From NCBI GenBank assembly GCA_018268395.1, contig JAFDWQ010000008.1, forward strand, positions 62,001-126,000: 64,000 nucleotides of DNA. Direction: 5' to 3'. The DNA comes from Armatimonadota bacterium (lineage in GTDB: Bacteria; Armatimonadota; Fimbriimonadia; Fimbriimonadales; Fimbriimonadaceae). Positions 1-64,000 of the stretch are shown in pieces (position 1 is the first letter of the stretch; every line of letters begins with the position of its first letter). Made by a program: the position numbers and the translations under genes. The notes under the pieces were generated by a model. The model was not told where the DNA came from and did no database searches. It was given only the letters and a program-made list of their open reading frames with translations.

Positions 1-422
1 GACAGCAGGGCCTCGCGTTCCTGAACGTCGAAGAACCGGAGAAGCACGGCGTACCCCAGGACGGACCGGACCACTTCGACCGGGTCGTCTTCGCGCGTCG
101 CCCCTTCCACGAGGCCGACGGCGTGGACGTCGAAGTCCAGCGGGCCTTCGATGCCGGTCGCGTCGATCTCGGTGTTCGGCCCTTGGAGCCGGGCCGGGTT
201 GATGTACGCGTACGTCAACGACGGGCTGCCGTCCATCGCCCGGAACGAATGGAACACACGGATCGCGACAGGTTGCCCGATCGGAGCCAGCAGCCTGAGC
301 GCACCTGGGTCGTGGATGCCGATCGCTTGCTCGCCGTCGGTCTCGTAGAAGCGTCCGTCGTGGAAGACGCCGGACCGCACGACACCGGGGTCTTCGCGCA
401 GTTCGAAGCGGCAAAGTTTCAT
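1..422 (-). CDS. Fumarylacetoacetate hydrolase family protein (3' part off the window)
   Basis: The first 140 residues of a protein that runs off the left edge. It begins MKLCRFELREDPGVVRSG and continues with a short N-terminal beta domain and the segment SFRAMDGSPSLTYAYINPA, the pattern seen at the N-terminus of FAH-family hydrolases/isomerases, which cleave or isomerise acylpyruvate-type substrates using a divalent metal. The catalytic metal-binding part lies outside the window, so the substrate cannot be assigned. The ATG at 422 is the first in frame and no Shine-Dalgarno sequence is obvious. Family assignment is by overall pattern only. Confidence 0.6.
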   Translation of the reverse strand, partial: MKLCRFELREDPGVVRSGVFHDGRFYETDGEQAIGIHDPGALRLLAPIGQPVAIRVFHSFRAMDGSPSLTYAYINPARLQGPNTEIDATGIEGPLDFDVHAVGLVEGATREDDPVEVVRSVLGYAVLLRFFDVQEREALL

Positions 423-571
423 GGGGTCAGGCTACCTGGCTCTTCCGGAGCCGTCGGGCATGTGGCGGATCGGGGTGGCGAACGGCTACGAATTCGTTTC
501 TCGCAAAGCCGCGATGACAGCCAAGAGGCGCAAGGTCGATGTCTGAACTGATGATGCCGGCCCTGGACTCT

Positions 572-671
572 CGACCCGGCAACAAGCCGTTACGCACCTT
601 TGCACCTCTGCGCCTTCGCGAGAACCCGACCCGGCGACAAACCGTCGCGCACCTTTGCGCCTTTGCGAGAA
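572..671. repeat. Imperfect direct repeat of about 50 bp
   Basis: Two adjacent imperfect copies start with CGACCCGGC at 572 and 628. Each ends in a stretch of the type cacctttgcgcctttgcgagaa. A related piece (ctcgcaaag) lies in the opposite orientation near 500. The repeat sits directly 3' of the GxxExxY gene and fills most of the 262-bp gap. No promoter or ORF is evident in this gap. Confidence 0.6.
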
Positions 672-684
672 ATGGCCGCTTCGT

Positions 685-1074
685 CTACTCGTCAGGCAGC
701 CCGTTGACCACTCTCCGGATCCCGTCCCGGATCAAAGGCACGTTAAAGTTGATCAGGAGCCCGAGCCGTTTCCCGGACAGTCGCAAATACGTCAGCACTT
801 GTTTGAAGTGCACGTCGGCCAAGTGCTCGACCGACTTGATCTCAACGATGACGCGCTCGTCCACGAGGAGGTCCACCCGGAATCCGTCCTCCAGCTTGAC
901 TCCGTCCCAAACCACCGGAACGGGCTTTTGACGCCTGACGGCAAGGCCAAGGCGGGCCAGTTCATGCTCCATGACCGACTCGTAGACGCTTTCGAACAGC
1001 CCCGGCCCCAACCGGGAATGGATCCGGAAGGCGGTCTCGACGACGTGACGGGCGACGGCGTTCTCCCTCTGCAC
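685..1074 (-). CDS. GxxExxY protein (PDDEXK-like fold)
   Basis: A 129-residue protein of the GxxExxY family (TIGR04256). The name-giving motif is visible as GPGLFESVYE near residue 24. A PDDEXK-nuclease-like core follows: an acidic residue in FRVDLLVDERVIVEIKSVE (D..E.K spacing) and the conserved KQVLTYLRL helix. The start is GTG at 1074, which gives the usual family length of 120-130 residues. No clear Shine-Dalgarno site. The function of the family is unknown. These genes are typically solitary, as here, and lie beside short repeats in many genomes (compare the 572-671 repeat). Confidence 0.85.
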   Translation of the reverse strand: MQRENAVARHVVETAFRIHSRLGPGLFESVYESVMEHELARLGLAVRRQKPVPVVWDGVKLEDGFRVDLLVDERVIVEIKSVEHLADVHFKQVLTYLRLSGKRLGLLINFNVPLIRDGIRRVVNGLPDE

Positions 1075-1133
1075 GAAGGAAGACCGTACCGACGCCCGCC
1101 GGCCGACGACAAGTCAGGAAAAACCCTGAGCCG

Positions 1134-2381
1134 TCAGTCGACCTTCACGCCCAGTTTCTCGAGCGCCTTCTCGACCCGCTTGTCGCCCTCTTCGTAGCCC
1201 ACGATCGAATCGGCGACGTTGCCGTCCTTATCGATGATGTACGTCGTCGGGATGCCGCTCACGTTGAACTTCGAACCTGCGATCCCGTCCGCGCCGCGGC
1301 CCGCCGGGTCGAACGCGAACTGGAACGAGTACTTCGCCTTGTTCTTCGGCACCCATTCCTCATAGGCGCCCTTCTCGTCCCACACGCAGACGCCGAGCAC
1401 GACGACGCCCTGATCCTTGACGGCCTGATAGACCTTCTCGACGTGCGGCATGGACTGCATGCACGGCCCGCACCACGTCGCCCAGAAATCGAGCACGACG
1501 ATCTTGCCCTTGTAGTCGGAAAGCTTCAGGTTCCCGCCCTCCCACTTCTGCGCGGTGAAGTCCGGTGCCGGCGAGCCCGCTTTCAGCAACGGCTTGGTCT
1601 CCGGCCGCTTCGGCGTCAGGTCGAGCGCCTCTTTGGTCGTCCGTTCTAGCGTCACCTTCGACCCGTCGGCCGACATCTTGACCTCGTAGGTCGCGTCACC
1701 GTGCTTGAACGGGGCGCGGACGTCGAGCGTCTCCGGCTTGTCGTCGTCGTTCCAATCGATCCGCAGCCACACCGGGCGCGACTTCGACGCCTCGTCCGCC
1801 GAGGCCACCGTTTTGTTGAAGATCCCGTCCGCGTCGTTCTCGACGAGCAGGGCCCTGTGCGCCTTTCCGTCGACCGTCACCGTCCCGACGCGCGCCGACT
1901 GCCGGTACATCAGCAGCGGGTTCGGCTCGGCCCGGTCGAACCGGTAGAAGCCCAACGAGTAGTCCGCCGAGGACGTTTCTTTGGTCTCCGAACCATAAGA
2001 GGCCCGCAGGACCACGTCCATCACGCCGTACATCTTGCGGCCGTTCGTGTCGCTCTTCTTGTTCCAGGCCCCGTCCCCGTCGTCGGTCAGGTCGCCGTTA
2101 CCGTTCTTGTCGACATAGATCTTCCAGTCCGCGTCCTTCGGCTCGTCGAGTGCGATGACGGCGCTGCCCTTCGGCCCGTTCCCGAGCCTGACGACACCGT
2201 ACTTCGGGGCCGTGCGATAGGTCGGCTCTTTCGTGATGTTGGAGGGCTTCTTGTCCGAGAGCTTGATCTGGATCGGGTAGTAACCGAGTTTGGCGGTCAC
2301 GGCGCCCATCGGTTCGAGCTTGAAATCTTGCGGTGCGGCGACCGCGGTCAGGGCCAAGAGCGTGGTGAGCATCGCGCTCAT
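1134..2381 (-). CDS. Secreted TlpA-like thioredoxin-domain protein
   Basis: A 415-residue exported protein. An N-terminal signal peptide ending near AVAAPQ is followed by a beta-rich region of about 250 residues with Asp/Asn-rich, EF-hand-like loops (VDKNGNGDLTDDGDG). The C-terminal TlpA/redoxin domain has the active site WATWCGPC at about residues 300-307 and the cis-Pro segment SGIPTTYIIDKDG. Such proteins perform thiol-disulfide exchange in the periplasm; the substrate is unknown. The ATG at 2381 (or 2372) is preferred over the longer reading because it starts the signal peptide, and TACAAT overlaps it. It is divergent from the gene at 2452 with a 70-bp shared promoter region. Confidence 0.85.
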   Translation of the reverse strand: MSAMLTTLLALTAVAAPQDFKLEPMGAVTAKLGYYPIQIKLSDKKPSNITKEPTYRTAPKYGVVRLGNGPKGSAVIALDEPKDADWKIYVDKNGNGDLTDDGDGAWNKKSDTNGRKMYGVMDVVLRASYGSETKETSSADYSLGFYRFDRAEPNPLLMYRQSARVGTVTVDGKAHRALLVENDADGIFNKTVASADEASKSRPVWLRIDWNDDDKPETLDVRAPFKHGDATYEVKMSADGSKVTLERTTKEALDLTPKRPETKPLLKAGSPAPDFTAQKWEGGNLKLSDYKGKIVVLDFWATWCGPCMQSMPHVEKVYQAVKDQGVVVLGVCVWDEKGAYEEWVPKNKAKYSFQFAFDPAGRGADGIAGSKFNVSGIPTTYIIDKDGNVADSIVGYEEGDKRVEKALEKLGVKVD

Positions 2382-2451
2382 TGTACAGCGAGTGCCGCGA
2401 ACCCGTGCCAAAGCGACGGGAACGCGTGATACAGTGTTCGTGCGAGGCTCC

Positions 2452-3933
2452 ATGAAAACCGCTCTGACCGCCGCTGCCTTGGCCTTGACCGTCGCGGGTC
2501 GCGCACAGGTCGACTGGACGCCCGTCGTAGTTTGGAGCGCGGCTGACGTCGACTACCACAAGTTCGTGCCGGGGCAAGACCTGATCCTTGTCCACCGCAA
2601 GGGGGCGGACCGGCTCCAAGTCTTGCGCGCGTCCGACGGCACCTATCTGCGCGATTTCGCGGCCGTCGACCCGAACGCGGTCGGTGGGAGCGAACGCTTT
2701 TGCACGTTCTCTGGCGACTACGTCAACCTTCCCGGCACGGGTGGGTTGAAATGTGCGGTCTGGAGGTTCTCGGACGGACAGCTCGTCTTCAGTTCGGCGG
2801 TCGCGAGCGGCGAAGTTTCGGAGAACGGCGACAGGATCGTCCTGCTCCAAGGCACGGACACGCGGGTCTACACGTTCCCCGGCCTGCAGCTCGTCCGCGA
2901 CTTCGGCAACATCGGAATCGGCGCCGACCTCTCTTCGGATTCCGGACATCTCGCGTGCGTCTATCAAACGGGCACGAACAACGGAGGAGAGTGGGTCCAG
3001 CGGGTCTACAACGTCTCGACGGGCGCCCTGGTCGAAGAATACGGCCCGGTCAAGTCGTCCCTCTCCGTGTCTCGGCTTCCAGGCGGAAGGCGCTATGTCC
3101 GGAAGGAACCGGGCAGGGCGGACTATGGTGTCCGGGCCCGCGTCGTCGCAAAGGCTTGGGACGGATCGCCGACCCCTCCGGCGTTCGGCTACTTCAGCCA
3201 GGCCGAGTTCCTTCGGGACACGAGAGTGACGTTCGCCGCCGACCCCGCGGCGCGCACGTTCGCCGCCTTGGTGACCAACACGCTGGGGGACCTTCCCTTC
3301 AGCACCCAGCTCAGCGCCTACGACTATGCCTTGGACCACCGTCTCGGCGATCTTGCTCCGCCCTATGAGGTCTACAGCTTGGGCGCCGGTGGACTCGGAG
3401 CGACACCGTTCTTCGGCCTCCAGACGGACTCAGGACTCCAGGTCGTGTACAACCCGTTCCGCGACGGGTTCCACGTTTCTCCAGACGATGTCCGCCTCCC
3501 CGTGAGCGGAGGCGGCGGCACCCAGGTCGAAAGGGCCCGTCTGAGGGACGGGCAGACCGTCTCGTCCTTCCCGACCGACGGTCCCGTCATGAAGGCGCAA
3601 GGGCCGCGGCTCGTCTATGAGTTCGAGGGGACGGCCCTCAGTCCCGACGTGTCCGCCCTGACCCTCCAGGTCCGGCACCGCGAGAGCAAGACGGGGCTGA
3701 AGGTCAAAATCGAGCTCTTCGACTGGGTTCAGAACAAGTGGACGGACGATGGACTCGGTCAGACGAATTCCGTCACGTCGTTCGAGACCGTCAAGGTCTC
3801 GCCGAGCACGCCTGGGCGCTTCGTGAACCCGGGCGACAAGCGCGTCCTTTGCCGGTACTCGGTGTACGGCGGCGCGCCTTTCACGTGGCTCGGCGAAGTG
3901 GACGAAGTGCGCTGGGCGTTCGAGCGGGCGTAA
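2452..3933 (+). CDS. Secreted beta-propeller-like protein with a shared C-terminal module
   Basis: A 493-residue exported protein of unknown function. A signal peptide (MKTALTAAALALTVAGRAQ) is followed by about 330 residues of short beta-rich repeats with WD40/PQQ-like cadence (for example SENGDRIVLLQGTDTRVYTF). From about residue 365 it carries a separate module with an arginine-glycine entry, KIELFDW and RYSVYGGAP. The same module occurs at the C-terminus of the protein encoded at 49202-50338 (KIEMFDY, RYSVKQTGP), so it is probably a lineage-specific surface or secretion module. TACAGT lies about 16 nt before the ATG. Confidence 0.75.
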   Translation: MKTALTAAALALTVAGRAQVDWTPVVVWSAADVDYHKFVPGQDLILVHRKGADRLQVLRASDGTYLRDFAAVDPNAVGGSERFCTFSGDYVNLPGTGGLKCAVWRFSDGQLVFSSAVASGEVSENGDRIVLLQGTDTRVYTFPGLQLVRDFGNIGIGADLSSDSGHLACVYQTGTNNGGEWVQRVYNVSTGALVEEYGPVKSSLSVSRLPGGRRYVRKEPGRADYGVRARVVAKAWDGSPTPPAFGYFSQAEFLRDTRVTFAADPAARTFAALVTNTLGDLPFSTQLSAYDYALDHRLGDLAPPYEVYSLGAGGLGATPFFGLQTDSGLQVVYNPFRDGFHVSPDDVRLPVSGGGGTQVERARLRDGQTVSSFPTDGPVMKAQGPRLVYEFEGTALSPDVSALTLQVRHRESKTGLKVKIELFDWVQNKWTDDGLGQTNSVTSFETVKVSPSTPGRFVNPGDKRVLCRYSVYGGAPFTWLGEVDEVRWAFERA

Positions 3934-4043
3934 GTTCGCGGACGGCGGGTGGCACGACCTTAGCGTGAACCTCGGTATGGGTGGCACGCTTGTGGGCGCG
4001 ACTGACGTCACGCATGCGCTACGCCCTCGCCCGCCCACAGGCG

Positions 4044-4130
4044 TTGCTGCCTCCAGACTCCTGACACCGTCTCATTCCACACGCCGCCGAACCTAGTCTG
4101 GAGGCTTCGTCCGCACCACCTCACACCGCG
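4044..4130. mobile_element. Partial copy of the inverted-repeat element (left end)
   Basis: The first 18 bases, TTGCTGCCTCCAGACTCC, are identical to the outer ends of the two full elements at 5208 and 6958. The inner repeat CTAGTCTGGAGGCTT follows at 4093. After about 4117 the sequence departs and repeats a piece of the left arm (accacctcacaccgcgc), so this is a truncated, internally rearranged copy with no right end. Together with the hairpin at 4166-4226 it fills most of the 359-bp gap 3934-4292. The remaining bases (3934-4043) show nothing recognisable. Confidence 0.8.
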
Positions 4131-4165
4131 CAGTTTCAAGGGCCGGTCTGACGCAACGCCCTTGC

Positions 4166-4226
4166 CCCGGTCTGCAACGGTCTCCGGTTCAGCCGGATGC
4201 ATCGTGGACACCGTTGCCAGACCGGG
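4166..4226. repeat. CCCGGTCTG hairpin, copy 1
   Basis: CCCGGTCTGCAACGG (4166-4180) pairs with CCGTTGCCAGACCGGG (4211-4226), a 15-bp stem with one bulged base. The 30-nt loop contains a smaller CCGG-ttcag-CCGG hairpin. A second copy occurs at 26618-26678. Both copies are associated with a member of the same small protein family (4293 and 26319). Confidence 0.7.
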
Positions 4227-4292
4227 CCGCCCGCCGGCCGACGGACGCAAGCGTCCGCGATTCTGGAAAAGCTGCGATAGAATGAAGGCACG

Positions 4293-4889
4293 ATGTCCGC
4301 CGTCCTCGCCGCCGCGCTCGTCCTGGCGCCGCAGAACCTACCGGGCGTCAAGTACCTGACTCTCGACTATTTCAACACGCCTCCTTACACGGTCGTCCTG
4401 ACAGGCGAAAAGTGGGACTTGCACGAATGGAGCGGCCTGACCCGGCAACAGTGCTTCTTCTACCGAAGGGCCAATTACGTTCAGATCAATTCGAATCCAA
4501 ATCAAACCGCACTCACGGTCACGATTGGCAGTGCGGCAATCAGTTTCATTAGCCCTAAAAAGGTCTACTGGCACCAAGACCTAGACTACTTCCCAGAGAC
4601 AGGAACGACGACGGACCTCAGCAGTTTTAGACGGATCTACCTCGACTGCGACCAGTTCCCCGACATCGCGGAAATGTCCGTTTATGATTCAGCAGGCAGA
4701 GGGCGCACCGTAAGTTGGTCCCTGCATCCGACTGGTATCTATTTTCCCTGCGGCGGCGGATCCGTAGACTGGAAGAAGGTGCGACACGTGCAATTCCGTC
4801 TGGACTTCAATGCCGTACCGAACCCCCTGTCCTTCAACATCGCTCGGATCTATGCCTTGCTCAAGGCGGTGCCGTTGGCACCGCCTTGA
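4293..4889 (+). CDS. Exported hypothetical protein, paralogue of 26319
   Basis: A 198-residue protein with a short hydrophobic start (MSAVLAAALVLAPQ) and a beta-rich body; I do not recognise a family. The first ~100 residues align with the truncated gene at 26319 (shared pattern: AVL-AALVL, KY-TLD, CLF/CFF, TLTVG). The second half looks like a carbohydrate-binding-type sandwich (RIYLDCDQFPDIAEMSVYDS), but this is only an impression. TAGAAT at 4278-4283 lies 9 nt before the ATG without a Shine-Dalgarno site, so the mRNA is probably near-leaderless. The base composition looks lower in GC than its neighbours. Confidence 0.7.
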   Translation: MSAVLAAALVLAPQNLPGVKYLTLDYFNTPPYTVVLTGEKWDLHEWSGLTRQQCFFYRRANYVQINSNPNQTALTVTIGSAAISFISPKKVYWHQDLDYFPETGTTTDLSSFRRIYLDCDQFPDIAEMSVYDSAGRGRTVSWSLHPTGIYFPCGGGSVDWKKVRHVQFRLDFNAVPNPLSFNIARIYALLKAVPLAPP

Positions 4890-4898
4890 GCTGAGGAC

Positions 4899-5174
4899 CT
4901 ACAGGGTCGGTAATACATTGGTTGAGCCGTTCGAAACGACCACTAACCATCTGCCGGTTCCTCCGTCGTTCCAGAAGAGGAACTCTCCCATGTGCAGACG
5001 GCTTACTGTCGCAAGCGATGTTCTGACGACGACGTTGACAGCCGCCAGGTTCACTCCAGGGTCGATGAAGTTGAAGACCCGGACTACGGTTCCCTGCGGA
5101 ACTTTCTCGACGTCCGTGTCCAAATTCAGAGTGTAGTTGGCGTTCGTACCGGAGTAGACGATGTTCTTCTCCAT
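4899..5174 (-). CDS. Small hypothetical protein (91 aa)
   Basis: A 91-residue beta-rich protein beginning MEKNIVYSGTNANYTL and containing VRVFNFIDPGVNLA and WNDGGTGRWLVVVSNGST, somewhat like tail-fibre or adhesin beta repeats. The reading frame continues upstream into the element at 5208, but only the part from the ATG at 5174 looks protein-like. GGTGG lies just before the start. It is convergent with the 4293 gene (9-bp gap), and its promoter would have to lie in or next to the inserted element. No function can be given. Confidence 0.55.
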   Translation of the reverse strand: MEKNIVYSGTNANYTLNLDTDVEKVPQGTVVRVFNFIDPGVNLAAVNVVVRTSLATVSRLHMGEFLFWNDGGTGRWLVVVSNGSTNVLPTL

Positions 5175-5207
5175 TCCACCAATCCAATCATCCCCGCTCG
5201 TGATGTT

Positions 5208-5455
5208 TTGCTGCCTCCAGACTCCGGACACCACCTCACACCGCGCGCCGCCGAATCTAGTCTGGAGGCTTCGTCCGCACCGGCTCGAAGTCCAGCCCCG
5301 TCGTTGACGAAAACGTCGGCTTTTGGGCCACCCCCTGGTCGTGCCGATTCCTGGCCCAGCGGGAGAGGAAGACCTCTGGGAGCCGTCCGACAAGCCTCCA
5401 GACTAGGACGGCTCCTTGTCGCCAGCGAGAGGACTTTGGAGTCTGGAGGCAGCAA
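5208..5455. mobile_element. MITE-like inverted-repeat element, copy 2 (complete)
   Basis: A 248-bp non-coding element bounded by a perfect 18-bp terminal inverted repeat: TTGCTGCCTCCAGACTCC at 5208-5225 and its complement at 5438-5455. A second nested pair, CTAGTCTGGAGGCTT and AAGCCTCCAGACTAG, lies about 50 bp inside each end, so the element is largely self-complementary. No transposase is encoded. It is nearly identical to 6958-7208 in the same orientation. No target-site duplication is obvious. Confidence 0.85.
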
Positions 5456-5489
5456 CCATTCGCGACGCGTCTGCGAAGCTTTTTGGTCG

Positions 5490-5630
5490 ATGTCGATGGA
5501 ACTGAAGATTCCGAGAGAGCAGCCCGGATGGCCAGGGATGAGTTGGGATGAGTTGGAGACCGTCATGAAGCCGCTGGTTGATGCTGAGAAGGCTTCCAGC
5601 GCCGGTGGAGCCGTCTTGTCGGCGAAGTAA
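5490..5630 (+). CDS. Small ORF upstream of the protease (46 aa)
   Basis: A 46-residue ORF starting MSMELKIPREQPGWPGM and ending SAGGAVLSAK. It begins 35 bp after the inverted-repeat element and stops 12 bp before the protease ATG at 5643, so the two could be co-transcribed. The amino-acid content (charged and amphipathic, with two Trp) is more protein-like than chance, but I know no homologue. It may be a small partner or a leader peptide. Confidence 0.4.
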   Translation: MSMELKIPREQPGWPGMSWDELETVMKPLVDAEKASSAGGAVLSAK

Positions 5631-5642
5631 CATGAGTCTGGA

Positions 5643-6938
5643 ATGAACCTGGTTCGTCTTGGTTTTGATTGGCGGCGTGGCCTTGGCCTGGTTGCCTTTG
5701 CCTTCCTCATCCATCCGTCTGCCTTGGCCCAGTCCGATTGGAAAGACGTGTATGAGGCAGTCCACCGTTCAACGGTCTCGGTTACTGCCGGGGACTCGGT
5801 CGGAACTGGCTTTGTTGTCTTCGACCGGCGCCATGTGGCGACCGCTTTGCATGTGATCGAAAAAGAGCTAGTGAAAGACTCCAACGCGCGGGTCTCCGTA
5901 CGCCTCGCCAATCAGAGAGAGGTAGCCGCCACCGCCGTTGCGGTTGACTCACGACGCGATGTTGCGATTCTTCGGTTTTCTGATGATCTCTCCTATCCGG
6001 CGATTCGATTGCAGGATGCCTTGCCCTCTCCAGGTGAAGCTGTGGCCGTCATAGGCAGTCCACTTGGATTGCTTGATCAGTCCATCTCGGATGGCATCGT
6101 GGGATCCATCCGGGCCGACCTCGATGGGCTGTCGATCCAATTCACCGCTCCGGTTAGCCCCGGCAGCTCCGGTAGTCCCCTACTTAGTAAGAAGGGGAGC
6201 GTACTTGGTCTTGTTATATCAAGGGTTCGAGGTGCTGACGAAGTTAATCTGGCCATTCCCGCCCTAACAATCCGTGGTGTGCTTAGCCGCGACTTCGTTT
6301 CGCTGGAAAATGGGAGCTTCTTGCCACCGGCCACGGCAACGACGCACTCCAAGAAGTGGACAAGCGAGCCCTTTGTGCCGCAAGGCATCATATTGGACGC
6401 TTTGACCTTCCTGCGATCTGTGCGCCCGTTTGCAAAACCTGGTGATGTGGCAACAGCGTCGAGGAAGTACGCCACGCTTGGGCTGCTCGAGGGCACTCGT
6501 CAATTTGTCGAAGGCGATGCTGTCGGCTATTACTGGTGGTTCCGAGGCGGCTTAGAGGGGCTGTTGGTTTTTACGACCCCTGACCTAAGAGCCTACATTA
6601 AGAAAGGGGGGTCGTTCTATGACCTTCCCAAAGAGACCCTTGCGAAGAGGTTTCGTCCGTCGAAAGACGACGTCATCGACCTTATCAATATCCCGATCCT
6701 AAAGAATGGGGCAACAATAGATCGGGTCGGCAGAGCTAAGTTCGACCAGTCCGAAAAGAAGGTAGTCGCCTATCTCCGTTCCAAGCTGGGCAAGCCAGAC
6801 CGAGTCCTTGCCGGCGACGAAGAAGAAAGCGGTTTGATTCTCTGGCGTTTGCGCTCGAAGGCCACGATCGTGTTCTACGACGGAACTCTCTGGTGGTGCG
6901 CCCCTTATTCTTCCCCCGAGAACAAGAATTGGCACTAG
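5643..6938 (+). CDS. Secreted trypsin-like serine protease
   Basis: A 431-residue protein with a signal peptide (cleavage near ALAQ-SDWK, residue 30). A chymotrypsin-fold domain of the HtrA/S1C type spans about residues 35-215. The catalytic triad is visible: His in VATALHV, Asp in SRRDVAIL and Ser in SPGSSGSPLL. No PDZ domain follows. Instead there are about 200 residues of unrecognised sequence containing YYWWFRGGLEG. The gene is bracketed by two direct copies of the inverted-repeat element (5208 and 6958) and appears less GC-rich than the surrounding chromosome, which suggests acquisition. Its target is unknown. Confidence 0.85.
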   Translation: MNLVRLGFDWRRGLGLVAFAFLIHPSALAQSDWKDVYEAVHRSTVSVTAGDSVGTGFVVFDRRHVATALHVIEKELVKDSNARVSVRLANQREVAATAVAVDSRRDVAILRFSDDLSYPAIRLQDALPSPGEAVAVIGSPLGLLDQSISDGIVGSIRADLDGLSIQFTAPVSPGSSGSPLLSKKGSVLGLVISRVRGADEVNLAIPALTIRGVLSRDFVSLENGSFLPPATATTHSKKWTSEPFVPQGIILDALTFLRSVRPFAKPGDVATASRKYATLGLLEGTRQFVEGDAVGYYWWFRGGLEGLLVFTTPDLRAYIKKGGSFYDLPKETLAKRFRPSKDDVIDLINIPILKNGATIDRVGRAKFDQSEKKVVAYLRSKLGKPDRVLAGDEEESGLILWRLRSKATIVFYDGTLWWCAPYSSPENKNWH

Positions 6939-6957
6939 CTGTTCCTTGACGTGCCGT

Positions 6958-7208
6958 TTGCTGCCTCCAGACTCCGGACACCACCTCACACCGCGCGCCG
7001 CCGAACCGAGTCTGGAGGCTTCGTCCGCACCGGCTCGAAGTCCAGCCCCGTCGTCGACGAAAACGTCGGCTTCTGGGCCACCGTGGCTCTGGTCGTGCCG
7101 GTTTCTGGCCAGGCGGGGAGAGGGAGACCCCTGGGAGCCGTCCGACAAGCCTCCAGACTAGGACGGCTCCTCGTCGTCAGGGCGAAGACTTTGGAGTCTG
7201 GGCAGCAA
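6958..7208. mobile_element. MITE-like inverted-repeat element, copy 3 (complete)
   Basis: A second full-length copy in the same orientation as 5208-5455. The left terminus TTGCTGCCTCCAGACTCC is intact. The right terminus has lost two bases (GGAGTCTGGGCAGCAA). The nested inner repeats are retained, one base changed at the left one (GAGTCTGG for TAGTCTGG). It begins 20 bp after the protease stop and ends directly against the C-terminal fragment of a PEP-CTERM gene. Confidence 0.85.
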
Positions 7209-7209
7209 C

Positions 7210-7368
7210 GGTAGCATCGAGTTCGTCGTCTCGAAACACATCAATCAGGACTTCGAACGCATCGGAGGTGCGGGAATCCGCATCGCGACCGTTCCGGAAC
7301 CCTGTTCGATGGCGGTCTTGGGTTTCGGCGCACTGGTGACCCTTGTCAGAAGAAGGCGCGCTCGCTGA
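7210..7368 (+). pseudogene. C-terminal remnant of a PEP-CTERM protein
   Basis: An open frame of 53 codons with no start that reads GSIEFVVSKHINQDFERIGG and ends with a textbook PEP-CTERM tail: VPEP, then the hydrophobic MAVLGFGALVTLV, then RRRRAR and a stop at 7366-7368. PEP-CTERM tails are sorting signals processed by exosortase. The upstream part of the gene is missing and its place is taken by the inverted-repeat element ending at 7208, so the gene was apparently cut by that insertion or by a deletion next to it. Confidence 0.75.
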
Positions 7369-7405
7369 CGACCAAGCCGCAGTCCTCACCTCTCCATACG
7401 ATATG

Positions 7406-7450
7406 GGCCGCGGAGCAACTCTTCACGCACCGCGGCCTTCGTTCGTTTCT
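7406..7450 (+). terminator. Hairpin terminator after the PEP-CTERM remnant
   Basis: GGCCGCGG (7406-7413) and CCGCGGCC (7430-7437) form an 8-bp GC stem with a 16-nt loop, followed by ttcgttcgtttct. Its position fits the terminator of the lost PEP-CTERM gene. The rest of the 7369-7590 gap shows nothing further apart from GGGAGGG near 7575. Confidence 0.6.
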
Positions 7451-7696
7451 AACTGTCATATCGCGCATACATTCCCTTTTCGACACCATTAGGGACTAGA
7501 TCGGCGAGGAAAGCATGCGGTTGTGACGCGGGTCACAGTTTTCTGATCGGACGCGACGCAAGATGAGTCAGCCCGGGAGGGCTAATGAACAATGCGAAAC
7601 GCAGAATCACGGACTCGTCGCGGACACCGTTACGGTTCCCTAGCCGAACAGATCCTGAAGTCCTCTTACGTCCAGAATCAAGGTCTCCCACACAGC

Positions 7697-8974
7697 ATGT
7701 CTACAAACAGGAAGAACATTAAGCAAAGCTACGCCTCCGCCCTCGATCGGCGCATTCTAACAACAAACATCGTCGTACCTTCGATATCGAAAGCATGTCG
7801 AGCCGCTACGCTTACGATTGCAGGAGTCATGGCATCAAGCGCGAGTGCTCAGATAGAGCAGTATTGGTATCGCGCTCCATTTGGCACGTCCGTCAACAGC
7901 AGCAACATGCCGTTGGCCGACTACTCGATGCCTGGTGCAGCGACGAACGGCAACAGCTTCTTCGCCATCAAGGGCGCCCCCAAGACCAACGGAAACGACC
8001 CACGTAGCTCGCACCTGTGGCAAAGGACCGGTGGCCCTGGCTCCGGAGGGTCTTGGAAGGACTGGGGCGATCGATATCCGAGTCCGGAGACCTTTTCGTT
8101 ACGAGTGCCCCTTGCGACCTACGCAGGCGTCAACGTCCGCGCGAAGACCAACCTTCCGAAGAACTGGTGGTACGACACGATGACCAACGCTCCGGGCATG
8201 TTCACTTGCTTTAGCGAAGTCGGCTTTCAAGGCCCCTCGAGTCGAATCCCTGGAACGACCAAGACGATCGCTCCTGTCATCAACTATAGTGGCTGGAGTT
8301 ATACCATCGACTATGCGGTCAAAGATTACAGCAATCTCTTCTTGCCTGCGGTCGAATTTCAGAACACACCCATCGGCGTTGACATTTATGACATGTGCGC
8401 CGCTGACAAATATACAGCATACGCTGTCGACCAGTACTACCAACTGTGGAGGATCGAAAACCCGTCCGGATTGTGGAACCTCAACAACAATAGCTATTCT
8501 CTTCTTGGTCAGGGGTTCGCATCCGTGTCCGACCAGCCCGGCGATAGGGACTGTTACGCAACCGACTGGAACGGCGAACTTTACGCCGTCTCCAAGACGT
8601 GGGGTCTGACAAACCTCGGTAGGCCGGCCGGGAAGCATATTTGGTCGAGCGTCACGGTATTTGACGGAGGAAAGCACTACGTCATAGCGGCTTGCGACAC
8701 TGGGGTGGGCCTGGGGAACGGAAAGGAGCAGTTGTACACGAAGGCTTATGATTGGGGACTCAACACCTGGCTGTCTTGGAAGGCGTTGGCGCCGCTTCCC
8801 GTTTACCTCGACAAGGCCAGCAATTCGCTGGTCAAACCCTACGTCATCGGCAGCCCCACGTTGGACGAGACCGGCAAGAAGATCGTCGTGGTCGATCAGC
8901 GGGGCACCTACTTCCGTGGGGGATGGAACTGGAACGAAACGACATGGTTATGGGAAAACCACGGTCGACCGTGA
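7697..8974 (+). CDS. Secreted hypothetical protein (425 aa)
   Basis: An exported protein of unknown function. A hydrophobic signal segment (AATLTIAGVMASSASAQ) is preceded by an unusually long N-region, so the start is uncertain: ATG 7697 gives a 52-residue signal, while ATG 7592, preceded by GGGAGGG, gives about 87 residues. The mature part is rich in Trp, Tyr, Gly and Asn, with repeating segments (YAVDQYYQLWRIENPSG, CYATDWNGELYAVSKTWG) resembling beta-propeller or lectin blades. No catalytic motif is recognised. It lies just downstream of the accessory patch and shares its less GC-rich look in the 5' part. Confidence 0.7.
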   Translation: MSTNRKNIKQSYASALDRRILTTNIVVPSISKACRAATLTIAGVMASSASAQIEQYWYRAPFGTSVNSSNMPLADYSMPGAATNGNSFFAIKGAPKTNGNDPRSSHLWQRTGGPGSGGSWKDWGDRYPSPETFSLRVPLATYAGVNVRAKTNLPKNWWYDTMTNAPGMFTCFSEVGFQGPSSRIPGTTKTIAPVINYSGWSYTIDYAVKDYSNLFLPAVEFQNTPIGVDIYDMCAADKYTAYAVDQYYQLWRIENPSGLWNLNNNSYSLLGQGFASVSDQPGDRDCYATDWNGELYAVSKTWGLTNLGRPAGKHIWSSVTVFDGGKHYVIAACDTGVGLGNGKEQLYTKAYDWGLNTWLSWKALAPLPVYLDKASNSLVKPYVIGSPTLDETGKKIVVVDQRGTYFRGGWNWNETTWLWENHGRP

Positions 8975-9040
8975 CACGGTCCTGGGTGTCTTTGGTCAAA
9001 TTGCAGCGCACCACCTGAAGCGGCTTGGTAGCCGGCGTGG

Positions 9041-9078
9041 CCGGGGTGACGTCTCTTGCACCCCGGTCCCATAGGGAC
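9041..9078. repeat. Two-hairpin element, copy 1
   Basis: CCGGGGTG (9041-9048) pairs with CACCCCGG (9059-9066), and GTCCC-ata-GGGAC (9066-9078) forms a second hairpin immediately after it. The same arrangement with different second-hairpin bases is at 26092-26141. It lies at the start of the 645-bp gap between the 7697 gene and glyA. Confidence 0.65.
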
Positions 9079-9097
9079 ACGTTCGATCCTGCCAACG

Positions 9098-9116
9098 GCC
9101 CGACTGTTGGTCGGGC
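9098..9116 (+). terminator. Possible hairpin terminator
   Basis: GCCCGAC and GTCGGGC form a 7-bp stem with loop TGTTG, followed by ttccaatgtg rather than a proper T tract. It may end transcription of the 7697 gene. From here to about 9518 I see no gene, promoter or repeat. Confidence 0.35.
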
Positions 9117-9518
9117 TTCCAATGTGTGGGGGGCTTTCACACTCATCGTCCCACGTCCTTAGAAGCGCCCTCGTGCCGTCGCCGCGCCGTCGCCACAGTC
9201 CGACTACGGATCGACGGAGCAAGCAGAACGGGTCCCACGCCAGGACCTGCGTACGGCCCGACCCTACCGTGAATCTTCCGATGAGAGGCAAGTTCGTGCT
9301 CGCGAATAACGTCGCGCTCCAGCCCCGGGACATTGGCCGCCTACGAGCCTGCGCGCGGCGTCAGAGCGTGGTGCGAGCCATCGGTCGTCTTTGCCGATCT
9401 CTTTAGGCTTTCGACCACGAGCGGCGGTTTGAACCTACGGTGCTGCGAGGCCGATGTGTCACCGATGCATCACGATTCCACTACGACACAGCTAAAAGTC
9501 CCTATCGGCGGGGTCTTG

Positions 9519-9556
9519 CCTGGCTGAAGCCAGGGCTCCTGCGGACTGAAGTCCGC
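9519..9556. repeat. Pair of 16-bp hairpins (6-bp arms, TGAA loop)
   Basis: CCTGGC-TGAA-GCCAGG (9519-9534) and GCGGAC-TGAA-GTCCGC (9541-9556) are members of a dispersed hairpin family also found at 26963-27083, 47185-47222 and 63956-63969. The arms differ while the loop and the following gctcc are similar. They lie upstream of glyA. Confidence 0.75.
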
Positions 9557-9607
9557 GCTCCATGCCCTGCCACCCGAACGCTCCCCCTCCCCGTCCCCGT
9601 TCCCGGA

Positions 9608-9613
9608 TACACT
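9608..9613 (+). promoter_or_regulatory. -10 box of glyA (near-leaderless)
   Basis: TACACT, with the six bases cgaccc between it and the ATG at 9620. No -35 box and no Shine-Dalgarno site are visible. This is one of at least sixteen start regions in the window with the same arrangement. Confidence 0.55.
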
Positions 9614-9619
9614 CGACCC

Positions 9620-10888
9620 ATGTCCGCCGCGACGGTCCATCCGCACCGCATCCCTCTGAAAGAGTCCGACCCCACGGTCGCCGACATCATCCGCAGGGAG
9701 GAGGTCCGGCAGGAACACAACCTCGAGCTCATCGCGAGCGAGAACATCGCGAGCCGCGCCGTGCGCGAGGCGATGTCGTGCGTGATGACCGACAAGTACG
9801 CCGAGGGCTATCCGGGCAAGCGCTATTACGGCGGCTGCGAGGTCGTCGACGAAGTCGAGCAGCTCGCGATCGACCGGGTCTGCGAAATCTTCGGCAGCAG
9901 GTTCGCCAACGTCCAGCCCCACAGCGGCGCCCAGGCGAACATGTCCGTCTACAACGCCTTTCTTAAGCCCGGCGACACGCTGATGGGATTGAGCCTCGCC
10001 GAAGGCGGCCACCTGACGCACGGCTCGCCCGTCGCCTTCAGCGGCCAGATGTACGACATCGCCGCCTATGGCGTCGGCCCGGACGAGCGCATCGACTACG
10101 ATGCCTTGCGGAAGCTGGCCCTAGAACGCAAGCCGAAGATCATCGTCAGCGGGGCGAGCGCCTATTCGCGCGAGATCGATTTTCCCTTCATCATGAAGGT
10201 GGCGGAAGAAGTCGGCGCGCTCCACATGTGCGACATGGCCCATTACGCCGGGCTGGTCGCGGGCGGCGTCTATCCGAGCCCGGTGCCGCACGCGCACATC
10301 GTCACTTCGACCACGCACAAGTCGCTGCGCGGCCCGCGAGGCGGCATCATCCTCTACAACGACGAGCAGTTCGATAAGCCGATCCGGATGTCGGTGTTCC
10401 CGGGCATCCAGGGCGGCCCGCTCATGCACGTCATCGCAGCGAAGGCGGTCGCGTTCGGCGAAGCGCTAAGACCGTCCTTCAAGGACTATGCGGCGCAGGT
10501 GAAGAAGAACGCGGCGGCGCTGGCCAAAGCTTTGACCGAAGGCGGCCTCCGGATCGTGAGCGGCGGTACGGACTCGCACCTGATGCTCGTCGACCTCCGG
10601 CCGTTCGGCGTGACGGGCAAGGTCGCCCAAGAGGTGCTCGAGCGCGTCCACATCACGACCAACCGCAACTCGATCCCCAACGATCCGGAGAAGCCGTTCG
10701 TCACGTCCGGCGTCCGTCTCGGCACCCCCGCCGTCACCACTCGCGGCATGAAGGAGCCGGAGATGGTCCAGATCGCGGAGTGGATCGTGCAGGCTCTGAA
10801 GGGCCGCGACGACGATGCGGTCGCCGCCCAAGTGAAGGCGTCGGTCGTGGCCCTGTGCGAACGGTTCAGCATCCACGACGTGGACTGA
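9620..10888 (+). CDS. glyA: Serine hydroxymethyltransferase
   Basis: A 422-residue SHMT, the usual family length. It interconverts serine and glycine with tetrahydrofolate, supplying one-carbon units in the cytoplasm. Visible hallmarks: the N-terminal [15 protein letters not shown], the substrate/PLP region [15 protein letters not shown], the PLP-lysine motif [14 protein letters not shown], and [16 protein letters not shown]. The ATG at 9620 is chosen because homology begins there ([17 protein letters not shown]) and the TACACT box lies just before it; the open frame extends further upstream. The FG-GAP gene follows after 7 bp, probably in the same transcript. Confidence 0.97.
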
Positions 10889-10895
10889 GGCGGAC

Positions 10896-12302
10896 ATGTG
10901 GGGCGCGCTGCTGGGGAGTCTCGCCGGAGCGTCGCTGACGGCCGAGCCCGCCTTCGTCGACGTCACGGCCGCCGTCGGGCTGAGCCTGGGTAACGACGCG
11001 GCGTGCTGGATCGATCTCGATCAAGACGGTTGGCCCGACCTGGTGACGGCCGGCACCGCCTGGCACAACGAAAAAGGCAAGCGTTTCACCAAGCTCGCGG
11101 ATGTCGGATCTTCCGTCGCCGCCGATTACGACAACGACGGCTTTCCGGACCTCTTCTCGTTCTCCCAGATGAAGCTCTGGCACAACGAGCGCGGCAACGG
11201 CTTCAAGGAGGCGGGCCTTCCCGCCTTGCCGCCGACTTCGAGCCGTGGCGCGTGCTGGGGCGACTTCGACCGCGACGGATTCGTCGACCTCTACGTCGGC
11301 GGGTTCGAAGACTGGGACAGGCAGGTCACCTATCCGAGCTTCGTCCTGATGAACCGGCGCGAGAAGGGGTTTGAGCTGACATGGCAGGACGCGACGTATC
11401 GCACCCGCGGTGTGACCGCCTGTGACTTCGATCAGGACGGCGACCTCGACGTCTATGCCTCGAACTACCGGCTCCAGCCGAACCGCCTTTGGGTCAACGA
11501 CGGATCGGGGCGGTTCGTGGACAACGCGGCCGAGCGGAACGCCGTCGCCACATCGCCCGGTTTCGAAGGCGGCCACTCCATCGGTGCGGCCTGGGGCGAC
11601 TTCGATAACGACGGCCTGATCGACCTCTTTGCGGGGAACTTTGCCCACGTCGACGACCGCGGCGACCAGCCCAAGTCGCGCTTTCTCCGCAACCAAGGCA
11701 AGGCCAAGGGCTTTGCGTTCGAGGACAAAGGAACGTGCGGAGTCTTCTATCAGGAGTCGTACGCCAGTCCTTCTGCGGCCGACTTTGACAACGACGGCGA
11801 CCTCGACCTGTTCTTCACGACGGTCTACTTCCCCGCTTCCTTCGACCGCCCGAACTACCCGGTGCTGTTCCGCAACGACGGCGGGTTCGTGTTCGCTGAC
11901 GCGACGGCCGGATCAGGGCTGGAGAAACTGCCTCCGACCTACCAATCGGCTTGGGCAGACTTCGACCGGGACGGCCGCATCGACCTCGTCTCGGCGGGCC
12001 GATTGTTCGCTAACCGGTCCGCCAAGCGGCACTGGCTCGAAGTGCGGCTCCAGGGCGACGGTCGCAAAGTCGACCGGAGCGCGGTCGGCGCACAAGTCCG
12101 GATCCGGCTGGGCGACAAGGTTCTGACGCGGCAGGTCGAGGCCGGGACGGGGGAAGGCGACCAGAACGACCTCACGCTGCACTTCGGTTTAGGTGACCGG
12201 CATACTGCCGTCGACGTCGACGTGTCGTGGCCAGGGGGACGCAGGCAGACCGTGAGGAGGGTGCCGGTCGACCGCGTGGTGACCGTCCGGTTTCACGGCT
12301 GA
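10896..12302 (+). CDS. FG-GAP repeat / UnbV-ASPIC domain protein
   Basis: A 468-residue exported protein (CRTAC1-like). After a short signal-like start (MWGALLGSLAGASLTAEP) come several FG-GAP/VCBS blades with calcium-loop motifs such as DLDQDGWPDLV, DFDRDGFVDLY, DFDQDGDLDVY and DFDNDGDLDLFF, together a seven-bladed beta-propeller. The C-terminal ~80 residues (VGAQVRIRLGDK, VDVSWPGG) match the UnbV/ASPIC domain. Such proteins are extracellular or surface-bound; substrates are unknown. It starts 7 bp after glyA and ends 3 bp from the convergent DinB gene. Confidence 0.9.
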   Translation: MWGALLGSLAGASLTAEPAFVDVTAAVGLSLGNDAACWIDLDQDGWPDLVTAGTAWHNEKGKRFTKLADVGSSVAADYDNDGFPDLFSFSQMKLWHNERGNGFKEAGLPALPPTSSRGACWGDFDRDGFVDLYVGGFEDWDRQVTYPSFVLMNRREKGFELTWQDATYRTRGVTACDFDQDGDLDVYASNYRLQPNRLWVNDGSGRFVDNAAERNAVATSPGFEGGHSIGAAWGDFDNDGLIDLFAGNFAHVDDRGDQPKSRFLRNQGKAKGFAFEDKGTCGVFYQESYASPSAADFDNDGDLDLFFTTVYFPASFDRPNYPVLFRNDGGFVFADATAGSGLEKLPPTYQSAWADFDRDGRIDLVSAGRLFANRSAKRHWLEVRLQGDGRKVDRSAVGAQVRIRLGDKVLTRQVEAGTGEGDQNDLTLHFGLGDRHTAVDVDVSWPGGRRQTVRRVPVDRVVTVRFHG

Positions 12303-12305
12303 CCG

Positions 12306-12833
12306 TCAAGTCGTCTGGACGCCCGATTTTTTCTTCCACAGTTCGTGGAGCAATACGGCTTGACCACCGTGATAGGAATCGTGCTGCACGACGTGCGCGA
12401 CGACCCATCGGAGCGTGCAGGTGAAGTCCCTTCGCGCGAACTCCTTGTCCGGCTCGATCCCACGTAACGCCTCGAACGACCTCTCCCGGATGCGGTCGTG
12501 AAGGTCGAAGTACCACTCGACGGGCTGAGCAGGAGGCAGGGGCCAGCTCGCTCCGTATTGCTGCGTCTCTTCGCTGAGGAACAGCTTGGTCTCTTCGGGA
12601 TCCCGCTCTCGGCCGCCCGCGAAGTTTTCGAACCAATACGATTCGACGTCGACGATGTGAAGGATCAGGGCACCGATCGAGTGCGAACCGGGAGAAGGTT
12701 GCCACGCCAGCGCCTCGACCGGAGGCGATTCGAGGTTCTCGCGCCACTCGCGGGTGCTGTCGACCAAAGCAGCGAGCAACAGCCCCGTTTCCGGATGGAA
12801 CCCCTCAAGTGGTTTCACGTCGTAATCCGCCAT
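12306..12833 (-). CDS. DinB family protein
   Basis: A 175-residue four-helix-bundle protein of the DinB/YfiT superfamily. The three metal-ligand histidines are in place: His in GALILHIVDVE, and the pair in VAHVVQHDSYHGGQA. Members are metal-dependent, often thiol-transferase-like enzymes of unknown substrate. CATAAT lies 11 nt before the ATG at 12833, with no Shine-Dalgarno site. Convergent with the FG-GAP gene and divergent from the site-2 protease. Confidence 0.85.
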   Translation of the reverse strand: MADYDVKPLEGFHPETGLLLAALVDSTREWRENLESPPVEALAWQPSPGSHSIGALILHIVDVESYWFENFAGGRERDPEETKLFLSEETQQYGASWPLPPAQPVEWYFDLHDRIRERSFEALRGIEPDKEFARRDFTCTLRWVVAHVVQHDSYHGGQAVLLHELWKKKSGVQTT

Positions 12834-12888
12834 GGGTGGGCCCCATTATGCGGGTCCTGGAGCAGCGCGGCCCGCCTGAGTCGTCTAG

Positions 12889-14004
12889 ATGGACATGAGG
12901 TGGGCGTGGCGGGTCGGGCGGTTGGCGGGGATCGACGTGTTCGTCCACTTTACGTTCCTGTTCCTCCTGTTGTGGATCGGGGTCTCGCACTTTTCGGCCC
13001 GCCAAGACTGGGGCGACGCGCTGAGCGGGATCGGCTTCGTCCTCGTGCTCTTCTTCATCGTCGTCCTCCACGAACTGGGCCACGCCTTGGCCGCCAAGAA
13101 GTACGGGATCGGGACGAAGGACATCACGCTTCTCCCGATCGGAGGCGTCGCACGACTGGACCGGATGCCGGAGAAGCCGTCCGAGGAACTGGTCGTGGCG
13201 TTCGCCGGCCCGGCGGTCAACGTGGTCTTGGCGGGGGCGCTCGGTCTCGGCCTGACCTTGTCGCACGGGTGGTCGGATGTTGGCGGCCTTGCCGTGACGT
13301 CCGGACACTGGATCGAACGGCTCTTTTATGTCAATGTAGCGCTCGTCGTCTTCAACCTGATCCCGGCGTTCCCGATGGACGGCGGTCGCGTGCTCCGCGC
13401 CCTTCTGGCGATGAGACTCGACTACGTCCAAGCGACCAAGCTCGCGGCCGCGATCGGTCAGGGACTCGCGTTGCTTATGGGGTTCGTCGGCCTCTTCTTC
13501 AACCCCTTGCTCGCCTTCATTGCGTTGTTCGTCTGGTTCGGTGCCGCCCAGGAGGCACAGAGCGTCGAGATGAAGGGCCTCTTGAGCGGGGTGCGCGTGC
13601 GGGACGTCATGATCACCCGGTTCGAGTCGCTTCGTCCTGACGACCCGCTAGAGGTCGCCGCAGGTCACGTTTTGGCAGGGTTTCAAGAGGACTTCCCTGT
13701 AGCGGCCGAGTCCCGTGTCGTCGGCGTCTTGACGCGCCGAAAGTTGCTCGAGGCCCTGGCGCGAGGAGCCCCGGGGCAGGTCGTCGCCCAAGCGATGGAC
13801 AGGCAGTTCCAGGTCGCAGGCCCGGACGACCCGGTCGACACCGTGTTCGCGAAGTTCACCGACGGGTGCTGTGAGACCGTGCCTGTCGTCGACGAAGGAC
13901 GGGCAGTGGGCGTCCTGACGCTCCATAACGTCGGCGAGTACGTCATGATCGGCCAGGCGAAACGCGAGGGCCGCCAGAGGGGAGCCCACCCGGCCACGTC
14001 GTAG
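12889..14004 (+). CDS. Site-2 protease (M50) with CBS pair
   Basis: A 371-residue integral-membrane metalloprotease. The zinc site HELGH (with upstream FFIVVL) is at about residues 64-68, and the second motif NLIPAFPMDGGRVLRAL follows at about residue 160; the intervening membrane segments match M50B rhomboid-independent proteases. From about residue 235 there are two CBS repeats (VRDVMITRFESL, VVAQAMDRQFQVAG), a ligand-sensing pair typical of this subgroup. Likely role: intramembrane cleavage of a regulator. The start could also be the ATG at 12895. Confidence 0.9.
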   Translation: MDMRWAWRVGRLAGIDVFVHFTFLFLLLWIGVSHFSARQDWGDALSGIGFVLVLFFIVVLHELGHALAAKKYGIGTKDITLLPIGGVARLDRMPEKPSEELVVAFAGPAVNVVLAGALGLGLTLSHGWSDVGGLAVTSGHWIERLFYVNVALVVFNLIPAFPMDGGRVLRALLAMRLDYVQATKLAAAIGQGLALLMGFVGLFFNPLLAFIALFVWFGAAQEAQSVEMKGLLSGVRVRDVMITRFESLRPDDPLEVAAGHVLAGFQEDFPVAAESRVVGVLTRRKLLEALARGAPGQVVAQAMDRQFQVAGPDDPVDTVFAKFTDGCCETVPVVDEGRAVGVLTLHNVGEYVMIGQAKREGRQRGAHPATS

Positions 14005-14018
14005 TCCGCGGCGTCCTG

Positions 14019-14735
14019 TTACGGCCGTCGGACCGGACAGAACATCTGCAAGACGCCGATCTCTCGGTAGCCGAGGTGTGGGTAAAGGCGCGCGCCGTCT
14101 GACGTCGCCAGCAAGACGCTGGTCCGGACGCCGGACTCGCGGTCGTCCTGAAGCAAGCGGCTCATCAGCGCCCGTCCGAAACCCTGACCCCGATAGGGCC
14201 GGTGGACATAGAGGTCGGCGGCCCAAGCGTTCTCTCCGACACGGACGCTCGACGCCCAACCGATGTCGCTGATATCGTCCCAGACGCACGTGATGCGCGT
14301 CCCTTCTTGAAGTTTTCGTTTCTGGGGAGCCGACTGAGGGATCGACGCAAGGACCGGTTCGTCGGTGACGACCCTGGGAGGCGGATCGGACGTAAATTCC
14401 GGGACGTCCGAAAGACCGTGGACGAAAAGCCGCTCGGTGGAGACGGCCCGGTACCCCAAGTCCTTGTACTTCGCCCGCCTGGCGCCGTAACCGTCTTCGA
14501 GGCCTTGGACGTCGCACAGGAAGTGCCAGCCCGTTCCAGACGCGGCGATGCGAGAGACCGTGTCTTCCGGTTCAGTGACCGTGGTGACGACTTCGGTCTT
14601 CCTCGGGTTCCGGCGACCGGGCGGATCGTGCAGGATCCAAAGGCCGTCAAAGCGGTCGAGGAGGTAAGGGCTTGTCCTGCTCTTCAAATGGCAGAACGCC
14701 CTGACGAACACCTCGACCGCTTCGTCGACCGTCAC
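14019..14735 (-). CDS. GNAT N-acetyltransferase
   Basis: A 238-residue protein whose C-terminal ~110 residues carry the acetyl-CoA-binding GNAT fold: motif A is VHRPYRGQGFGRALM and motif B is DGARLYPHLGYREIG. The N-terminal half contains WHFLCDVQGLEDGYGARRAK, the sort of substrate-binding domain found in larger GNAT proteins. The substrate is not predictable. The start is GTG at 14735, with GATAAT 6 nt upstream inside the 3' end of the preceding PEP-CTERM gene, so it may have its own near-leaderless promoter. Confidence 0.85.
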   Translation of the reverse strand: MTVDEAVEVFVRAFCHLKSRTSPYLLDRFDGLWILHDPPGRRNPRKTEVVTTVTEPEDTVSRIAASGTGWHFLCDVQGLEDGYGARRAKYKDLGYRAVSTERLFVHGLSDVPEFTSDPPPRVVTDEPVLASIPQSAPQKRKLQEGTRITCVWDDISDIGWASSVRVGENAWAADLYVHRPYRGQGFGRALMSRLLQDDRESGVRTSVLLATSDGARLYPHLGYREIGVLQMFCPVRRP

Positions 14736-14742
14736 GTACGGA

Positions 14743-15420
14743 TTATCGACCGGTGCGGCGCTTCTTCAGAAGGGCCACCAAGCCTAGTCCCAGCACCGAG
14801 AGGGACGCCGGCTCCGGGACGGGCCCACAGATCGTGTCGACCACGACCTGGTCGACGCCGCAAATCGTCGGCGAGAGGTTTGCGATGGTGATGTGCTCCA
14901 TGGGCGGGCAACTCGCCATCGTCACCGACCACGTCGAGTGCGTCCAACCGTCCGTGAGGTACTGCGAGGTGACCAGGGTCGCGGGGCCGTTGAAGACCGT
15001 GGAGTTGACGGTGACGTCCGGAAGGAACAGGGCTCCGGCGTGGAAGGACGTGATCTGGATCCACACTTCCTTCACGTTCGGGTCGGGGCCGTCGTTGGGG
15101 ATGTCGAACGTGATGCTGCCGTTGGTGATGTCATAGACGCCGCCCCGGCCGCCCAAGGTCGCGAACCAGCCCGCATTGTTGACCGACGACATTTGCGGCG
15201 TCCCGAACGGGTTGACAAAGCCACCGCCGTTGCTGCCCCACACGTTGCCGTCCGGAGCGAGCGGCACGTTCGGCGTGCGGAAGTCCCATTCTTGGACCGT
15301 CGCGTTCGGATTACCCAGCCTCCAGGTCGGAGGGTTCAGGTCGTCGGCCCAGGCCGAGAGCGAGACGAGGGTCAGACCGAGGACCAAGGCGGACCGCGAC
15401 GGAATGTGTTTCGGGTTCAT
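14743..15420 (-). CDS. PEP-CTERM sorting-domain protein
   Basis: A 225-residue exported surface protein. The signal peptide ends near SLSAWAD, and the C-terminus has the full sorting signal: VPEP, hydrophobic ASLSVLGLGLVALL, then KKRRTGR. The body is beta-rich with no recognised catalytic domain. The ATG at 15420 is fixed by an unusually good Shine-Dalgarno site, AAAGGAG, 5-6 nt upstream, which contrasts with most neighbours. Exosortase, needed for processing, is not encoded in the window. Confidence 0.9.
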   Translation of the reverse strand: MNPKHIPSRSALVLGLTLVSLSAWADDLNPPTWRLGNPNATVQEWDFRTPNVPLAPDGNVWGSNGGGFVNPFGTPQMSSVNNAGWFATLGGRGGVYDITNGSITFDIPNDGPDPNVKEVWIQITSFHAGALFLPDVTVNSTVFNGPATLVTSQYLTDGWTHSTWSVTMASCPPMEHITIANLSPTICGVDQVVVDTICGPVPEPASLSVLGLGLVALLKKRRTGR

Positions 15421-15683
15421 GGTTGCTCCTTTGCCGCCACTTGCGGCGATCGGCGAACCACTCATTGGACATCTGTTAAGGGAATGTGACATCCAGGTTC
15501 GAATCCTGCGACAGGGCCATCGGTCCCGGCCCAGATCCGGACGGGAACGATCGGCGGGGCCACAGTGTCAAAGCTAGAGACAGCACGGACTTCTGACCGG
15601 ATCAGAGCGGTCAAGAAGAACCGGCTCGTCCCACTCCTCCAGCGCCCGTGCACCGGACCACTCTCCACCGGTGTACGGTCCAC

Positions 15684-16670
15684 TTATTTCATCAGGCTTT
15701 GGACGGCGCGGACCGCACGGACCTCGCGAGCCTTCCAGTCCCCCGTCAAGACACGAGGCACGATCGCGCCTTCCGCAAGCCGGATCAGAAAGGTGCCGTG
15801 CATCGTCGTCCGGACGCTCTCGCCGTCGCGGAAACCGTCCTGGACGAACGGAACGTCCGGCGCGCAAAGCAGGACGAGGTCGGGCCTTCGACGCCGGCCC
15901 ACAGCCTCCACTTCGGGACTTCTCGACCCCATGTAGCGCTCGTGCCAGAGGCCGGTTGCGAACGCGTCAGTGTCGCAGAACAAGACCTTTTCGGCTCGAC
16001 GGGCGGCGGCGTCCTCGCGGGACTGCTGGGTTTCGGCGATCAAGACGAACTCCTCGCTCTGCCATTCAGGAACCCGGAACGTCGCGATGTCCGTTATGGC
16101 GGAACCGCCGAGTTTGACGGTTTCCCAGTACTCTCGGCCGTACTCCGGCACCCACTCCGTCCCGAACCGTTCTGCAAGCCGACGGGCCAGCGTCGTCTTG
16201 CCCGTCGACTCGGCACCTGTCACGACGACCCGTTTGACGAAGTACGCCCGGACACAAGGTTCGAGGAACTCCCAATGACCGAGGGGATCGTCGCGGACGG
16301 CCGTTCCGGACACGGGGACGGTGCGACGACCTCGATCGACCATGACGTGCCGCGATCCCATCGCAGCCGCGAACGGGGCTCCATAGTCTTCGGAGGAGAA
16401 CACGACGTCGGGAGCCCGGCCGAACGTCTCCACGACGAACCTGGCCCAGGCCACAGGCTCTTCCGGCAACGTGTCCGGAACGGCGACGACCTCGCAATCG
16501 GGGTGGGACTCTTCAAGCCAAGCTTTTCGAAGGTGACCAGGGATCGTCTGCGATTCATGGACGCAGAGCATGACGGTCAACCTGTCGACCTGCCGTCGGG
16601 CCGTCTCGATCAGGAACTTGTGCCCGCGGTGCAGCGGATAGAACTTGCCGATGACGAGCCCGGACGTCAT
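15684..16670 (-). CDS. nadR: NadR-like NMN adenylyltransferase / ribosylnicotinamide kinase
   Basis: A 328-residue bifunctional enzyme. The N-terminal nucleotidyltransferase has GKFYPLHRGHKFLIE (the HxGH motif) and makes NAD from NMN and ATP. The C-terminal kinase starts with the P-loop GAESTGKTTLARRLA at about residue 172 and phosphorylates nicotinamide riboside. There is no N-terminal helix-turn-helix repressor domain as in enterobacterial NadR. The start at 16670 lies 4 bp after the pnuC stop, so the two genes form an NAD-salvage operon. Confidence 0.92.
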   Translation of the reverse strand: MTSGLVIGKFYPLHRGHKFLIETARRQVDRLTVMLCVHESQTIPGHLRKAWLEESHPDCEVVAVPDTLPEEPVAWARFVVETFGRAPDVVFSSEDYGAPFAAAMGSRHVMVDRGRRTVPVSGTAVRDDPLGHWEFLEPCVRAYFVKRVVVTGAESTGKTTLARRLAERFGTEWVPEYGREYWETVKLGGSAITDIATFRVPEWQSEEFVLIAETQQSREDAAARRAEKVLFCDTDAFATGLWHERYMGSRSPEVEAVGRRRRPDLVLLCAPDVPFVQDGFRDGESVRTTMHGTFLIRLAEGAIVPRVLTGDWKAREVRAVRAVQSLMK

Positions 16671-16674
16671 GGGC

Positions 16675-17358
16675 TCAGGAGAGTGGCCCATCGGCCGGCG
16701 GAACGTCGTCGGTCCCTCGCGCTTCGAACTTGCGCCGCCACTCAATGTACCCCGTGACGGCCATCCCGAGGAACACGGCATAAAGGACCGCCATCAGGTA
16801 GAGGCCCCGCCACCAGTACAAGGGCACGTAGACGATGTCGACCGCGATCCAGAACAGCCAGTTCTCGACGTACTTCCGGGTCAACAGATACTGCGCGGCG
16901 AGGCTAAAGACCGTGGTGGCGGCGTCGATGAACGGAGCCGCGTCATGGACGTGCGCCAGCCAGGCCGTCAGGCCGCCCGTCGCGACCACCGAGACCGCGA
17001 TGACGGCCATCGTTTCGCCCCGGGGGGACTTCAGGATGGTCAACTTGGACTTGTCCTCGCCGCCGTAGAGCCACCAGTACCAACCGTAGACCCCGAGCAC
17101 GAAGTAGATCACGTTCAAGACGCCGTCGCCATAAAGCTTCGCCTGCCAGAACACGACCACGCTCGCCGCCGAGTTCACGAGCCCGATCGGCCAGTTCCAA
17201 ATGTGGTCTTTGACCACGAGCCAGACGCACAAGGCGCCCGTGACGAAGGCGACCGCCTCGACCCGTTGAGAGATCTTTGCGACGACCATGTAACCCGCAA
17301 GGGCGCACACGAGGACGAACAGGGCCGTGGCCGCCCAGGCCGCTCGCGAGAGTCGCAT
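16675..17358 (-). CDS. pnuC: PnuC-type nicotinamide riboside transporter
   Basis: A 227-residue membrane protein with about seven transmembrane segments and PnuC hallmarks: WNWPIGLVNSAASVVVFW, YFVLGVYGWYWW and VENWLFWIAVDIVYVPLYW. PnuC carries nicotinamide riboside into the cell by facilitated diffusion, trapped by the kinase encoded next (nadR). The ATG at 17358 is chosen because TAAGTT lies 7 nt before it; a TTG at 17367 would add three residues. It is divergent from thyX with a 33-bp intergenic gap. Confidence 0.92.
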   Translation of the reverse strand: MRLSRAAWAATALFVLVCALAGYMVVAKISQRVEAVAFVTGALCVWLVVKDHIWNWPIGLVNSAASVVVFWQAKLYGDGVLNVIYFVLGVYGWYWWLYGGEDKSKLTILKSPRGETMAVIAVSVVATGGLTAWLAHVHDAAPFIDAATTVFSLAAQYLLTRKYVENWLFWIAVDIVYVPLYWWRGLYLMAVLYAVFLGMAVTGYIEWRRKFEARGTDDVPPADGPLS

Positions 17359-17391
17359 TCCCGTCAACTTACCGCCTTTGGCAAGAGTAAG

Positions 17392-18807
17392 ATGGAACCC
17401 CGTCTGGCCTTTGAAGACATGAACGTCACGAGCGTCTCCCTCCGACCGACACCGGCCGCCGAAGCTGCGGGACGCCCGTCGTTGACGCCCGAACTCTTGG
17501 CCGCGTCCGGAGCGCGCTATTCGCGGAACAACGAAGGGCTAGAGGCGATCCTTTCCAAGATAGATCCTACCAACCTGGACAAATCGGTCGATTCCATCTT
17601 CCGGATGATCGACTACGGACACCAGTCCATCGCCGACATGGTGCCCGTCGCCGTGTTCGTGGACGGCGTCTCCATGCTCCTCGCCTATCGCATCTGGAGT
17701 TGGTGTCCGACAGCCGGCGGCCAAGAGAGCTCCACGCGCTACATCCGGATCGGTCCTGAAGGGTTGATGGAGCCGCACGAACTCGGCGTGCCCCCTTCGA
17801 AGCACGACACATGGAGGCGGTCGATGGCCGCCGCGTTCGAAGCCTACGAGAAGTCCGTCACGTTCTGGACGCGACTGGGAGAACGCGACCCGGCCCTGAT
17901 GCGGTTGCCGTCGGCGCTGATCGAGGACACGTCGGAGAAGGCGGTCAGACAGGTCGCACGGATGCGGCGGAACTACGCGTTCGACCGGGCCCGCTGTTTC
18001 TTGCCTTTGGCCGCGCGGACGAACGTCATGCTCGTCATGTCGGCCCGCGCGTGGGTCCAGCTGTGCCAGCGGCTTCACGCTGAGGGCACGCCGGAGGCGA
18101 CGCGGTTGGCCCAGAGCCTCCAGGGCGAACTGCTCTATTCCGCGCCGCGACTCATGAAGCACGCCGAGGCCAAGCCCTCGTTCGATGCGGGGCAAGCCGC
18201 CGAACGGAGCGCGTGGCGAGAGACGGCGTCGGCCCTGTCCGGCTCCCGGCCGACGGGCGAGGCGTGCCCGAGGGCTTCGGTCACCGTCATGGCGCCGAAC
18301 GGGGTCACGGACGCCGACATCGCCGCGTCCCTGTCCTTCCACGACAATAGGTATGGATTCATGGGCGAGGCGGCGGCGAGGACGATGGTCCGGTTCGGTT
18401 GGGACGCCGTCGCGATGGGCGAGATCCGAGACCTGAACCGTCACCGGACAGGCACGAAACACTGTCCGCTCGTCCCTCAAGGCTTCTACGCCGCGCTCGA
18501 CCAAGTGCCCGATCCGTCGCTCGACCCCGAAATCCCGGTCTGGGTCGGAGACGACGCGACGGCTGCGACGCTCGACGCCTTGTGCGACGGCGATGCCGGG
18601 TCGGCGGCCTGGTCGCTCCTCGGCACGCAGTTCCCCTTCGAGCATTCGACCACACTCGACAAGTTCGCCTACGAAGCGGAGCTAAGGACCGGGACCGGGG
18701 CGCACTACCGTTATGCGAAGCACTTGTCCGACGCCGTCGCCGAGTTAGCGAAGACTTTCCCCCTATCGGCTGCCAAAATCGCGCTCGGTACCGCCGAGCC
18801 TGAATGA
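17392..18807 (+). CDS. thyX: Two-domain ThyX-like flavin-dependent thymidylate synthase
   Basis: A 471-residue protein, about twice the length of ordinary ThyX (220-250). Both halves carry a ThyX-like region. In the first, YGHQSIADMVPVAVF is followed by LAYRIWSWCPTAGGQESSTRY, which keeps the ESSTRY part of the signature but lacks RHR. In the second, FMGEAAARTMVRFGWDA is followed by LNRHRTGTKHCPLVPQGFY, which keeps RHR but not the Ser part. The combined pair may rebuild one active site. The start is ATG 17392; ATG 17419 is an alternative. The usual role is dTMP synthesis using FAD and methylenetetrahydrofolate. Confidence 0.8.
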   Translation: MEPRLAFEDMNVTSVSLRPTPAAEAAGRPSLTPELLAASGARYSRNNEGLEAILSKIDPTNLDKSVDSIFRMIDYGHQSIADMVPVAVFVDGVSMLLAYRIWSWCPTAGGQESSTRYIRIGPEGLMEPHELGVPPSKHDTWRRSMAAAFEAYEKSVTFWTRLGERDPALMRLPSALIEDTSEKAVRQVARMRRNYAFDRARCFLPLAARTNVMLVMSARAWVQLCQRLHAEGTPEATRLAQSLQGELLYSAPRLMKHAEAKPSFDAGQAAERSAWRETASALSGSRPTGEACPRASVTVMAPNGVTDADIAASLSFHDNRYGFMGEAAARTMVRFGWDAVAMGEIRDLNRHRTGTKHCPLVPQGFYAALDQVPDPSLDPEIPVWVGDDATAATLDALCDGDAGSAAWSLLGTQFPFEHSTTLDKFAYEAELRTGTGAHYRYAKHLSDAVAELAKTFPLSAAKIALGTAEPE

Positions 18808-18875
18808 AGCCGGCGAGCCGAGCGCCTTGAGGGGCACCAGAAACGCCCGTTTCGGGTTGACTCGTCTGAACCGAC

Positions 18876-19877
18876 ATGCGAAACGTCACCCTCCGCACAG
18901 CATTGACCTTCGCCGCTGCGACGTCCGGCGTCCTCGCCCGACCTTGCATCTGTGTGTACGAGGCGGGTTCGTGGGCGGCCGTCTCGGACGAGACGTCGCT
19001 TCTCGTCTGGGACGAGAAGAACAAGACGGAACACCTCGTCCGGGCCGTGAGCTTCCAGTCCAAAGCCAAGGACTTCGGGTTCCTCATCCCGACCCCGACC
19101 GTGCCGGAGATCAAAGACGCCGACGCCGCGGTCTTCGACACGCTGGGACGGATCGAACACGAAAGCTACGCGTCACGAAACTTGGACTCGAAAGAGGCGG
19201 CAGGGGCAGAAGTGTTGGCCGTACAAAAGGCGGCCGGCCTCATTGCGACGACGTTGCGGGCGGACTCGGGAAGGGCCCTCGAAGACTGGATGAAGTCGAA
19301 CGGCTATCCCGTCACTGGTGACGTGAAGGCATGGGCGAAGCCGTACCTGGACAAAAAGTGGCCGATGACCACGTTCAAGGTCGACCCTGATGCCGGATCG
19401 AAGGACTCGCCGACGCGCGCGCTTCGGATGAGCTTTAAGGCCGAGCAGCCTTTCTATCCCTATCGTGGATATCAGGTGGATTCCTCGACGGACAAGGCCC
19501 CGGAGCGGCGCCTCAAGCTCTACGTCCTGTCCCGTGTCGCGATGGAAGGCGTTTTCGGGGCCGGCGATTGGTCGCCCCGGCACCGGGACGCGATCCCGGA
19601 ACGACTCTCGGAGAAGGACCGGGCCGAGATCGAGAGACTCTCTTCTTTGCCTGCGGGGTCGCTCGCGGGCCTGACGACCCTGACCGTTTTCGACGACAGC
19701 GTGCCCGCATCCAAGCGGACCTCCGACCTCACGTTCCGGCATGACCGGGCTTCCGAAGCCGGCCGAACGATGGCGGGCGTCCTGACCGTCGGCGGTTTTT
19801 TCGGCGGAGGTCTTGTCCTCTTGACACTGTCGCGGCGACGCCGTAGGCTGTCGCTCGTCCCCGTTACTGGGATCTGA
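18876..19877 (+). CDS. DUF2330 domain protein
   Basis: A 333-residue exported, membrane-anchored protein. The signal-peptide region ends in RPCICVYEAGSW, which contains the typical two-cysteine start of DUF2330 proteins. The characteristic DEKNKTEHLVRAVSFQ and DFGFLIPTPTVPEI follow. A C-terminal transmembrane helix (AGVLTVGGFFGGGLVLLTL) is followed by RRRRR. The family is uncharacterised. The next gene (19894) starts 16 bp later. Confidence 0.8.
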   Translation: MRNVTLRTALTFAAATSGVLARPCICVYEAGSWAAVSDETSLLVWDEKNKTEHLVRAVSFQSKAKDFGFLIPTPTVPEIKDADAAVFDTLGRIEHESYASRNLDSKEAAGAEVLAVQKAAGLIATTLRADSGRALEDWMKSNGYPVTGDVKAWAKPYLDKKWPMTTFKVDPDAGSKDSPTRALRMSFKAEQPFYPYRGYQVDSSTDKAPERRLKLYVLSRVAMEGVFGAGDWSPRHRDAIPERLSEKDRAEIERLSSLPAGSLAGLTTLTVFDDSVPASKRTSDLTFRHDRASEAGRTMAGVLTVGGFFGGGLVLLTLSRRRRRLSLVPVTGI

Positions 19878-19893
19878 AGTCATACTGCAGGCC

Positions 19894-20448
19894 ATGCGAA
19901 GGTTCCTGCTCCTCACGGCTGCCGCCGTCGCGGTTTCGGCCCGCGCCCAAGACGACATGATGAAGATGATGGAAGCGGCGGCCAAGCCGGGCGAGTTCCA
20001 TCAATTGATCGGAAAGATGGCGGGCGACTGGACGGTCGAGGTCCAGTACAAGATGGGCGAAATGGAGGGCAAGAGCACGGCCGAATGCCATGCGGAGTGG
20101 ATCCTCGACGGCCGGTTCCTTTCGAAGAAGTACTCCAGCGAAATGATGGGACAACCCTTCACCGTGCTCCAAACGGTCGGCTACGACACCTTGCGCAAAG
20201 AGGTGTTCGAGTGGCAGATCGAGAGCAACAACACGGGCCGGCTCGAGACCAAGGGCAAAGTCAGCGACGACAAGAAGACGGTCACGTGCACGGGCGACGC
20301 CCTGGATCCGATGACGATGAAGCCCGCCAAGCTCAAGACCGTGACGAAGTTCGTGGACGACGACACCTACGTCATCGAGTGGTGGATGAAGGTGGGCGAT
20401 GCCGAGGAGACGAAGCAGGTCACGCTCACCCACAAGCGAAAGAAGTAA
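19894..20448 (+). CDS. Exported DUF1579 family protein
   Basis: A 184-residue protein with a signal peptide (LLLTAAAVAVSARAQ) and a DUF1579 beta-barrel: FHQLIGKMAGDWTVE, EWILDGRFLSKKY and VGYDTLRKEVFEWQIES are the family pattern. The lipocalin-like fold suggests ligand binding, but the ligand is unknown. CATACT lies 7 nt before the ATG and there is no Shine-Dalgarno site. Confidence 0.85.
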   Translation: MRRFLLLTAAAVAVSARAQDDMMKMMEAAAKPGEFHQLIGKMAGDWTVEVQYKMGEMEGKSTAECHAEWILDGRFLSKKYSSEMMGQPFTVLQTVGYDTLRKEVFEWQIESNNTGRLETKGKVSDDKKTVTCTGDALDPMTMKPAKLKTVTKFVDDDTYVIEWWMKVGDAEETKQVTLTHKRKK

Positions 20449-20560
20449 GAGACCGCTACGTTCACTGGAGTCGTCCTCGCCGATCCTTTCTGCTCCGAGC
20501 GGGCGGCGAGCCCTCGGTTCACAAGGCGATCGAACGCCACAACGACCCTAGACCACCCTC

Positions 20561-20627
20561 GCATCACCCCCGCAAAGCGTGTTTGCGGGGGTGATGCGGG
20601 GGTCATGTGGGGGTCATGCGGGGGTCG
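20561..20627. terminator. Perfect 16-bp hairpin followed by short tandem repeat
   Basis: GCATCACCCCCGCAAA (20561-20576) pairs perfectly with TTTGCGGGGGTGATGC (20582-20597) around a 5-nt loop. Its right arm continues into three further copies of an 11-12-bp unit, gcgggggtcat. It sits between the convergent 19894 and 20635 genes, so a bidirectional transcription block is the simplest reading, although no T tract is present. Confidence 0.5.
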
Positions 20628-20634
20628 GACCCCT

Positions 20635-21489
20635 TCAAGAAACCGTTGTGACCTGTGACGCCGACATGATCGCGGACCGGAGAAAGCCGTCCAATGGACT
20701 TGTGTCCGGAAGCGGCCCGGGACGCACGGCGACACCGGCCAGACGCGGAAGTTCGGTCTCGATGAACGCGCTGATCGGTTCGATCCTTGGCGACGTTTCC
20801 TTTTCCAGGCCTGCGACTTTGCGCAGAAGGAGGTCGTCGACCGCCGACTGCAGGCCGTCGCTCAACGTCAGGCCATGGCGGAGCGCGTCGAACTCCATCG
20901 GAACAGGGCATGGTCGTGTCTCTCCCGAGAGCTGTCGCTCGAGCCAGAGGCAAGCGAACAAGGGTCGAAGGACGTACAAGTACTTCTTGAGCTGCACGTC
21001 CGGACCGAGCAGATAGTCTTTCAGGTTCCCTTGGGCCATGCTGAGGTAGTGAAAGAAGCACCGATCGGGGGAATAATAGGCTTCGGCCACCGCTAGGAAA
21101 CCCGGCCAAAGGTCGTCGTCCCGGTGATAGACGAGGGGACAGCGCGTCCACTCGAACAAGGGCGGGTTGGACTTTCTCAAGAGGCCCAGGGTCTTCCGCA
21201 ACTCCCATCCCGCCAGATCGATGTCTCCGGGAAGCATCCTCTCGATCACGTCCCGTCCCTGCTCCACCGAGAGGTACCAATCGATGGGATGCACGTAAAC
21301 GAACCGGACGTCGTAATCGCTGTCCGGCGAGGCGAACCCCCAAGCCCGGCTCCCGGACTCGCACGCATAGAGGATCCGGACGCCGTGCTCCTGCGAGACC
21401 TGGTGCAACGCGTCCTGGATCGCGTGCTTCTTTTGCTCGTCGACGGGTTCCACAGTCGGATGAAGGTACCTCCAGAGTCGGCCCATCAT
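20635..21489 (-). CDS. RlaP/YcgL-type nucleotidyltransferase
   Basis: A 284-residue protein of the DNA-polymerase-beta nucleotidyltransferase superfamily (COG3541). The catalytic signature is GSRAWGFASPDSDYDVRF, with the GS loop and the DxD metal ligands. The downstream segments KRTLG-like GWELRKTLGLLRKSNPP and HYLSMAQGN match the RlaP group, which has been linked to RNA repair or tailing. A good GGGAGACGG Shine-Dalgarno precedes the paired ATGs at 21489/21486. No RNA ligase or Rtc genes are nearby. Confidence 0.8.
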   Translation of the reverse strand: MMGRLWRYLHPTVEPVDEQKKHAIQDALHQVSQEHGVRILYACESGSRAWGFASPDSDYDVRFVYVHPIDWYLSVEQGRDVIERMLPGDIDLAGWELRKTLGLLRKSNPPLFEWTRCPLVYHRDDDLWPGFLAVAEAYYSPDRCFFHYLSMAQGNLKDYLLGPDVQLKKYLYVLRPLFACLWLERQLSGETRPCPVPMEFDALRHGLTLSDGLQSAVDDLLLRKVAGLEKETSPRIEPISAFIETELPRLAGVAVRPGPLPDTSPLDGFLRSAIMSASQVTTVS

Positions 21490-21596
21490 CCGTCTCCCGA
21501 CAGTGAGCCCTTGTTCAAGACATCGTTAAGGCACCGGCCTCTCGACCGCCTTGAGCCGGCAACCCTGCCGGTCGGACCGCCTAAACTGGAAACTCC

Positions 21597-23264
21597 ATGC
21601 GCCTCGCCTTGCTCGCCCTCTTGGCCGCGACGTCCGTCGTCTCGCATTCCCAGACAGCGTTCGGCCCGAACCCGCCCCGGTTGACCGTCGTCATCAGCAT
21701 CGACCAGTTCCGGAACGATTACACCGAGCGGTTCGCACCCTACTTCCTTCCCGCGACGAGCGGCTCGACGGTCGGCGGGTTCAACTACCTGCTGCAAGGC
21801 GGTGCGGTCTATCGGGACGCCCACCACGGTCACGTTCCCACCGAAACCGGGCCGGGCCACGCGACGCTTTTGACCGGTAGTGAACCGAGCCTCAACGGCA
21901 TCGTCGCCAATGCGTGGATCGACCCCCTCGCCATCGATTGGGCCTCGGGCAAGCGGCCGTCGAGCGTCTATTGCGCCTCCGACCCTGATACGGGCGAGGT
22001 CAACGGCGGCGGAAAGATGAGCCCACGGAACCTCAAGGTCACGACGGTCGGCGACGAACTCAAGCTTGCGACCGCAGGCAAGGCGAAGGTCGTCGGCATC
22101 GCCTTCAAGGACCGCGCCTCGATCTTCATGGCGGGCCACGCCGCCGACACCGTCATCTGGACGAACGGTAACGGCGGATGGGCGAGTTCCACCCACTACT
22201 GCCCGAACGGCAAGCTCCCGGGTTGGGTGGAGAAGCTGAACGCGGACAAGCCGTTCGACGCGTTCGTCGGCAAAGACTGGGAGCCGTTGCTCGCGGCGGA
22301 CGCGTACGGGACCACCCGCAAGGCCCCCGCCGAGAAAGACCCGCCCGTGGGAAAGGTGTTCTCCCATGGGCTCGGAAAGGAAGCGAACAAGGCGTATTAC
22401 GGAGCCGTCGCGACCAGCGGCTTCGGCAACGACATCGTCGGAGCCACGGTCGAACGCGCGCTCGACGCCGAATCGCTCGGACAGGACGACGTGCCCGACC
22501 TCCTCGTGATCAACCTGTCGTCGAACGACTACGTCGGCCACCGGTTCGGGCCGAACAGCCCGGAAGTCATGGACACGACCGTGCGGACGGACCGCATGCT
22601 GAGCAAACTGTTCAACGCGATCAACGCCAAGGTCAAGGGCGGGCTGCGCGAGACGGTGATCGTGATCACGGCGGACCACGGGGTCGTGCCCATCCCCGAA
22701 GAGTCGGCCAAGGAAGCGCACACGGAAGCCGCGCGCCACAGCGAATCTGCCGTCGAAAAAGCGGTCGAAGCCGCGCTCGCCGCGAGATTCGGAGCGGGGG
22801 ACTGGTGCGTCGCATCGATGCCGCACATGTATCTCAACCGCCCCCTTATCGCTTCGAAAAACCTCGACCCGACCACGGTCCAAAGGGCGGCCGCCGAAGC
22901 CGCGATGACCGTTCCCGGAGTCTACGGAGCGGTCGCGGCGGGCGACGTGTGGACGGGCCGCGTGCCTCAGGTCCCTTGGGGCCAGCTCGTCTCGAACTCT
23001 TACAACCCGCGTCTGAGCGGCGACGTCCTCGTGTTCGAGTCACCCGGCGCCTACTTCGGCGGCGGGACGGGCACGGGCCACGGCTCGCCGTGGAACTACG
23101 ACACACACGTGCCGATCCTCATGCGCGGCAAGGGGATCGAGAAGGGCAAGCACTCGGAGCGCGTCTTCACGAACGCGATCGCCCCGACGTTGTCCCATCT
23201 GCTCGGCGTGGAATATCCGACCGGCTGTATGGGCACGGTCCTTCCGGGCGCGCTCAAGGAGTAG
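21597..23264 (+). CDS. Secreted PafA-like alkaline phosphatase
   Basis: A 555-residue exported metallophosphatase of the alkaline phosphatase/PafA group. A signal peptide precedes the first metal-binding Asp (VVISIDQFRNDY), the nucleophile region TETGPGHATLLTGSEPS, the metal site VVITADHGVVPIP and a C-terminal His in DTHVPILM. It probably releases phosphate from monoesters outside the cytoplasm. TAAACT lies 9 nt before the ATG. Its last 11 bp overlap the 3' end of the convergent Uma2 gene. Confidence 0.9.
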   Translation: MRLALLALLAATSVVSHSQTAFGPNPPRLTVVISIDQFRNDYTERFAPYFLPATSGSTVGGFNYLLQGGAVYRDAHHGHVPTETGPGHATLLTGSEPSLNGIVANAWIDPLAIDWASGKRPSSVYCASDPDTGEVNGGGKMSPRNLKVTTVGDELKLATAGKAKVVGIAFKDRASIFMAGHAADTVIWTNGNGGWASSTHYCPNGKLPGWVEKLNADKPFDAFVGKDWEPLLAADAYGTTRKAPAEKDPPVGKVFSHGLGKEANKAYYGAVATSGFGNDIVGATVERALDAESLGQDDVPDLLVINLSSNDYVGHRFGPNSPEVMDTTVRTDRMLSKLFNAINAKVKGGLRETVIVITADHGVVPIPEESAKEAHTEAARHSESAVEKAVEAALAARFGAGDWCVASMPHMYLNRPLIASKNLDPTTVQRAAAEAAMTVPGVYGAVAAGDVWTGRVPQVPWGQLVSNSYNPRLSGDVLVFESPGAYFGGGTGTGHGSPWNYDTHVPILMRGKGIEKGKHSERVFTNAIAPTLSHLLGVEYPTGCMGTVLPGALKE

Positions 23265-23982
23265 GCGCGGGCACGTCGAAACGGCAGCCGCAAGCGAGCT
23301 CCAGCGTCACAGGCGCCTGGAGCTCGCGCCTCTCGTCGCCCGCAAAATGAAGGACTCGTCCCGACCTCGGATCGACGACCACCACGTCCTTGACCCCTTG
23401 ACGCAGGTAGAAGGGTACACCGACCTTGAGGTCTTTCCCTTTGTATCCGCGACTGAGGACTTCGACCACTGCGTCGGGCATCATCGTGACCGGGCTGTCC
23501 TTTTCCAGCGGTTCTTGGCAGAAGACGGAGATGTCCGGCCGCTTGACCGACCCGTCGGCGAATTGGACGAAGACGTCCGAGTAATGAAAGCATCCGCAAC
23601 CGCGGTCGTGCCCGCCTGAAGTCCGGATGCTCGATTCGATCTTGTAGATCAGCCCTTGGTGGCGCAGCATCGGGAACGCCTCCCACGTCGGTGTGTCACC
23701 CACGATCTCCAATTTGATGCCAAGCTGCTCCGCGTCTTCGAGGAGCTTGATGGTCAGATCGGGGTTGTCGAGCAGGAACGGACTCGGGCCCTCTTCCCCT
23801 TCGATCCAGGACTCGATCTCGCTTCGGACCTGTCGGAGCCGCGCGTCGGTGACGCCGTACTTGGCGCAATGCTCCTTCACCGTGAGGGACGAGTCCTGCT
23901 TCGCGCCGTAGCACAGCCCGTAGAGCTCGATCCACTGCTCCCGGGTCAGTCTTGAACTCGAAGCCCGTTTACGCTTGCGCAC
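23254..23982 (-). CDS. Uma2 family endonuclease-fold protein
   Basis: A 242-residue protein whose C-terminal ~160 residues are a Uma2 (DUF820) PDDEXK domain: VKRPDISVF and PDAVVEVLSRGY carry the catalytic D and E residues. The N-terminal ~75 residues (LTREQWIELYGLCYGAKQ) look like a helix-turn-helix extension and are unusual for the family. The GTG start at 23982 has TAACAT 6 nt upstream. Function unknown. Confidence 0.8.
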   Translation of the reverse strand: MRKRKRASSSRLTREQWIELYGLCYGAKQDSSLTVKEHCAKYGVTDARLRQVRSEIESWIEGEEGPSPFLLDNPDLTIKLLEDAEQLGIKLEIVGDTPTWEAFPMLRHQGLIYKIESSIRTSGGHDRGCGCFHYSDVFVQFADGSVKRPDISVFCQEPLEKDSPVTMMPDAVVEVLSRGYKGKDLKVGVPFYLRQGVKDVVVVDPRSGRVLHFAGDERRELQAPVTLELACGCRFDVPAPTP

Positions 23983-24093
23983 CGAGTCATGTTACGCTAA
24001 CGCTGACACTTACGGGCCGTGCTCCCGGAAAATGCTGACAACGAGTATCGTTGGCCAGGGCGGCAGTGGAACCATCCGCCCGGGAGAGACACG

Positions 24094-24576
24094 ATGCATT
24101 CCCTTCACGAACTCGTCCTCGGCCGTTTGGCCACCGTCCGCAAGGACCTCGACGCCATCATCTCGCGCCTCGACGACGGCTTGCTCGACTGGGCGCCGCG
24201 CGAGGGCATGCGCACGGTCAGGGGCCAACTGGTGGAGATCGGCGCGACCGAGATCCAAGACCAGCACCTCTTGCGCGGCCACACCCATGTCGAATACCCG
24301 GAAGCCGAGGCTCAACTCGGCGATTCCTCGACCGTCGAAGCCCTCCGCCAAGGCCTCAAAAAGGTGCGTCACGACACCGTGGTCATGATCGAAGCTTGGA
24401 CCGAGGACGACCTCGCCGAGGAGATCGCCGTCCCCCACGGTTGGTTCGAGTCGCTCGGGCTCCACGAGGTGCCACGCGCGGAGGTGTTCCGTAGCATCGC
24501 CTTACACGAGTGGTATCACACCGGGCAGTTGGTGTCGTATCTCTGGGCGCGCGGCGACGATCCCTACAAGTGGTGA
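24094..24576 (+). CDS. DinB family protein
   Basis: A 160-residue DinB/YfiT four-helix protein (MHSLHELVLGRLATVRKDLD at the start), distinct from the one at 12306. The ligand histidines include the C-terminal pair in ALHEWYHTGQLVSYLW. The ATG at 24094 is chosen over the longer frame from 24019 because of the GGGAGAG Shine-Dalgarno and the family start. Function unknown; metal-dependent chemistry is presumed. Confidence 0.85.
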   Translation: MHSLHELVLGRLATVRKDLDAIISRLDDGLLDWAPREGMRTVRGQLVEIGATEIQDQHLLRGHTHVEYPEAEAQLGDSSTVEALRQGLKKVRHDTVVMIEAWTEDDLAEEIAVPHGWFESLGLHEVPRAEVFRSIALHEWYHTGQLVSYLWARGDDPYKW

Positions 24577-24608
24577 CGGCTCCGGTTTCTGCCGGCGAAC
24601 GCGGTCCG

Positions 24609-24640
24609 GGACAAGCGGGCACCGTCGTCCACGCTTGTCC
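24609..24640. terminator. Hairpin between convergent genes
   Basis: GGACAAGCG (24609-24617) and CGCTTGTCC (24632-24640) form a perfect 9-bp stem. It lies between the convergent DinB gene and the 24678 gene and may end both transcripts. There is no T tract on either side. Confidence 0.4.
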
Positions 24641-24677
24641 TGGCTCCGCAACAGTCGTTCGCGAAGTGTCTCCTCCG

Positions 24678-25955
24678 TCAGGGGCGGGTCGAGCCCGACG
24701 GTCGGTTCAGTTCAAGGGCGCGCCTTGCGGCGTCCTGTGCGGCGATGGCCTCGTTTCTCGCAGCCATGTACTTGGCCGCTGCTTTGGGGTTCCGGCGCGC
24801 CCAGGCCGTGTCATCTAAGCCACCTGTATCGGGAAGATTCGGCCCGAGGGTTCCGGTCGACCGCAGGTAGGCGACAAAAAGGAAGCCACTGTCCGCAGCA
24901 TTGCCGCCTGTAAGCGTATAGAACCTCAGGTTGCCCGAATTGGAGGTGGTCCGGATGACGTCACCTTCGAAGCTGAGGGTGTTCGCGGTGGCGACGTCGC
25001 CGTTGAGCACCGAATACGAAGAGGATCCGATCGTGATGTCATAGACACCTGTGCCGATCTTGTTGACCGTGAAGTTGCCTGTCCCGTTCTTGATCTCTCC
25101 GTCGAACGCTACCCATCCGTACACGGCGGGCACGCAGTTGTAGTTCGAGCTTCCGTAATCGCGCTGGATGTCGCCTTTGGCTTGGACGGCGGTCGTCCCG
25201 TCGAGTCCGAGGCTCACTTGTGGGCCTGTGTCGTTCATGAACAGGGCCGCCCGACCCGAACCGACGGCCCCGAGGACTCCGAATCCCGTGTCCGAGTCCC
25301 CGTAGACACCGATACCCTGCGACGTCTTTCCGTAGACTCCGTACCCGCCTCCGTCTTGGCTCCCGTAGACGCCGATGCCGTTCCCGGCGGTCCCCTTGTT
25401 GACGCCACGGACTCCGACGGAAAAACTGCCCGGGGAGGTGCTCGTCACTTGGCCGAGCACGCCGAGGGCTCCCGCGCTGGCCGACAAGGTCTCGCCGAAG
25501 ACTCCCGCGCTCGTCCCCGTCCCCTGGTTGTGCCGCCCCCATACGCCGACCCCGTTCGCACTGTGCGTAAAGAACAGTCCCCCGACCGTGTTGCCCGACG
25601 CGCTCATCTGTTCACCGACGACGGCCCGCCCGCCCGCACTGGCGCTCGTGAAGTAGCCGCCGGCACCGAGGCCCGTCGTCGCGTTGCTCTGCCCATAGAC
25701 CGCGACGCCTGTCCCGGAGATCGACCGCAAAGCTTGAAGGCCGCCCGTCTCCTTGATCTGCACCCGCGCGAGTCCGGGAGTGTCGTTCACGCCGACCCGC
25801 CCCGCGACGACGTTTCCGGAGACGTTGATGTGGCCGGTGTCCGGCGAGCCCGGGCTGGAAGCTTGCAGCGTGACGAAGTTCACCGCCATCGGCAGGGTAA
25901 CGGCGACCGTCGCGACCGATGCAGCGACCGACACCAAGACCGTTTTGTAATCCAT
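24678..25955 (-). CDS. Surface protein with Gly-Val-Tyr-Gly repeats
   Basis: A 425-residue exported protein. The N-terminal hydrophobic segment and PGSPDTGHINVSGNVVAG are followed by about 170 residues of irregular repeats built on GVGVxG/GVYG (GIGVYGSQDGG, GYGVYGKTSQGIGVYGD). A beta-rich domain (FDGEIKNGTGNFTVNKIGTG) and an Ala-rich helical tail follow. It is related to the protein at 44843 (shared TGHxNxSG and GVYG units) but lacks its regular 26-residue period and its C-terminal domain. It resembles tail-fibre-like or stalk proteins. Confidence 0.7.
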   Translation of the reverse strand: MDYKTVLVSVAASVATVAVTLPMAVNFVTLQASSPGSPDTGHINVSGNVVAGRVGVNDTPGLARVQIKETGGLQALRSISGTGVAVYGQSNATTGLGAGGYFTSASAGGRAVVGEQMSASGNTVGGLFFTHSANGVGVWGRHNQGTGTSAGVFGETLSASAGALGVLGQVTSTSPGSFSVGVRGVNKGTAGNGIGVYGSQDGGGYGVYGKTSQGIGVYGDSDTGFGVLGAVGSGRAALFMNDTGPQVSLGLDGTTAVQAKGDIQRDYGSSNYNCVPAVYGWVAFDGEIKNGTGNFTVNKIGTGVYDITIGSSSYSVLNGDVATANTLSFEGDVIRTTSNSGNLRFYTLTGGNAADSGFLFVAYLRSTGTLGPNLPDTGGLDDTAWARRNPKAAAKYMAARNEAIAAQDAARRALELNRPSGSTRP

Positions 25956-26091
25956 CAAGGAGAACGACGGAGAAGGGGTGGATTTGGGACTAAGGCAAAG
26001 CGAACATTTCCCGGCGGAAACGGCTCAAATGTCTCGACCGCGAAGCAAGGGCGACGACAGGCTCACTGCGCGATCTTCAGTCGCCGGGTGG

Positions 26092-26141
26092 CCGGGGTGA
26101 ACGGGATCTCCGTGCCCGTTGCACCCCGGTTCCGAAGGAAC
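26092..26141. repeat. Two-hairpin element, copy 2
   Basis: CCGGGGTGAACGGG (26092-26105) pairs with CCCGTTGCACCCCGG (26115-26129), one base bulged. GTTCC-gaa-GGAAC (26129-26141) follows at once. The outer stem matches copy 1 at 9041, while the second hairpin differs at paired positions. It lies in the 363-bp gap 25956-26318, in which I see no gene. Confidence 0.65.
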
Positions 26142-26318
26142 GACTTATGGCGAGGTCCTGCGGAAATGGGCAGAAACGCTTGCTCGGCCCACGGGCCACG
26201 CCGAGGGCAGAAAGGAGCGCTTTGTCCTTGCCACCCGTCGACACTCGCTACAGCGTCGGTACTGACGAGGGGCACCGATTTCGGCACCCCGGAATGAAAC
26301 CTATCGTAGATTGAGGTC

Positions 26319-26780
26319 ATGACCGCCGTCCTCACCGCCGCCCTCGTGCTAGGACAGCAGCCGAAGTACGTAACCTTGGACGACTACCAGGTTGGCCCGT
26401 ACCAGAAGGCATTGACGATGGGCTCGGACTATCACCCGATATTTGGCCTTGACAAGCGGCACTGCCTCTTCGGGCAAAGACGTACGTGGTTCCAGGTGAA
26501 CGGCAACGAGGACGACCTTCCTCTGACGCTCACGGTTGGAAATGGGGAGCAGAAACTGTCGGCACCGGGTCAACTCACGTGGAACTACTCCGCCGAATAT
26601 GGAGGCTGGCTGGGTGGCCCGGTCTGGCAACGCGCCATGACAAGCTGCCCGCCCATGCCTGTCCCGTTGCAGACCGGGTCGACGACCAGACAGGGTCACC
26701 CGTCCAAACTGCTTCCTTGCCCCGGGCAGAAGCCGTTTCCGGCCCGCTCCGGCCCTTTTCAGGTTCAAAACGCGTTTTGA
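26319..26780 (+). pseudogene. Truncated paralogue of the 4293 gene
   Basis: A 153-codon frame. About the first 95 residues (MTAVLTAALVLGQQPKYV to the segment TWNYSAEYGG) align with the protein at 4293. Similarity stops near base 26605, where the CCCGGTCTG hairpin begins, and the remaining residues (PVPLQTGSTTRQG and on) are Pro/Gly/Arg-rich read-through. The gene was probably truncated by rearrangement at the hairpin. TAGATT 6 nt before the ATG is still intact, so it may be transcribed. Confidence 0.65.
26618..26678. repeat. CCCGGTCTG hairpin, copy 2
   Basis: CCCGGTCTGGCAACG (26618-26632) pairs with CGTTGCAGACCGGG (26665-26678), one base bulged, with a 32-nt loop. It is equivalent to 4166-4226 in inverted orientation, and it marks the exact place where the 26319 reading frame loses similarity to its paralogue. 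Confidence 0.7.
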
Positions 26781-26803
26781 GGGGTCTTTCCGGAAAGTTT
26801 CCT

Positions 26804-26908
26804 GTCATCGGCGGACCGTTCCCCGACATCGGCGGACCGTTCCCTGACATCGGCGGACCGTTCCCCGACATCGGCGGACCATTCGCTGACATCGGCGGAC
26901 GGTCCGCT
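26804..26908. repeat. Five tandem 21-bp repeats
   Basis: Five consecutive units of gacatcggcggaccgttcccc with few changes (start points 26804, 26825, 26846, 26867, 26888). The period of 21 keeps the frame open on both strands, but no start or protein context supports coding. It forms part of the 374-bp gene-free stretch 26781-27154. Confidence 0.8.
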
Positions 26909-26962
26909 GAAAAGGGGGCCCTCCGTTTCGAACGACGCGTCCCCAGGGTCCCACATCGGAGC

Positions 26963-27083
26963 GCGGGCTTCAGCCCGCATGGGGTCCGGGGACTTCAGTC
27001 CCCGAAAGGTGCGGACTCAAGTCCGCAAGGCACGCTTTGCTCTGAAGTCGCGCTCCGAGCACCGGATGCGGACCGAGGTCCGC
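26963..27083. repeat. Array of four 16-bp hairpins
   Basis: GCGGGC-TTCA-GCCCGC (26963-26978), GGGGAC-TTCA-GTCCCC (26988-27003), GCGGAC-TCAA-GTCCGC (27011-27026) and GCGGAC-CGAG-GTCCGC (27068-27083). Each has perfect 6-bp arms and a 4-base loop. It is the largest cluster of the dispersed hairpin family in the window and lies just upstream of the SPFH gene. Confidence 0.8.
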
Positions 27084-27154
27084 GCTCCATGGACCCCGTC
27101 CCCCGCCCTACCCGCGCAACCTGTCTTTGAACCCGGCGTATACTCAACGGCAAG

Positions 27155-28264
27155 ATGGGAATCTTCGACAAGATCCGCGGCGAGTTCATCGACATCATCG
27201 AGTGGACCGACGACTCCACGGACACGATGGTCTACCGCTTCGAGCGGCAAGGCAACGAGATCAAGAACGGCGCGAAGCTGACCGTGCGCGAGTCGCAGGT
27301 CGCGGTCTTCGTCGACGAGGGCCGCATCGCGGACGTGTTCCAGCCGGGCATGTACACGCTCGAGACCGAGAACCTCCCGATCCTCTCGACCCTCAAGGGC
27401 TGGAAGTACGGCTTCAACAGCCCGTTCAAGGCGGAGGTCTACTTCGTGAACACGAAGCGGTTCACCGACCAGAAGTGGGGCACGATGAACCCGATCATGA
27501 TGCGCGACGCCGACTTCGGCATGGTGCGAGTCCGGGCGTTCGGCACCTATTCCCTGCGCGTCAAAGACGCGGCCACGTTCCTGAAAGAGGTCGTCGGCAC
27601 GAACTGGGAGTTCACGGTCGACGACATCAACACCCAGCTCCGCAACTTCATCGTGAGCGACTTCGCCGAAGCGCTCGCCGAGACGAAGATCCCCGTCCTC
27701 GACCTTTACAGCAAGTACGACGACATGGGCGGCTTCCTGACGGGGCGCATCCAGCCGAAGTTCGAGGAACACGGCCTGGAGCTGCTGAACCTGATGATCG
27801 AGAACGTCTCGGTCCCGCCGGAGGTCGAGCAGGCGATCGACACGCGCAGCAAGATCGGCGCGATGGGCGGCGTGATGAACGAATACATGCAGATGCAGGC
27901 GGGCGAGGCGATGGTCAAGGGCGCCGAGAACCCGGGCGGCATGGGCGGGATCGGCGCGCAGATCGCGGCGGGCCAGATCATGGGGCAGATGGTGCAGAAC
28001 ATGGGCCAGCAACAGCAGCAGCAGGCTCCGGCCGGGGGCACGCCGCCTCCGATGCCTCAAGCCAAGCCGTACCACGTCGCCGTGAACGGTCAACAGCAAG
28101 GCCCGTTCGACCGGGCCGCGCTGCAGTCCATGGCCGCGAGCGGTCAGTTGACGCGCGACACGCTGGTCTGGACGGGCGGCATGGCCGAATGGACGAAAGC
28201 GGGCGACGTCGCCGACCTGAGCGACGTCTTCGGCAGCGTCCCGCCTCCGATGCCTTCGCAGTGA
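27155..28264 (+). CDS. SPFH-domain protein with C-terminal GYF_2 domain
   Basis: A 369-residue protein. An SPFH/virion-core-like domain covers about residues 25-230 (IIEWTDDSTDTMVYRFERQG near the start, VPPEVEQAIDTRSKIGAM at the end). A Met/Gln/Gly-rich linker follows (VQNMGQQQQQQAPAGG), and then a GYF_2 (DUF4339) domain from about residue 315 (YHVAVNGQQQGPFDRAALQ). Such proteins assemble on membranes as scaffolds. The partner zinc-ribbon gene follows at 28506. TATACT lies 10 nt before the ATG. Confidence 0.9.
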   Translation: MGIFDKIRGEFIDIIEWTDDSTDTMVYRFERQGNEIKNGAKLTVRESQVAVFVDEGRIADVFQPGMYTLETENLPILSTLKGWKYGFNSPFKAEVYFVNTKRFTDQKWGTMNPIMMRDADFGMVRVRAFGTYSLRVKDAATFLKEVVGTNWEFTVDDINTQLRNFIVSDFAEALAETKIPVLDLYSKYDDMGGFLTGRIQPKFEEHGLELLNLMIENVSVPPEVEQAIDTRSKIGAMGGVMNEYMQMQAGEAMVKGAENPGGMGGIGAQIAAGQIMGQMVQNMGQQQQQQAPAGGTPPPMPQAKPYHVAVNGQQQGPFDRAALQSMAASGQLTRDTLVWTGGMAEWTKAGDVADLSDVFGSVPPPMPSQ

Positions 28265-28277
28265 GGACGGCCGGAAC

Positions 28278-28343
28278 GCTCCACCCCCAACCCCCTCCTC
28301 ATGTTCGGGGCACGAACCATCCCCTGCACACGAGGAGGGGGCT
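28278..28343. repeat. 66-bp hairpin repeat, copy 1
   Basis: Begins ctccacccccaaccccctcctc and ends gaggagggggct; the arms CCCCCTCCTC and GAGGAGGGGG form a 10-bp stem. It is nearly identical to 28438-28503 and, inverted, to 47105-47166. Located 14 bp after the SPFH stop. Confidence 0.8.
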
Positions 28344-28386
28344 TGCCGATGACGGCGTCACTCACAGGGATACAATGCGCGTCGGA

Positions 28387-28509
28387 ATGACCTTCGGACT
28401 CTTCGGACAGAAGACGATGTCGACCGAAGCGTCGATCGCTCCACCCCCAACCCCCTCCTCCTATTCGGGGCACGGACCCTCCCCTGCAAACGAGGAGGGG
28501 GCTCGGTGA
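28387..28509 (+). CDS. Possible small ORF (40 aa) between the hairpin repeats
   Basis: A 40-codon frame (MTFGLFGQKTMSTEASIAPP and on) that starts 8 nt after TACAAT (28373-28378) and whose TGA overlaps the GTG start of the zinc-ribbon gene. The second half is translated hairpin repeat, which argues against a conserved protein. It may be a leader that couples translation to the next gene, or chance. Confidence 0.25.
   Translation: MTFGLFGQKTMSTEASIAPPPTPSSYSGHGPSPANEEGAR
28438..28503. repeat. 66-bp hairpin repeat, copy 2
   Basis: Direct repeat of 28278-28343 with a few changes, confined largely to the loop (ctattcggggcacggaccct). It ends 2 bp before the GTG start of the zinc-ribbon gene, so the hairpin would fold in its 5' leader and could mask the start. 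Confidence 0.8.
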
Positions 28510-29588
28510 GCCAAGTCCTGCGCTACCCGTGCTCCGAGTGCGGCGCGAAGCTGGAGTTCGCACCGGGGACGACGTCGCTGAAGTGCCCCTATTGCGGACA
28601 CCTCGAACAGATCTCGACCGAGGGTGCCGAGCCCGTACGCGAGCTGGACATCCAGGCGTTCCTCGACCGTGCCCACCTCGACGCCACGCTTGAGACGGAC
28701 CAAGTCCTGCACTGTAACCAATGCGCGGCCGAGTTCACTTTGCCCTCCACCCAAGAAGCGGCGCGATGCCCGTTCTGCGGGTCGAACGTGGTCGTGCCAG
28801 GGACGCCCGAGAAGCGCATTCCGCCGAACGCGGTCATGCCGTTCCAGATCGACCCGAAGACGGCGCGGAAGAAGTATCAAGACTGGGTGGGCAGCCGGTT
28901 CTGGGCTCCGAACGACCTCAAGAAGCTGGCCCTCGCGCATCACGGGCTCCAAGGCGTCTACATCCCCTACTGGACGTACGACGCCGAGACGTTCACGCGC
29001 TACACGGGCATGCGCGGCGAACACTATTGGGAGACGGAGACGTACACCGACTCCGACGGCAACACGCAGACGCGGCAGGTCATGCGCACGGCGTGGTATC
29101 CAGCGGCGGGCGCGGTGGACGTGCCGTTCGACGACGTCCTCGTGCTGGGCAGCACGCACCTGCCGCAGATGTACGCGCAGGCGATGACGACGTGGAAGCT
29201 CCTGGACATCCAGCCTTACCAACCTGCCTTCCTCTCCGGTTTCCAGGCGATGCGCTACGACCTCGATCTGGCGACGTGTTGGGACACGGCGATGTCGATG
29301 ATGGCGCCCGTGATCGACGGCGCGATCCGGTCGGACATCGGCGGCGACGAGCAACAGATCCACTCGAAGGACACCGAATACTCGAACGTGACGTTCAAAC
29401 ACCTGCTCCTTCCGATCTGGTCGGGTGCGTACCGTTACCGAGGCCGTTCGTGGCGGTTCCTTGTGAACGGTCAGACGGGCGAGGTTCGGGGCGAGGCTCC
29501 CGTGAGCTTCTGGAAGGTGCTGATCGCGGTGATCCTCGGTCTGATCGTGATCGGAACGATCGTCTACTTCGTGCAGAAGAACCGCTAG
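28506..29588 (+). CDS. Zinc-ribbon membrane protein paired with SPFH
   Basis: A 360-residue protein. Two zinc ribbons are at the N-terminus: CSECGAKLEF with CPYCGH (residues 9-31), and CNQCAAEF with CPFCGS (about 70-95). An alpha/beta region with many aromatic residues follows (YIPYWTYDAETFTRYTG), and a single C-terminal transmembrane helix is VLIAVILGLIVIGTIVYFV. SPFH plus such zinc-ribbon proteins recur as neighbours in many bacteria, probably forming a membrane scaffold. The start is GTG at 28506, immediately after the hairpin repeat. It overlaps the convergent regulator gene by 4 bp. Confidence 0.85.
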   Translation: MSQVLRYPCSECGAKLEFAPGTTSLKCPYCGHLEQISTEGAEPVRELDIQAFLDRAHLDATLETDQVLHCNQCAAEFTLPSTQEAARCPFCGSNVVVPGTPEKRIPPNAVMPFQIDPKTARKKYQDWVGSRFWAPNDLKKLALAHHGLQGVYIPYWTYDAETFTRYTGMRGEHYWETETYTDSDGNTQTRQVMRTAWYPAAGAVDVPFDDVLVLGSTHLPQMYAQAMTTWKLLDIQPYQPAFLSGFQAMRYDLDLATCWDTAMSMMAPVIDGAIRSDIGGDEQQIHSKDTEYSNVTFKHLLLPIWSGAYRYRGRSWRFLVNGQTGEVRGEAPVSFWKVLIAVILGLIVIGTIVYFVQKNR

Positions 29589-32500
29589 GCCGGCGCAGGT
29601 GCGAGCTGGTCGGACACTTGGAGCAAGAGCTGGTCCAAGGCGTCGTCGCTCCACCTCGTGCCGGGCGTCGCGGGCCGCTCTCCCATTCCGGTCGCCGACC
29701 GTTGCCAAGGGGCCAGCGACGTCTCGAACCCGGGTTCGATGATCGTCGCCGCTTCGCGGAGCCGCCCGGCCAGTTCGGACGCGCCGGTCTGCACCGCGGC
29801 GGCGCAGAAGACGGCCAGTCCGTTCGCGGTCAAGGTCGGTGACTCCAGTTCGCGTCCGATCCGGAACCCGCGCCACGCGTCGGCGACGGCGCTACCTACG
29901 TCGCCGGCCTTGACCGAGCACCAAGCGTGACAAATGCTGACGACGCCTTCGAGCGACGCCGCTCCGACGCGCTTGAACTCGCTTTCTGCCTCGTCGAGGA
30001 CTTCGACCGCTTTGTCCGGCCGGTCCAGGTCGAGGAACGTCTGGGACAAGTCGGCGAGGAGCTCGCACGAGAGGGCGTTCTGACCACGTTCGCGGCTCGA
30101 AGCCAAGGCTTCTTCGAACAGGGCTTGGCTCTTGGCGGGCTCGCCCAGATAGCGCCACAATCCGGCGAGGTTTCCAAGGGCGGCCATTCGGATCGCCGTC
30201 TGACGGCCTGGATCGTCACTGGCCGGTTCGTCCGTGCTCTCGAGGACGGCTTCCCAGCACGACCGCGCGCCCGCAACGTCGTGTGTCAGCAGACGGGCGT
30301 TGCCGAGGTTGTTCAGACAGGAGGCGAGGCTCAACGGCTCGTCGGCCGTTTCCAAGAGGGCCTTGGACTCCTCCAGAAGACGGATCGCGTCGTCGACATG
30401 GCCCGTCACAGCCGATAGGTGCCCGATCGAGTTGTATGCGATCGCCGTCTCCCGGGCCCAACCTTGGGGCGAAGGCATCGCCAGCAGCTTCCGGCCCCGG
30501 ACCCTCCATTCGACCGTGTGGCCCCTTGCGATCGTGAACGGCAGCAGCTTGCCGACCATGGTCAGGGTCGGGCCCGGACACTCGTCCAAGAGCAGGGCGG
30601 TGTCGGCCGCGAGCCGGAAGTTGTCGTGTTCGGCGTCACCCAAGGCCAAGGCTTCTTTGGCATGCCGTCCTTCGAACATCGTCCGGATCCGCTTGGCGAC
30701 TTCGCAGCACCATTCGCGGTGACGGGCCAAGACCGCTTCGTCTTCGCCCTCCGCTTTGCAGCGTTGCCAAGCGAACTCGCGGACGGGTTCTAGCATGCGG
30801 AACCGGATGCCGACCGGCGTGTCCTCGGTCAAGAGAAGCGAACTGCCGCACAGCGCCTCGACCGTCTGGAACGTGTTGCCCTCGCCGAAGACGGCTTCGA
30901 TGCCGTCCAGGCCCGCCCCTCCGCGGAAGCAACCCATCGAACGGAGCAGGGCTTGCTCTTGCGGGTCGAGCAGTTCGTAACTGGACTCCATGACCGCAGC
31001 GAGGGAGCGGTGCCGGTCAGGGACGTCCTTGCGGTTGCTCGTCAAGAAACGCATGTCCTCCAGTCGGACAAGCAGTTGCGCCGGAGACGACATCGTCATG
31101 TGGGCCGCAGCGAGTTCCAGCGCCAGCGGTAGCCCGTCGAGCCTGCGGCAGATCTGGACGACAGCCTCCGAGTTGGACGACGACAGCTCGAAGTCCGGTC
31201 TTTGGGCTTGGGTACGGTCGACGAACAGCTTGACGCTCGGAGATTCCGCCGTCTCGGCGGGCCGTGCCCCCGGTTCCGGCACGGGGAGAGGTTGGAGCGA
31301 GAGGACACGCTCGACTTCGAGGAAGGACGTCCGACGGGACGTCACCAAGATCCGTAGGTTCGGGCACGCGACGAGGAGGTCTCGGACCGCTTCGGAGGCG
31401 CCGTCGACCAGCCGTTCAAACCCGTCGAGGATCAGAAGGGAGGGTGGCCCGGAAAGAAAGCCGACGAGCGCGCTACGGTCCTCTTCCCGCGTGGTCCGAG
31501 GCAAGTCGAGGGCCTCGCAGACCGACGACAGGAACCACTCGGCTCCACGGACTTCGGTCAGGGACACGAAGTGCGTCCGCCCTTCGTATGCGGCGGCTAA
31601 GGCGTGCCCGACCCTCAGGGCCAGAGCGCTCTTCCCTGTCCCGCCCACGCCCGTCACGGTCCAGAGACGGGGCGATTCGTCGTCCGTGGGGTCGAGGGCG
31701 TCTTTGAGGCGGCCGGTCTCGTCCTTTCGGCCGAAGAACCTCTTGAGCAGCGGTGGTAAAGCCGGCGATCGGGACGGTTCCACCTGACCGAAGGGTCGTG
31801 CCGTATCTCCCTTGAGTCCTGCGGCCGGCCCGGACCTTCTTGAAAGCGCCGCGGCCAGTTCCCGTGAATCTGGCGCTTCGGGAACAGCCTGGAGCGCGGA
31901 GACCGCGGCCTGCCCCGGTTTTTCGCCCCAAGCGTCGTCCAAGACCCGCTCTAGGGTTTCGAACTGCTTGATGGCTTCCGACGAAAGGCCGGAGGCGCCA
32001 TAGGCCCGGATCGCGGCGACATGGATGTCTTCTCGAAGCGGAAAGAGCGTCAGCCCCTTTTTGCAGAGGGCGACGGCGTCCCGGGCGTGGTCTTCCGCCA
32101 CCATCGCGTCGACGGCGTCGCAGAGGGCCGCTGCGTAGGCCTCTTCCAGAGCCAATTGGTGTGGAAGCGCCCATTCGAACGTGACCTGGGCGAGGGCGTC
32201 TCCACGGATCCAATGAAGGGCTTCCGTCAACAGCGGGATCTTCTCCAGGTTCGAACGGCAGCGGTCGGCCAGGCCCGTCAATCGCTGGAACTCGGCCAGA
32301 TCGGACGTGACCGTGTCTTTGCACAGCCAGACGTGAAGGCGGTCCGACCCGACCACCGCGCCCTCGCGGCCCGGAGGATCAAGTTGCCGTCGAAGGGACG
32401 AGAGCGCCGTCCGCAGGTTCTGCCGGGATTCTTCTTGGCCGCTTTCCGGCCACACCGCGTCGGCGAGTTCGTCACGGGTGACAGGGCGGGAGTCGTGGAC

Positions 32501-32593
32501 GGCGATATAGGCCAGGACCGCGGCCGCGCTCTTCGACCGAAAGCGGTCGATCCTGGAGCCGGACGGGCTCTCCACACCGACGGTCCCCGTCAA
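29585..32593 (-). CDS. BTAD-family regulator with NB-ARC and TPR domains
   Basis: A ~1002-residue AfsR/SARP-like STAND regulator. A winged-helix OmpR-type DNA-binding domain is at about residues 15-75 (TRDELADAVWPESGQEESRQ), with BTAD helices to about 240. The NTPase has Walker A TGVGGTGKSALALRV near 320 and Walker B PSLLILDGFERL, and C-terminal TPR-like helices run from about 690. The start is uncertain: TTG 32593 is used here, but the typical first strand (WTIRL) is encoded just upstream, where no ATG or GTG exists and only an ATT at 32608 would fit. Target genes are unknown. Confidence 0.85.
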   Translation of the reverse strand: MTGTVGVESPSGSRIDRFRSKSAAAVLAYIAVHDSRPVTRDELADAVWPESGQEESRQNLRTALSSLRRQLDPPGREGAVVGSDRLHVWLCKDTVTSDLAEFQRLTGLADRCRSNLEKIPLLTEALHWIRGDALAQVTFEWALPHQLALEEAYAAALCDAVDAMVAEDHARDAVALCKKGLTLFPLREDIHVAAIRAYGASGLSSEAIKQFETLERVLDDAWGEKPGQAAVSALQAVPEAPDSRELAAALSRRSGPAAGLKGDTARPFGQVEPSRSPALPPLLKRFFGRKDETGRLKDALDPTDDESPRLWTVTGVGGTGKSALALRVGHALAAAYEGRTHFVSLTEVRGAEWFLSSVCEALDLPRTTREEDRSALVGFLSGPPSLLILDGFERLVDGASEAVRDLLVACPNLRILVTSRRTSFLEVERVLSLQPLPVPEPGARPAETAESPSVKLFVDRTQAQRPDFELSSSNSEAVVQICRRLDGLPLALELAAAHMTMSSPAQLLVRLEDMRFLTSNRKDVPDRHRSLAAVMESSYELLDPQEQALLRSMGCFRGGAGLDGIEAVFGEGNTFQTVEALCGSSLLLTEDTPVGIRFRMLEPVREFAWQRCKAEGEDEAVLARHREWCCEVAKRIRTMFEGRHAKEALALGDAEHDNFRLAADTALLLDECPGPTLTMVGKLLPFTIARGHTVEWRVRGRKLLAMPSPQGWARETAIAYNSIGHLSAVTGHVDDAIRLLEESKALLETADEPLSLASCLNNLGNARLLTHDVAGARSCWEAVLESTDEPASDDPGRQTAIRMAALGNLAGLWRYLGEPAKSQALFEEALASSRERGQNALSCELLADLSQTFLDLDRPDKAVEVLDEAESEFKRVGAASLEGVVSICHAWCSVKAGDVGSAVADAWRGFRIGRELESPTLTANGLAVFCAAAVQTGASELAGRLREAATIIEPGFETSLAPWQRSATGMGERPATPGTRWSDDALDQLLLQVSDQLAPAPA

Positions 32594-32657
32594 CCTGATC
32601 GTCCAAATCCTGTCCGTTGTGCCCTCCGGCCCGCAATCGTCCGTCCTGTCCGGCGGA

Positions 32658-33692
32658 CTACTTAAGATACTTCTGGTCGATGTCGGAAAAACCCCAATCC
32701 TGCAGTTTCTTGGCCCAATCGCTCAGGCCTGCTTTATCGACCTTGACCAGACTCATTTTGTTCACGGCTTCCACGGCTTCGCCCTTGATCACCTTGCGGT
32801 AGACGATATCGACGCTCGTGTGGCCCCACTCGTAGGTCGGCTGTGCGAACAACACCGGGGCGACGCCCTTGTCGATGTAGTCAAGTTGCGCGGGAAGGCA
32901 GTCGACCGCGACGATTTTGACCTTTGCCGGATCGAGATCGAGGAGCGACCGTGCGAAGAGGGGCCACCCACCGATCATCGCCCAGCCCTTGATCTCGGGG
33001 TTCGCCTGCATGACCTGGAGCACCTTCGCGCTCGCGTCCTGCGGCGTTTCGGCGTGATAGAACGTGCCGACGATCTGGATTCTGGGGAACTTCTTTGCGG
33101 CATCTTCGACGCCCTTAGCCCGCTTCTGCAAGTTCGGGGCGTTCTGGTTTCCGGCCAAGACGGCGACCTTTCCTTCTTCTCCGATTTGATGGGCGAGTTC
33201 GTCCATGACGAGCGTGCCCGCTTCCGCGTCGTCGGCGCCGTAAAAGGCGAACCGCTTAGAGTCGGGCGCGTCACTGTCGAACGTCATGACCGCGACGTTC
33301 TTGTCCACCGCATCGTTGATGGCGCCTGTGACTTTGGTCGCGTCCGAACAAGAGATCAGGACCGCGTCGGCCCCGTCGTTGACGGCTTGGGCGATGCGCT
33401 GGGCTTGGACCTGGCCGTCTTCGGTCTCCGGGGTCAGCCAGACGACTTGGACGTCGACGCCGTCCCTTTCCTTGATCTCCTTGGCTGCCGCTTCGGCGCC
33501 TGTTTTCGCGGCCAGGAAGACCGGGTTAGTGGAACTCTTGGCGATCATGGCGATCTTCAGAGACGTGGCCGGCTTGCCGGCGTTGCCGCCCTTGTCGGCG
33601 GAACCTGAGCCCTGTGAACCGTCGGTTCCCGCGCCGCAACCCGCGAGCGTCAGCAAGGCTCCGGCCAGGAGTGGGAGGATCGTGCGCCTCAT
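32658..33692 (-). CDS. Sugar ABC transporter substrate-binding lipoprotein
   Basis: A 344-residue periplasmic binding protein of the RbsB-like type (peripla_BP_4). The lipobox is LLTLAGCGAG, so it is membrane-anchored. The first lobe starts SLKIAMIAKSSTNPVFLAAK, and the hinge has VLISCSDATKVTGAINDAV and VMTFDSDAPDSKR. It probably binds a pentose, inositol or similar ligand. No permease or ATPase gene is adjacent, so it is an orphan receptor here. TACATT (33700-33705) lies 7 nt before the ATG. Confidence 0.9.
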   Translation of the reverse strand: MRRTILPLLAGALLTLAGCGAGTDGSQGSGSADKGGNAGKPATSLKIAMIAKSSTNPVFLAAKTGAEAAAKEIKERDGVDVQVVWLTPETEDGQVQAQRIAQAVNDGADAVLISCSDATKVTGAINDAVDKNVAVMTFDSDAPDSKRFAFYGADDAEAGTLVMDELAHQIGEEGKVAVLAGNQNAPNLQKRAKGVEDAAKKFPRIQIVGTFYHAETPQDASAKVLQVMQANPEIKGWAMIGGWPLFARSLLDLDPAKVKIVAVDCLPAQLDYIDKGVAPVLFAQPTYEWGHTSVDIVYRKVIKGEAVEAVNKMSLVKVDKAGLSDWAKKLQDWGFSDIDQKYLK

Positions 33693-33751
33693 GGACCGGA
33701 ATGTACCCGCGAGCTCGCGGCGACGAACCTATCGGGTCGGTCGGGATCGGC

Positions 33752-33757
33752 CATAAT
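33752..33757 (+). promoter_or_regulatory. -10 box of tRNA-Ser
   Basis: CATAAT, 12 bp upstream of the mature 5' end of the tRNA. No good -35 box is visible. Confidence 0.5.
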
Positions 33758-33769
33758 CTCTCCAGTCGC

Positions 33770-33861
33770 GGAGCGGTGTCCGAGTGGTCGAAGGAGCGCG
33801 ACTGGAAATCGCGTATAGGGCACAAACTCTATCGTGGGTTCGAATCCCACCCGCTCCGCCA
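33770..33861 (+). tRNA. tRNA-Ser (GGA anticodon)
   Basis: A 92-nt tRNA. The acceptor GGAGCGG pairs with CCGCTCC, and the 3' CCA is encoded (33859-33861). The anticodon stem CGCGA/TCGCG holds CTGGAAA, giving anticodon GGA for UCC/UCU. A long variable arm (about tagggcacaaactcta) marks it as a class II serine tRNA, and the T arm is GTGGG-TTCGAAT-CCCAC. Confidence 0.97.
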
Positions 33862-33872
33862 GATTTCCCCTC

Positions 33873-34451
33873 CTATTCGATCCCCTGGATCCCCGGCAAG
33901 CGCGTCGTCACCGTCTCGACCGTGCCATCGATCCTTAAGACCAGAAGTTCCCTCTTCAGAGCCCTTGTCGCGGCCGCCAGGGAGTAGCCGTTTTCGTCGA
34001 TGCAGAAGACGGTCCTTTCGCCATTCCGCGGGGCCGCTGAGCCCGGACCATAGAGCGGGAACGTGAAGTGGCTCCATGCGATGTTGTTCTGCGCGTCGAA
34101 CTTCCGGGAGGCGCTCAGACGGAGCAAGACGGGCTTGATCGACCATTTGTGCCCCGGCTCGGTCATCCGCACCAACTGGTCCAGATTCGATGGTAGGCCG
34201 GCGTCGGCCAGTGTCTTCCACTTTCCTACGGGTTTGACGCCGTGATCGACGCGGTAGACCTTTAGGGCGCGCCCGATCGCTTCCAGCTTCAGGCGCGCCT
34301 CCTCGGCGCGGTAGTCGTTGTCGAGTCGCGGGACTTTGACCACGGGCTCCGGCTCGGGAAGGCACCCAAGAGCACCCGTCAAGACCAAGACGCCGGTCGC
34401 AACGGTCCAGAAAGACCTCGCCGTCTTCGGCTCCAAGAAGCCGTCTGCCAC
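33873..34451 (-). CDS. Lipoprotein with pseudopilin-like domain
   Basis: A 192-residue protein. A hydrophobic segment ends in the lipobox LTGALGCLPEP. A helix then begins RAEEARLKLEAIGRALKVYRVDHGVKP, the layout of the helical stem and YP-loop of type II secretion pseudopilins, although the methylation site is absent. The C-terminal part contains ERTVFCIDENGYSLAAA. Function unknown. The GTG start at 34451 has TAGAGT 6 nt upstream. Confidence 0.6.
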   Translation of the reverse strand: MADGFLEPKTARSFWTVATGVLVLTGALGCLPEPEPVVKVPRLDNDYRAEEARLKLEAIGRALKVYRVDHGVKPVGKWKTLADAGLPSNLDQLVRMTEPGHKWSIKPVLLRLSASRKFDAQNNIAWSHFTFPLYGPGSAAPRNGERTVFCIDENGYSLAAATRALKRELLVLRIDGTVETVTTRLPGIQGIE

Positions 34452-34531
34452 CGATCGACTCTACCTCTCCTCACCGGACGGCGCCCCTTTACGGCACGCC
34501 GGAGCGCGGTCCCTGCACAATCAGGGCACTT

Positions 34532-34921
34532 ATGGCACCCGGGCTCGAAGAGGTCGAGATGCGGTCTTCCGTCTTGGAGGCGGTCTTACAGGACGTCCGG
34601 AACGGACGCGTCATCCGGTTGCCGGATCCGGTGATCGACGGTACCGCGTCTGCGACAGCGCTTCATCTCGTCGGGTCCGAACCGAACCCTTACGGGGGCA
34701 TGTACGGACCGTACCGCTACCAGTTCGAGGGCGAAGACGACTTGTTGCACCTCTTCGTGGCGAGATCGGACGGTGACGAACTCACGCCTGAGGAAGGGCG
34801 TACCGTCGCGGCATGGGTCTTGGAAACGGTTCCGCCCGGGCTCGTGTGGTTCAAGCCCGGGCGGTTCACCCAGCATTTCTATCTCGGACACGACGATCTC
34901 GTCGCGGCCTTGTCCGACTGA
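34532..34921 (+). CDS. Hypothetical protein (129 aa)
   Basis: A small soluble protein without recognised domains. It contains VIRLPDPVIDGTASATALHL and EEGRTVAAWVLETVPPGLVW. It ends 2 bp before the convergent rplE and marks the place where the spc gene order breaks off. CACAAT lies 10 nt before the ATG. Confidence 0.6.
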   Translation: MAPGLEEVEMRSSVLEAVLQDVRNGRVIRLPDPVIDGTASATALHLVGSEPNPYGGMYGPYRYQFEGEDDLLHLFVARSDGDELTPEEGRTVAAWVLETVPPGLVWFKPGRFTQHFYLGHDDLVAALSD

Positions 34922-34923
34922 CG

Positions 34924-35502
34924 TTACTTGTCGCGGAGAGGCATTCCCATCAACTTGAGGAACGCTTTGCCTTCTTCGTCGTTCTTCGCCGTCGTGCAGA
35001 CCGTGATGTCCATACCGCGGATCTTGTCGAACGAATCGTAATCGATCTCCGGGAAGACGAGCTGCTCTTTCAAGCCCATCGAGAAGTTGCCACGACCGTC
35101 GAACGACTTCGGCGAGAGGCCCTGGAAGTCACGGATACGGGGCAGGGCCACTGTGGCGAGTTTGTCAAGGAAGTGGTAGGCGCGGTCGCCACGGAGCGTG
35201 ACACGGCACCCGACTTTCATGCCTTCCCGGACTTTGAAGTTCGAGATCGACTTGCGGGCGGCGGTCGAGACCGGCTTTTGGCCCGTGATGACCTGCATGT
35301 CCGACATCGCCTTGTCGAGCTCCTTCTCCTCGCTGCCCGTCCCCATGTTCACCACGACCTTCACGAGGCGCGGAACCTGCATGACGGAGCTGTACTTGAA
35401 CTGCTCCATCAGGGCCGGGACGACCTTGTCCTTGTAGACCTTCTTGAGCCGTGCCGACGGCAACTTGCCCTGCGTACCGGCTTCTTTCTCTTTGCGTGCC
35501 AT
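34924..35502 (-). CDS. rplE: Ribosomal protein L5
   Basis: A 192-residue protein that binds 5S rRNA in the central protuberance. Typical segments: [36 protein letters not shown] and [15 protein letters not shown]. The last gene of the supercluster in this window; the usual next genes (rpsN/rpsZ, rpsH, rplF) are missing downstream, where a convergent gene lies instead. rplX is 8 bp upstream. Confidence 0.97.
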
Positions 35503-35510
35503 GACCTAGA

Positions 35511-35924
35511 TCAGCCCTCCTTCTGCATGTTGGGCTCGTCGAGGATGGTCTTCCCGCTCTTCTTGGCGTAGCGGACGATCTTGCCGTCCTCTTTGCGGCG
35601 GCCGATGCGGCTCGGTTGGCCGCTTTCGGGATCGATGACCATCAAGTTGCTGATATGGACGGGGACCGGGATGCGCACGCGCGCCGACCGCTGGCCTTGG
35701 TACTTCGCTTTGAAGTGCTTGATCGCGGCGTTCAACGGTAAAGGCTGTTCCGGGTTCTCCTCGTTGTCCTGGAGGACGATCGCCTTCATCTTCTCTTGGC
35801 TGACGGCAGCGACGAAGCCGGTCTGGCCCTTGTCCTTGCCCGCGATGATCAGGACCTTGTCTCCGGTCCGGACCTTCAGCTTGACGTGCTGCTTCTTGGC
35901 TTTGATATCGGCTTTGGTCGGCAT
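35511..35924 (-). CDS. rplX: Ribosomal protein L24
   Basis: A 137-residue assembly-initiator protein of the large subunit. The KOW motif is [20 protein letters not shown], and the C-terminal zone has [19 protein letters not shown]. It is longer than the usual ~105 residues because of an insertion around [20 protein letters not shown]. The ATG follows the rplN stop by one base. Confidence 0.95.
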
Positions 35925-35925
35925 A

Positions 35926-36297
35926 TCAGATGACCTCCGGTGCGAGCGAGACGATCTTCATGAAGTTGGCGTCCCGGAGCTCGCGGGCGACGGGTCCGAA
36001 GATTCGGGTACCCCTCGGTTCGAGGTTCTGCGGGTTGATGACCACGCAGGCATTGTCGTCGAAGCGCAGGGTGCTTCCGTCGGCACGGCGGACGTGCCGC
36101 TTCGTGCGGACGATCACCGCTCTGATGACGTCGCCCTTCTTGACGGGCATGTTCGGGGTCGCGCTCTTGACGCTCGCCACGATGACGTCCCCGACGCCTC
36201 CGTATTTCGGTTGCGAACCCTTCAGTACGCGGATGCACATCACCTCACGCGCGCCACTGTTGTCCGCCACCTTCAGCCTTGTGAACTGTTGGATCAT
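35926..36297 (-). CDS. rplN: Ribosomal protein L14
   Basis: A 123-residue protein of the intersubunit face. It begins [20 protein letters not shown] and contains [15 protein letters not shown] and the C-terminal [11 protein letters not shown]. Length and sequence are typical. An 82-bp gap separates it from rpsQ. Confidence 0.97.
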
Positions 36298-36379
36298 CTC
36301 TTGTTCCTTGTCGTGCCCGTCGTCCGTGCCGAGCCCGCGCGCGCCATCGGCCCTCGCAAGGGCTGAGGCGCGGGGCGCG

Positions 36380-36637
36380 TCACTTCACCTTTTCGACGAT
36401 ACGGACGACCCTCCATCGTTTCTCTTTGCTCAGGGGCCGAGTCTCCATGATCTCGACCGTGTCGCCGACGTCGCAACCGATCTCGTCGTGGGCCTTCACA
36501 CGGTTGGTGTTCCGGACCGTCTTGCCATAGATCGGGTGTTGACCCGCCCTTTCGAGCCGGACGACGACCGTCTTGTCCATCTTGTTCGAGGCGACGACGC
36601 CGCGCCGCGATTTTCGGGTGTGCCGGGCCTCGCTCAC
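36380..36637 (-). CDS. rpsQ: Ribosomal protein S17
   Basis: An 85-residue 16S rRNA-binding protein. The core motif is [18 protein letters not shown], then [16 protein letters not shown] and [14 protein letters not shown]. Its start overlaps the stop of rpmC by 4 bp (ATGA), implying coupled translation. Confidence 0.96.
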
Positions 36638-36840
36638 TTCTGTCCTCGCTTCTTCTCTTCGATCAGCGTCAGGAGACGGGCGATGTTATGGCGCCGGACC
36701 TTCAGGCTGGCCACGTCCGTCAACTGGCGGAAGACGAGGTCGCGTCGCGCTTTATAAAGGGCGGCGCGCTCTTGGCGGACCAGCTCTTCCAGTTCAGGGA
36801 CGCTCTTGTCTCTCAGATCGGCGGCTTTCAACGCTTTCAT
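36634..36840 (-). CDS. rpmC: Ribosomal protein L29
   Basis: A 68-residue protein near the tunnel exit: [20 protein letters not shown] at the start and [19 protein letters not shown] near the end. The ATG at 36840 is chosen by homology; the longer frame upstream is read-through from the rplP tail. Overlaps rpsQ by 4 bp. Confidence 0.95.
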
Positions 36841-36850
36841 TTCGGGATCG

Positions 36851-37363
36851 TTACTCCTGGACCTCGGCCACGGCGGCCGTTTCCGTCGACTCGGGGGCGT
36901 CCTCGCCCGCAGCGGCACCGTGGTCGCCCTTCGTGCCCTTGGCGGGCGGCACCCATACGAAGCCTTCCTTCACGACGAACTTCGTGCGGATCGGCAGTTT
37001 GTGCTGGGCGAGCCTCATGGCTTCCTTGGCGACTTCGGGCGCGGGGCCCGTCATTTCGAACATCACGCGACCCGGTTTTACGACGGCCACCCAACCTTCG
37101 ACGCCCGCCTTACCTTTGCCCATGCGCTGTTCGAGCGGCTTCTTGGTGTAAGGCTTGTCCGGGAAGATCCGGATCCAGACCTGGCCGCCGCGCTTGATGT
37201 GGCGGGTCATCGCGATACGGGCGGCTTCGATCTGCCGGGCGGTGATCCACCCGCAGTCGTCCGCGACGATCGCGTACTCGCCGAAACTCAGCTCGGCGCC
37301 GCCTTTGGCACGGCCGCACATACGGCCTCGGAACTGCTTGCGGTACTTCGTCCGCTTAGGCAT
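36851..37363 (-). CDS. rplP: Ribosomal protein L16 with acidic tail
   Basis: A 170-residue protein that contacts the A-site tRNA. It begins [20 protein letters not shown] and has the conserved [20 protein letters not shown]. After the normal end near residue 135 it carries about 35 extra residues, mainly Gly, Ala, Glu and Asp ([15 protein letters not shown]). The start ATG at 37363 lies inside the last codons of rpsC, so the two genes overlap by 8 bp. Confidence 0.95.
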
Positions 37364-38153
37364 TAACATCGGCTTTCACCTCCGGACCCGTGGTCTCGTC
37401 GGAGCGCGGCTGGAAGTCCCCGCCACCCTCTCGTCCGTCACGGCCGCCACGGCGCGGCCGTCGCATCTCGCTCGCGGCTTCGGCCGCGATCGCGGCCATA
37501 AGCTGCCGCTCGGGGAGGACTTCGCCCTTGTAGATCCAGACCCGCACACCGACGGTGCCATAGATCGTGTAGGCGATCGCGTAACCGTAGTCGATGTCGG
37601 CCCGGAGCGTGTGCAGGGGCACTTTTCCGAACTTGTCCTGTTCGACGCGGGCGATTTCGGCGCCGTTCAGACGGCCGCTGACGATGACCTTCATGCCTCG
37701 CGCGTTCATGCGCTGGGCCCGCGTCATCGACTGGCGCATGGCGCGCCGGTGGCTGATACGCTTTTCAAGCTGGATCGCGATGTTCTCGGCGACGAGTTGC
37801 GCGTCAAGTTCCGGCTGGCGGACCTCGGCGACGTTCACCTGGACCTGGCTCGTCGGGTCCTCCCGTCGCAGCCTGCGGTTCAGCTCGTTGCTGATCTCGT
37901 CGATGCCCTTGCCGCCTCGGCCGATGACGGCTCCGGGCCGGCTCGTGAAGACCGTGACCTTGACACGGGTCGCGGCCCGTTCGATCTCGACTCGGCTGAC
38001 GATGCCCTTACCCAGCTTTTCGCGGAGGTAGGCACGGATCTTCTGATCGCTCGCCAGGGTGTGCCGGTATTCCTTCTTGTGGACGAACCAGTGGCTGTCG
38101 TGGCCACGGATGACGCCGAGCCGGAAACCGACCGGATGGATCTTCTGTCCCAT
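37356..38153 (-). CDS. rpsC: Ribosomal protein S3
   Basis: A 265-residue protein of the mRNA-entry site. The N-terminus is [20 protein letters not shown], the KH domain has [16 protein letters not shown], and the C-terminal domain has [20 protein letters not shown]. About 35-40 residues beyond the usual end are Gly/Arg/Asp-rich. Its start shares one base with the stop of rplV (38153). Confidence 0.97.
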
Positions 38154-38737
38154 TACGCCTGCTCCTCCTCTTTCGCCACGGGGGCCTCGGCCCCAGGCGT
38201 TTCCGCCGCCGTTTCCTCGGCCACGGGGGCTTCGGCGACCGCTTCCGGCTCGACCGCTCCGGTCTCCACCGTCTCTTCGGTCACGGGTTCGGCCACCGTC
38301 TCTTCGGCCACGGCTTCCTTCTTGGCGCCCTTGGCCTTCTTCGGGGCCTCGAACTTCGGACGCGCCTTCGATTTCGTGCCGTGCGGCTTGACCTTGCCCG
38401 CCGGTTCGTACTCCTCGACGACGACGGTGATGTGGCTGGTCTTCTTCAAAATGCGGTTCGCCCGGCCCATCGAGCGGGCGGTGATGCGCTTCATCTTCGG
38501 CCCCTCGTCCACCATCACGGTGGCGATCCTGAGGTTCTCGGGGGAGATGTTGAGGTTCTCCTGCGCGTTCGCCATCGCGCTGATCAACACCTTGCGCAGA
38601 TAGAAGGCGCCTTTGCTCGGGTGGAAGCGCAACACCTCGGCCGTCCGTACGGCCGAACTGCCACGGACCTCGTCCGCGACGATCCGCACCTTACGGGGCT
38701 GCACCCTCAAGTATTTTGCGACTGCTCGTACTTCCAT
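38153..38737 (-). CDS. rplV: Ribosomal protein L22 with long Ala/Glu tail
   Basis: A 194-residue protein; the normal L22 fold ends near residue 110 (core: [42 protein letters not shown]). The remaining ~84 residues are a basic linker ([19 protein letters not shown]) and a degenerate Val-Ala-Glu-Glu-rich acidic tail. The tail should lie on the subunit surface near the tunnel exit. Its role is unknown. Confidence 0.95.
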
Positions 38738-38860
38738 TTCGTCTCAGTTCTCAGGATCCAAAACCCTGTCAGGACGGCGTACCGGACGTGTCCGGAAGCG
38801 CCTGGTCGGGGCTGCGCAAGGAGGCGGATTGTACCTTCTCCCGGCCCGGCCCCCAGGGAC

Positions 38861-39148
38861 TCACTTGACTCGCACACCCCGCTCCGGGATCGACCCGTCG
38901 TGGCCCCGGTAGGTCCGCGTAGGAGCGAACTCTCCGAGCTTGTGGCCGATCATGTTCTCGGTCACGAACACGGGAAGGTGCTTGTTGCCGTTGTGGACGG
39001 CGATCGTGTGCCCGATCATCTCGGGGATCACGGTCGATCGGCGCGACCACGTCTTGATCAGTTTCTTTTCTCCGGCCTCGTTCATCGCCATCACCTTCTT
39101 GTAGAGGTGGTCGTCGATGAAATAGCCTTTCTTGAGACTTCTCGCCAT
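38861..39148 (-). CDS. rpsS: Ribosomal protein S19
   Basis: A 95-residue protein of the small-subunit head: [39 protein letters not shown] and [10 protein letters not shown]. Length is typical. A 123-bp gap separates it from rplV; I see no promoter in the gap. Confidence 0.97.
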
Positions 39149-39159
39149 AGTTCCTCAGA

Positions 39160-39999
39160 TCACTTCTTCACGTCTTGGCGCCGGCGGACGATGAACTTGT
39201 CCGTGCGCTTGTTCTTGCGCGTCCTACGACCGAGGGCCTTGTTGCCCCAGCGGTCGACGGGGCCCTTCTTACGGCCGACGGGCGACTTCGCTTCACCGCC
39301 GCCGTGAGGGTGGTCGCGCGGACTCTTGACGACGCCGCGGACGTGCGGCTTGCGGCCGAGGCCCCGGTTCTTGCCGGCCTTACCGAGCTGTTCGTTCTCG
39401 TGCTCGGCGTTCCCGACTTCGCCCACGGTCGCGCGGCACTCCGCATGGACCATGCGCATCTCGCCGCTCGGAAGCCGTAAAGTCACGTAGTTCCCTTCCT
39501 TGGCCATCACCTGTGCCGCGCCGCCGGCGCTGCGGACCATCTGGCCGCCGCGTCCCGGTTGGAGCTCGATGTTGTGGACCAACGTACCGAGCGGAATGTT
39601 CTTCAGCGCGAGGCAGTTGCCAGGCAGGATGTCTGCGCCTTCGCCGCTCCGGACCGTGTTGCCGACGGGCAGGTTCTTCGGGGCGAGGATGTAGCGCTTC
39701 TCTCCGTCGGCGTATTCGACGAGGGCGATGCGGCACGTGCGGTTCGGATCGTATTCGATCGCGGTCACGGTCGCGTCCATGCCGTCCTTGTCGCGCCTAA
39801 AGTCGATGATGCGGTACCGCCGCTTGTTGCCGCCGCCCCTGTTGAACGACGTGATCCGGCCCGTATGGTTCCGGCCACCGGACTTGTTCAACGAGGTCGT
39901 CAGCGACTTCTCGGGCTTCTTCTTCGTGACTTCGGAATAGGTCGACGCGATGAGGTGGCGTCGCCCTGGAGAAGTCGGCTTGGCTTTTTTGACTGGCAT
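39160..39999 (-). CDS. rplB: Ribosomal protein L2
   Basis: A 279-residue protein near the peptidyl-transferase centre. Conserved pieces include [38 protein letters not shown] and the C-terminal [19 protein letters not shown]. Length is typical. It is 3 bp from rplW and 11 bp from rpsS. Confidence 0.98.
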
Positions 40000-40002
40000 G
40001 GC

Positions 40003-40350
40003 TTAAATCCCGTAGTCCTCGAGCATCTGTCCTCTGGCCAGCGTCACAATCGCCTTCTTGAAGTCAGGACGCTTGCCCTTGCTCCTTTGGCCGACCCGGC
40101 GCGACTTGCCGTGGACCTTGATCGTGCGGACGCTTTCGACGACGATCTTTTCGTCCTTGTCGCGTTTGCCCGCGTTGTACATGTCTTCGACCGCTTTCTT
40201 GATCTCGATCTTGTTGCTGTCCGGCGCCACGATGAACGTGTACTTGCGCTGAAGCTTCTGGTCGTCCTTGATCCTCGGGTCGCCGTAGCTCAGGGCCACG
40301 GTCTTTTCGGTGACGTGCGGACGGATCACGATGCTGTGGGGGTCTTTCAC
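40003..40350 (-). CDS. rplW: Ribosomal protein L23
   Basis: A 115-residue tunnel-exit protein that docks chaperones and SRP: VIRPHVTEKTVALSYG, YTFIVAPDSNKIEIKKAVE and DKDEKIVVESVRTIKVHGK. It overlaps the end of rplD by 4 bp (ATGA type). Confidence 0.96.
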   Translation of the reverse strand: MKDPHSIVIRPHVTEKTVALSYGDPRIKDDQKLQRKYTFIVAPDSNKIEIKKAVEDMYNAGKRDKDEKIVVESVRTIKVHGKSRRVGQRSKGKRPDFKKAIVTLARGQMLEDYGI

Positions 40351-41030
40351 GCTTTGTCCTCCTTAGCCGTCTTTTTGGCGGTCTTCGGCGCGGCCTTCTT
40401 CGGCGCCGGAGCCTCAGACTCGGAAGCCGAGTACGTCGCTTCCACCGTCGCGAGAGCGTCCTTCGCCATCAACACCTTGTGCGCGACCAGCAGGTCGCGG
40501 GTGCTGAACGCCGCTCCACGGCCGTCTTTGCGGGGGGCCGTCCGGACTTCGACGCCTTCGATGTTCTGGAAGCTCTTGATGGTGGCTTCGTCGTGGTCGG
40601 CGAGGACGACAAGGATCCGCTTGGCACCGGCCAAGCCGCTCTTGGCGATCAAAGCCGCCGCGTCCTTGGTCTTCGGCGACGCGAACGCGATCTTGTCGAC
40701 CACGACCAGGTCGCCTGACGAGGCCTTGTCAGCGAGGGCGCCGAGAAGGGCCAACCGCCTCTCTTTGCGGTTCACCTTCTTCGTGTAGTCGCGCGGCTTG
40801 ACCGCGAGGGCCATACCGCCGTGCGCATAGTGCGGCGCGCGGATCGTGCCTTGCCGGGCGTTGCCCGTCTTTTTCTGCTTGTACGGCTTTTTGCCGCCGC
40901 CACGGACCTCGCTGCGCGTCTTCGCGCTTTGCGTGCCTTGCCGGGCGTTGGCCTCTTCCGCCACCACGACGCGGTGGAGCAGGTTGGGGCTGACGTTCAG
41001 CCCTTTCAAAGTGTCGAGAAAGTCGGCCAT
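40347..41030 (-). CDS. rplD: Ribosomal protein L4
   Basis: A 227-residue protein lining the exit tunnel. Hallmarks: RQGTQSAKTRSEVRGGGKKP, GTIRAPHYAHGGMALAVKPR and VRTAPRKDGRGAAFSTRDLL. About 20 extra residues at the C-terminus are Ala/Lys-rich (APAPKKAAPKTAKKTAKED). In other bacteria L4 represses the S10 operon; whether it acts on the long rplC leader here is unknown. Confidence 0.96.
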   Translation of the reverse strand: MADFLDTLKGLNVSPNLLHRVVVAEEANARQGTQSAKTRSEVRGGGKKPYKQKKTGNARQGTIRAPHYAHGGMALAVKPRDYTKKVNRKERRLALLGALADKASSGDLVVVDKIAFASPKTKDAAALIAKSGLAGAKRILVVLADHDEATIKSFQNIEGVEVRTAPRKDGRGAAFSTRDLLVAHKVLMAKDALATVEATYSASESEAPAPKKAAPKTAKKTAKEDKA

Positions 41031-41033
41031 GGC

Positions 41034-41660
41034 TTACTTCGCCTCCTTGTTGATCGTGACCAGGGTGCCGTTCGCACCGGGGACGCTTCCGCTCACCAGG
41101 ATCAGGTTGCGCTCGTTGTCGACGCTCACCACCTTCAGGCCCTTCTGCGTCACGCGTTCGTCGCCCATGTGGCCCGGCTTCTTCGTACCCTTGAAGACCC
41201 GCTGCGGGCCCGTCGCACCGCTCGAGAGCGGACGCCTGTGGGTCATGTAGCCGTGGGTCATGTGCTGGCCCTTGAAGTGGTGCCGTTTGACGCCGCCTGC
41301 GAAACCTCGGCCCTTGCTCGTCCCCGTGACCGTGATCTTTTCGCCGGCGCTGAAAATGTCGGCGGTGATCTCTTGTCCGGCTTCGAAGCCGTCGACCTTG
41401 TCGACGCGGAACTCGCGAATGAAGCGCAGGTTCTTGTTCAGGCCTGCTTTCTTCAGGTGGCCGTACTTCGGCCAGTTCATCTGCTTCTCGCTCTGGTCGC
41501 CGTAGCCGACCTGGACGGCACTGTAACCGTCCTTGTCAGGCGTCCGGACCTGAGTGACGTAGACCGGCCCGGCCTCGATGACCGTGACCGGGATAAACCG
41601 TCCCTCGTCATCGAAGACGTGGGTCATCCCGACTTTCGTACCTAGGATCCCTGGTAGCAA
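41034..41660 (-). CDS. rplC: Ribosomal protein L3 (TTG start)
   Basis: A 208-residue protein: GILGTKVGMTHVFDDEGRF at the start, GTSKGRGFAGGVKRHHFKG in the central loop and GPQRVFKGTKKPGHMGDERV. The start codon is TTG at 41660, fixed by an ideal Shine-Dalgarno GGAGG five bases upstream. It heads the S10-spc block because rpsJ is displaced 2.7 kb upstream. Confidence 0.97.
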   Translation of the reverse strand: MLPGILGTKVGMTHVFDDEGRFIPVTVIEAGPVYVTQVRTPDKDGYSAVQVGYGDQSEKQMNWPKYGHLKKAGLNKNLRFIREFRVDKVDGFEAGQEITADIFSAGEKITVTGTSKGRGFAGGVKRHHFKGQHMTHGYMTHRRPLSSGATGPQRVFKGTKKPGHMGDERVTQKGLKVVSVDNERNLILVSGSVPGANGTLVTINKEAK

Positions 41661-41870
41661 ACTTTCCTCCGTTGGGCACCCTGACGGCCGGCGCGCACCC
41701 GCCGCAAGCGCGGCAGATCGCGACGGTCCCCTGTGGGCACCGTTCTCAGACTGGTCCTTCGTTTCAGCTTCCCGCGGCTTCCTTGCGCAAACGGCGTCGC
41801 CCTGAACCCAGGGTCGCCGCGCAAAGGGCCTCGAAGCCGTGACTTCAGGCTCGCTTTCCGAGCGGACGAG

Positions 41871-41876
41871 ACTATA
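41871..41876 (-). promoter_or_regulatory. -10 box for the rplC block
   Basis: TATAGT on the minus strand, about 210 bp before rplC. No consensus -35. Just downstream GCTCG-gaaag-CGAGC forms a small hairpin. The ~200-nt leader (41661-41865) is gene-free and could hold a regulatory structure for the block. Confidence 0.5.
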
Positions 41877-41905
41877 CCACGAGGAGCTTGCGAGAGGTTA
41901 GGGCC

Positions 41906-43093
41906 TTAAGGTTCCGAGTAGCTCACGCGCCAGACCCGCCCCGCTCCCTCGTCCGCGATCAAGAGGGACCCGTCCGTCCAGACCGCAAGACCGACCGGGC
42001 GACCGTACACCCGTTGTTTCGTCCGGTCCGGGCACCATCCCTCGAGAAACGTCTCGACCCGCCGGTCCGCAATGCCGTCGTGGAACTTGATCCGGACGAT
42101 CTCGTAGCCGCTCATGATGCGACGGTTCCTTGAGCCACGGGTCGCTACGAACAGGTCGCCCCTGTACGGTTCGGGGAACATCGGACCGTCGTAGAACGCG
42201 ATCCCGAGCGGCACGGAGTGCGCCGTCAGGAGGACTTCCGGCACCTTCGGTTCCGGAAGTTTGGTCCGAGGCAGCGGCACGCGCGGGTCACGGTGTCGGC
42301 CCGTGAAGTACCAGGGCCACCCGTAGAAGTCGCCCTTTCGGACCCGTGTGACGAACTCCGGCACGAGGTCGTCCCCCATGAAGTCCCGTTCGACCGCGCT
42401 CAGCCAGACCTCGTCGGTGCCGGGCCGGTAGGCGAGACCGACCGGATTGCGGAGCCCGTCTGCCCATACCTCCCGGTTCCGGCCGTCAGCCGAAAACCGC
42501 ATGACCGTGCCCCGTGGCGGCTTCTCCGGGGACTTGTCCGTCTCCGAGCCGACGGTCAGGAGGAAGTGCTCGCCGTCCGGCTCGAAAAGGATGTTGCGGG
42601 TCCAATGTTGCTTGTAACCCCTGGCCGGAAGTCCCGAGACGACGGTCTCGCCTGGGCCCGTCGGTCGGTCGTCGCCTGCCCGGAACGGGTACCGGACGAC
42701 CTTGTCGGTCTCGGCCACGTAAAGCCATTCCCCTTGCAGCGCCATTCCGAACGGAAGGTCCAGGCCCTCGAGGAACGGGAGTTTCACGTCCGCCTTCCCG
42801 CCATGGTCCGTATCGCGCATCAGGACGATCCGGCCCTGATAGCATTCGGTCACGAGCACGTCCCCGTTCGGAAGGGCCAACAGCCACCTCGGACTCTTCA
42901 GACCGTTCGCGAAAGAGGTGACCTGGAACCCGGGCGGACCGTGCAAATGGGACGCGTCCCGCGGCCACGTGACGAGCGGCGGCTGATCGACCGACCGGGA
43001 AACGTACGGCTTCGGTAAACGGGCGGGGTCGATGAACGTCGTCTTGGGCGTCCATGGTTCTTGGGCGAGCCAAAGACCGAGCCAGAGCGCCAT
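41906..43093 (-). CDS. PQQ-type sugar dehydrogenase-like beta-propeller protein
   Basis: A 395-residue exported protein of the glucose/sorbosone dehydrogenase propeller family. A short hydrophobic start (MALWLGLWLAQEPW) precedes GFQVTSFANGLKSPRWLLAL, DTDHGGKADVKLPFLEGLDL, GLRNPVGLAYRPGTDEVW and RKGDFYGWPWYFTG, all typical. These proteins oxidise sugars with PQQ, or act as binding propellers. No PQQ biosynthesis genes are in view. The ATG at 43093 is chosen for the signal segment. It lies between rpsJ and rplC. Confidence 0.8.
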   Translation of the reverse strand: MALWLGLWLAQEPWTPKTTFIDPARLPKPYVSRSVDQPPLVTWPRDASHLHGPPGFQVTSFANGLKSPRWLLALPNGDVLVTECYQGRIVLMRDTDHGGKADVKLPFLEGLDLPFGMALQGEWLYVAETDKVVRYPFRAGDDRPTGPGETVVSGLPARGYKQHWTRNILFEPDGEHFLLTVGSETDKSPEKPPRGTVMRFSADGRNREVWADGLRNPVGLAYRPGTDEVWLSAVERDFMGDDLVPEFVTRVRKGDFYGWPWYFTGRHRDPRVPLPRTKLPEPKVPEVLLTAHSVPLGIAFYDGPMFPEPYRGDLFVATRGSRNRRIMSGYEIVRIKFHDGIADRRVETFLEGWCPDRTKQRVYGRPVGLAVWTDGSLLIADEGAGRVWRVSYSEP

Positions 43094-43157
43094 CTTAACC
43101 TGAGAGACGACGGCAGGCTCCCGGCTGCACCGGGAGCCTGTTCGTATCAGAGTTCTC

Positions 43158-44183
43158 TTAGAAGCCGGCGCCCGCGTCGTGAAAGACCTGCGGGACACCT
43201 GCATTGGCCCTGTACGTGATGCGCCGTGGCGCCGACCACTCGCCGTCGTCCACCTTCGAACGGCTGACCGTCGGCAACCAGGCCCCTTCGACCTGGACAT
43301 AGTCCGAGTACTCGACGACGACGTCCGCGACGGGCCCGGCCGCCCTGTCATGGTAGGAGATGGACCGGATCCTAGACGTTTCGTCATCGAGCGTCACGTC
43401 GAAAACGATGTCTCCTTTGGCCATCGTCCAGCCTTTACCGGCTTTCAAGGGTGTCAACACCCCTGCGCCGTTCCCCAACAAGATTCCGACGGGGTGCCTC
43501 GTGAACATCGCGTCCAAAGCCCTGAGCTCGCCCGGATGGACTCCGTAGACCTCCCCTGGCTTGCCCTCGGCAGCCTTCTTTCCGTTGACCACGAAGAACA
43601 GACGCCCTTTGTCCCATTCCTCCCAGTGGGCGTACCTGTCTTTCGCCAGGAACGACCAGTTGGTCTTCCAAACCTTGTCTAGACCGTCCTCCTTATAGGG
43701 CGTCTCCAACGTCCAGAAAAGGCCTTTTAGGGCCCGTAACGAACGGCCGCCGTGGGCCTTGAGGGCTTTAGAAAAGACCGACGAAGCCGCTTCTTTGTCT
43801 ACCGCTCGGACGGCCGGACGACGTCCCACGGAGGCGAAATACTTGTCCTTCGAGGCCATGAAGGTCGTCCGACAGCCGTCAGACGCGAAAAAGAACAGTT
43901 TGCCGTTGACGACCGCGAACCTGTCTGGACTTCCCTTCCCGGTCAAGGCTCCCATCTTCCCGCACGCCCCTCCGTTCTGGGCCGCGTAAGCCACGGGATC
44001 CTTCTGGAACTGCTTCAAACGGGCTGACGAAGCAAAGCGGTATTCGTGCCTCAGGTACTTCACCGAGAACCGCGGGTCCCCTTGGACCTCGCGTCCTTGT
44101 TGTAGTTCGATCGGGTCCAGGCCCTTGATGGCCAGTTCCGTCTTGGCTTCCAAGAGGGTTGCGAGCGCGAGGAGGTTCAGCAT
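43158..44183 (-). CDS. Exported YHS-domain protein
   Basis: A 341-residue protein with a signal-like start (MLNLLALATLLEAKTEL). The N-terminal ~100 residues form a YHS/TRASH-like metal-associated domain: AIKGLDPIELQQGREV, YRFASSARLKQFQKDP and the following Cys in NGGACGKMG, with a second Cys in ASDGCRTTF. The C-terminal part (WTLETPYKED, RYAHWEEWDKGRLFFVVNG, IVFDVTLDDETSRIRSI) resembles outer-membrane lipoprotein-sorting-type beta sheets. It is driven by the best promoter in the window, overlapped by a palindrome. Confidence 0.7.
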   Translation of the reverse strand: MLNLLALATLLEAKTELAIKGLDPIELQQGREVQGDPRFSVKYLRHEYRFASSARLKQFQKDPVAYAAQNGGACGKMGALTGKGSPDRFAVVNGKLFFFASDGCRTTFMASKDKYFASVGRRPAVRAVDKEAASSVFSKALKAHGGRSLRALKGLFWTLETPYKEDGLDKVWKTNWSFLAKDRYAHWEEWDKGRLFFVVNGKKAAEGKPGEVYGVHPGELRALDAMFTRHPVGILLGNGAGVLTPLKAGKGWTMAKGDIVFDVTLDDETSRIRSISYHDRAAGPVADVVVEYSDYVQVEGAWLPTVSRSKVDDGEWSAPRRITYRANAGVPQVFHDAGAGF

Positions 44184-44209
44184 CGTCCTATCCCACCGAC
44201 CATGTGTGA

Positions 44210-44223
44210 GTTGATCGTTCAAC
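44210..44223 (-). promoter_or_regulatory. Palindromic operator candidate
   Basis: GTTGAACGATCAAC on the minus strand: 5-bp arms GTTGA/TCAAC with a 4-base centre. It lies 4 bp downstream of the -10 box and covers the expected transcription start of the YHS gene, an ideal place for a repressor. The cognate regulator is not known. Confidence 0.45.
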
Positions 44224-44227
44224 CAAC

Positions 44228-44256
44228 ATCATACACCAAACCGGTGAGAGTGTCAA
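44228..44256 (-). promoter_or_regulatory. Consensus sigma-70-type promoter
   Basis: Minus-strand TTGACA (44251-44256), a 17-bp spacer and TATGAT (44228-44233). The start point would be near 44221, about 40 nt before the ATG of the YHS-domain gene at 44183. Confidence 0.75.
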
Positions 44257-44321
44257 GAAACGGCCCGAAAAGCACGACGGCCCGAGCACTGGCCCGGGCC
44301 GCACGGCGAAGCGGATCCGCC

Positions 44322-44636
44322 TCAGACGGTCTTGATCTCGATGTCGACGCCGCTCGGCAAGTCGAGCCTCATCAGGGCGTCAATGGTCTTGTTCGTCGGC
44401 TCTTTGATATCGATGAGCCGGTTGTGCGTCCGCAGTTCGAAGTGCTCCATCGACTCCTTGTCGATGTGGGCGGCGCGGATGACGCAGAACTTGCGGATGC
44501 GGGTGGGAAGGGGGATCGGGCCGCTGATGCGGGCGCCTGTGCGCTTGGCCGAATCGGTGATCTTCTCGGCGCTTTGGTCGAGGATCCTGTGGTCGTAGGC
44601 GCGGATGCGGATGCGGATGGTGGGGGCTGCTGCCAT
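44322..44636 (-). CDS. rpsJ: Ribosomal protein S10
   Basis: A 104-residue small-subunit protein: [39 protein letters not shown] and the loop [15 protein letters not shown]. The ATG at 44636 is chosen by homology and is preceded by GGAGG 11 nt upstream. It is isolated: tuf lies 3 kb upstream and rplC 2.7 kb downstream. CATAAT at 44703-44708 is a likely -10 box. Confidence 0.97.
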
Positions 44637-44702
44637 AAGTGGTGTTCCTCCGCGAATTCCAGAAGCGGCCATCCGGCAACTTCCCAACCTCGCGGCCCGA
44701 CC

Positions 44703-44708
44703 ATTATG
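44703..44708 (-). promoter_or_regulatory. -10 box of rpsJ
   Basis: CATAAT on the minus strand, about 66 bp before the rpsJ ATG. No convincing -35 box. Confidence 0.4.
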
Positions 44709-44842
44709 GCAGAACGGACACAGGCGGCTGGGTCGGTAAGTGAGGAGAGAGTTCGTGAAGGCCGTCGGCCGTCTATGCACCAGACCGACGGCGACACGAC
44801 GTTTCAGGCACTACAATGGTGCCACGTCGGTCACGGTGCCGT

Positions 44843-46990
44843 ATGAAAATCCACCCCCTTCTCCTGACCTTGGGCGCGACAGGTGCCGTCGCCCTTCCTC
44901 TTGCGGGCAGCGTCGACCTTCAACCGACGACTCCTGGGACCCAACAAACGGGACACACCAACATCAGCGGCAAGGCCAAGTCTGGCGAAGTCGAGGCCCT
45001 CAACCCTGCCGCCAGTGGCGTCGTCTACGGCGGTCACTTCAGCACGAAGAGCCCGACGGGCCGGGGAGTGTTCTCGGAGGCTTTGGCGACCAGCGGGCAG
45101 TCGTTCGGTGTCTATGGTCAGAACGCGAGCACCACGGGCGTGGCGGTCATCGGTAAGTCCACGGCCACGACGGGCCAAGCCTACGGCACGGTCGGGCAAA
45201 CGGCCAGTACGACAGGCATCGGGATCCTCGGCCTTTCCCTCGCCACAAGCGGTGCGAACTATGGGGTCCACGGCCAATCGGCGAGCCCGGCCGGTATCGC
45301 CGTCTTCGGGAACTCCCTGGCTACGACCGGCCAGACGTTCGGTGTGCGAGGGCAAACGGTCAGCACGGGGGGTTGGGCCGTCTTCGGCAACGCGGACGCG
45401 ACGACCGGGAACGCCTACGGCGTGGCCGGTCAAGCGAAGAGCACCTCGGGCCGGGGCGTCTATGGCAACGCCTTGGCGACCTCCGGTACGACGTACGGAG
45501 TCTTCGGGGCGACGGCGAGCACGTCGGGGACCGGAGTCCACGGAGAAGCCGTCGCAACGACCGGGGTCACGTTCGGTTTGTCCGGCAAGAACGCGAGCAC
45601 GTCCGGGCGCGGCGTCTATGGTGCCGCGACGGCGACGAGCGGCTCCACCTTGGGCGTTTACGGCACCGTGGTCAGCCCGACCGGCATTGGCGTCCTGGGC
45701 GAGGCGACGGCGACGACGGGAGCCAGTTTCGGCCTATACGGGAAATCGGCGAGCACGTCTGGGAAAGGCGTTCTTGGCCTGGCTTCGGCGACCACCGGAG
45801 CGACGTTCGGCGTGCAAGGTCAGAGCGCGAGCGCATCGGGCACAGGGGTCTACGGACTCGCGACGGCGACATCGGGAGCGTCCAACGGCGTCCACGGCCT
45901 CAACGCGAGCTCCGGAGGCAAGGGCGTCTATGGACTCGCAAGCTCGGCGACAGGCGCGACTTACGGTGTCTTCGGCTCCAGTTCCAGTTCCTCCGGGATC
46001 GGGGTCTACGGACAGGCGACGGCGACGTCCGGCACGACCTACGGCGTCTATGGCAAGACGATGAGCCCGACGGGCGTGGCGGTCTACGGGCTCGCTGCTG
46101 CCGGAACGGGTTCGCCGATCGGTGGCCTGTTCGAAGCGACCAGCGTCAACGGCATCGCACTGAAAGTGTCCAACAGCGCGGTCAACGGCACAAAGCCCGC
46201 GTTCTCCGTCGAAAGCAGCGGGATCGACGGCGGCGCGATCTCGGCCTGGGCGAAAAACACGACCGGGCAGGCCTCAGGCGCCGTCTTTGCGACGAGCGCC
46301 GACCAGGGCACAGCGGTCGAGGGCATGGCGCTAGCCGACAACAATGGTGGCAGCGGCCCGACGGAAGGGGGATACTTCACCGCCGCCGCCCCGTACGGGT
46401 TGGGCGTACACGGCGTCGCCGAAGTCGACGGTTGGAGCAGCTACGGCGTCGTTGGCGAGGTCTATACCGGGCAAGGATATGGCGTATGGGGCATCGGGAA
46501 CCTGGGTTGCAGCGGGACGAAGTCGTTCCGGATCGACCACCCGTCGGATCCCGCCCACAAGTATCTGATGCACTACTGCGCAGAAGGGCCCGAACCGCAG
46601 AACGTCTACAACGGCACCGTCCGCACGGACACCCAAGGCAAAGCGTGGGTGCAGTTGCCGGACTACTTCGAACAGATCAACAAGAACCCCCGGTACCAGT
46701 TGACCGTCGTCGACGATTCCGAGGGGCCAGGCTTCGTCCAGGTGAAGGTCGCGAGGAGGGTCAAGGGCAACCGCTTCTTGGTCATGACGAGCGCGCCGAA
46801 CATCGAAGTGAGCTGGGAAGTGAAGGCTGTGCGGAACGACCGATGGATGCAGAAGTACGGGGCTAAGGTCGAGACCGAAAAGCCCGCGCTCGAAGCCGGG
46901 ACGTACTTGAATCCGGAACTCTACGGCCAGCCACGGGAGAAGGCGCTGTTCCATAAGCCGTCGCGAACGGCCCGGAAGGTGGGCCCCTGA
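44843..46990 (+). CDS. Secreted repeat protein with 14 x 26-residue units
   Basis: A 715-residue exported protein. A signal peptide is followed by TTPGTQQTGHTNISG, then fourteen gap-free 26-residue repeats (residues 63-426) on the pattern GVYGQ-ASTTG-GVYG-ATATTG-TY, likely a beta-solenoid. A spacer and a conserved C-terminal domain follow (FRIDHPSDPAHKYLMHYCAE, YNGTVRTDTQGKAWVQLPDY, NRFLVMTSAPNIEVSWEV), which I know from repeat proteins of several phyla, where its role is undefined. TACAAT lies 25 nt before the ATG. Related to the protein at 24678. Confidence 0.8.
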   Translation: MKIHPLLLTLGATGAVALPLAGSVDLQPTTPGTQQTGHTNISGKAKSGEVEALNPAASGVVYGGHFSTKSPTGRGVFSEALATSGQSFGVYGQNASTTGVAVIGKSTATTGQAYGTVGQTASTTGIGILGLSLATSGANYGVHGQSASPAGIAVFGNSLATTGQTFGVRGQTVSTGGWAVFGNADATTGNAYGVAGQAKSTSGRGVYGNALATSGTTYGVFGATASTSGTGVHGEAVATTGVTFGLSGKNASTSGRGVYGAATATSGSTLGVYGTVVSPTGIGVLGEATATTGASFGLYGKSASTSGKGVLGLASATTGATFGVQGQSASASGTGVYGLATATSGASNGVHGLNASSGGKGVYGLASSATGATYGVFGSSSSSSGIGVYGQATATSGTTYGVYGKTMSPTGVAVYGLAAAGTGSPIGGLFEATSVNGIALKVSNSAVNGTKPAFSVESSGIDGGAISAWAKNTTGQASGAVFATSADQGTAVEGMALADNNGGSGPTEGGYFTAAAPYGLGVHGVAEVDGWSSYGVVGEVYTGQGYGVWGIGNLGCSGTKSFRIDHPSDPAHKYLMHYCAEGPEPQNVYNGTVRTDTQGKAWVQLPDYFEQINKNPRYQLTVVDDSEGPGFVQVKVARRVKGNRFLVMTSAPNIEVSWEVKAVRNDRWMQKYGAKVETEKPALEAGTYLNPELYGQPREKALFHKPSRTARKVGP
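45029..46120 (+). repeat. Fourteen in-frame 78-bp coding repeats
   Basis: The repeat block inside the 44843 gene: 14 units of exactly 78 bp without indels, diverged in sequence but constant in Gly, Thr and Ser positions. This length regularity implies structural selection of one coil pair per unit. Confidence 0.85.
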
Positions 46991-47104
46991 AGGCATAGCG
47001 CGGCTTCCAGAGGGAACGGCCAAAAGTCGAGGCAGGAGTCTTCAACGTCGCGTAGGACGGGAGAAAGGTCCAAATAGGAGCCATGAAGACGGCTCTGGAT
47101 CCGG

Positions 47105-47166
47105 AGCCCCCTCCTCGTGTGCAGCGATGGTTCGTGCGCGAACATGAGGAGGGGGTTGGGGGTGGA
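47105..47166. repeat. 66-bp hairpin repeat, copy 3 (inverted)
   Basis: The complement of the repeats at 28278 and 28438: agccccctcctcg at the left and gaggagggggttgggggtgga at the right, with a diverged loop. It lies in the 304-bp gap 46991-47294, which also holds the hairpin pair at 47185 and no gene. Confidence 0.8.
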
Positions 47167-47184
47167 GATCCGGTTCGCGAGTTC

Positions 47185-47222
47185 CCGGGCTGAAGCCCGG
47201 GGTCCAGCGGACAAACGTCCGC
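47185..47222. repeat. Pair of 16-bp hairpins
   Basis: CCGGGC-TGAA-GCCCGG (47185-47200) and GCGGAC-AAAC-GTCCGC (47207-47222), then gctcc. Same family and same two-hairpin spacing as 9519-9556. Confidence 0.75.
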
Positions 47223-47294
47223 GCTCCATTTTCCGCTGGCCTGTTCATCGGATCAGGCGTATATCGGCGTGTGCTCGACTTAGCCTGGCGCGCC

Positions 47295-47576
47295 CTACCC
47301 GCCTCGATCCCTGAATCGTTGTCGACCGCACGATCTCTTTGAAGCGGCCTTCACGAAGACCGTCGCGACGACTTTCGCGACGCTCGAAACAGGGACCGAT
47401 GCCAAGCGCCACATGACCGAAAGGGGCCGGAACCACGAACGTGGAACGTCGATCAATGTCAGGTCGTTCAGACCCGAATCGTCGTACGAGGAGACCCTTG
47501 TGTTCGCACAGTAAGGACAGCGGTCAGACCGGACCGTCTCGCCGCACCTGTCGCAGACCCATGCTCTTCTCGACAC
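47295..47576 (-). CDS. Small zinc-ribbon protein
   Basis: A 93-residue protein with an N-terminal zinc ribbon (CDRCGETVRSDRCPYC, two CxxC knuckles at residues 9-24) and a hydrophobic C-terminal helix region (ASVPVSSVAKVVATVFVKA), perhaps membrane-attached. GTG start at 47576. No family recognised. It lies downstream of the tuf terminator. Confidence 0.55.
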   Translation of the reverse strand: MSRRAWVCDRCGETVRSDRCPYCANTRVSSYDDSGLNDLTLIDVPRSWFRPLSVMWRLASVPVSSVAKVVATVFVKAASKRSCGRQRFRDRGG

Positions 47577-47641
47577 GCCATAGCCAGGATGACACGTCTA
47601 CCCTTCGATCGACACGTCCCGGACTCCTTGATCTCTCTGAA

Positions 47642-47677
47642 CAAAAAAGAGAACGTCCAGGCCGATGGCCTGGACGT
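47642..47677 (-). terminator. Rho-independent terminator of tuf
   Basis: On the minus strand ACGTCCAGGCC-atc-GGCCTGGACGT (an 11-bp stem with a 3-nt loop), followed by TCTCTTTTTT. It begins 26 bp after the tuf stop. The clearest terminator in the window. Confidence 0.92.
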
Positions 47678-47702
47678 CTTGTCTCGACCCTAAGGTCTCG
47701 GC

Positions 47703-48911
47703 TTACTCGTAGACCTTCGTGATCGTTCCGGCGCCGACCGTTCGGCCGCCTTCGCGGATCGCGAACTTAGAGCCCTGCTCCATGGCGATCGGAGCGATGA
47801 GCTCGACCGTCATCTTGATGTTCTCGCCCGGCATGACCATGGCCACGCCGTCCGGGAGGTGGAGGGTTCCCGTGACGTCCGTCGTGCGGAAGTAGAACTG
47901 AGGCCGGTAACCCGTGGTGAACGGGGTGTGGCGTCCGCCTTCTTCCTTCGAAAGGACGTAGACCTCGGAGTCGAACTTCGTGTGCGGCTTGATCGAACCC
48001 GGCTTGCAGATGACCATGCCCCGCTCGATGTCCTTGCGGTCGATACCGCGAAGGAGCAGGCCGCAGTTGTCGCCGGCCGTGGCCGAGTCGAGCAGCTTGC
48101 GGAACATTTCGATCCCGGTGCAGACCGTCTTACGGGTGTCGTGGATACCCACGATCTCGACTTCGGTGTTGACGTTCAACGTGCCGCGCTCGACGCGGCC
48201 CGTGGCGACCGTACCGCGGCCCGTGATCGTGAAGACGTCTTCGACGGCCATCAAGAACGGCTTGTCGGTCTCGCGCTCAGGCGTCGGGATGTAGTCGTCG
48301 ACGGCGGCCATGAGGTTCATGATCGACGAGACGTGCTGGTCGCCGAAGTCGACCGTGCCGGATTCGACCTGGTCCAGAGCCTTGCGGGCCGAGCCCTTGA
48401 TGATCGGGGTCTTGTCACCGTCGAAACCATAGGCGCTCAACAGCTCGCGGACTTCCATCTCGACGAGCTCGATGAGCTCGGCGTCGTCGACCTGGTCGGT
48501 CTTGTTGATGTAGACGACGATGTAAGGGACACCGACCTGACGGGCGAGGAGGATGTGCTCGCGGGTCTGCTGCATCGGGCCGTCCGTGCCGGCCACGACC
48601 AGGATCGCGCCGTCCATCTGGGCGGCGCCCGTGATCATGTTCTTGATGAAGTCGGCGTGGCCAGGACAGTCGACGTGAGCGTAGTGCCGCTTCTCCGTCT
48701 CGTACTCCTGGTGCGAAATGTTGATCGTGATACCGCGGGCCTTCTCTTCCGGAGCGGAGTCGATCTCGTCGTACTTCCGTGCCTGGGCCAGGCCCTTCTT
48801 CTCCAGCACGCCCGTGATGGCGGCGGTGAGGGTCGTCTTGCCATGGTCAACGTGGCCGATGGTGCCAATGTTGACGTGCGGCTTCGTCCTTTCGAATTTA
48901 GCTCGTGCCAT
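47703..48911 (-). CDS. tuf: Elongation factor Tu
   Basis: A 402-residue GTPase delivering aminoacyl-tRNA to the ribosome. P-loop [16 protein letters not shown], switch [14 protein letters not shown], guanine motif [10 protein letters not shown] (most bacteria have NKCD/NKVD) and domain [19 protein letters not shown] lies 9 bases before the ATG. It has its own promoter (49045-49073) and terminator (47642-47677), separate from fusA. Confidence 0.98.
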
Positions 48912-49044
48912 TTGATCTAGTCCTGTTTCTCTCTCTTCCGGTTTTTTCCGCGCGAGGCAGAGCCACCAAGGTCACATTGAGCCAAGGCCGGATTCGAAGT
49001 GCACGACGGCGCCGACACCGGTCGAACGCCGCGCGTAGGTCGGA

Positions 49045-49073
49045 ATATTGGCAGATTTCGGCTTCAACGTCAA
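49045..49073 (-). promoter_or_regulatory. Promoter of tuf
   Basis: Minus-strand TTGACG (49068-49073), a 17-bp spacer and CAATAT (49045-49050), about 135 bp before the tuf start. The leader (48912-49038) contains no ORF. Confidence 0.65.
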
Positions 49074-49127
49074 GGACGTCTAGGGCCAACGAAGGGCGTT
49101 CCCGCCCCGGCCTGTGGCGCAGGGACG

Positions 49128-49169
49128 AAAAGGGGGCGCGGAACGAGCCTTTCGGCCCTCCCGCGCCCC
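49128..49169 (-). terminator. Terminator of the 49202 gene
   Basis: On the minus strand GGGGCGCGG and CCGCGCCCC form a 9-bp stem with a 19-nt loop, followed by CTTTTCG. It lies 32 bp after the stop codon. Confidence 0.65.
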
Positions 49170-49201
49170 TTCGGCCCCAAGCCGCAGCGACGTTACGACG
49201 G

Positions 49202-50338
49202 TCAGTCCCAGACCGACCAGGACGCCGCGTCGGCGTCGACGCACCAGAGGGTGACGGCGCTCGGACCGGTCTGCTTGACCGAGTAACGGGCCTTGAGCTC
49301 GCCCGCCGGGCTGAGGAAGTGAGCCGCGTCCTGGGCGACCGTGACCGATCTCCGCGCATAGGTGGTCGAGATGACGTCCGTGCGCGTCGCCGTGGTGCTG
49401 TAGGCGCCGAGGCTGTAATCGAACATCTCGATCTTCTGCTGGAACTGCCCGCCCGCGGCCATCTTGGACCGAAGGTAGAACGTGACCTCCGTCGCTTCGA
49501 CCCCGCCTTTCAGACCGACGAGTTCGACCTCGACCGGGGCGACCTGCGAGTTCGGGACAAGGAACTTGCAGACCCGGAACGCGGCGTCGTCTTCGCCGCG
49601 AAGTTCCTGGAGGCCGCCTCCCGACGCCTTGCCGCGCTTCACGGTCACGGTCTCGGGCGTCACGGTCTGAGAAAACTGAAGGTCGAAATCACCGTTGGAG
49701 TTGGCCGTTGCCGTCGCGAACGAGCGGTTGCCGAGGAACCCGTTGACGCGGTGCGACCCCGGCATCAGGGCGCCTGAGGCTTCGAACGGACCGAAGCCGT
49801 TGCCGACGAACCACGTCAGGAACGTGTTCTGCCAGACGATCCCGTCAAAAGTCTGGATCGAGACCAGGTTGTTCAGGGCTTGGCCGTTCGTGTCGAGGAC
49901 CTTGCCGCTGAGGCGGTAGTGGACCGGGTTCACCAGATCGAAGTCCAACGTCAGGTTGTTGTAGCCCTGGATCTGGGCCGAGCCGATGTCGCCGCCGGCG
50001 CTGCTCGAAGAATCGACCAACCCGGTCCAGAGGATCCGGCGGGCGTCGTCGAGGTCCCCTCCGATGACATAGGTCTGAAGCATGTCGATGCTGACGCTGG
50101 CGCTGAAGGAAAGGCCGGCCCAACTACCGGACTGAGCGTCCGCGTAGTGTGCGAGCATGCTGTCGTCCGTGTTCAGGTCCTCCCGCTGCTCGATCGGGTG
50201 GCCTTGCCAGACGAACGGGCCGCCGCCGTACACGTAAGAGTAATCGTGCACGGACAACCGTCCGACCATCTTGACCTGGGCGGACGCGGTCATGGCGGAT
50301 GCGCAAAGCGCGGTAAGGATCAAAGTTCGTGTCGTCAT
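49202..50338 (-). CDS. Secreted protein with the shared C-terminal module
   Basis: A 378-residue exported protein of unknown function: signal peptide (LILTALCASAMTASAQ), a beta-rich N-terminal part (HDYSYVYGGGPFVWQG), a fibronectin/Cna-like stretch (YRLSGKVLDTNGQALNNLVS) and, from about residue 235, the module also found in the 2452 gene (VTVKRGKASGGGLQEL, KIEMFDY, RYSVKQTGP). GAGGG lies a few bases before the ATG at 50338, which also starts the signal peptide. Confidence 0.75.
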   Translation of the reverse strand: MTTRTLILTALCASAMTASAQVKMVGRLSVHDYSYVYGGGPFVWQGHPIEQREDLNTDDSMLAHYADAQSGSWAGLSFSASVSIDMLQTYVIGGDLDDARRILWTGLVDSSSSAGGDIGSAQIQGYNNLTLDFDLVNPVHYRLSGKVLDTNGQALNNLVSIQTFDGIVWQNTFLTWFVGNGFGPFEASGALMPGSHRVNGFLGNRSFATATANSNGDFDLQFSQTVTPETVTVKRGKASGGGLQELRGEDDAAFRVCKFLVPNSQVAPVEVELVGLKGGVEATEVTFYLRSKMAAGGQFQQKIEMFDYSLGAYSTTATRTDVISTTYARRSVTVAQDAAHFLSPAGELKARYSVKQTGPSAVTLWCVDADAASWSVWD

Positions 50339-50490
50339 GGTCCCTCTACGCGGGCCTAGCTCCTGGCCCGACGGGAGCACTGTAGCGGGCCCACCGTCAC
50401 GAGACCGTCACAAGGCCGTCACTGTGGAGTTTCTGGTCACATTCGAAGGAATTATCAAGAATCGCTCAATAGAATTCGAATGAACGGCCA

Positions 50491-50952
50491 ATGATACTTA
50501 CCGTGGGTCGGACGCTCCGATCACTGGACAGGGGGGATCGCGGGTTCACCCTGGTCGAACTCTTGATCGTGATCATCGTCCTGGCCGTCTTGGCCGCGAT
50601 CGCGGTCCCGCGGTTCATGGACTCTGGCGAGCGTGCCAAGGAGGCGAGCCTTCGGGCCAACCTGAAGCTCGTCCGAAACGCCGTCCTGAGCTTCTATTCC
50701 GATACGGGCTACTATCCGTCCACCTTGGCGGACCTGACGGGCGCGGGCGCCCCGGCCAACGGGAAAGACCGGACGGGGGCGTTCCGGGCCATCACCAGTG
50801 CCAACTATCGCGGCCCTTATTTGTACGAGGTCCCCTCGGATCCCGTCTCAGGGGCGTCGTTCACCTACGGAGCCACGCTGCCCAATGTGGGCAAGGTCAC
50901 GTCGTCCGCTGCTGGAAACGGGCTCGACGGCACGGCTTACAACACTTGGTGA
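50491..50952 (+). CDS. Type IV pilin / type II secretion pseudopilin-like protein
   Basis: A 153-residue prepilin. The cleavage and methylation site is RGFTLVELLIVIIVLAVLAA, with Gly as the last leader residue and Glu at +5. The following helix (RANLKLVRNAVLSFYSDTGYYPSTLADL) and PYLYEVPSDPVSG match GspG/pilin C-terminal domains. No assembly ATPase or platform gene is nearby. TAGAAT (50470-50475) lies 15 nt before the ATG; a GTG at 50503 is an alternative start. Confidence 0.88.
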   Translation: MILTVGRTLRSLDRGDRGFTLVELLIVIIVLAVLAAIAVPRFMDSGERAKEASLRANLKLVRNAVLSFYSDTGYYPSTLADLTGAGAPANGKDRTGAFRAITSANYRGPYLYEVPSDPVSGASFTYGATLPNVGKVTSSAAGNGLDGTAYNTW

Positions 50953-50959
50953 GCCGGGT

Positions 50960-51352
50960 CTAGAGCTTGGCCATCAGGCATTCACGGATCTGGCCGTCGC
51001 TGAACATGCCTTCCGTCCTAAGCGCATAGGCGCACCGCATGTCCAAGACTCCGCCTTCAAAGGTCATAGCCATGTCCGACCGGTCCTTGACGTTGGAGAG
51101 TCGGACGACCTTCAAGCTGTCCCGAACCGCTTCCTTGCCCATATCGTCGGTGCAGATCGTGCGCAAAGCCATGTTGAGCCGGTGACAGGACAGGTTGTCG
51201 AGAAAATTGAGGCCCTCCAGATCGTCTTCCAACGTCGACCAGTCGACTTCATAAGGAACAGCGGCGCCACAGATCTCCTCGATCTCCTTGACCCGGCCGG
51301 GAAGGACCTCCTCCTGTAGCTCTTTGATCTTCCTCTTTTCGTTCAGTCCCAT
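50960..51352 (-). CDS. Conserved hypothetical protein (130 aa)
   Basis: A 130-residue soluble protein: MGLNEKRKIKELQEEVLPGR, then VPYEVDWSTLEDDLEGLNFL, LSCHRLNMALRTICTDDMGK and DMRCAYALRTEGMFSD. The even spread of charged residues and motifs looks like a conserved family, but I cannot name it. The ATG at 51352 is preferred because sequence upstream in the long frame is low-quality. Confidence 0.65.
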   Translation of the reverse strand: MGLNEKRKIKELQEEVLPGRVKEIEEICGAAVPYEVDWSTLEDDLEGLNFLDNLSCHRLNMALRTICTDDMGKEAVRDSLKVVRLSNVKDRSDMAMTFEGGVLDMRCAYALRTEGMFSDGQIRECLMAKL

Positions 51353-51482
51353 CCCGTCTATCTTGCACGGGCGACGGACCTTCCCGCTCGGACCGGTCGC
51401 GAAAATGGCCTTCCGCTCATGGGGAACGCTTGACCCGGTTCGACGCAACGTCGTTTCCCTGCCAGGGCGTAATCTCTGGAAC

Positions 51483-52034
51483 GTGGGCGACATTCTGATC
51501 CGGGCCGTGTCCGCAGTCGTAGACTGGGCGTTCGTCCGGACGGGTTGGACACTGCCACGGGTCAGGAAGGTCGGCGATGTGATCGTCGCGCGCTCGCCCG
51601 TCATCCTCGGTGCCCTGACGCTGGGAGGAAGCGCCAGGACCGTCATGATCGACCTCAAGGCGCACTGCGTCCGCATCAGGGACAGAAGGCTCTGGTTGAT
51701 CCGTTACGGCCGCGTCCTCACATTCCCGCAGATCGCGGCGGTCGAGTACGGGTACGTCGATCTCAATCGGGCCGGGGACTTCGTACCGTTCAACAGTCGC
51801 CAGGAAAGTGACGTCTACGAAGTCGGGCTGAGGTTGGTCTCAGGAGAGTCCCTCCTTCTGTTCCAGTTCCGGGGCGAAGGGGCGTGGGACAATTCGGGGC
51901 CGCTTCCCGACTGGATGTACCCGTTCGACCAGGCCGAAGCGGCCCTGACCATCGGTGAGCAAGAACAGATGAGCCGGCTCTTCGCCGAAGTCGTCTCGTC
52001 GCGACTCGGCGTGCCGTTGACCGAAGTCCTTTAG
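51483..52034 (+). CDS. Hypothetical protein (183 aa)
   Basis: A protein without recognised domains, containing RVRKVGDVIVARSPVILGAL and RDRRLWLIRYGRVLTFPQIA. The start is uncertain: GTG 51483 has TAATCT 7 nt upstream and fits the local near-leaderless pattern; ATG 51405 would add 26 residues. Divergent from the 50960 gene. Confidence 0.55.
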   Translation: MGDILIRAVSAVVDWAFVRTGWTLPRVRKVGDVIVARSPVILGALTLGGSARTVMIDLKAHCVRIRDRRLWLIRYGRVLTFPQIAAVEYGYVDLNRAGDFVPFNSRQESDVYEVGLRLVSGESLLLFQFRGEGAWDNSGPLPDWMYPFDQAEAALTIGEQEQMSRLFAEVVSSRLGVPLTEVL

Positions 52035-52129
52035 GCGACCCGGCGCCCGCGCCGGACGAAGCGACCCCCTTCCAGTCCGCTTTGGGCCTGTTCCGGCCTT
52101 GGCGGGGGAGGGGGTCGATCGTGTCCGCG

Positions 52130-54256
<2,127 letters not shown>

Positions 54257-54300
54257 TGCAGGTCCAGGTTTGAGGGTTGGAAGGGGTCCGACAAGACGAC

Positions 54301-54322
54301 GCGAGTGGTGAAGACCACCCGC
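54301..54322 (-). promoter_or_regulatory. Stem-loop in the fusA leader
   Basis: On the minus strand GCGGGTGGT-cttc-ACCACTCGC, a 9-bp stem with one G-U pair and a 4-nt loop. It starts about 10 nt after the -10 box, so it is near the 5' end of the fusA mRNA; it may stabilise the message or bind a regulator. Confidence 0.5.
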
Positions 54323-54332
54323 GACACCCTAG

Positions 54333-54338
54333 ATTATA
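54333..54338 (-). promoter_or_regulatory. -10 box of fusA
   Basis: A perfect TATAAT on the minus strand, 76 bp before the fusA ATG. No consensus -35 at 16-18 bp. Confidence 0.6.
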
Positions 54339-54494
54339 TCCGGCAGGCCCGAGACCTATTAGGCCGGCTCCGGCCCACCTAAGCGCGAACCCGGCGCGAC
54401 TGAAGGGACCGTCGGCCCCGGAAACATGCCGGTTCCGGGCCACGAGCGTCCACGGCTAGCGTTCTACTAGCGGGTTCCGTCGCATGGTACATCG

Positions 54495-55229
54495 ATGCGG
54501 GCGTTGACGACACTTCTGCTTACGGCCGGTACGGCCCTCACGGCGTCGGCCGATTTCGGCTACTCCGACTTTTCAGACACTTCGGGGTTGCAACTGAACG
54601 GTACGGCCCACCAGTTCGGCAACGTGGTCCGGATGACCGACGACGGGATCGGCGACCAGGCCGGAAACATGTGGCAGACCGACCTCCAAGGGGTCGGCAA
54701 CGGGTTTTCGACCACGTTCCAGTTCCGTTGCGACGGCACGGGCGAGGCTCCGGCCGACGGCATGGCGTTCGGCATCCAGGCGGTCGGGACGACCGAAATG
54801 GGCAACGGCGGCGGCGACAACGCGATGGGCGGTCTTTGGGGGTCCGTCGTGGTCAACTTCCAGTCGTTCTGGAACTCCGTCCAGATCATCGCCGTGGATC
54901 CGTCCGGAAACCTGGTGTCCTTCGACCAGGTCGCCTTTAGCGGCCTCCACCGCACCGATCCGTGGACGGCGGTGGTCTCCTATGACGCAGCGAGCCACGA
55001 TTGGAGGGTCTCCCTCGACGGGACACCCGTCATCGGGTCGAACTTCGACCTTGTGAGCGCCGTAGGCTCGGTCGACGCTTACGTCGGGCTCGGGGCCGGT
55101 ACGGGGCTCGGCTACGACGCGAACGATGCCCTGAGTTGGTCCGTACAGACCGTTCCAGAACCGTCGGCTCTGGCCGTGCTTGTCGGAGGCGGGGTCATGG
55201 CCCGTAGGCGGCGGGCACGCGCTACCTAG
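54495..55229 (+). CDS. PEP-CTERM protein with legume-lectin-like domain
   Basis: A 244-residue exported surface protein. Signal peptide (LLLTAGTALTASADF), then a legume/L-type-lectin-like beta sandwich: FSDTSGLQLNGTAHQFGNVV, the family hallmark APADGMAFGIQAVG, and WTAVVSYDAASHDWRVSLDG. The C-terminus is a PEP-CTERM signal: VPEPSALAVLVGGGVMARRR. It likely binds carbohydrate at the cell surface after exosortase sorting. It lies within the split str operon on the opposite strand. Confidence 0.88.
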   Translation: MRALTTLLLTAGTALTASADFGYSDFSDTSGLQLNGTAHQFGNVVRMTDDGIGDQAGNMWQTDLQGVGNGFSTTFQFRCDGTGEAPADGMAFGIQAVGTTEMGNGGGDNAMGGLWGSVVVNFQSFWNSVQIIAVDPSGNLVSFDQVAFSGLHRTDPWTAVVSYDAASHDWRVSLDGTPVIGSNFDLVSAVGSVDAYVGLGAGTGLGYDANDALSWSVQTVPEPSALAVLVGGGVMARRRRARAT

Positions 55230-55317
55230 GTTTGCGCCCGGAGAGGAGAGGAAGCCAGTGGCTCCGGAAAGACCGGGGCCCTGCTTCCGTTAGGGGGGAT
55301 GTATGATCTGGCGGCCG

Positions 55318-57108
55318 ATGACCGTGCACGTCCAGCTCTTCGGAGGGTTCCGTGTGACCGTCGGCGGTCGTCCCGTCGAACTCAAGGGCCGGACGGAGAG
55401 CCGCATCTTGGCCCGCGTCTGTCTGGCTGGAGGAAGCCCGGTTTCCCGGCGGACCGTCGCGGCCGACCTCTGGCCGGACTGCGACTTCGACGTCTCGGGC
55501 AACCGCCTACGCACCGGCCTCGTCGGGCTCCGCAAGGCGTTAGGTCCCGTTTCGGGGATCGTGGCCGACCACCGCTCGTTCGCCGTCGACCCGAGCACGC
55601 TTTCGTCGGACGTCGCCAAGGCCTTAGAGGCCGAAAAGGCGGCCAAACGGGCGTTCTCGGACGAAGAGCGAGTGCTTTGGTCGACGGTCCTCGCAGAAAC
55701 GACTTCGTCCTGTCTGTTGCCCGAATGGGACGACGAGTGGGTGGTCGCGGCGAGGACCAGGTGGGGCCAAATCCATGTCGAGGCTTGCCTGCAACGGTGC
55801 GGCATCGCGGTGCGGACGAACGACCTGGAAGCCGCGGCGACATGGGCGGGGAAAGCGCTGGACGCCGATCCGTACTCCTCAGAAGCATGGCGGCTCTGGT
55901 TCCAAGCGCTCGCCGCCCTCGGTCGCGGGCCAGAAGCGGCGCGCAGGTTTTTCCAGGAACGCGAGAAATCGAACCTGAAGGGTCCGCATTGGGCCGACAT
56001 CGACGCTGCCGCAAAGGAAGCGAGGTTGTCCCGGATCCAGCCGGAATCGGGTCGGATCCTGAGCCTGGTCGAAGCGGACTTCGTCCAGAGGACGTTCGCG
56101 CGCATGCTGGACGAAGATCCCGCGGCCGCCGCTCGGTTCCTCGCCCACCGTTCGTGCGGCACTGAAATAGAACGGGAGCCGTCCAGGGCCGTGGACCTGA
56201 TCGAGCGTCTGATCTCGTCGACGAGAGGCCTTCCGGAGCACGTGGGCGTCCGGATCGCCGCCCTCCGTGCCCACGGCCTCTTGTTCGACAGCAGGGCCGT
56301 CCAAGAGCACGGCGCTTGGATCCTGGAGAACGACAACGACGTGTCCCGGCTCCTTGGGACGCACGCCGTCCTCGCCTTCGATAGGATCTTGGCCGGGGAT
56401 TGGGACAGGGCCTTGACCCATGCGGAGAGCGCCCTCGACTCGGCACGGCGGCTCGGAGACCCCGTACGTGTCTGGCGGGCCTTGGCCCAACGAGCTTCGG
56501 TCCATTGGCACAAAGGCCTGACGAAAGAGGCGCTCGAGGCCTACCGCGAAGCGTTCGAGGGATTGAAAGCGGAAGGATCGGATTCGGTCAGGCAACCGAT
56601 GGCCACCATCGCCGTCAACGTCGCTTCGGTCTTGGCGCACGACGGCCTGCCGAGCGAAGCCGAAGCATGGATCCTTCGCGCACGCAGCCTTAGCGGGCCA
56701 GAGTCGGACGAACTCGCGACGTTTCTCGACCCTCTGTCGGGCTACGTCCAGGCGAATCTCGGTCGCAAAGCCGAAGCTGCATCGGAACTTCAGAACGCCA
56801 TCGTCCTTTGTCTCAGGCGGAAGAGCCGCCGACAATTGGAGATCGGATTCGAGTACACGGCCGCGTCACTGTCGGTCTGGGGCGACAGGGCCCGCGCGGT
56901 GGCGTTGTCGCAGTGGTCGGAACGACTCCGTGGCGAGTCGGGTCACTTTCGCTCACCGATCGAACAAGCGTTCGTCGACCGTGTCCTGTCGGCGTGTCCG
57001 GACACGGACCCCGATCCGGAATGGGCCGGGGCGAAGGGGTTGGCGGGCCTGGCCAAATTGGTCTTGGCCAGGCTGGAGCACCATGCTTCCGAGCCGCCCC
57101 GTCCGTAA
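55318..57108 (+). CDS. BTAD-type transcriptional regulator with TPR-like region
   Basis: A 596-residue regulator. It begins MTVHVQLFGGFRVTVGGRPV, the classical first strands of SARP/BTAD proteins, then a winged helix (SRRTVAADLWPDCDFDVSGN) and BTAD helices to about residue 235. The rest is TPR-like (ALTHAESALDSARRLGDPVR). Unlike the 29585 protein it has no NTPase domain. The ATG at 55318 is chosen because TATGAT lies 10 nt upstream; the frame also opens at 55303. Confidence 0.85.
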   Translation: MTVHVQLFGGFRVTVGGRPVELKGRTESRILARVCLAGGSPVSRRTVAADLWPDCDFDVSGNRLRTGLVGLRKALGPVSGIVADHRSFAVDPSTLSSDVAKALEAEKAAKRAFSDEERVLWSTVLAETTSSCLLPEWDDEWVVAARTRWGQIHVEACLQRCGIAVRTNDLEAAATWAGKALDADPYSSEAWRLWFQALAALGRGPEAARRFFQEREKSNLKGPHWADIDAAAKEARLSRIQPESGRILSLVEADFVQRTFARMLDEDPAAAARFLAHRSCGTEIEREPSRAVDLIERLISSTRGLPEHVGVRIAALRAHGLLFDSRAVQEHGAWILENDNDVSRLLGTHAVLAFDRILAGDWDRALTHAESALDSARRLGDPVRVWRALAQRASVHWHKGLTKEALEAYREAFEGLKAEGSDSVRQPMATIAVNVASVLAHDGLPSEAEAWILRARSLSGPESDELATFLDPLSGYVQANLGRKAEAASELQNAIVLCLRRKSRRQLEIGFEYTAASLSVWGDRARAVALSQWSERLRGESGHFRSPIEQAFVDRVLSACPDTDPDPEWAGAKGLAGLAKLVLARLEHHASEPPRP

Positions 57109-57125
57109 GGCGCCCGGGCAGCGGG

Positions 57126-57479
57126 CTATTTTCCGACGAGGAGGCCGATCAGGATGGCGATGATCCCGTTGCCTTCGGGTTGTCCGAGCTTCACCGCGAT
57201 CTTGGCTCCCGGCACGATCGCGTCACGGGCCTGCTGTCGGGTCAATACCACCCATGCGCCGTGTTCGAACCGCTTGACCACGGTGTCCGTGAAGTCCCCG
57301 ATGAACGTGCGCTTGCCGTCATCGAGCTTGACGAGCCAGTGGCCGTTGACGACTTGGGACCCCACCACGCGCGTGAAGTCCGCGCCGCCCCCCTGGGCCT
57401 GGACGGGTGCGGTCAGGCCGAGCGCGAGGGCCGCCACGGCGGCGACGAGAGCGCCGCTACGAAAGAGTTTCCAGTTCAT
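57126..57479 (-). CDS. Small exported hypothetical protein
   Basis: A 117-residue protein with a signal peptide (AALALGLTAPVQAQ), a basic/aromatic central part (VNGHWLVKLDDGKRTFIGDF) and a hydrophobic C-terminus (NGIIAILIGLLVGK) that could be a membrane anchor. No family recognised. It lies on the same strand as the rpsL-rpsG operon but after its terminator. Confidence 0.6.
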   Translation of the reverse strand: MNWKLFRSGALVAAVAALALGLTAPVQAQGGGADFTRVVGSQVVNGHWLVKLDDGKRTFIGDFTDTVVKRFEHGAWVVLTRQQARDAIVPGAKIAVKLGQPEGNGIIAILIGLLVGK

Positions 57480-57569
57480 TGTTGTCCTACTTCGACCGGG
57501 CGCAGAGCGTCTCGGCCGTGTGGACTTTAGCGACCGGAGCGTCACAGTATCGTCACCAGGTTCGTGACG

Positions 57570-57610
57570 GACGAAAGAGGCCGCCCCGCCGGTTCTGGCG
57601 GGACGGCCCT
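57570..57610 (-). terminator. Terminator of rpsL-rpsG
   Basis: On the minus strand GGCCGTCCCGCC-agaacc-GGCGGGGCGGCC (a 12-bp stem with one mismatch), followed by TCTTTCGT. It begins about 28 bp after the rpsG stop. Confidence 0.7.
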
Positions 57611-57635
57611 TCGAGGATCCGTGCCGTGCGTCGGT

Positions 57636-58106
57636 CTAGAACCGGTAGTGCGCGAACGCCTTGTTGGCGTCGGCCATGCGGTGCGTGTCTTCTTTCTTCT
57701 TGACGGAGGGACCGGTGTTGTTGAAAGCGTCGATGAACTCGCCGGCGAGTTTGTCGGTCATGCTCTTGCCGCTTCGCTTCCGAGAGTTACCGACCATCCA
57801 GCGCAGGGCCAGGGTGCGCCGACGGACCGGGCGGACTTCCATCGGGACCTGGTAGTTCTGGCCACCGACGCGTCGCGGCCGGACTTCCATCGTCGGCATG
57901 ACGTTAGCGATCGCCTTATCGAAAACGTCGAGAGGCTCTGCCTCACATTTTTCGGACGCGATCTTCAGCGCTCCGTAGACGATGCGCTCGGATTTCGATT
58001 TCTTGCCGTCCAGCATGAGGCGGTTGATGAACCTCTGCAAGAGTTCCGAACCGTAGACAGGGTCCGGAAGGATGACGCGGGGTGGGACTGCTCCTTTTCG
58101 TGGCAT
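57636..58106 (-). CDS. rpsG: Ribosomal protein S7
   Basis: A 156-residue primary 16S-binding protein: [40 protein letters not shown] and [20 protein letters not shown]. Typical length. It starts 3 bp after rpsL. A terminator follows, so fusA is not on this transcript. Confidence 0.98.
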
Positions 58107-58109
58107 AGG

Positions 58110-58490
58110 TTAGCTCGCCTTTTTCGGCCTCTTCGCGCCGTACTTACTGCGGCTCTGCTGGCGGTTGTTGACGCCTGCCGTCTGCTGGGTGCCGCGGACG
58201 ATGTGGTAGCGCACGCCAGGGAGGTCTTTGACGCGTCCGCCCCTCACGAGCACGACCGAGTGCTCTTGGAGGTTGTGGCCGACGCCCGGAATGTAGGCGG
58301 TGACCTCGATCCCGTTGGTCAAGCGGACGCGGGCCACCTTGCGAAGCGCCGAGTTCGGCTTCTTCGGGGTGACGGTCCTGACGACCGTACAGACGCCGCG
58401 CTTGAACGGGTTGTTCTTCAGCGCGGGCGACTTCGACTTGACTCGAATGGGGCTTCGTCCTTTCCGGACGAGCTGGTTCACCGTCGGCAT
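58110..58490 (-). CDS. rpsL: Ribosomal protein S12
   Basis: A 126-residue decoding-centre protein: [40 protein letters not shown] and [20 protein letters not shown], including the PKKPNS and GGRVKD loops where streptomycin-resistance changes occur. The ATG at 58490 is chosen by homology. First gene of the supercluster; leader and promoter described at 58539 and 58666. Confidence 0.98.
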
Positions 58491-58538
58491 GCGTTCCTCA
58501 AATCTGGTCCTTTCCTCACAGGTCTTCCGTCTGAAACG

Positions 58539-58565
58539 AAAAACCCCTGGCTTTTCGCGCAGGGG
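58539..58565 (-). terminator. Attenuator-like terminator in the rpsL leader
   Basis: On the minus strand CCCCTG-cgcgaaaagc-CAGGGG followed by TTTTTCG. It lies between the rpsL promoter (58666-58695) and the ATG at 58490, with no minus-strand gene upstream, so it cannot simply end another transcript. It is therefore a candidate attenuator of the rpsL-rpsG operon. Confidence 0.6.
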
Positions 58566-58665
58566 CCTCGGTCGGTACGGTGTCTCGTTTTTTTCGTCGT
58601 GACGTCCGCGCTGCCGAAGCTGCACCTCGCTGAGTCCGGACAGGCTCGCGCCGTCCGGAAATGGA

Positions 58666-58695
58666 ATTATGCACCGCCCAGTGTCTCAGCGTCAA
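58666..58695 (-). promoter_or_regulatory. Promoter of rpsL-rpsG
   Basis: Minus-strand TTGACG (58690-58695), an 18-bp spacer and CATAAT (58666-58671). The start near 58659 gives a leader of about 170 nt. The -35 box is the same as that of tuf. Confidence 0.7.
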
Positions 58696-58769
58696 GGGCC
58701 GGGACCTAGCAGCGTCCCTCTGCGTCCTTCCCGCAGTTTGAATCTGGACGTCGATGACCATAATCCCCC

Positions 58770-60023
58770 ATGTCCGCCGTCTTTATCCCGATCGCCTTTT
58801 CGGCCGCCCTTGCCCAGATGCAGCACGGCCAACACGGTCAGCACACAGGGCACGACATGCGCGGCGCCCATGAAGGGGCGTTCACGGACGCGCCGATGTC
58901 CCAGGAAGGGAGCGGGACGTCGTGGCTCCCGTCGTCCTCGCCCCACTACGCCAAAATGCTGCCGACCCGGGACGGCGGCGCCCAGCACTTGATGGGGGTC
59001 GCGTTCGGCGGGTTCACCGATGCGGGAGGGACGCGTGGCGAAAGCCAGTGGGCGGCTTCGAGCATGGCGATGTGGAGCGGCAAATGGGAACGGCCGGTCG
59101 GCACCTTAAGCCTGCGCGCGATGCTGTCTTTGGACGCATGGACCAACGGTCGAAGAGGCGTCCCGAACCTCTTTCAAACGGGCGAGACGGAAGGCGGGCA
59201 GCCGCTGACCGACCGACAGCACCCTCACGACTTCGTGGCCGAACTAGCCGGAATCTGGTCCAAGAAGCTGTCGCCCGACGTCCGCGGTTTCGTCTACGCC
59301 GGCCCGATCGGCGAACCCGCCCTCGGTGGCCCGATGTTCATGCACCGTCCGAGCGGTTTTGAGAACCCCGAAGCCCCGATCTCGCACCACTGGTTCGATT
59401 CGTCCCACATCAGCTTCGGCGTCGTGACGTTGGGCGCGACCATGAAAGACAAGTGGAAGATCGAAGCGAGCGCCTTCAACGGGCACGAGCCGGACGAAGA
59501 CCGCTTCGGCATCGATCCGATCGCGCTCAATTCCGCGTCGACCCGGCTCACGTACAACCCCACGCCGGACTGGTCGCTGTCGGCGAGCTACGGCTTCCTT
59601 GATTCGCCCGAAGAACTGGAACCGGGCGTTGACGTCCATCGCACCACGGCGTCGGTCACCTACAACCGACCCATGCCAGGCGGAGACCTTTCGGCGGGCC
59701 TCATGTTCGGACGGAACAGCAAGGAGGGTGAAGACACGGACGCCTGGAACCTGGAAGCGACCTATGCCAATCCGCAATGGAGCGTGTTCGGCCGTTGGGA
59801 AAACGTGGAGAAGGACGAACTGACCGGGGTTCCTGCGGGGACGTACCGGATCAACAAGTTCGTATTCGGTGCGACGAAGAACGTGGCGGTCCGTGACGGA
59901 TTCGAGTGGGGGGTCGGCGCCTATGCCGGCTTCTACTCGTTCCCTTCGACCCTCGAACCGGCTTACGGCAGGTCCCCCGTTTCGTTCGGCGTGTTCTTGA
60001 GAGTCCGACCGACAAGGATGTAG
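58770..60023 (+). CDS. His-rich outer-membrane beta-barrel protein
   Basis: A 417-residue protein. A signal-like start is followed by a His/Met-rich stretch (MQHGQHGQHTGHDM), then the conserved GTSWLPSSSPHYAKMLP, LTDRQHPHDFVAELAG, GPIGEPALGGPMFMHRPSG and PISHHWFDSSHISFGVVTLG. This pattern is known to me from outer-membrane proteins often found beside copper-resistance genes; no such genes are adjacent here. The body is predicted antiparallel barrel. CATAAT lies 5 nt before the ATG, so the mRNA is probably leaderless. Confidence 0.75.
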   Translation: MSAVFIPIAFSAALAQMQHGQHGQHTGHDMRGAHEGAFTDAPMSQEGSGTSWLPSSSPHYAKMLPTRDGGAQHLMGVAFGGFTDAGGTRGESQWAASSMAMWSGKWERPVGTLSLRAMLSLDAWTNGRRGVPNLFQTGETEGGQPLTDRQHPHDFVAELAGIWSKKLSPDVRGFVYAGPIGEPALGGPMFMHRPSGFENPEAPISHHWFDSSHISFGVVTLGATMKDKWKIEASAFNGHEPDEDRFGIDPIALNSASTRLTYNPTPDWSLSASYGFLDSPEELEPGVDVHRTTASVTYNRPMPGGDLSAGLMFGRNSKEGEDTDAWNLEATYANPQWSVFGRWENVEKDELTGVPAGTYRINKFVFGATKNVAVRDGFEWGVGAYAGFYSFPSTLEPAYGRSPVSFGVFLRVRPTRM

Positions 60024-60073
60024 GTTCAGGCAGATCGGACTTTCGGGGGTCGCGCCATAATCCAGCCTCCGAT

Positions 60074-61603
60074 ATGTCCGAAGAACTCTCGTTGCGCGAC
60101 ATCCGCCTTCAGAAGCTGGCCCGGCTCCGCGAGCTGGGCGCCGACCCTTATGCCGTCGAACGCTTCCCGTTCGAGAAAGGGGCGAAACAGCTGTTGGACG
60201 GTTTCGTCGAGGACGAGAAGGTCCGGTTCGCGGGACGACTCGTGTCCCTGCGCTTGATGGGCAAGGCGGCGTTCGCCCACGTCAGCGACGGCGAGGACCG
60301 CATCCAGGGCTACTTCAAGAAGGACGATCTCGGAGAGGACGGCTGGGAGGTGTTCAACCTCCTCGACATCGGCGACCATGTCGGCGTCGAAGGGTTCCTC
60401 TTTACGACCAGGACGGGTGAGAAATCGATCCATGTCGAGCGTTTGACACCGCTCTCCAAGTCGCTTCAGACCCTGCCGCTCGGCAAGGTGCGGGAGATCA
60501 CGGACGAAGGTGGGAACAAAGTCGGCGAAGAGACGTGGTACGGGCTCGAGGACGTCGACCTGCGCTACCGTCACCGCCATCTCGACCTCGTCTGCAACCC
60601 GGACGCCCGACGGTCGCTCTTGGCGCGGTCGCGGATCGTCGCGGCCGTGCGGCGCTATTTCGACTCGAAGGGCTTCCTAGAAATCGAGACACCGATGCTC
60701 CAGATCGAGGCGGGCGGCGCGGCCGCCCGGACGTTCAACACGTTCTACAACGCTTACGACATGGACGTCAAGCTTCGGATCTCGCTCGAACTTTATCTGA
60801 AGCGGATCATCTGCGGCGACGTGCCCAAGGTGTACGAGATCGGACGCGTTTTCCGGAACGAGGGCGTGTCCAACCGCCACAACCCCGAGTTCACGCTACT
60901 GGAATGGTACGAGGCGTTCGCGAACTTGGAGGACGTCATGACCACGGTCGAGGAGCTGTTCCGATACGTCGTAGCCGACTTGGCGTCAAGGCCCGACACA
61001 CCGACGCCTGCCGCCGACTTCTCCAAGCCCTGGCACCGTATCGACCTTCTGACCGAGATCGAAAAGCACACGGGCTTGACCGCCGAAGACCTGTCTTCGC
61101 TCGACAAGGCCAAGAAGGCGCTCGGAGACCGTGAAGTCGTCAACCCTTCGACGGGTAAGCGCATCCACGCGACCGAGGAAGCTCACTTGGGCGGCTTGAT
61201 CGAGAAACTCTTGGAAGTCTTCGTCGAGCCGACGCTCCAGGAACCGACCTTCGTCGTCGGTTATCCGATCGAAACGTCGCCGCTGGCCAAGAAGGACCCG
61301 AACCGGCCCGGCTTTACACGAAGGTTCGAAGGCTACGTGCTCGGACGTGAGATCTGCAACGCGTTCAGCGAGATCAATGACCCTCTCGACCAGCGCGAGC
61401 GGTTCGAGCACCAGATCGCGGAGCGCGCTAAAGGCGACGCCGAAGCGCACCCGATGGACGAGGACTATCTTTACGCCCTTGAGGGCGGGATGCCTCCGAC
61501 AGGCGGCTGCGGGATCGGAATCGACCGGCTCGCGATGCTGTTGACCGGGGCCGAGCACTTGCGGGAAATCCTGCTGTTCCCGATGATGAAGCCGGAACAC
61601 TGA
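60074..61603 (+). CDS. lysS: Lysyl-tRNA synthetase, class II
   Basis: A 509-residue enzyme charging tRNA-Lys. An OB-fold anticodon-binding domain (VRFAGRLVSLRLMGKAAFAH) is followed by the class II core: motif 1 GFLEIETPMLQIEAGGAAAR, motif 2 RVFRNEGVSNRHNPEFTLLE and motif 3 GGCGIGIDRLAMLLTG. Full length. The ATG at 60074 is chosen by homology (MSEELSLRDIRLQKLARLRE); CATAAT lies 12 nt upstream. Confidence 0.97.
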   Translation: MSEELSLRDIRLQKLARLRELGADPYAVERFPFEKGAKQLLDGFVEDEKVRFAGRLVSLRLMGKAAFAHVSDGEDRIQGYFKKDDLGEDGWEVFNLLDIGDHVGVEGFLFTTRTGEKSIHVERLTPLSKSLQTLPLGKVREITDEGGNKVGEETWYGLEDVDLRYRHRHLDLVCNPDARRSLLARSRIVAAVRRYFDSKGFLEIETPMLQIEAGGAAARTFNTFYNAYDMDVKLRISLELYLKRIICGDVPKVYEIGRVFRNEGVSNRHNPEFTLLEWYEAFANLEDVMTTVEELFRYVVADLASRPDTPTPAADFSKPWHRIDLLTEIEKHTGLTAEDLSSLDKAKKALGDREVVNPSTGKRIHATEEAHLGGLIEKLLEVFVEPTLQEPTFVVGYPIETSPLAKKDPNRPGFTRRFEGYVLGREICNAFSEINDPLDQRERFEHQIAERAKGDAEAHPMDEDYLYALEGGMPPTGGCGIGIDRLAMLLTGAEHLREILLFPMMKPEH

Positions 61604-61753
61604 CCGTTCCGTCACAGCTAAGAGATTCACACAGTGGAGAAGTGAGTTAACCGCAGTTCACCGAAGTCTAAGCCGAAACGAACCTGCGCCGCAAAGGCCA
61701 GGGCTATCCACTTTCTCAACTCGACCCTGTATTACGGATACGGTTCCAGCCCC

Positions 61754-62395
61754 TTAAAGTCCGCTGCCGTAGGACGACCCCAGCCTCTGCTTGTACCGAT
61801 CCTCCATCTGATCAAACGTCAAGAATCCGTCCTCCGGACCATAATACAACCCTTTCAGACCTAACTCCTCCAATTTCTTTCTATCTCGAACTAAGCCATA
61901 CGCCATTGTCTTCCAAGTACCCTGCACATACACTTCTGGAGGCATAGCTGCCGACCGGTCCAAAAGCCATGCCGCTCTTAGCACATTGAGCAGTACTGCG
62001 TACTTACCTCCATCCGACGTGTGCCAATTGTCAAGCATGATCTGTACCGTCCGTCCATTGGACGTCCTCATTGCTTGAAGTGGGATAGCCTTCGTCATGT
62101 CGGGCCCAGAACGCGACACGACGATCGGGCCCTCGGGTATGGCCAATCGCATTCTTGGCCATACGACGGCCTTATAAATCTCGCAGAACCTTTCTCGCGA
62201 CAATTCGCTCGTAACTATTTCCTCAGGTGTCGCACTATCGTATAGCGTCTCCGGGTCGTTGTGGACGAGCGCCCACATAGAAGCCCTGGCTTCCGCATCG
62301 ACCGGACTCCAGAGACTTAAGAAGACCCCTACCGCGACGAGAGCCAACGTTATGGTCGTCACGATGACCGGCCTGTGCCGTCGAAGCCAACGCAC
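61754..62395 (-). CDS. Membrane-anchored hypothetical protein, operon gene 4
   Basis: A protein of about 213 residues with one N-terminal transmembrane segment (VIVTTITLALVAVGVFLSLW) and a soluble domain (NDPETLYDSATPEEIVTSEL, RTVQIMLDNWHTSDGGKYAV). No family recognised. The start is uncertain: GTG 62395, 4 bp after the upstream stop, is used; ATG 62470 would overlap the Cys-rich gene by 71 bp. It ends the four-gene operon. The 150-bp gap to lysS (61604-61753) shows nothing. Confidence 0.6.
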   Translation of the reverse strand: MRWLRRHRPVIVTTITLALVAVGVFLSLWSPVDAEARASMWALVHNDPETLYDSATPEEIVTSELSRERFCEIYKAVVWPRMRLAIPEGPIVVSRSGPDMTKAIPLQAMRTSNGRTVQIMLDNWHTSDGGKYAVLLNVLRAAWLLDRSAAMPPEVYVQGTWKTMAYGLVRDRKKLEELGLKGLYYGPEDGFLTFDQMEDRYKQRLGSSYGSGL

Positions 62396-62399
62396 TCCT

Positions 62400-62720
62400 T
62401 TAAACACTACACTGGACCTGTGGAGGAGACCCCGTGCAGTCACCAGCGCTTTCTGACCTTGTAGCATCATAGCTCGTGTACGGGTTACAGGGTGCTTGGG
62501 CACTTGTGCAGTGGTACAAGACCTCCGTGCATTGACAGCAGAAATCACCTTGCTTCTGGCACGACGACGTCGTGCCGACGGTGCTCGTCCTAGAGCAGCT
62601 TCCCGAGCACTGAAGATTGTTGCAATTATCGCCAAAGGCGCTCCAATTACAGCCAGCGTACCCAATGTAAGCCCCGCCTACAATTAATGCAACGCTAAGA
62701 ATGGTTCTACATTTACACAT
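62400..62720 (-). CDS. Cysteine-rich exported protein, operon gene 3
   Basis: A 106-residue protein with a signal or anchor segment (RTILSVALIVGGAYIGYAG), then about 80 residues with a dozen cysteines (CNNLQCSGSCSRT, CQKQGDFCCQC, HCTSAQAPC) and many Ser/Thr/Gly. Such a composition implies a disulfide-stabilised extracellular peptide. No family recognised. AAGGA lies 9-10 nt before the ATG at 62720. It follows a pseudopilin and a thioredoxin-like gene. Confidence 0.6.
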   Translation of the reverse strand: MCKCRTILSVALIVGGAYIGYAGCNWSAFGDNCNNLQCSGSCSRTSTVGTTSSCQKQGDFCCQCTEVLYHCTSAQAPCNPYTSYDATRSESAGDCTGSPPQVQCSV

Positions 62721-62758
62721 GACATTTGTCCTTTTACGTCGCTCCACACTATTACTAC

Positions 62759-63361
62759 TCAATCCTCCCAAAACTTATACTGATAGAACATTCCTCGTTT
62801 GACTCGGAAAGCGATTGATCCTCCCAGGTGCATCCCAATGGCTCGTTGCATGCTGAAACCGTTTGCCGGATAACTGAGCTGATGGTTAGGGTCGAGGAAG
62901 ACTATTGACGCGTCTCCCATCTTTTGAACATGAGCAATCCAGAATGCATCGTATTCTGTGCCAGCGCCTCTCTCGTTGTGGATCGGTGCCCACATCTGCC
63001 AATACGTTGCGTGCATAGAACTCCAAGGGCCCTTCCCATGACAATTCCACCAGTCAACGATGCCGTTTCTCTCCGCTTGCTTCCCAAGGATCGCAGTATA
63101 GGCAAGTCCAGGAAACCCCATCTCTGAACTCGGTGCGGGTGCGTCACTACCGTTCCATTCTTGCCGGTACAAAGTGAGCGCTGTGTAAATTTGTCGGAAA
63201 TTTGACACGCAGCGAGCTTGTTGCCCCCGATCGCGAATCGTTACAAGGGCCGGATACGTCAGAGCCACTAAAATCATCAGTATCGAGACGACGACAAGCA
63301 CTTCGACGACCGTGACACCACTGTCTCTGCAAATTTTCAGGACTGAAGTGGTTTTATTCAT
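62759..63361 (-). CDS. Prepilin-type N-terminal protein, operon gene 2
   Basis: A 200-residue protein with the prepilin signal SGVTVVEVLVVVSILMILVA (Val replaces the usual Phe after Gly; Glu+5 is retained). The following helix has RCVSNFRQIYTALTLYRQEW, and the C-terminal part (GDASIVFLDPNHQLSY, AIGMHLGGSIAFRV) resembles DUF1559/H-X9-DG-type pilin-like proteins. The ATG overlaps the upstream stop by 8 bp. Confidence 0.75.
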   Translation of the reverse strand: MNKTTSVLKICRDSGVTVVEVLVVVSILMILVALTYPALVTIRDRGQQARCVSNFRQIYTALTLYRQEWNGSDAPAPSSEMGFPGLAYTAILGKQAERNGIVDWWNCHGKGPWSSMHATYWQMWAPIHNERGAGTEYDAFWIAHVQKMGDASIVFLDPNHQLSYPANGFSMQRAIGMHLGGSIAFRVKRGMFYQYKFWED

Positions 63362-63863
63362 AGCTTACACCTGGAGGATACTCATCAGGATCGGATGCAG
63401 CCCAAATTAGCCTTCCGGCTCTCACGACGTATGACCTTGGTCGAAAGCACATGTTCAACTGTGTAGCAAGTCGGCCTTCGGGGTCAGACACGCACCATAT
63501 ACTCGGTTCAGAGCCAAAGCTCTTCTTTAGCTCCGCGGGAGGAGCCTGGCCAACGAGTACCACCGCATAGCTGGTCGTTTGGAGGCGGTGAAGATCGAAT
63601 GCCCTCAATGAGCAGCTGTTGCATTCCCCAAGAAGGATGAGGAGAAGATCTCTATCTTGCGGGATAGGCTTTCCGTTCAAGTCGACAGAGTTCCGGAAGA
63701 CTACGTCCCCCAGTTGCGGGTCGTTCTCCGTCAGGAACTCGAGGGACTTGCTGGAGGGCCGACTGAGCCAGCCCTGGCCCCTCATCGAAACAGTCAAGGA
63801 CAAGGCTCCAAGCATGAAGAGCGCCGATGCTTCGAGGAACGAGACTTGGAATCGTCGTTTCAC
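63354..63863 (-). CDS. Membrane-anchored thioredoxin-like protein, operon gene 1
   Basis: A 169-residue protein with an N-terminal transmembrane helix (ASALFMLGALSLTVSM) and a thioredoxin-like domain: DRDLLLILLGECNSCSLRAF holds a CxxC (C-N-S-C) after the central strand, and CFRPRSYVVRAGRLIW matches the C-terminal part of the fold with Pro before the strand. Probable extracytoplasmic thiol oxidoreductase or reductase. The start is uncertain: GTG 63863 with GGTGG about 12 nt upstream and TACAGT at 63888-63893. Confidence 0.65.
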   Translation of the reverse strand: MKRRFQVSFLEASALFMLGALSLTVSMRGQGWLSRPSSKSLEFLTENDPQLGDVVFRNSVDLNGKPIPQDRDLLLILLGECNSCSLRAFDLHRLQTTSYAVVLVGQAPPAELKKSFGSEPSIWCVSDPEGRLATQLNMCFRPRSYVVRAGRLIWAASDPDEYPPGVSYE

Positions 63864-63943
63864 AGCTAATCGGTGACCACCAAGACTACTGTATCGCAAA
63901 ATCACCCCCCCCCCAAGCACATCAAGTAAAAATACGAGGCCAC

Positions 63944-63969
63944 TGGGGCCGGCCCCGGACTTCAGTCCG
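63944..63969. repeat. Palindrome plus 14-bp hairpin at the right edge
   Basis: GGGGCCGGCCCC (63944-63955) followed by CGGAC-TTCA-GTCCG (63956-63969). The second is a member of the 6+4+6 hairpin family with shortened arms. A run of ten C lies just before (63905-63914). No gene is seen from 63921 to the end. Confidence 0.6.
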
Positions 63970-64000
63970 CCTGGGTTCTATCCAGTCCTAACCACCGTCT

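Follow-up and report, generated by a model that had tools for sequence, protein, structure and literature searches.

REPIN-like elements with a core-deleted RAYT gene inside bracket a secreted protease gene in an Armatimonadota genome

Introduction

REPINs are pairs of inverted palindromes dispersed in bacterial genomes, and the RAYT genes associated with them are flanked by the same palindromes, with RAYT and repeat changing together between species (PMC3116915, PMC2817692). The origin of REPINs has been stated as unknown, derivation from an IS200-like element being offered as one possibility only (PMC3116915). The REPs on which the E. coli enzyme TnpAREP acts follow a conserved motif, GTAG being one example (Corneloup et al. 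2021, PMC8266576). As described in the portions of Di Nocera et al. (2013, PMC3733652) cited here, TIRtrons (or TIRYTs) combine a RAYT-like gene with long, partly self-complementary terminal inverted repeats, which sometimes overlap the gene end, lack GTAG and also occur singly and as dimers; Armatimonadetes are absent from the main text of that paper. Finally, the PATEs of Haloquadratum are short, transposase-free elements, some of which arose by core deletion of IS200/IS605-type elements. They have palindromes near their ends, no target duplication, no terminal inverted repeats and archaeal IS605-type parents (PMC3119063).

Here we analyzed 64,000 nucleotides (the window) from the genome of an Armatimonadota bacterium of the family Fimbriimonadaceae, corresponding to C8:62001-126000 of 3.72 Mb in 15 contigs (C1 to C15). 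Positions without a contig name are those of the window. An earlier note on this DNA had described MITE-like elements on either side of a protease gene. Our analysis assigns these elements to the REPIN/TIRtron kind, with the fossil of a RAYT gene inside.

Results

The sequence TTGCTGCCTCCAGACTCC was found at four mismatch-free sites in the window (4044+, 5208+, 5438-, 6958+), with a mean of 0.06 sites expected from a shuffle control in which up to three mismatches were allowed. The features around these sites are as follows.

4044-4227, + strand: REP1-REP2 composite, with an RE-type hairpin (4044-4111), a linker and the palindrome REP2 (~4166-4227)
4293-4889, + strand: secreted protein, member of a paralogous family specific to the lineage (12 genome matches including itself)
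4902-5204, - strand: C-terminal part of a member of a second paralogous family, cut short at the border with copy A
5208-5455, - strand (that of the RAYT remnant): copy A, an internally deleted RAYT element (REPIN-like), delimited by exact terminal inverted repeats and by alignment to the RAYT locus
5208-5270, + strand: right-end hairpin (RE) of copy A, overlapping the end of the RAYT reading frame
5287-5358, - strand: copy A remnant of the 5' coding end of the RAYT gene, first ~26 codons
5392-5455, - strand: left-end hairpin (LE) of copy A
5490-5630, + strand: 46-aa ORF without a family match, which may not be a gene
5643-6938, + strand: secreted trypsin-like protease (HtrA-type domain), 431 aa, between copies A and B
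6958-7208, - strand: copy B, another RAYT element with an internal deletion (identity to copy A, 91%)

Two ~250-bp elements with 18-bp terminal inverted repeats (TIRs) and a nested inner pair had been described here in direct orientation, and all of this was seen, save that copy B lacks 2 bp of its outer LE arm (the right outer arm). In copy A the 18-bp TIRs are perfect, the inner inverted pair lies at 5257-5271/5392-5406, the RE hairpin has an 11-bp stem (GCCTCCAGACT...AGTCTGGAGGC) with a loop of ~35 nt, and the head remnant meets the last ~9 RAYT codons at ~5286/5287. Copy B starts 20 bp past the stop codon of the protease gene. Identity between the two copies stops 1 base past either end, and thus the unit is discrete and its boundaries are exact. 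As single strands, both copies fold far better than shuffled sequences (z of -7.3 for A and -3.5 for B). In the window, Rfam matched only a tRNA and no other known RNA family.

When up to two mismatches are allowed, the end pattern occurs at 31 sites genome-wide, compared to 0 for the reversed control. A search with the 248-bp element gave 27 matches, which fall into three kinds: near full-length pairs, composites of a hairpin and a second palindrome, and fragments. The site at 4044, previously taken for a truncated third copy, is instead REP1 joined to REP2, with the spacing fixed as in eight others: REP2, which has 16 sites in the genome, lies 119-124 bp from the hairpin in nine hairpins, the one at 4044 included. 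This copy is a second composite, made from the same hairpin plus another palindrome. The gapped hairpin pattern had no exact match among viral contigs or in a collection of genomes from 84,980 species, from which the present genome was excluded.

The copies are grouped in several unrelated islands, with 18 of 26 elements having a neighbour within 3.5 kb (1.2 expected) and neighbours inside clusters having a common orientation. Segmental duplication or recombination, rather than transposition, could have produced such clusters as well as copy B from copy A, which are each other's closest relatives. However, similarity does not continue beyond the element ends, nor is the intervening DNA repeated, making this origin unlikely.

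The earlier note had also called for a search for an autonomous relative with the same ends, and a transposase-coding relative was found. The gene at C1:1385-1945 codes for a 186-aa RAYT protein with a Y1_Tnp match (C1:1520-1798) and lies between inverted hairpins, two facing one way and two the other. The protein scores 80.8 bits against NCBIfam NF047646 (REP-associated tyrosine transposase; cut-off 80) and carries the motifs HVH (residues 63-65) and YVHQNP (136-141), of which H63, H65, Y136, N140 and P141 are conserved without exception when seven relatives are aligned with it. A PDB search with the single sequence found no match, but a profile built from the family alignment matched E. coli TnpAREP (4er8; E 2.8e-9); the HUH motif and the Tyr...Asn-Pro region align, although the two proteins are distant in sequence. 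A search of plasmids yielded only distant transposases (<35%). Thus, the absence of a transposase, as first reported, holds between and beside the copies in the window but not for the genome, where the cognate gene is on contig C1.

Three more Y1_Tnp genes are present in this genome (C12:50353-50886, C3:411920-412465 and C1:617052), each lying between inverted copies of a palindrome of its own (of CCACAGGCGTGTGCG, TGGCCGGGGTGATGTCTCGTGCACCCCGGTCCG and GGGCTTCAGCCCG type), together with a weaker fifth candidate at C3:308294.

Over its full length, copy A aligns to C1:1287-1994 minus 453 bp. When reverse-complemented, both A and B follow the C1 locus from the left hairpin through the 5' leader and first codons, then jump 453 bp to the last codons and the right hairpin, a gap that removes the catalytic core of the RAYT. 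An alignment of six copies, made against the C1 locus after removing the 453 bp, yielded one junction, in the simplest reading GACTTCG/AGTCGG, in A, B, C5:142505, C12:48936, C1:985897 and C8:47994, the last of which has had its left end replaced. The deletion is divisible by three, and the C5, C12 and C1 copies retain a head-tail reading frame (LARRRHDQNRGGPDADVFLTTACLDLESVRRKPPD in the C5 copy). Furthermore, the C5 and C12 remnants were independently recovered in a RAYT protein search (residues 1-33/35, 50-61% identity, the 61% being over 33 residues; best E 1.3e-8). Since six copies carry the same deletion junction, one founder deletion followed by spread is the simplest account. Because the left end of the C1 RAYT is clearly less similar to the copies than its right end (75% vs 96%), a sister gene that has since been lost may have been the true parent.

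Classical MITEs of a DDE insertion sequence would likewise be of this size, have TIRs and lack coding capacity. Yet the interior of the elements corresponds to a HUH/Y1 RAYT gene from which an internal segment was cleanly deleted, their ends are hairpins, and five of the six elements have no flanking repeat longer than 3 bp: there is none at A, B or the RAYT locus, one of 3 bp only at C5 and C1, and one of 6 bp (ACCAAG) at C12 that lies off the exact ends. Neither a fixed-length target duplication nor a DDE parent was found, and the junction in common with the RAYT gene rules out DDE parentage. A conventional MITE is therefore an extremely unlikely description of elements whose parent is a Y1/HUH RAYT and which show no consistent target duplication; the missing duplication fits a Y1 enzyme.

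RAYT relatives of 41-52% identity are common among the 60 related genomes searched, and a cross-species search for a close relative returned one locus, in Armatimonadetes bacterium 55-13 (47%). Inverted hairpins flank the RAYT genes in seven relatives (G001, G007, G010, G013, G014, G017 and G021, with G014 the weakest case). These are mostly of the form ATGCCTC...GAGGCTA and ~30 nt long, versus ~62 nt in this genome, and their foot is mostly ATG or TAG, compared to TNGCT or TGGAT here. Across eight RAYT hairpins, 8 of 11 stem pairs have changed on both sides (0 of 500 shuffles) and all 88 stem cells are paired; the hairpins were picked for complementarity, which inflates the paired percentage but leaves the double changes standing. 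Such double changes are the expected mark of palindromes that are kept as hairpins while diverging together with their RAYT.

One of these relatives, G013, has 28 hairpin sites. At C1:1715792-1716194 it carries a 403-bp unit in which two terminal hairpins enclose a RAYT that lacks residues ~61-123. This core deletion arose independently, and one copy of it was seen. In the same genome, hairpin pairs 157 bp apart repeat every ~1,107 bp beside the RAYT (C1:1373474-1376484), which suggests a tandem array.

We now turn to the DNA between the copies. The protease was correctly recognized as secreted and trypsin-like, with a Trypsin_2 match (E 5.6e-28), a signal-peptide-like N-terminus and a GSSGSP motif. 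The enclosed DNA, described as GC-poor, is indeed so (56.1% versus a window mean of 63.1%), but GC content is equally low outside both copies (55.9% at 4232-5207 and 55.7% at 7592-8974), and hence the copies lie within a low-GC, lineage-specific stretch of ~4.2-9.0 kb. In the three same-genus genomes no empty site can be defined, because synteny is broken between 2453 and 9626: the left neighbour gene and SHMT are on different contigs, or only one of them is fully matched, and no ORF from between them is found near either gene. The earlier note would have been refuted by copies only in fixed positions relative to conserved genes and by a protease region of the same composition in all relatives. 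This is not what we see: the element is absent from all 60 relatives searched, and matches to the protease there are only ~26-42% identical, most of them covering the protease domain.

Could A and B be the ends of a larger composite unit responsible for the arrival of the protease, or able to delete it, as previously suggested? Their direct orientation, their nearly full length, the lineage-specific low-GC content between them and the lack of a close match to the protease in the 60 relatives would be expected of such a unit. It would not, however, account for the low GC past both copies; moreover, no second protease copy exists in the genome, no target duplication was found at the outer ends of A-protease-B, other clusters enclose other DNA, and copy A breaks a neighbouring gene fragment. 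With no empty site definable either, we consider a composite unit very unlikely and the bracketing of the protease most likely incidental.

Convergent pairs of a secreted (partly PEP-CTERM-like) and a surface/tail-like protein occur in the window (4293-5204) and elsewhere in this genome (C1:1-900, C12:49276-52987, C14:13107-15512 and 26717-32088); on C14, the arrangement resembles a cassette array, in which shorter C-terminal copies, each in turn with the partner, come after a long gene of 1,087 aa. Several truncated C-terminal fragments of the tail-like gene stop at or close to REP/RAYT-type repeats that belong to different families (window 5204/5208, C1:~60, C12:~50300, C14:~14640), as though breakpoints were marked by these repeats. 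Elsewhere in the window, the region of lowest GC (~52%; 61754-63920) has a pilin-like (62759-63361), a short Cys-rich and another secreted-looking ORF, and two adjacent imperfect palindromes with CCCCCTCCTC/GAGGAGGGGG arms at 28291-28506 are perhaps another repeat family.

Discussion

Our combined findings make it highly probable that these elements originated from a core-deleted RAYT gene, spread from a founder, depend on a RAYT acting in trans and bracket the protease incidentally. A RAYT gene ancestral to the copies, bounded by inverted hairpins, lost 453 bp of its catalytic core, and the remaining hairpin-head-tail-hairpin unit then spread as a discrete ~250-bp element, as one junction common to six places with different flanks shows. 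These two steps we count as established, as we do derivation from a RAYT, the single junction, the exact borders, the dispersal and the covariation, all at the level of sequence.

For IS608, single-strand cut-and-paste without target duplication is established, whereas for REPINs it is proposed. By analogy with IS608 and TnpAREP, we infer that the hairpins, folded in single-stranded DNA, are the targets of the RAYT at C1:1385-1945 or of one closely related to it, whose tyrosine would cut next to them and paste the unit elsewhere without target duplication. Mobile non-autonomous elements with a partner able to act in trans had been envisaged before, and the C1 RAYT relative, having the same ends, is a candidate for this partner. 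A lagging-strand bias is known for IS608; it is unsupported here, as local GC skew at 15 loci gave no sign of such an orientation bias, being weak, and as orientation changes along individual contigs. Copies would build up in islands of dispensable, lineage-specific genes, and within such an island two insertions probably fell on either side of the protease, which would then not be cargo.

How do these elements stand among the known systems? As in REPIN/RAYT pairs, inverted palindrome pairs are dispersed in one genome and the same palindromes flank a RAYT gene, which codes for a predicted Y1/HUH transposase with HxH and the catalytic Tyr; palindrome and RAYT have co-evolved, as seen from the hairpins flanking the relatives' genes and from their covariation. 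Unlike in REPIN/RAYT pairs, there is no GTAG/GTGG-type tag at the hairpin foot, the loop is ~35 nt, copy number is low (31 sites of ~62 nt, compared to repeats of 20-40 nt usually numbering >100) and the spacer is the RAYT gene's own head and tail. The elements thus seem to work like a REPIN/RAYT pair, but fall outside the strict GTAG REP class in tag and hairpin length. As set out in the cited portions of the TIRtron paper, a RAYT-like gene with long, non-GTAG inverted repeats, some of them self-complementary, that form a family describes a TIRtron, and such a gene and repeats are found here; the core-deleted copies, in contrast, are not mentioned for TIRtrons in those portions (PMC3733652). 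With PATEs these elements have in common core deletion, near-terminal palindromes and the lack of a target duplication, but they differ in having inverted ends (18-bp perfect TIRs in copy A) and a RAYT as parent. No report of REPINs with RAYT fragments inside was found in the open literature searched, which is not proof of absence.

A REPIN spacer is recognisable here as a core-deleted RAYT, in six places with one junction, and an apparently intact RAYT is present in the same genome. This provides rare direct evidence on how bacterial REPIN repeats can arise. It also makes the C1 gene available for biochemistry as a RAYT with untagged hairpins. We propose, with the probabilities for and against evenly balanced, that the elements are transitional REPINs, some with an open ~35-codon head-tail fusion, that this step occurred at least twice independently in the bacterial family, and that core deletion is a general REPIN route. 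The question of REPIN origin is now directly testable by sequence across a whole bacterial order and, if the proposal is true, core deletion of RAYT genes would be a general route to REPINs.
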